From an uncultured Lachnospiraceae bacterium (GTDB lineage: Bacteria > Bacillota_A > Clostridia > Lachnospirales > Lachnospiraceae), in NCBI GenBank assembly GCA_949957035.1, contig CATLIP010000174.1, positions 1 through 5,403 of the forward strand: a stretch of 5,403 bases of DNA. Direction: 5' to 3'. Below are positions 1-5,403 of the stretch, piece after piece. Each line of letters opens with the position of its first letter. Within the stretch, counting starts at the first letter, position 1. Under the pieces are notes generated by a model. That model was not told the origin of the DNA. It saw nothing but the letters and a program-made list of their open reading frames with translations, and made no database searches. The position numbers were made by a program, and so were the translations under genes.

Positions 1-80
1 TATTGCCGGGAGACAAGGTAACGCTGGAATTGTCACCCTATGACTTGTCCAAGGGAAGGATTATCTGGAGAGATAAATAA
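1..80 (+). CDS. infA: Translation initiation factor IF-1, C-terminal part (5' end outside window)
   Basis: The frame beginning at base 3 reads LPGDKVTLELSPYDLSKGRI and ends WRDK at a TAA at 78-80. This is the conserved end of IF-1, a small OB-fold protein of about 72 residues that binds the 30S A site during initiation. The 25 codons seen correspond roughly to residues 48-72, so about two thirds of the gene lies upstream. Its place directly before rpmJ is the usual order at the spc/alpha operon junction. No terminator hairpin follows the stop, so upstream transcripts probably read on into rpmJ. The identity is firm because of the motif and the context. The upstream start and RBS cannot be judged. 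Confidence 0.95.
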   Translation, partial: LPGDKVTLELSPYDLSKGRIIWRDK

Positions 81-98
81 GAAATATGAAATTGTCTA

Positions 99-128
99 TT
101 GACTTTGTTTGACAGGCAGTGCTATAAT
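99..128 (+). promoter_or_regulatory. Sigma-A-type promoter between infA and rpmJ
   Basis: TTGACT at 99-104 is a 5/6 match to the -35 consensus. TATAAT at 123-128 is a perfect -10, and the spacer is 18 bases. A TG at 120-121, one base before the -10, adds an extended -10 element. The predicted transcription start is near 134-136. A TTGACA at 109-114 is only 8 bases from the -10 and cannot be its partner. The promoter would let rpmJ and the alpha operon be transcribed independently of the upstream spc genes. Confidence 0.8.
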
Positions 129-134
129 ATATAA

Positions 135-194
135 GCGTGTTTTCGGGCATTTTTATGAGATTTGAAGAAATCCAATGGTTTGCCCGGCAGACGC
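135..194 (+). promoter_or_regulatory. Possible structured 5' leader of the rpmJ transcript
   Basis: Just after the predicted start site, three nested helices can form. GCGT (135-138) pairs with ACGC (191-194), CGGGCA (144-149) pairs with TGCCCG (181-186), and GATTT (159-163) pairs with AAATC (168-172) around a GAAG loop. The outer helix begins at the predicted 5' end of the RNA. There is no U-tract, so this is not a terminator. The fold may stabilise the transcript or bind a regulator, but no role is shown. Short helices like these can arise by chance; only the 6-bp GC-rich helix is notable. Confidence 0.4.
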
Positions 195-224
195 GTGGGT
201 AGATTGTTGGCAGAGCAATGGATG

Positions 225-232
225 AAAGGAGG
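225..232 (+). promoter_or_regulatory. Ribosome binding site of rpmJ (fixes the GTG start)
   Basis: AAAGGAGG is a nearly full match to the anti-Shine-Dalgarno sequence and stands 7 bases before the GTG at 240. It settles the start of rpmJ at this GTG rather than at an in-frame TTG at 162, which has no such site. Confidence 0.85.
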
Positions 233-239
233 ATTTGAC

Positions 240-353
240 GTGAAGGTTAGATCATCAGTAAAACCAATTTGCGAAAAATGCAAAGTAATTAAAAGAAAAG
301 GAAGCGTTCGCATCATCTGCGAAAACCCAAAGCATAAGCAGCGTCAGGGATAG
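240..353 (+). CDS. rpmJ: 50S ribosomal protein L36 (bL36), zinc-binding type
   Basis: This encodes the smallest large-subunit protein, which binds 23S rRNA. The product is 37 residues, the standard length, beginning [19 protein letters not shown] and ending KHKQRQG. Cys11, Cys14, Cys27 and His32 form the CCCH zinc-ribbon set of the zinc-containing form; the zinc-free paralogue lacks these. The start is GTG, supported by a strong ribosome binding site 7 bases upstream and by the exact family length. It follows infA, as in most Firmicutes, and is the first gene after the promoter at 99-128. Its last codons and stop (TAG, 351-353) lie within an 8-bp stem (332-360), so the end of the gene also forms the start of the structured leader of rpsM. 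Confidence 0.97.
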
Positions 354-360
354 CTTATGC
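332..360 (+). other. Perfect 8-bp stem spanning the rpmJ stop codon
   Basis: GCATAAGC (332-339) is the exact reverse complement of GCTTATGC (353-360), leaving a 13-base loop that contains most of the rpmJ stop codon. The 5' arm is coding (His-Lys-Gln region of L36) and the 3' arm starts at the last base of the stop codon. No T-run follows. A ribosome finishing rpmJ would melt the stem, which could couple rpmJ translation to folding of the leader. Confidence 0.6.
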
Positions 361-416
361 ATCAAATCAGGCGGCTGATAGTACTGACACGCCAGGGGGC
401 GTGTAGACTATTTGAT
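361..416 (+). other. Compact RNA three-way junction
   Basis: ATCAAA (361-366) pairs with TTTGAT (411-416). TCAG (367-370) pairs with CTGA (375-378) around a GCGG loop. TAGT (379-382) pairs with ACTA (407-410), and across a small ACTG/AG internal loop ACACGCC (387-393) pairs with GGCGTGT (398-404) around AGGG. All helices are perfectly complementary, and the junction has no unpaired base between them. It starts at the base right after the preceding stem. This much nested complementarity in 56 bases is unlikely by chance, but no covariation has been checked. Confidence 0.6.
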
Positions 417-455
417 ATACAAGGAGCACCTTTAGCCGGTGAGTATCCTTCGTAT
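417..455 (+). other. Hairpin with one-base bulge in the rpsM leader
   Basis: ATAC (417-420) pairs with GTAT (452-455), then AAGGA (421-425) with TCCTT (446-450), leaving C451 bulged. After an internal loop, CACC (427-430) pairs with GGTG (438-441) around a 7-base loop. The AAGGAG at 421-426 resembles a Shine-Dalgarno sequence but lies inside the stem and has no suitable start codon downstream, so it is better read as structure. Confidence 0.5.
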
Positions 456-465
456 ATTGCTTCTA

Positions 466-536
466 ATGCCGGCCCGTCATTACCGAATGAACCAACGATT
501 CGGTGGCCGGAAAGGGCATGGATACCGAAACGTGCC
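466..536 (+). other. Leader domain with competing pairings and a possible pseudoknot
   Basis: CCGGCC (469-474) pairs with GGCCGG (505-510) and ACCGAAT (482-488) with ATTCGGT (498-504), giving a 13-bp hairpin broken by a 7-base bulge. A second hairpin joins GGCATG (515-520) to CGTGCC (531-536) with one G-U pair. Its 10-base loop repeats TACCGAA (523-529), identical to 481-487, so TTCGGT (499-504) can pair with either copy. ATGCC (466-470) can also pair with GGCAT (515-519). The RNA could therefore switch between a local hairpin and a loop-based pseudoknot or alternative helix. Confidence 0.5.
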
Positions 537-546
537 TGGACAAAAA

Positions 547-573
547 AGGGAGAACCTTAATAGTCCCTATTAA
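547..573 (+). other. Two mutually exclusive small hairpins before rpsM
   Basis: AGGGA (547-551) can pair with TCCCT (564-568). Alternatively TTAATAG (557-563) can pair with CTATTAA (567-573) around a TCC loop. The two share bases 557-568 and cannot both form. Neither is followed by a T-run, so neither is a terminator. They are AT-rich and weak. Confidence 0.3.
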
Positions 574-621
574 AGACAGTATGTAAACAGTAAATATTTT
601 AGAAAAATGGAGGAAATTCAC

Positions 622-990
622 ATGGCTCGTATTGCAGGTGTAGATTTACCAAGAGACAAACGTGTTGAAATCGGATTAACTTATATCTACGGAATCGGCA
701 GGGCAAGTTCCAATCGTATTCTGGCGGAGGCAGGAGTGAATCCGGATATTCGCTGCAGAGATCTTACGGATGATGATGTTAAGAAGATTAGCGCAGTAAT
801 CGATGAGACTCAGATGGTAGAAGGCGACTTGAGAAGAGAGATTGCGCTGAATATCAAGAGATTACAGGAAATCGGATGCTATAGAGGAATCCGTCACAGA
901 AAAGGTCTTCCGGTTCGCGGTCAGAAGACGAAGACTAACGCAAGAACCAGAAAGGGACCGAAGAGAACTGTAGCCAATAAAAAGAAATAA
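622..990 (+). CDS. rpsM: 30S ribosomal protein S13 (uS13)
   Basis: This is a head protein of the small subunit that contacts 16S rRNA, the P-site tRNA and the 50S subunit through intersubunit bridges. The 122 residues begin [19 protein letters not shown], with the helix-two-turn-helix region over roughly residues 14-60. The invariant GLPVRGQ (95-101), then [11 protein letters not shown] (103-113), lead into a basic tail that reaches the tRNA. Length is normal for the family. An in-frame ATG at 607 would add MEEIH, but it overlaps GGAGG (609-613), which is correctly placed 8 bases before the ATG at 622; the family also begins MARIAG. It is the first gene of the alpha operon proper and follows the structured leader. 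Expression is probably controlled through that leader. Confidence 0.98.
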
Positions 991-1003
991 TAATTAAAAT
1001 AAA

Positions 1004-1018
1004 AAAGGAAAGAGTAGG
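1004..1018 (+). promoter_or_regulatory. Weak or atypically placed ribosome binding site of rpsK
   Basis: The best purine run, AAAGGAAAG (1004-1012), ends 17 bases before the ATG at 1030, farther than normal. The nearer GTAGG (1014-1018) is a poorer match but ends 11 bases away. Other genes in this operon have GGAGG at 7-9 bases. rpsK may depend partly on translational coupling from rpsM. Confidence 0.4.
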
Positions 1019-1029
1019 TTAGTTTTATT

Positions 1030-1425
1030 ATGGCAAAGAAAGTTACAAAGAAAGTGACAAAAAAACGTGTCAAGAAAAACGTTGAACGCGGACAAGCACA
1101 CATCCAGTCATCTTTTAATAACACAATCGTTACATTAACAGATGCACAGGGTAATGCACTTTCATGGGCAAGTGCAGGCGGTCTGGGATTTAGAGGTTCA
1201 AGGAAATCTACCCCTTATGCGGCACAGATGGCGGCTGAGACAGCGGCTAAGGCGGCATTGGTACATGGTTTGAAATCCGTAGACGTTATGGTAAAAGGAC
1301 CAGGTTCAGGGAGAGAGGCAGCAATCCGTGCACTTCAGGCATGCGGAATCGATGTGACAAGTATTAAGGACGTTACCCCGGTACCACACAACGGATGCCG
1401 TCCACCGAAACGTAGAAGAGTCTGA
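1030..1425 (+). CDS. rpsK: 30S ribosomal protein S11 (uS11)
   Basis: This is a platform protein of the small subunit that binds 16S rRNA near the mRNA exit, next to S7 and S18. The 131 residues match the usual length. A lysine-rich N-terminus with a [10 protein letters not shown] tandem repeat (3-12) comes first, then [15 protein letters not shown] (24-38), the glycine-rich [12 protein letters not shown] region (51-62), and the conserved end [13 protein letters not shown]. The Asn-Gly at 121-122 is the position that becomes isoaspartate in some bacteria; whether it does here is unknown. It follows rpsM by 39 bases. The ribosome binding site is not a standard one (see 1004-1018). The stop is TGA at 1423-1425. 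Confidence 0.98.
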
Positions 1426-1443
1426 TTTAGGAGGAATAATAAT

Positions 1444-2037
1444 ATGGCAGTGAATAGAGTCCCGGTCCTTAAGAGATGCAGATCTCTTGGCATGGATCCG
1501 GTTTATTTGGGAATTGATAAGAAGTCTAACAGACAGTTAAAAAGAACCAATAGAAAAATGAGCGAGTATGGCCTTCAGTTGCGTGAGAAGCAGAAAGCAA
1601 AATTTATCTACGGCGTATTAGAGAAGCCTTTCAGAAACTATTTTGAGAAGGCACAGCGCATGAGCGGTATGACAGGTGAGAACCTGATGAGACTGCTGGA
1701 GTCAAGATTGGATAACGTTGTGTTCCGTTTGGGACTTGCAAGAACCAGACGTGAGGCAAGACAGATTGTCGACCATAAGCATGTACTCGTGAACGGTAAA
1801 CAGATTAATATTCCATCTTACCTGATTAAGGCAGGGGATGTAATTGAGATCAAAGAAAAACACAAAAGTTCTCCAAGATATAAGGAGATTGCAGAAGTTA
1901 CAGGAGGACGCCTTGTACCGGAATGGCTGGATGCTGATCTTGAGAATCTTAAGGGAACGGTAAAAGAGCTTCCGAGAAGGGATGTAATTGATGTTCCTGT
2001 AGACGAGATGCTGATTGTCGAGTTGTATTCTAAATAA
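1444..2037 (+). CDS. rpsD: 30S ribosomal protein S4 (uS4)
   Basis: S4 is a primary 16S rRNA-binding protein that starts assembly of the 30S body; in several bacteria it also represses its own operon. The 197 residues contain the conserved [13 protein letters not shown] block (39-51) and an S4 RNA-binding fold over about residues 87-150, with [16 protein letters not shown] (87-102) and [13 protein letters not shown] (114-126). The end [11 protein letters not shown] is typical. The N-terminal 30 residues ([16 protein letters not shown]...) differ from the usual MARYTGP form and have no zinc-binding cysteine cluster; I recall this variant from Lachnospiraceae. AGGAGG (1429-1434) stands 9 bases before the ATG. 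Two TAA stops follow in tandem (2035-2040). Its place here makes it the likely ligand of any operon leader. Confidence 0.98.
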
Positions 2038-2047
2038 TAACCCGTAA

Positions 2048-2062
2048 CACCACAGGAGGTGG
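2048..2062 (+). promoter_or_regulatory. Ribosome binding site of rpoA inside a small hairpin
   Basis: AGGAGG (2054-2059) lies 8 bases before the GTG at 2068 and fixes the rpoA start. An upstream in-frame GTG at 2059 overlaps this site and is therefore unlikely to be used. CACC (2048-2051) can pair with GGTG (2058-2061), or CCAC (2050-2053) with GTGG (2059-2062), so the site could be partly masked. The stem is only 4 bp and probably weak. Confidence 0.5.
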
Positions 2063-2067
2063 ACTTA

Positions 2068-3027
2068 GTGTTTGATTTTAATAAACCCAATATTGAGATA
2101 ACTGAGATTTCAGAAGATAAGAAATATGGTAAATTTGTTGTAGAGCCTCTTGAGAGAGGTTACGGTACGACATTAGGAAATTCTCTGAGAAGGATTATGC
2201 TGTCATCTCTGCCGGGCGCTGCGATCAGTCAGGTGAAGATTGACGGCGTACTTCATGAGTTTAGTTCGATTCCGGGTGTTAAGGAAGATGTTACGGAGAT
2301 TATCATGAATCTTAAGTCTCTGGCCATTAAGAATACGTCTGAAACTGATGAACCAAAGACGGCTTATATTGAGTTTGAGGGAGAAGGCGTTGTCACGGCA
2401 GCGGATATTCAGGTGGATCAGGATATTGAGATTATGAATCCGGAGACGGTTATCGCGACATTGAACGGCGGGGCAGACAGCAAGTTATATATGGAACTGA
2501 CCATTACAAAGGGCAGGGGATATGTAAGTTCTGACAAGAATAAGAATGACGAATTACCGATCGCAGTGATTCCGATTGATTCGATCTATACCCCGGTAGA
2601 GCGTGTGAACCTTACGGTCGAGAACACGCGTGTTGGACAGATTACAGATTTTGACAAATTGACATTAGACGTATATACGAATGGTACATTACTTCCGGAC
2701 GAGGCAGTCAGCCTTGCGGCTAAAGTATTGAGCGAGCATCTGAAACTCTTTATCGATCTGTCTGAGGTGGCTCAGGCGGCAGAGGTTATGATTGAGAAAG
2801 AGGACGACGAGAAGGAGAAAGTCCTTGAGATGAGTATCGACGAATTGGAATTATCCGTTCGTTCCTTCAACTGTCTGAAGAGAGCGGGAATCAATACGGT
2901 GGAAGAGCTGACCAATAGAACGCCGGAAGATATGATGAAGGTGCGGAATCTGGGACGCAAGTCTTTGGAGGAAGTGCTTGCAAAATTGGATGAATTGGGA
3001 TTAGGTTTAAGCAGAGGCGAAGAATAA
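2068..3027 (+). CDS. rpoA: DNA-directed RNA polymerase alpha subunit
   Basis: Alpha dimerises to nucleate assembly of RNA polymerase, and its C-terminal domain binds promoter UP elements and activators. From the GTG at 2068 the product is 319 residues ([11 protein letters not shown]...), close to the 314 of Bacillus. The N-terminal domain (about 1-230) carries the dimerisation motif [13 protein letters not shown] (30-42), GVLHEFSSI (60-68) and [14 protein letters not shown] (168-181). An acidic and lysine-rich linker ([11 protein letters not shown], 241-251) leads to the C-terminal domain (about 255-315), with [12 protein letters not shown] (264-275) and [12 protein letters not shown] (292-303). 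Arg265, Asn268, Cys269, Gly296, Lys298 and Ser299 match the DNA-binding residues of the E. coli protein, even in numbering. It follows rpsD by 30 bases. Translation from GTG may help set the dosage of alpha against the ribosomal proteins. Confidence 0.97.
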
Positions 3028-3028
3028 A

Positions 3029-3098
3029 TTTCACAGGTAAATCCGAAGCGTGCTGTGAAAGCATTTGGCTAGTAAGCCCGAAGAAGCGTAACCAAGTG
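3029..3098 (+). promoter_or_regulatory. Structured spacer between rpoA and rplQ
   Basis: This 92-base gap (3028-3119) is longer than the other gaps within the alpha operon and has two adjacent stems. TTTCACAG (3029-3036) pairs perfectly with CTGTGAAA (3053-3060) around a 16-base loop. CATTTGG (3062-3068) pairs with CCAAGTG (3092-3098), with one G-U pair. The loops hold a related sequence, CCGAAGCGT in the first and CCGAAGAAGCGT in the second. No T-run follows and I see no promoter. The rplQ ribosome binding site (GGAGG, 3106-3110) lies just downstream. It could be a site for L17 feedback or for RNA processing, but no function is shown. Confidence 0.5.
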
Positions 3099-3119
3099 TA
3101 GAAATGGAGGATTAGAAAG

Positions 3120-3656
3120 ATGGCTAAGTATAGAAAGCTGGGCAGAACGTCCAGTCAGAGAAAAGCGTTACTGAGAAATCAGGTGACAGCTTTGATTAAC
3201 CATGGCAGAATTGTTACTACTGAGGCAAAGGCAAAGGAAATCCGTAAGATTGCGGAAGGGCTGATTGCAATGGCAGTACGTGAGAGAGACAATTACGAGG
3301 AAGTTACCGTTAAGGCTAAGGTTGCCCGCAAGGACAAGGATGGTAAGAGAGTCAAGGAAGTTGTAGACGGCAAGAAGGTTACGGTATACGATGAAGTAGA
3401 CAAGAAGATTAAGAAGGATAAACCAAGCAGGCTGCATGCGCGCCGTCAGATGCTCAAGGTTCTGTATCCCGTAAAGGATGTTCCGGAGAAGGCAGCCGGA
3501 AGAAAGAGAAATACAAAGCAGGTAGACCTTGTTGCAAAACTTTTTGATGAGATTGCTCCAAAGTATGAGAATCGCCACGGTGGATATACAAGAATTGTCA
3601 AGATTGGACAGCGCAAGGGTGACGCTGCTATGGAAGTTTTGATTGAGCTTGTATAA
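3120..3656 (+). CDS. rplQ: 50S ribosomal protein L17 (bL17) with an internal insertion
   Basis: L17 binds 23S rRNA near the peptide exit tunnel. The 178 residues exceed the usual length of about 115-130. The N-terminal part ([20 protein letters not shown]) and [17 protein letters not shown] (33-49) are typical, as are [13 protein letters not shown] (137-149) and the [17 protein letters not shown] block (154-170) with its VLIELV end. Between them, about residues 58-103 form a charged insertion rich in Lys, Asp and Val, before the conserved LHARRQ (105-110). It alternates like beta strands ([23 protein letters not shown]) and may be a beta-hairpin arm. The reading frame is intact, codon use is like that of its neighbours, and GGAGG (3106-3110) sits 9 bases before the ATG, so this is not a frameshift artefact. 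I recall long L17 forms in Lachnospiraceae. It is the last gene before the terminator. Confidence 0.96.
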
Positions 3657-3676
3657 GATTTAAGAAAAATTACAAG

Positions 3677-3711
3677 GACGAGCAGGGAATGATTTCCTGT
3701 TCGTCTTTTTT
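3677..3711 (+). terminator. Intrinsic terminator of the alpha operon
   Basis: GACGAGCAGGGAA (3677-3689) pairs with TTTCCTGTTCGTC (3693-3705) over 13 positions with two G-U wobbles and a 3-base loop. Six T residues (3706-3711) follow directly. It starts 20 bases after the rplQ stop. It is a textbook Rho-independent terminator and separates the operon from the flavoprotein gene. Confidence 0.95.
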
Positions 3712-3766
3712 GTATACACATTACCCTATCGGACTAATTCTACCTGAGCCAAGGCATGTATTCTCT

Positions 3767-3793
3767 GTTAAATTTATATCGTTGCCGTTAAAT
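3767..3793 (+). repeat. Short direct repeat upstream of the flavoprotein promoter
   Basis: GTTAAAT occurs at 3767-3773 and again at 3787-3793, 20 bases apart start to start, about two helical turns. It lies 22-48 bases before the predicted -35. It might be a regulator site, but in AT-rich DNA such repeats are common. I see nothing else in the AT-rich stretch 3712-3814. Confidence 0.2.
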
Positions 3794-3814
3794 AATCTAC
3801 TTATGTCTAATTTG

Positions 3815-3843
3815 CTTACAACTTTTTATAAAGGTGATATAAT
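3815..3843 (+). promoter_or_regulatory. Extended -10 promoter of the flavoprotein gene
   Basis: TATAAT at 3838-3843 is a perfect -10, preceded by TGA (3835-3837), which provides the TG of an extended -10. CTTACA (3815-3820), 17 bases upstream, is a weak -35 (4/6). The predicted start near 3850 gives a leader of about 45 bases before the ATG at 3895. Its place after the terminator supports a separate transcription unit. Confidence 0.7.
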
Positions 3844-3894
3844 GTCTATAACTGCAAAAAATGTAGAAATAAGTAAGAAAAGAGAGGTTTAGTC

Positions 3895-5403
3895 ATGAGC
3901 AGACTAGAGATTGACTCGCCCAAAAGAGCCAGGATAGTTATGGAAGAGCTATACAAGGATTTGGAGCGGAGAATTGAGTCCAGTCCGCCGGGGCTCTGTC
4001 CTGTTGAGATGTCCCGTGCATTTCTGGAATTATGTCATGCCCAGACATGCGGAAAGTGTGTTCCCTGCCGCATTGGTCTGGGACAGTTGAGTTATCTTAT
4101 CAAGGATGTCCTTGATGGTAAGGCGACCATGGAGACTTTGGATATTATGGAACAGACAGCTCTTTCCATCATGGAGTCGGCAGATTGTGCCATTGGATAT
4201 GAGGCGGCGCACATGGTTTATAAGGGGCTGATTGGATACCGTGATGATTATGAGGAGCATATCAGGAACGGACGGTGTACCTGTACCTACAGCCAGCCGG
4301 TACCTTGCGTATCCCTGTGCCCGGCTCATGTTGATATCCCAGGGTACATTGCGCTGGTAAGGGAAGGAAGATATGCGGATGCAATCAGACTCATCCGAAA
4401 GGACAATCCATTCCCAACTACCTGTGGATTTATCTGCGAGCATCCTTGTGAGGCGCGATGCAGGAGGAATATGGTGGACGACGCCATCAATATTCGAGGA
4501 CTTAAGCGTGTGGCGGCTGATTTCGCGGGAGAAGTAGACCCGCCGGCATGTGCGCCTTCTACCGGAAAAAAGATTGCGGTGCTTGGCGGCGGTCCGGGGG
4601 GATTGAGCGCGGCATACTATCTCCAGCTAATGGGACATCAGGCGACTGTTTACGAGATGCTCCCCAAACTGGGCGGAATGTTACGTTATGGTATTCCGAA
4701 CTACCGTCTTCCGAAGGAACGGTTAGAGGAGGATGTGAACAGCATTTTAAAGACCGGCGTCGAGGTGAAGTACGGCCTGAAGATTGGGCAGGATATTACG
4801 ATTCAGGATTTGCGGAAACAGTATGACGCAGTTTTGATTACGATTGGGGCAAGTACGGATAAGAAGCTGGGGCTTGAAGGCGAAGATGCAGACGGCGTAT
4901 TATCTGCGGTTCAGTTCTTGAGAAATGTAGGAAGAAATGAAATCATGGATTTGACCGGCAAGGAGGTTGCGGTCATTGGGGGCGGTAATGTTTCCATGGA
5001 CGCAGTACGTACGGCAAAGCGTCTCGGTGCAAAGAAGGTAAGTATTGTCTACCGGAGAAGAGTTGCAGATATGACGGCGCTTCCGGGAGAGATAGAGGGA
5101 GCTGTGGCAGAGGGAATCGAGCTTCAGACCTTGAAGGCTCCGTCTTCACTCAAGATTAACGATAAGAATCAGATCGAAGGAATCTACGTAAAACCACAGA
5201 TGGTCAGTGCGATTCGTGACGGAAGGGCAAGCATCAAGCCTACCGGGGAAGAGGATGTCTACATACCATGCGATATATTGATTGTGGCGATTGGACAGAA
5301 TATTGAGACACGCCATTTTGAAGAGGCAGGAATCCCGGTAGAGAGAGGTAAGATTCTTACCAAGAGTACGGGAGCATTCGAGAATATGCCCGGCGTATTT
5401 GCA
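3895..5403 (+). CDS. NAD(P)H/FAD iron-sulfur oxidoreductase: NuoF-type 4Fe-4S domain fused to GltD/NfnB-like module (3' end outside window)
   Basis: The frame is open for 503 codons to the window edge. The ATG follows GAGAGG (3882-3887) by 7 bases. Residues 34-122 resemble the iron-sulfur end domain of NuoF, with TCGKCVPCRIG (Cys52, Cys55, Cys58) and a fourth ligand, Cys98. Next is a GltD-like double-cluster region with two groups of four cysteines: Cys128, Cys130, Cys138 and Cys142 (PCVSLCPAHVDIPGYI), then Cys177, Cys181, Cys185 and Cys189. An FAD-binding Rossmann site GGGPGG (231-236) is followed by GGMLRYGIP (260-268). The nucleotide-binding site has GGGNVSMD (362-369) and VYRRR (385-389); in GltD and NfnB this arginine patch favours NADPH. 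DILIVAIGQ (460-468) is also typical. The final FAD-contacting GD motif lies beyond the window. The NuoF flavin/NADH domain and the thioredoxin-like 2Fe-2S domain are absent. It probably moves electrons between NAD(P)H and iron-sulfur partners such as ferredoxin, perhaps as a complex subunit; the partner and reaction are unknown. Confidence 0.85.
   Translation, partial: MSRLEIDSPKRARIVMEELYKDLERRIESSPPGLCPVEMSRAFLELCHAQTCGKCVPCRIGLGQLSYLIKDVLDGKATMETLDIMEQTALSIMESADCAIGYEAAHMVYKGLIGYRDDYEEHIRNGRCTCTYSQPVPCVSLCPAHVDIPGYIALVREGRYADAIRLIRKDNPFPTTCGFICEHPCEARCRRNMVDDAINIRGLKRVAADFAGEVDPPACAPSTGKKIAVLGGGPGGLSAAYYLQLMGHQATVYEMLPKLGGMLRYGIPNYRLPKERLEEDVNSILKTGVEVKYGLKIGQDITIQDLRKQYDAVLITIGASTDKKLGLEGEDADGVLSAVQFLRNVGRNEIMDLTGKEVAVIGGGNVSMDAVRTAKRLGAKKVSIVYRRRVADMTALPGEIEGAVAEGIELQTLKAPSSLKINDKNQIEGIYVKPQMVSAIRDGRASIKPTGEEDVYIPCDILIVAIGQNIETRHFEEAGIPVERGKILTKSTGAFENMPGVFA

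Follow-up and report, generated by a model that had tools for sequence, protein, structure and literature searches.

The window analysed here is a 5,403-nt stretch of DNA from an uncultured Lachnospiraceae bacterium. Its genes, which from their protein sequences we take to be the end of infA, rpmJ, rpsM, rpsK, rpsD, rpoA and rplQ, lie in that order. Judged by the S4 protein, the closest relative is Dorea phocaeensis (96% identity). The region between rpmJ and rpsM is framed by the following features:

99–128, + strand: promoter-like site made of TTGACT and TATAAT separated by 18 nt, TG preceding TATAAT; 11 of 12 matches
240–353, + strand: rpmJ (L36), starting with GTG; the 5′ strand of stem P1 is made up of its final codons
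622–990, + strand: rpsM (S13), ATG at 622–624; then rpsK, rpsD (S4), rpoA and rplQ

Since rpmJ ends at 353 and rpsM begins at 622, the spacer between them measures 268 nt, and it is indeed the longest gap within the operon, as the first-pass annotation of this DNA had stated. Of 80 fetched loci, 71 allowed both genes to be located, and with the window added these gave 72 spacers. Their median length is 315.5 nt (range 14–799 nt), and short spacers of up to 32 nt are rare (3 of 72). In the long spacers of loci L005 (792 nt) and L009 (799 nt), two similar stretches of ~115 nt can be recognized by eye, arranged head to tail before rpsM.

The layout of the promoter-like site is the same in all eight relatives compared by eye, and the transcript carrying the leader described below is likely to begin at this site. 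The 106-nt rpmJ 5′ UTR downstream of it folds with z = −2.36, and a start resembling GCGYGTTTYCGGGCATTT recurs in several of these relatives; this region (window 99–239) is possibly another leader. The coding strand of positions 1–700 has no terminator-like site, the sole candidate lying on the other strand (323–307). An intrinsic terminator within the spacer was therefore rejected, and the same observation argues for control of translation.

The S4-Clostridia leader and the domain upstream of it

From the sequence alone, the spacer had been proposed to encode a densely paired, possibly undescribed ribosomal-protein leader ending at position 573. A scan with the Rfam covariance models showed that positions 510–574 match RF03140, the S4-Clostridia leader. 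The ribosomal-protein leader was thus read correctly and its end placed right to one base, but "undescribed" does not hold for this 3′ part; it does hold for 332–509, which match nothing in Rfam and for which we found no description in the literature available to us. RF03140 is the only Rfam match above cut-off in the window. It covers all 55 model positions and passes narrowly, with 37.8 bits versus a gathering score of 37.5. At the gathering threshold, RF03140 also matches 5 of 17 related loci scanned. In one of the loci (L014, 7049–7148) there is, in addition, a glycine riboswitch (RF00504, 47.7 bits) unrelated to the leader.

In the part of the original description available to us (Eckert and Weinberg 2020, PMC7247131), the S4 leader of Clostridia is listed upstream of rpsM-rpsK-rpsD-rpoA-rplQ, and the window has this same gene order. 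In the same text the molecule carries a GAAA at its 5′ end, and S4 binding and lowered expression by the leader are presented as its authors' prediction (PMC7247131). Because the 3′ end of the leader is the Rfam S4-Clostridia leader, S4 is by analogy the best candidate for its ligand.

The upstream part is different. A search of 325–515 against all families of Rfam 15 gave no match up to E = 10. No description of the elements listed below as P1, junction and P6, or of the antisense arm discussed further on, was found in the available parts of a literature that included PMC7247131, PMC11109978 and PMC10931766, with subscription papers and supplements outside its scope. The dense pairing itself was borne out: window 325–580 folds at −83.4 kcal/mol (z = −2.89), and only 1 of 200 shuffles was as good. 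The structural elements are as follows:

332–360, + strand: P1, 332–339 (end of the rpmJ coding sequence) with 353–360
369–462, + strand: three-way junction core, closed by helix Pa 369–373/458–462, AGGCG/UGCUU
377–412, + strand: Pb 377–382/407–412, bearing hairpin 387–392/399–404
415–457, + strand: Pc 415–420/452–457, extended by 421–425/446–450 and 427–430/438–441
469–510, + strand: P6 469–474/505–510, with inner hairpin 482–488/498–504; leads into the Rfam part
510–574, + strand: RF03140 S4-Clostridia leader (Rfam match), P7 514–520/531–537 and P8 538–541/563–566

The junction is evident at the level of sequence, as AGGCGGCTGAYRG followed by GTATATYGCTT, in the same order, is common to 17 of the 72 spacers, the window's included. 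RNAalifold applied to two MAFFT alignments returned a three-way junction with Pa AGGC/GCUU, Pb and Pc AUAUAC/GUAUAU. In the MAFFT alignment of 17 sequences, which is not structure-fitted, 98.6% of cells pair and 16 cells are changed on both sides, where shuffles give 4.4 ± 1.9; further pair types are no more numerous than in shuffles, 244 of 500 of which reach their number. We also built a covariance model of the junction alone from 17 training sequences (R1). Its 68 matches reduced to 65 distinct leaders, on which the helix tests below were run. When 64 distinct sequences were aligned to the model, 97.5% of cells were paired, 17 of 21 pairs showed changes on both sides and the covariation score was 0.297, versus 0.113 ± 0.007 in shuffled and at most 0.026 in slid alignments, figures that lean towards the model since the alignment was fitted to it.

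In the tree tests, which kept 64 of the 65 leaders, one Pb pair (columns 21/183) is formed in all 64 and underwent at least 11 changes of type on the rpsM tree. For P6, tested in 60 of 65 leaders, 93.7% of positions pair over 29 distinct strand pairs, versus 69.9 ± 2.9% when permuted (0 of 5000 as good), although the method of locating the strands nearly fixes the first two pairs. The sequence UAAUACC near P6 presumably resembles the 530 region of 16S rRNA, which raises the idea of rRNA mimicry; we make no such claim, and a search for a 16S gene in the genome of one relative (G001) found none.

The helices that had been proposed from the sequence alone fared differently under these tests. The stem 332–339/353–360 stands, with a mean pairing probability of 0.97, and the hairpin placed at 417–455 is present, around 415–457. 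Covariation spoke for Pb, its hairpin, Pc and P6, and against ATCAAAT/ATTTGAT (361–367/411–417), the helix supposed to close the junction. The latter, located in 50 of 65 leaders with 47 distinct strand pairs, is not conserved (own −0.30 versus permuted −0.09 ± 0.14 kcal/mol, 189 of 3000 permutations as good) and was rejected. The conserved closing helix is Pa, AGGCG/UGCUU at 369–373/458–462. Pa is almost invariant and covariation says little about it; its pairing probability in single-sequence folding of the window's leader (330–575) is 0.04. Support for predicted Pa thus comes from conservation and geometry rather than covariation.

A structured RNA is indeed present, and it extends beyond its catalogued part. 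On the comparative evidence, 332–509 is part of the same RNA as the RF03140 part at 510–574, and the best explanation for these sequences is one composite regulatory RNA of ~240 nt encoded in the rpmJ–rpsM spacer.

Predicted pairing of the Pc arm with the rpsM start

Two further features concern the start of rpsM:

434–453, + strand: Pc-arm segment antisense to the start codon and ribosome-binding site of rpsM (607–627)
607–627, + strand: rpsM translation initiation region, GGAGG at 609–613 and ATG at 622–624; the antisense target

The duplex between them has an energy of −23.6 kcal/mol and covers GGAGG and two bases of AUG. In the window's leader alone (330–575), the comparative structure lies within 2.2 kcal/mol of the optimum and Pc has a probability of 0.99; with the rpsM start added (to 651), this probability falls to 0.00. 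The "alternative pairings" of the first-pass annotation are therefore real, the Pc arm being predicted to pair either with itself or with the rpsM start.

It could be argued that this complementarity is a by-product, as folding programs favour long-range pairing that never forms in a translated mRNA, and in the cell ribosomes load on rpsM. We examined 55 of the 65 leaders, 45 of which form Pc on their own. Addition of the leader's own rpsM start opened Pc in 27 of these 45; the 18 leaders that did not flip are compatible with a by-product, but shuffled starts (mean of six for each leader) opened Pc in none of the 45. In a start-swap test on 39 leaders, chosen for an rpsM start not beyond 450 nt and a formed Pc, the own rpsM start flipped 25 and the window's rpsM start 20. 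The rpsM starts of three short-spacer loci flipped 10, 4 and 4 of the 39. The window's other gene starts flipped between one and seven (rpsK 1, rpsD 5, rplQ 2, rpmJ 7), which again speaks against a by-product. In 34 of 64 leaders the junction region contains the commonest pairing partner of the Shine–Dalgarno sequence, which in 27 of these 34 is more closed than open. By calculation, then, the two predicted states of the Pc arm are shown to be mutually exclusive and specific to the rpsM start.

Duplex energies were computed for 59 arms, 57 of them distinct. Own arms give lower energies than shuffled arms in the UCCU group (19 arms, −29.1 versus −15.1 kcal/mol), in the GTAAGG group (15 arms, −34.1 versus −23.0) and among the other arms (25 arms, −19.6 versus −15.1). 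When the starts were permuted instead, own starts averaged −26.08 versus −23.84 ± 0.30 over all 57, with 0 of 2000 permutations as low. Few or no permutations were as low in the UCCU group (3 of 2000) and among the other arms (0 of 2000), but in the GTAAGG group own starts were no better than permuted ones (993 of 2000). In the GTAAGG group the motif GTAAGGATACACC is opposite rpsM codons near 6–11, so that different arms share one target. Moreover, Dorea-type leaders have in common the loop letters AGCC, opposite GGCU of rpsM. Pc itself needs none of them, an observation at odds with a by-product, and the loop of the antisense arm could seed pairing with the rpsM start.

The whole-leader test, covering 65 of the 72 spacers (leaders of 100–520 nt), speaks for a by-product. 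Antisense z-scores below −2 were obtained for 5 of 13 R1-type, 0 of 13 weak-R1 and 1 of 39 other leaders, but control starts also fell below −2 (rplQ in 2 of 13 and 6 of 39, rpsD in 4 of 39). For the leader of the window itself the score was −1.9 with rpsM and −2.5 with rplQ. Tested in this way, the antisense signal is weak and does not extend beyond the Dorea/Mediterraneibacter clade. Taking these results together, we judge that a by-product has perhaps one chance in four.

The reading we prefer, and consider probable, is a composite rpmJ–rpsM RNA in which the Pc arm either folds on itself or masks rpsM, with excess S4 holding the masked state. By comparison of relatives, its 5′ part consists of P1, rooted in the last rpmJ codons, the junction Pa/Pb/Pc and P6; P7/P8, the known S4-Clostridia part, would serve as the S4-binding site. 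In the Dorea/Mediterraneibacter clade, Pc folded on itself would leave the rpsM ribosome-binding site free (on). With Pc opened, 434–453 would pair with 607–627 and mask the Shine–Dalgarno sequence and AUG of rpsM (off). Excess S4 would hold the RNA masked, lowering translation of rpsM and of the coupled downstream genes, including rpsD. P7 and P8 are predicted to form in both states (mean probability 0.90 and 0.93 for P7, 0.79 and 0.84 for P8, over 47 leaders), so that the calculations provide no tie between S4 and the masked state. In the window, P8 rises from 0.45 to 0.99 with the masked state; such coupling was not upheld over the 47 leaders, of which five showed a rise of more than 0.2 and one a fall. 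We put at slightly under an even chance the more detailed proposal that the junction arm acts as a cis-antisense element against the rpsM start, comprising its Shine–Dalgarno sequence, AUG and first codons, in a switch set by S4 and possibly by rpmJ translation, with arms that vary among subclades and share the same target.

Linkage of the two parts, P1 and coding potential

A search of R1 against 81 sources (E up to 1) recovered its 17 training sequences plus 14 others, all but one of which lie within the rpmJ–rpsM spacer. We then turned to the 397 genomes of one family, that of G001, the genome of related locus L001. The genome-wide counts are lower bounds, because stricter filters lose weak matches: R1 gave 44 matches in 43 genomes, at least two of which (G001 and G003) had also supplied training sequences; a broader junction model (R2, 56 sequences) gave 65 matches in 64 of the 397 genomes and matches in 2 of 391 at the class level, both already in the family search; and RF03140 was found in 91 of 397 genomes at E up to 0.001, 66 of them above cut-off. 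According to gene positions, all 44 R1 matches sit between rpmJ and rpsM. Genome G215 has two junction copies, on contigs C4 and C24, both between rpmJ and rpsM, which is likely to reflect a mixed assembly.

Could the spacer hold two independent leaders in tandem, RF03140 answering to S4 and the 5′ junction to another product of the operon (S13, S11 or L36) or to nothing? Each part does occur without the other: 43 of the 91 RF03140 genomes have no R2 match, and 16 genomes have R2 only. The former figure also means that some S4-Clostridia leaders can do without the 5′ domain. On the other hand, 48 of the 65 R2 matches have RF03140 8–122 nt downstream on the same strand. P6, which covaries strongly, joins the two parts, and its 3′ strand ends in GAAAGG, which opens the Rfam motif. 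Finally, of the 16 R2-only genomes 13 were fetched, and all 13 carry GGAAAGG (or GGGAAAGG) after P6; the Rfam model may simply miss RF03140 there. Two independent leaders are, in our opinion, unlikely.

Variants of the arrangement were also seen. Loci L017 and L044 seem to be without the junction, yet they keep UGUAUUGCCUAAUACCGAGAGGCAA ahead of the GGAAAGG hairpin, which hints at the smallest S4 element. In Blautia (L040, L050, L052 and L076) an extra hairpin, CACCCCATTTCACCTT...AAGTGGTRTAC, lies between P8 and rpsM, near the rpsM start; that of L040 begins slightly differently, and none was seen in the window.

P1 joins the final codons of rpmJ to sequence ahead of the junction. Over the 65 leaders its own pairing averages −7.95 kcal/mol, versus −6.43 ± 0.21 when permuted (0 of 5000) and −4.22 ± 0.25 with a shuffled arm. 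The third base of the His codon agrees with its partner in 18 C-G, 16 T-A and 1 T-G cases and disagrees in 1 C-A, 3 C-T and 1 C-C. However, on the tree, where 24 of 64 leaders are without a recognisable arm, about two changes account for the alternation of CAC/GUG with CAU/AUG, which weakens P1 covariation as strong proof. Formation of P1 is for this reason likely but not strongly proven. By eye, inserts of the form CACTTAGTGA...GAACTTAGTGAG are seen in the P1 loop of L003, L005, L009, L015, L018 and L021; they were rejected as a dispersed repeat there, one exact 14-mer being found once in five genomes.

In another reading, regulation would lie in the Pc/rpsM switch itself, driven not by S4 but by ribosomes that finish rpmJ and open P1, or by folding kinetics. 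The extension of P1 into rpmJ, with the energies given above, is in line with this, and so is the presence of Pc in the leader alone and its absence from the full leader. Yet the two tree changes in P1 count against it, and P1 has similar probabilities in both states of the window (0.97 and 1.00). We regard a switch of this kind as improbable, much as we do tandem leaders. That the spacer is occupied by a gene for a small protein, or by a mobile insert unrelated to the operon, is highly implausible: there are open frames of 67 and 44 codons in the window, a run of 65–67 codons in L007 and other frames of up to 67 codons, but the window's 67-codon frame shrinks to 16–55 codons in 14 of 15 relatives (65 in L007), sequence changes track the helices and the 44 genome matches are confined to the rpmJ–rpsM spacer, in agreement with the initial impression that it held no convincing gene.

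Relation to known S4 leaders and significance

S4 autoregulation is a classic case, and the E. coli alpha operon pseudoknot is repressed by S4 through entrapment. The composite RNA proposed here would resemble that pseudoknot (RF00140, Alpha_RBS) in that S4, the presumed regulator, acts on the rpsM operon and the RNA governs rpsM initiation. Nevertheless, it does not belong to RF00140, which scores 15.1 bits at 556–654 against a cut-off of 38. Moreover, the S4 site of the E. coli alpha operon comprises the rpsM ribosome-binding site, according to the accessible part of PMC10931766, whereas the presumed S4 site here (510–574) stops 34 nt before the Shine–Dalgarno sequence, and masking would fall to the antisense arm.

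The B. subtilis rpsD leader is likewise a case of translational repression by S4 in Firmicutes, as described in the available text of PMC10931766; for the RNA studied here, S4 and repression are predictions. According to that text, the B. subtilis leader stands before rpsD, a gene separate from the rest of the operon (PMC10931766). That leader is recognised by a GUAA motif in its structural setting upstream of rpsD, whereas our RNA is upstream of rpsM. The known Firmicutes S4 motif is said to be absent from Clostridia in the portion of PMC7247131 at hand.

The closest relation is to RF03140 itself. As far as the accessible description goes (PMC7247131), operon and class are the same, and the conserved GAAA and two hairpins are shared. 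The catalogued model has 55 positions, whereas the RNA here runs ~180 nt further upstream, where it also has the antisense arm, P1, the junction and P6, the last with a 3′ strand that adjoins the Rfam motif. The S4-Clostridia leader is thus known, while the junction, P6, P1 and the antisense arm appear, from the Rfam and literature searches above, to be new.

In the text available to us, the Clostridia S4 leader is catalogued as two small hairpins, without a stated link to the gene start (PMC7247131). The whole RNA would offer a structure testable for S4 binding and a concrete switch, Pc versus the rpsM start, and would explain the great length of the spacer in many relatives. It also illustrates that about three-quarters of a conserved RNA can lie outside a curated Rfam model. 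In this gut bacterium, the leader may act as an on/off switch for the synthesis of ribosomal proteins.
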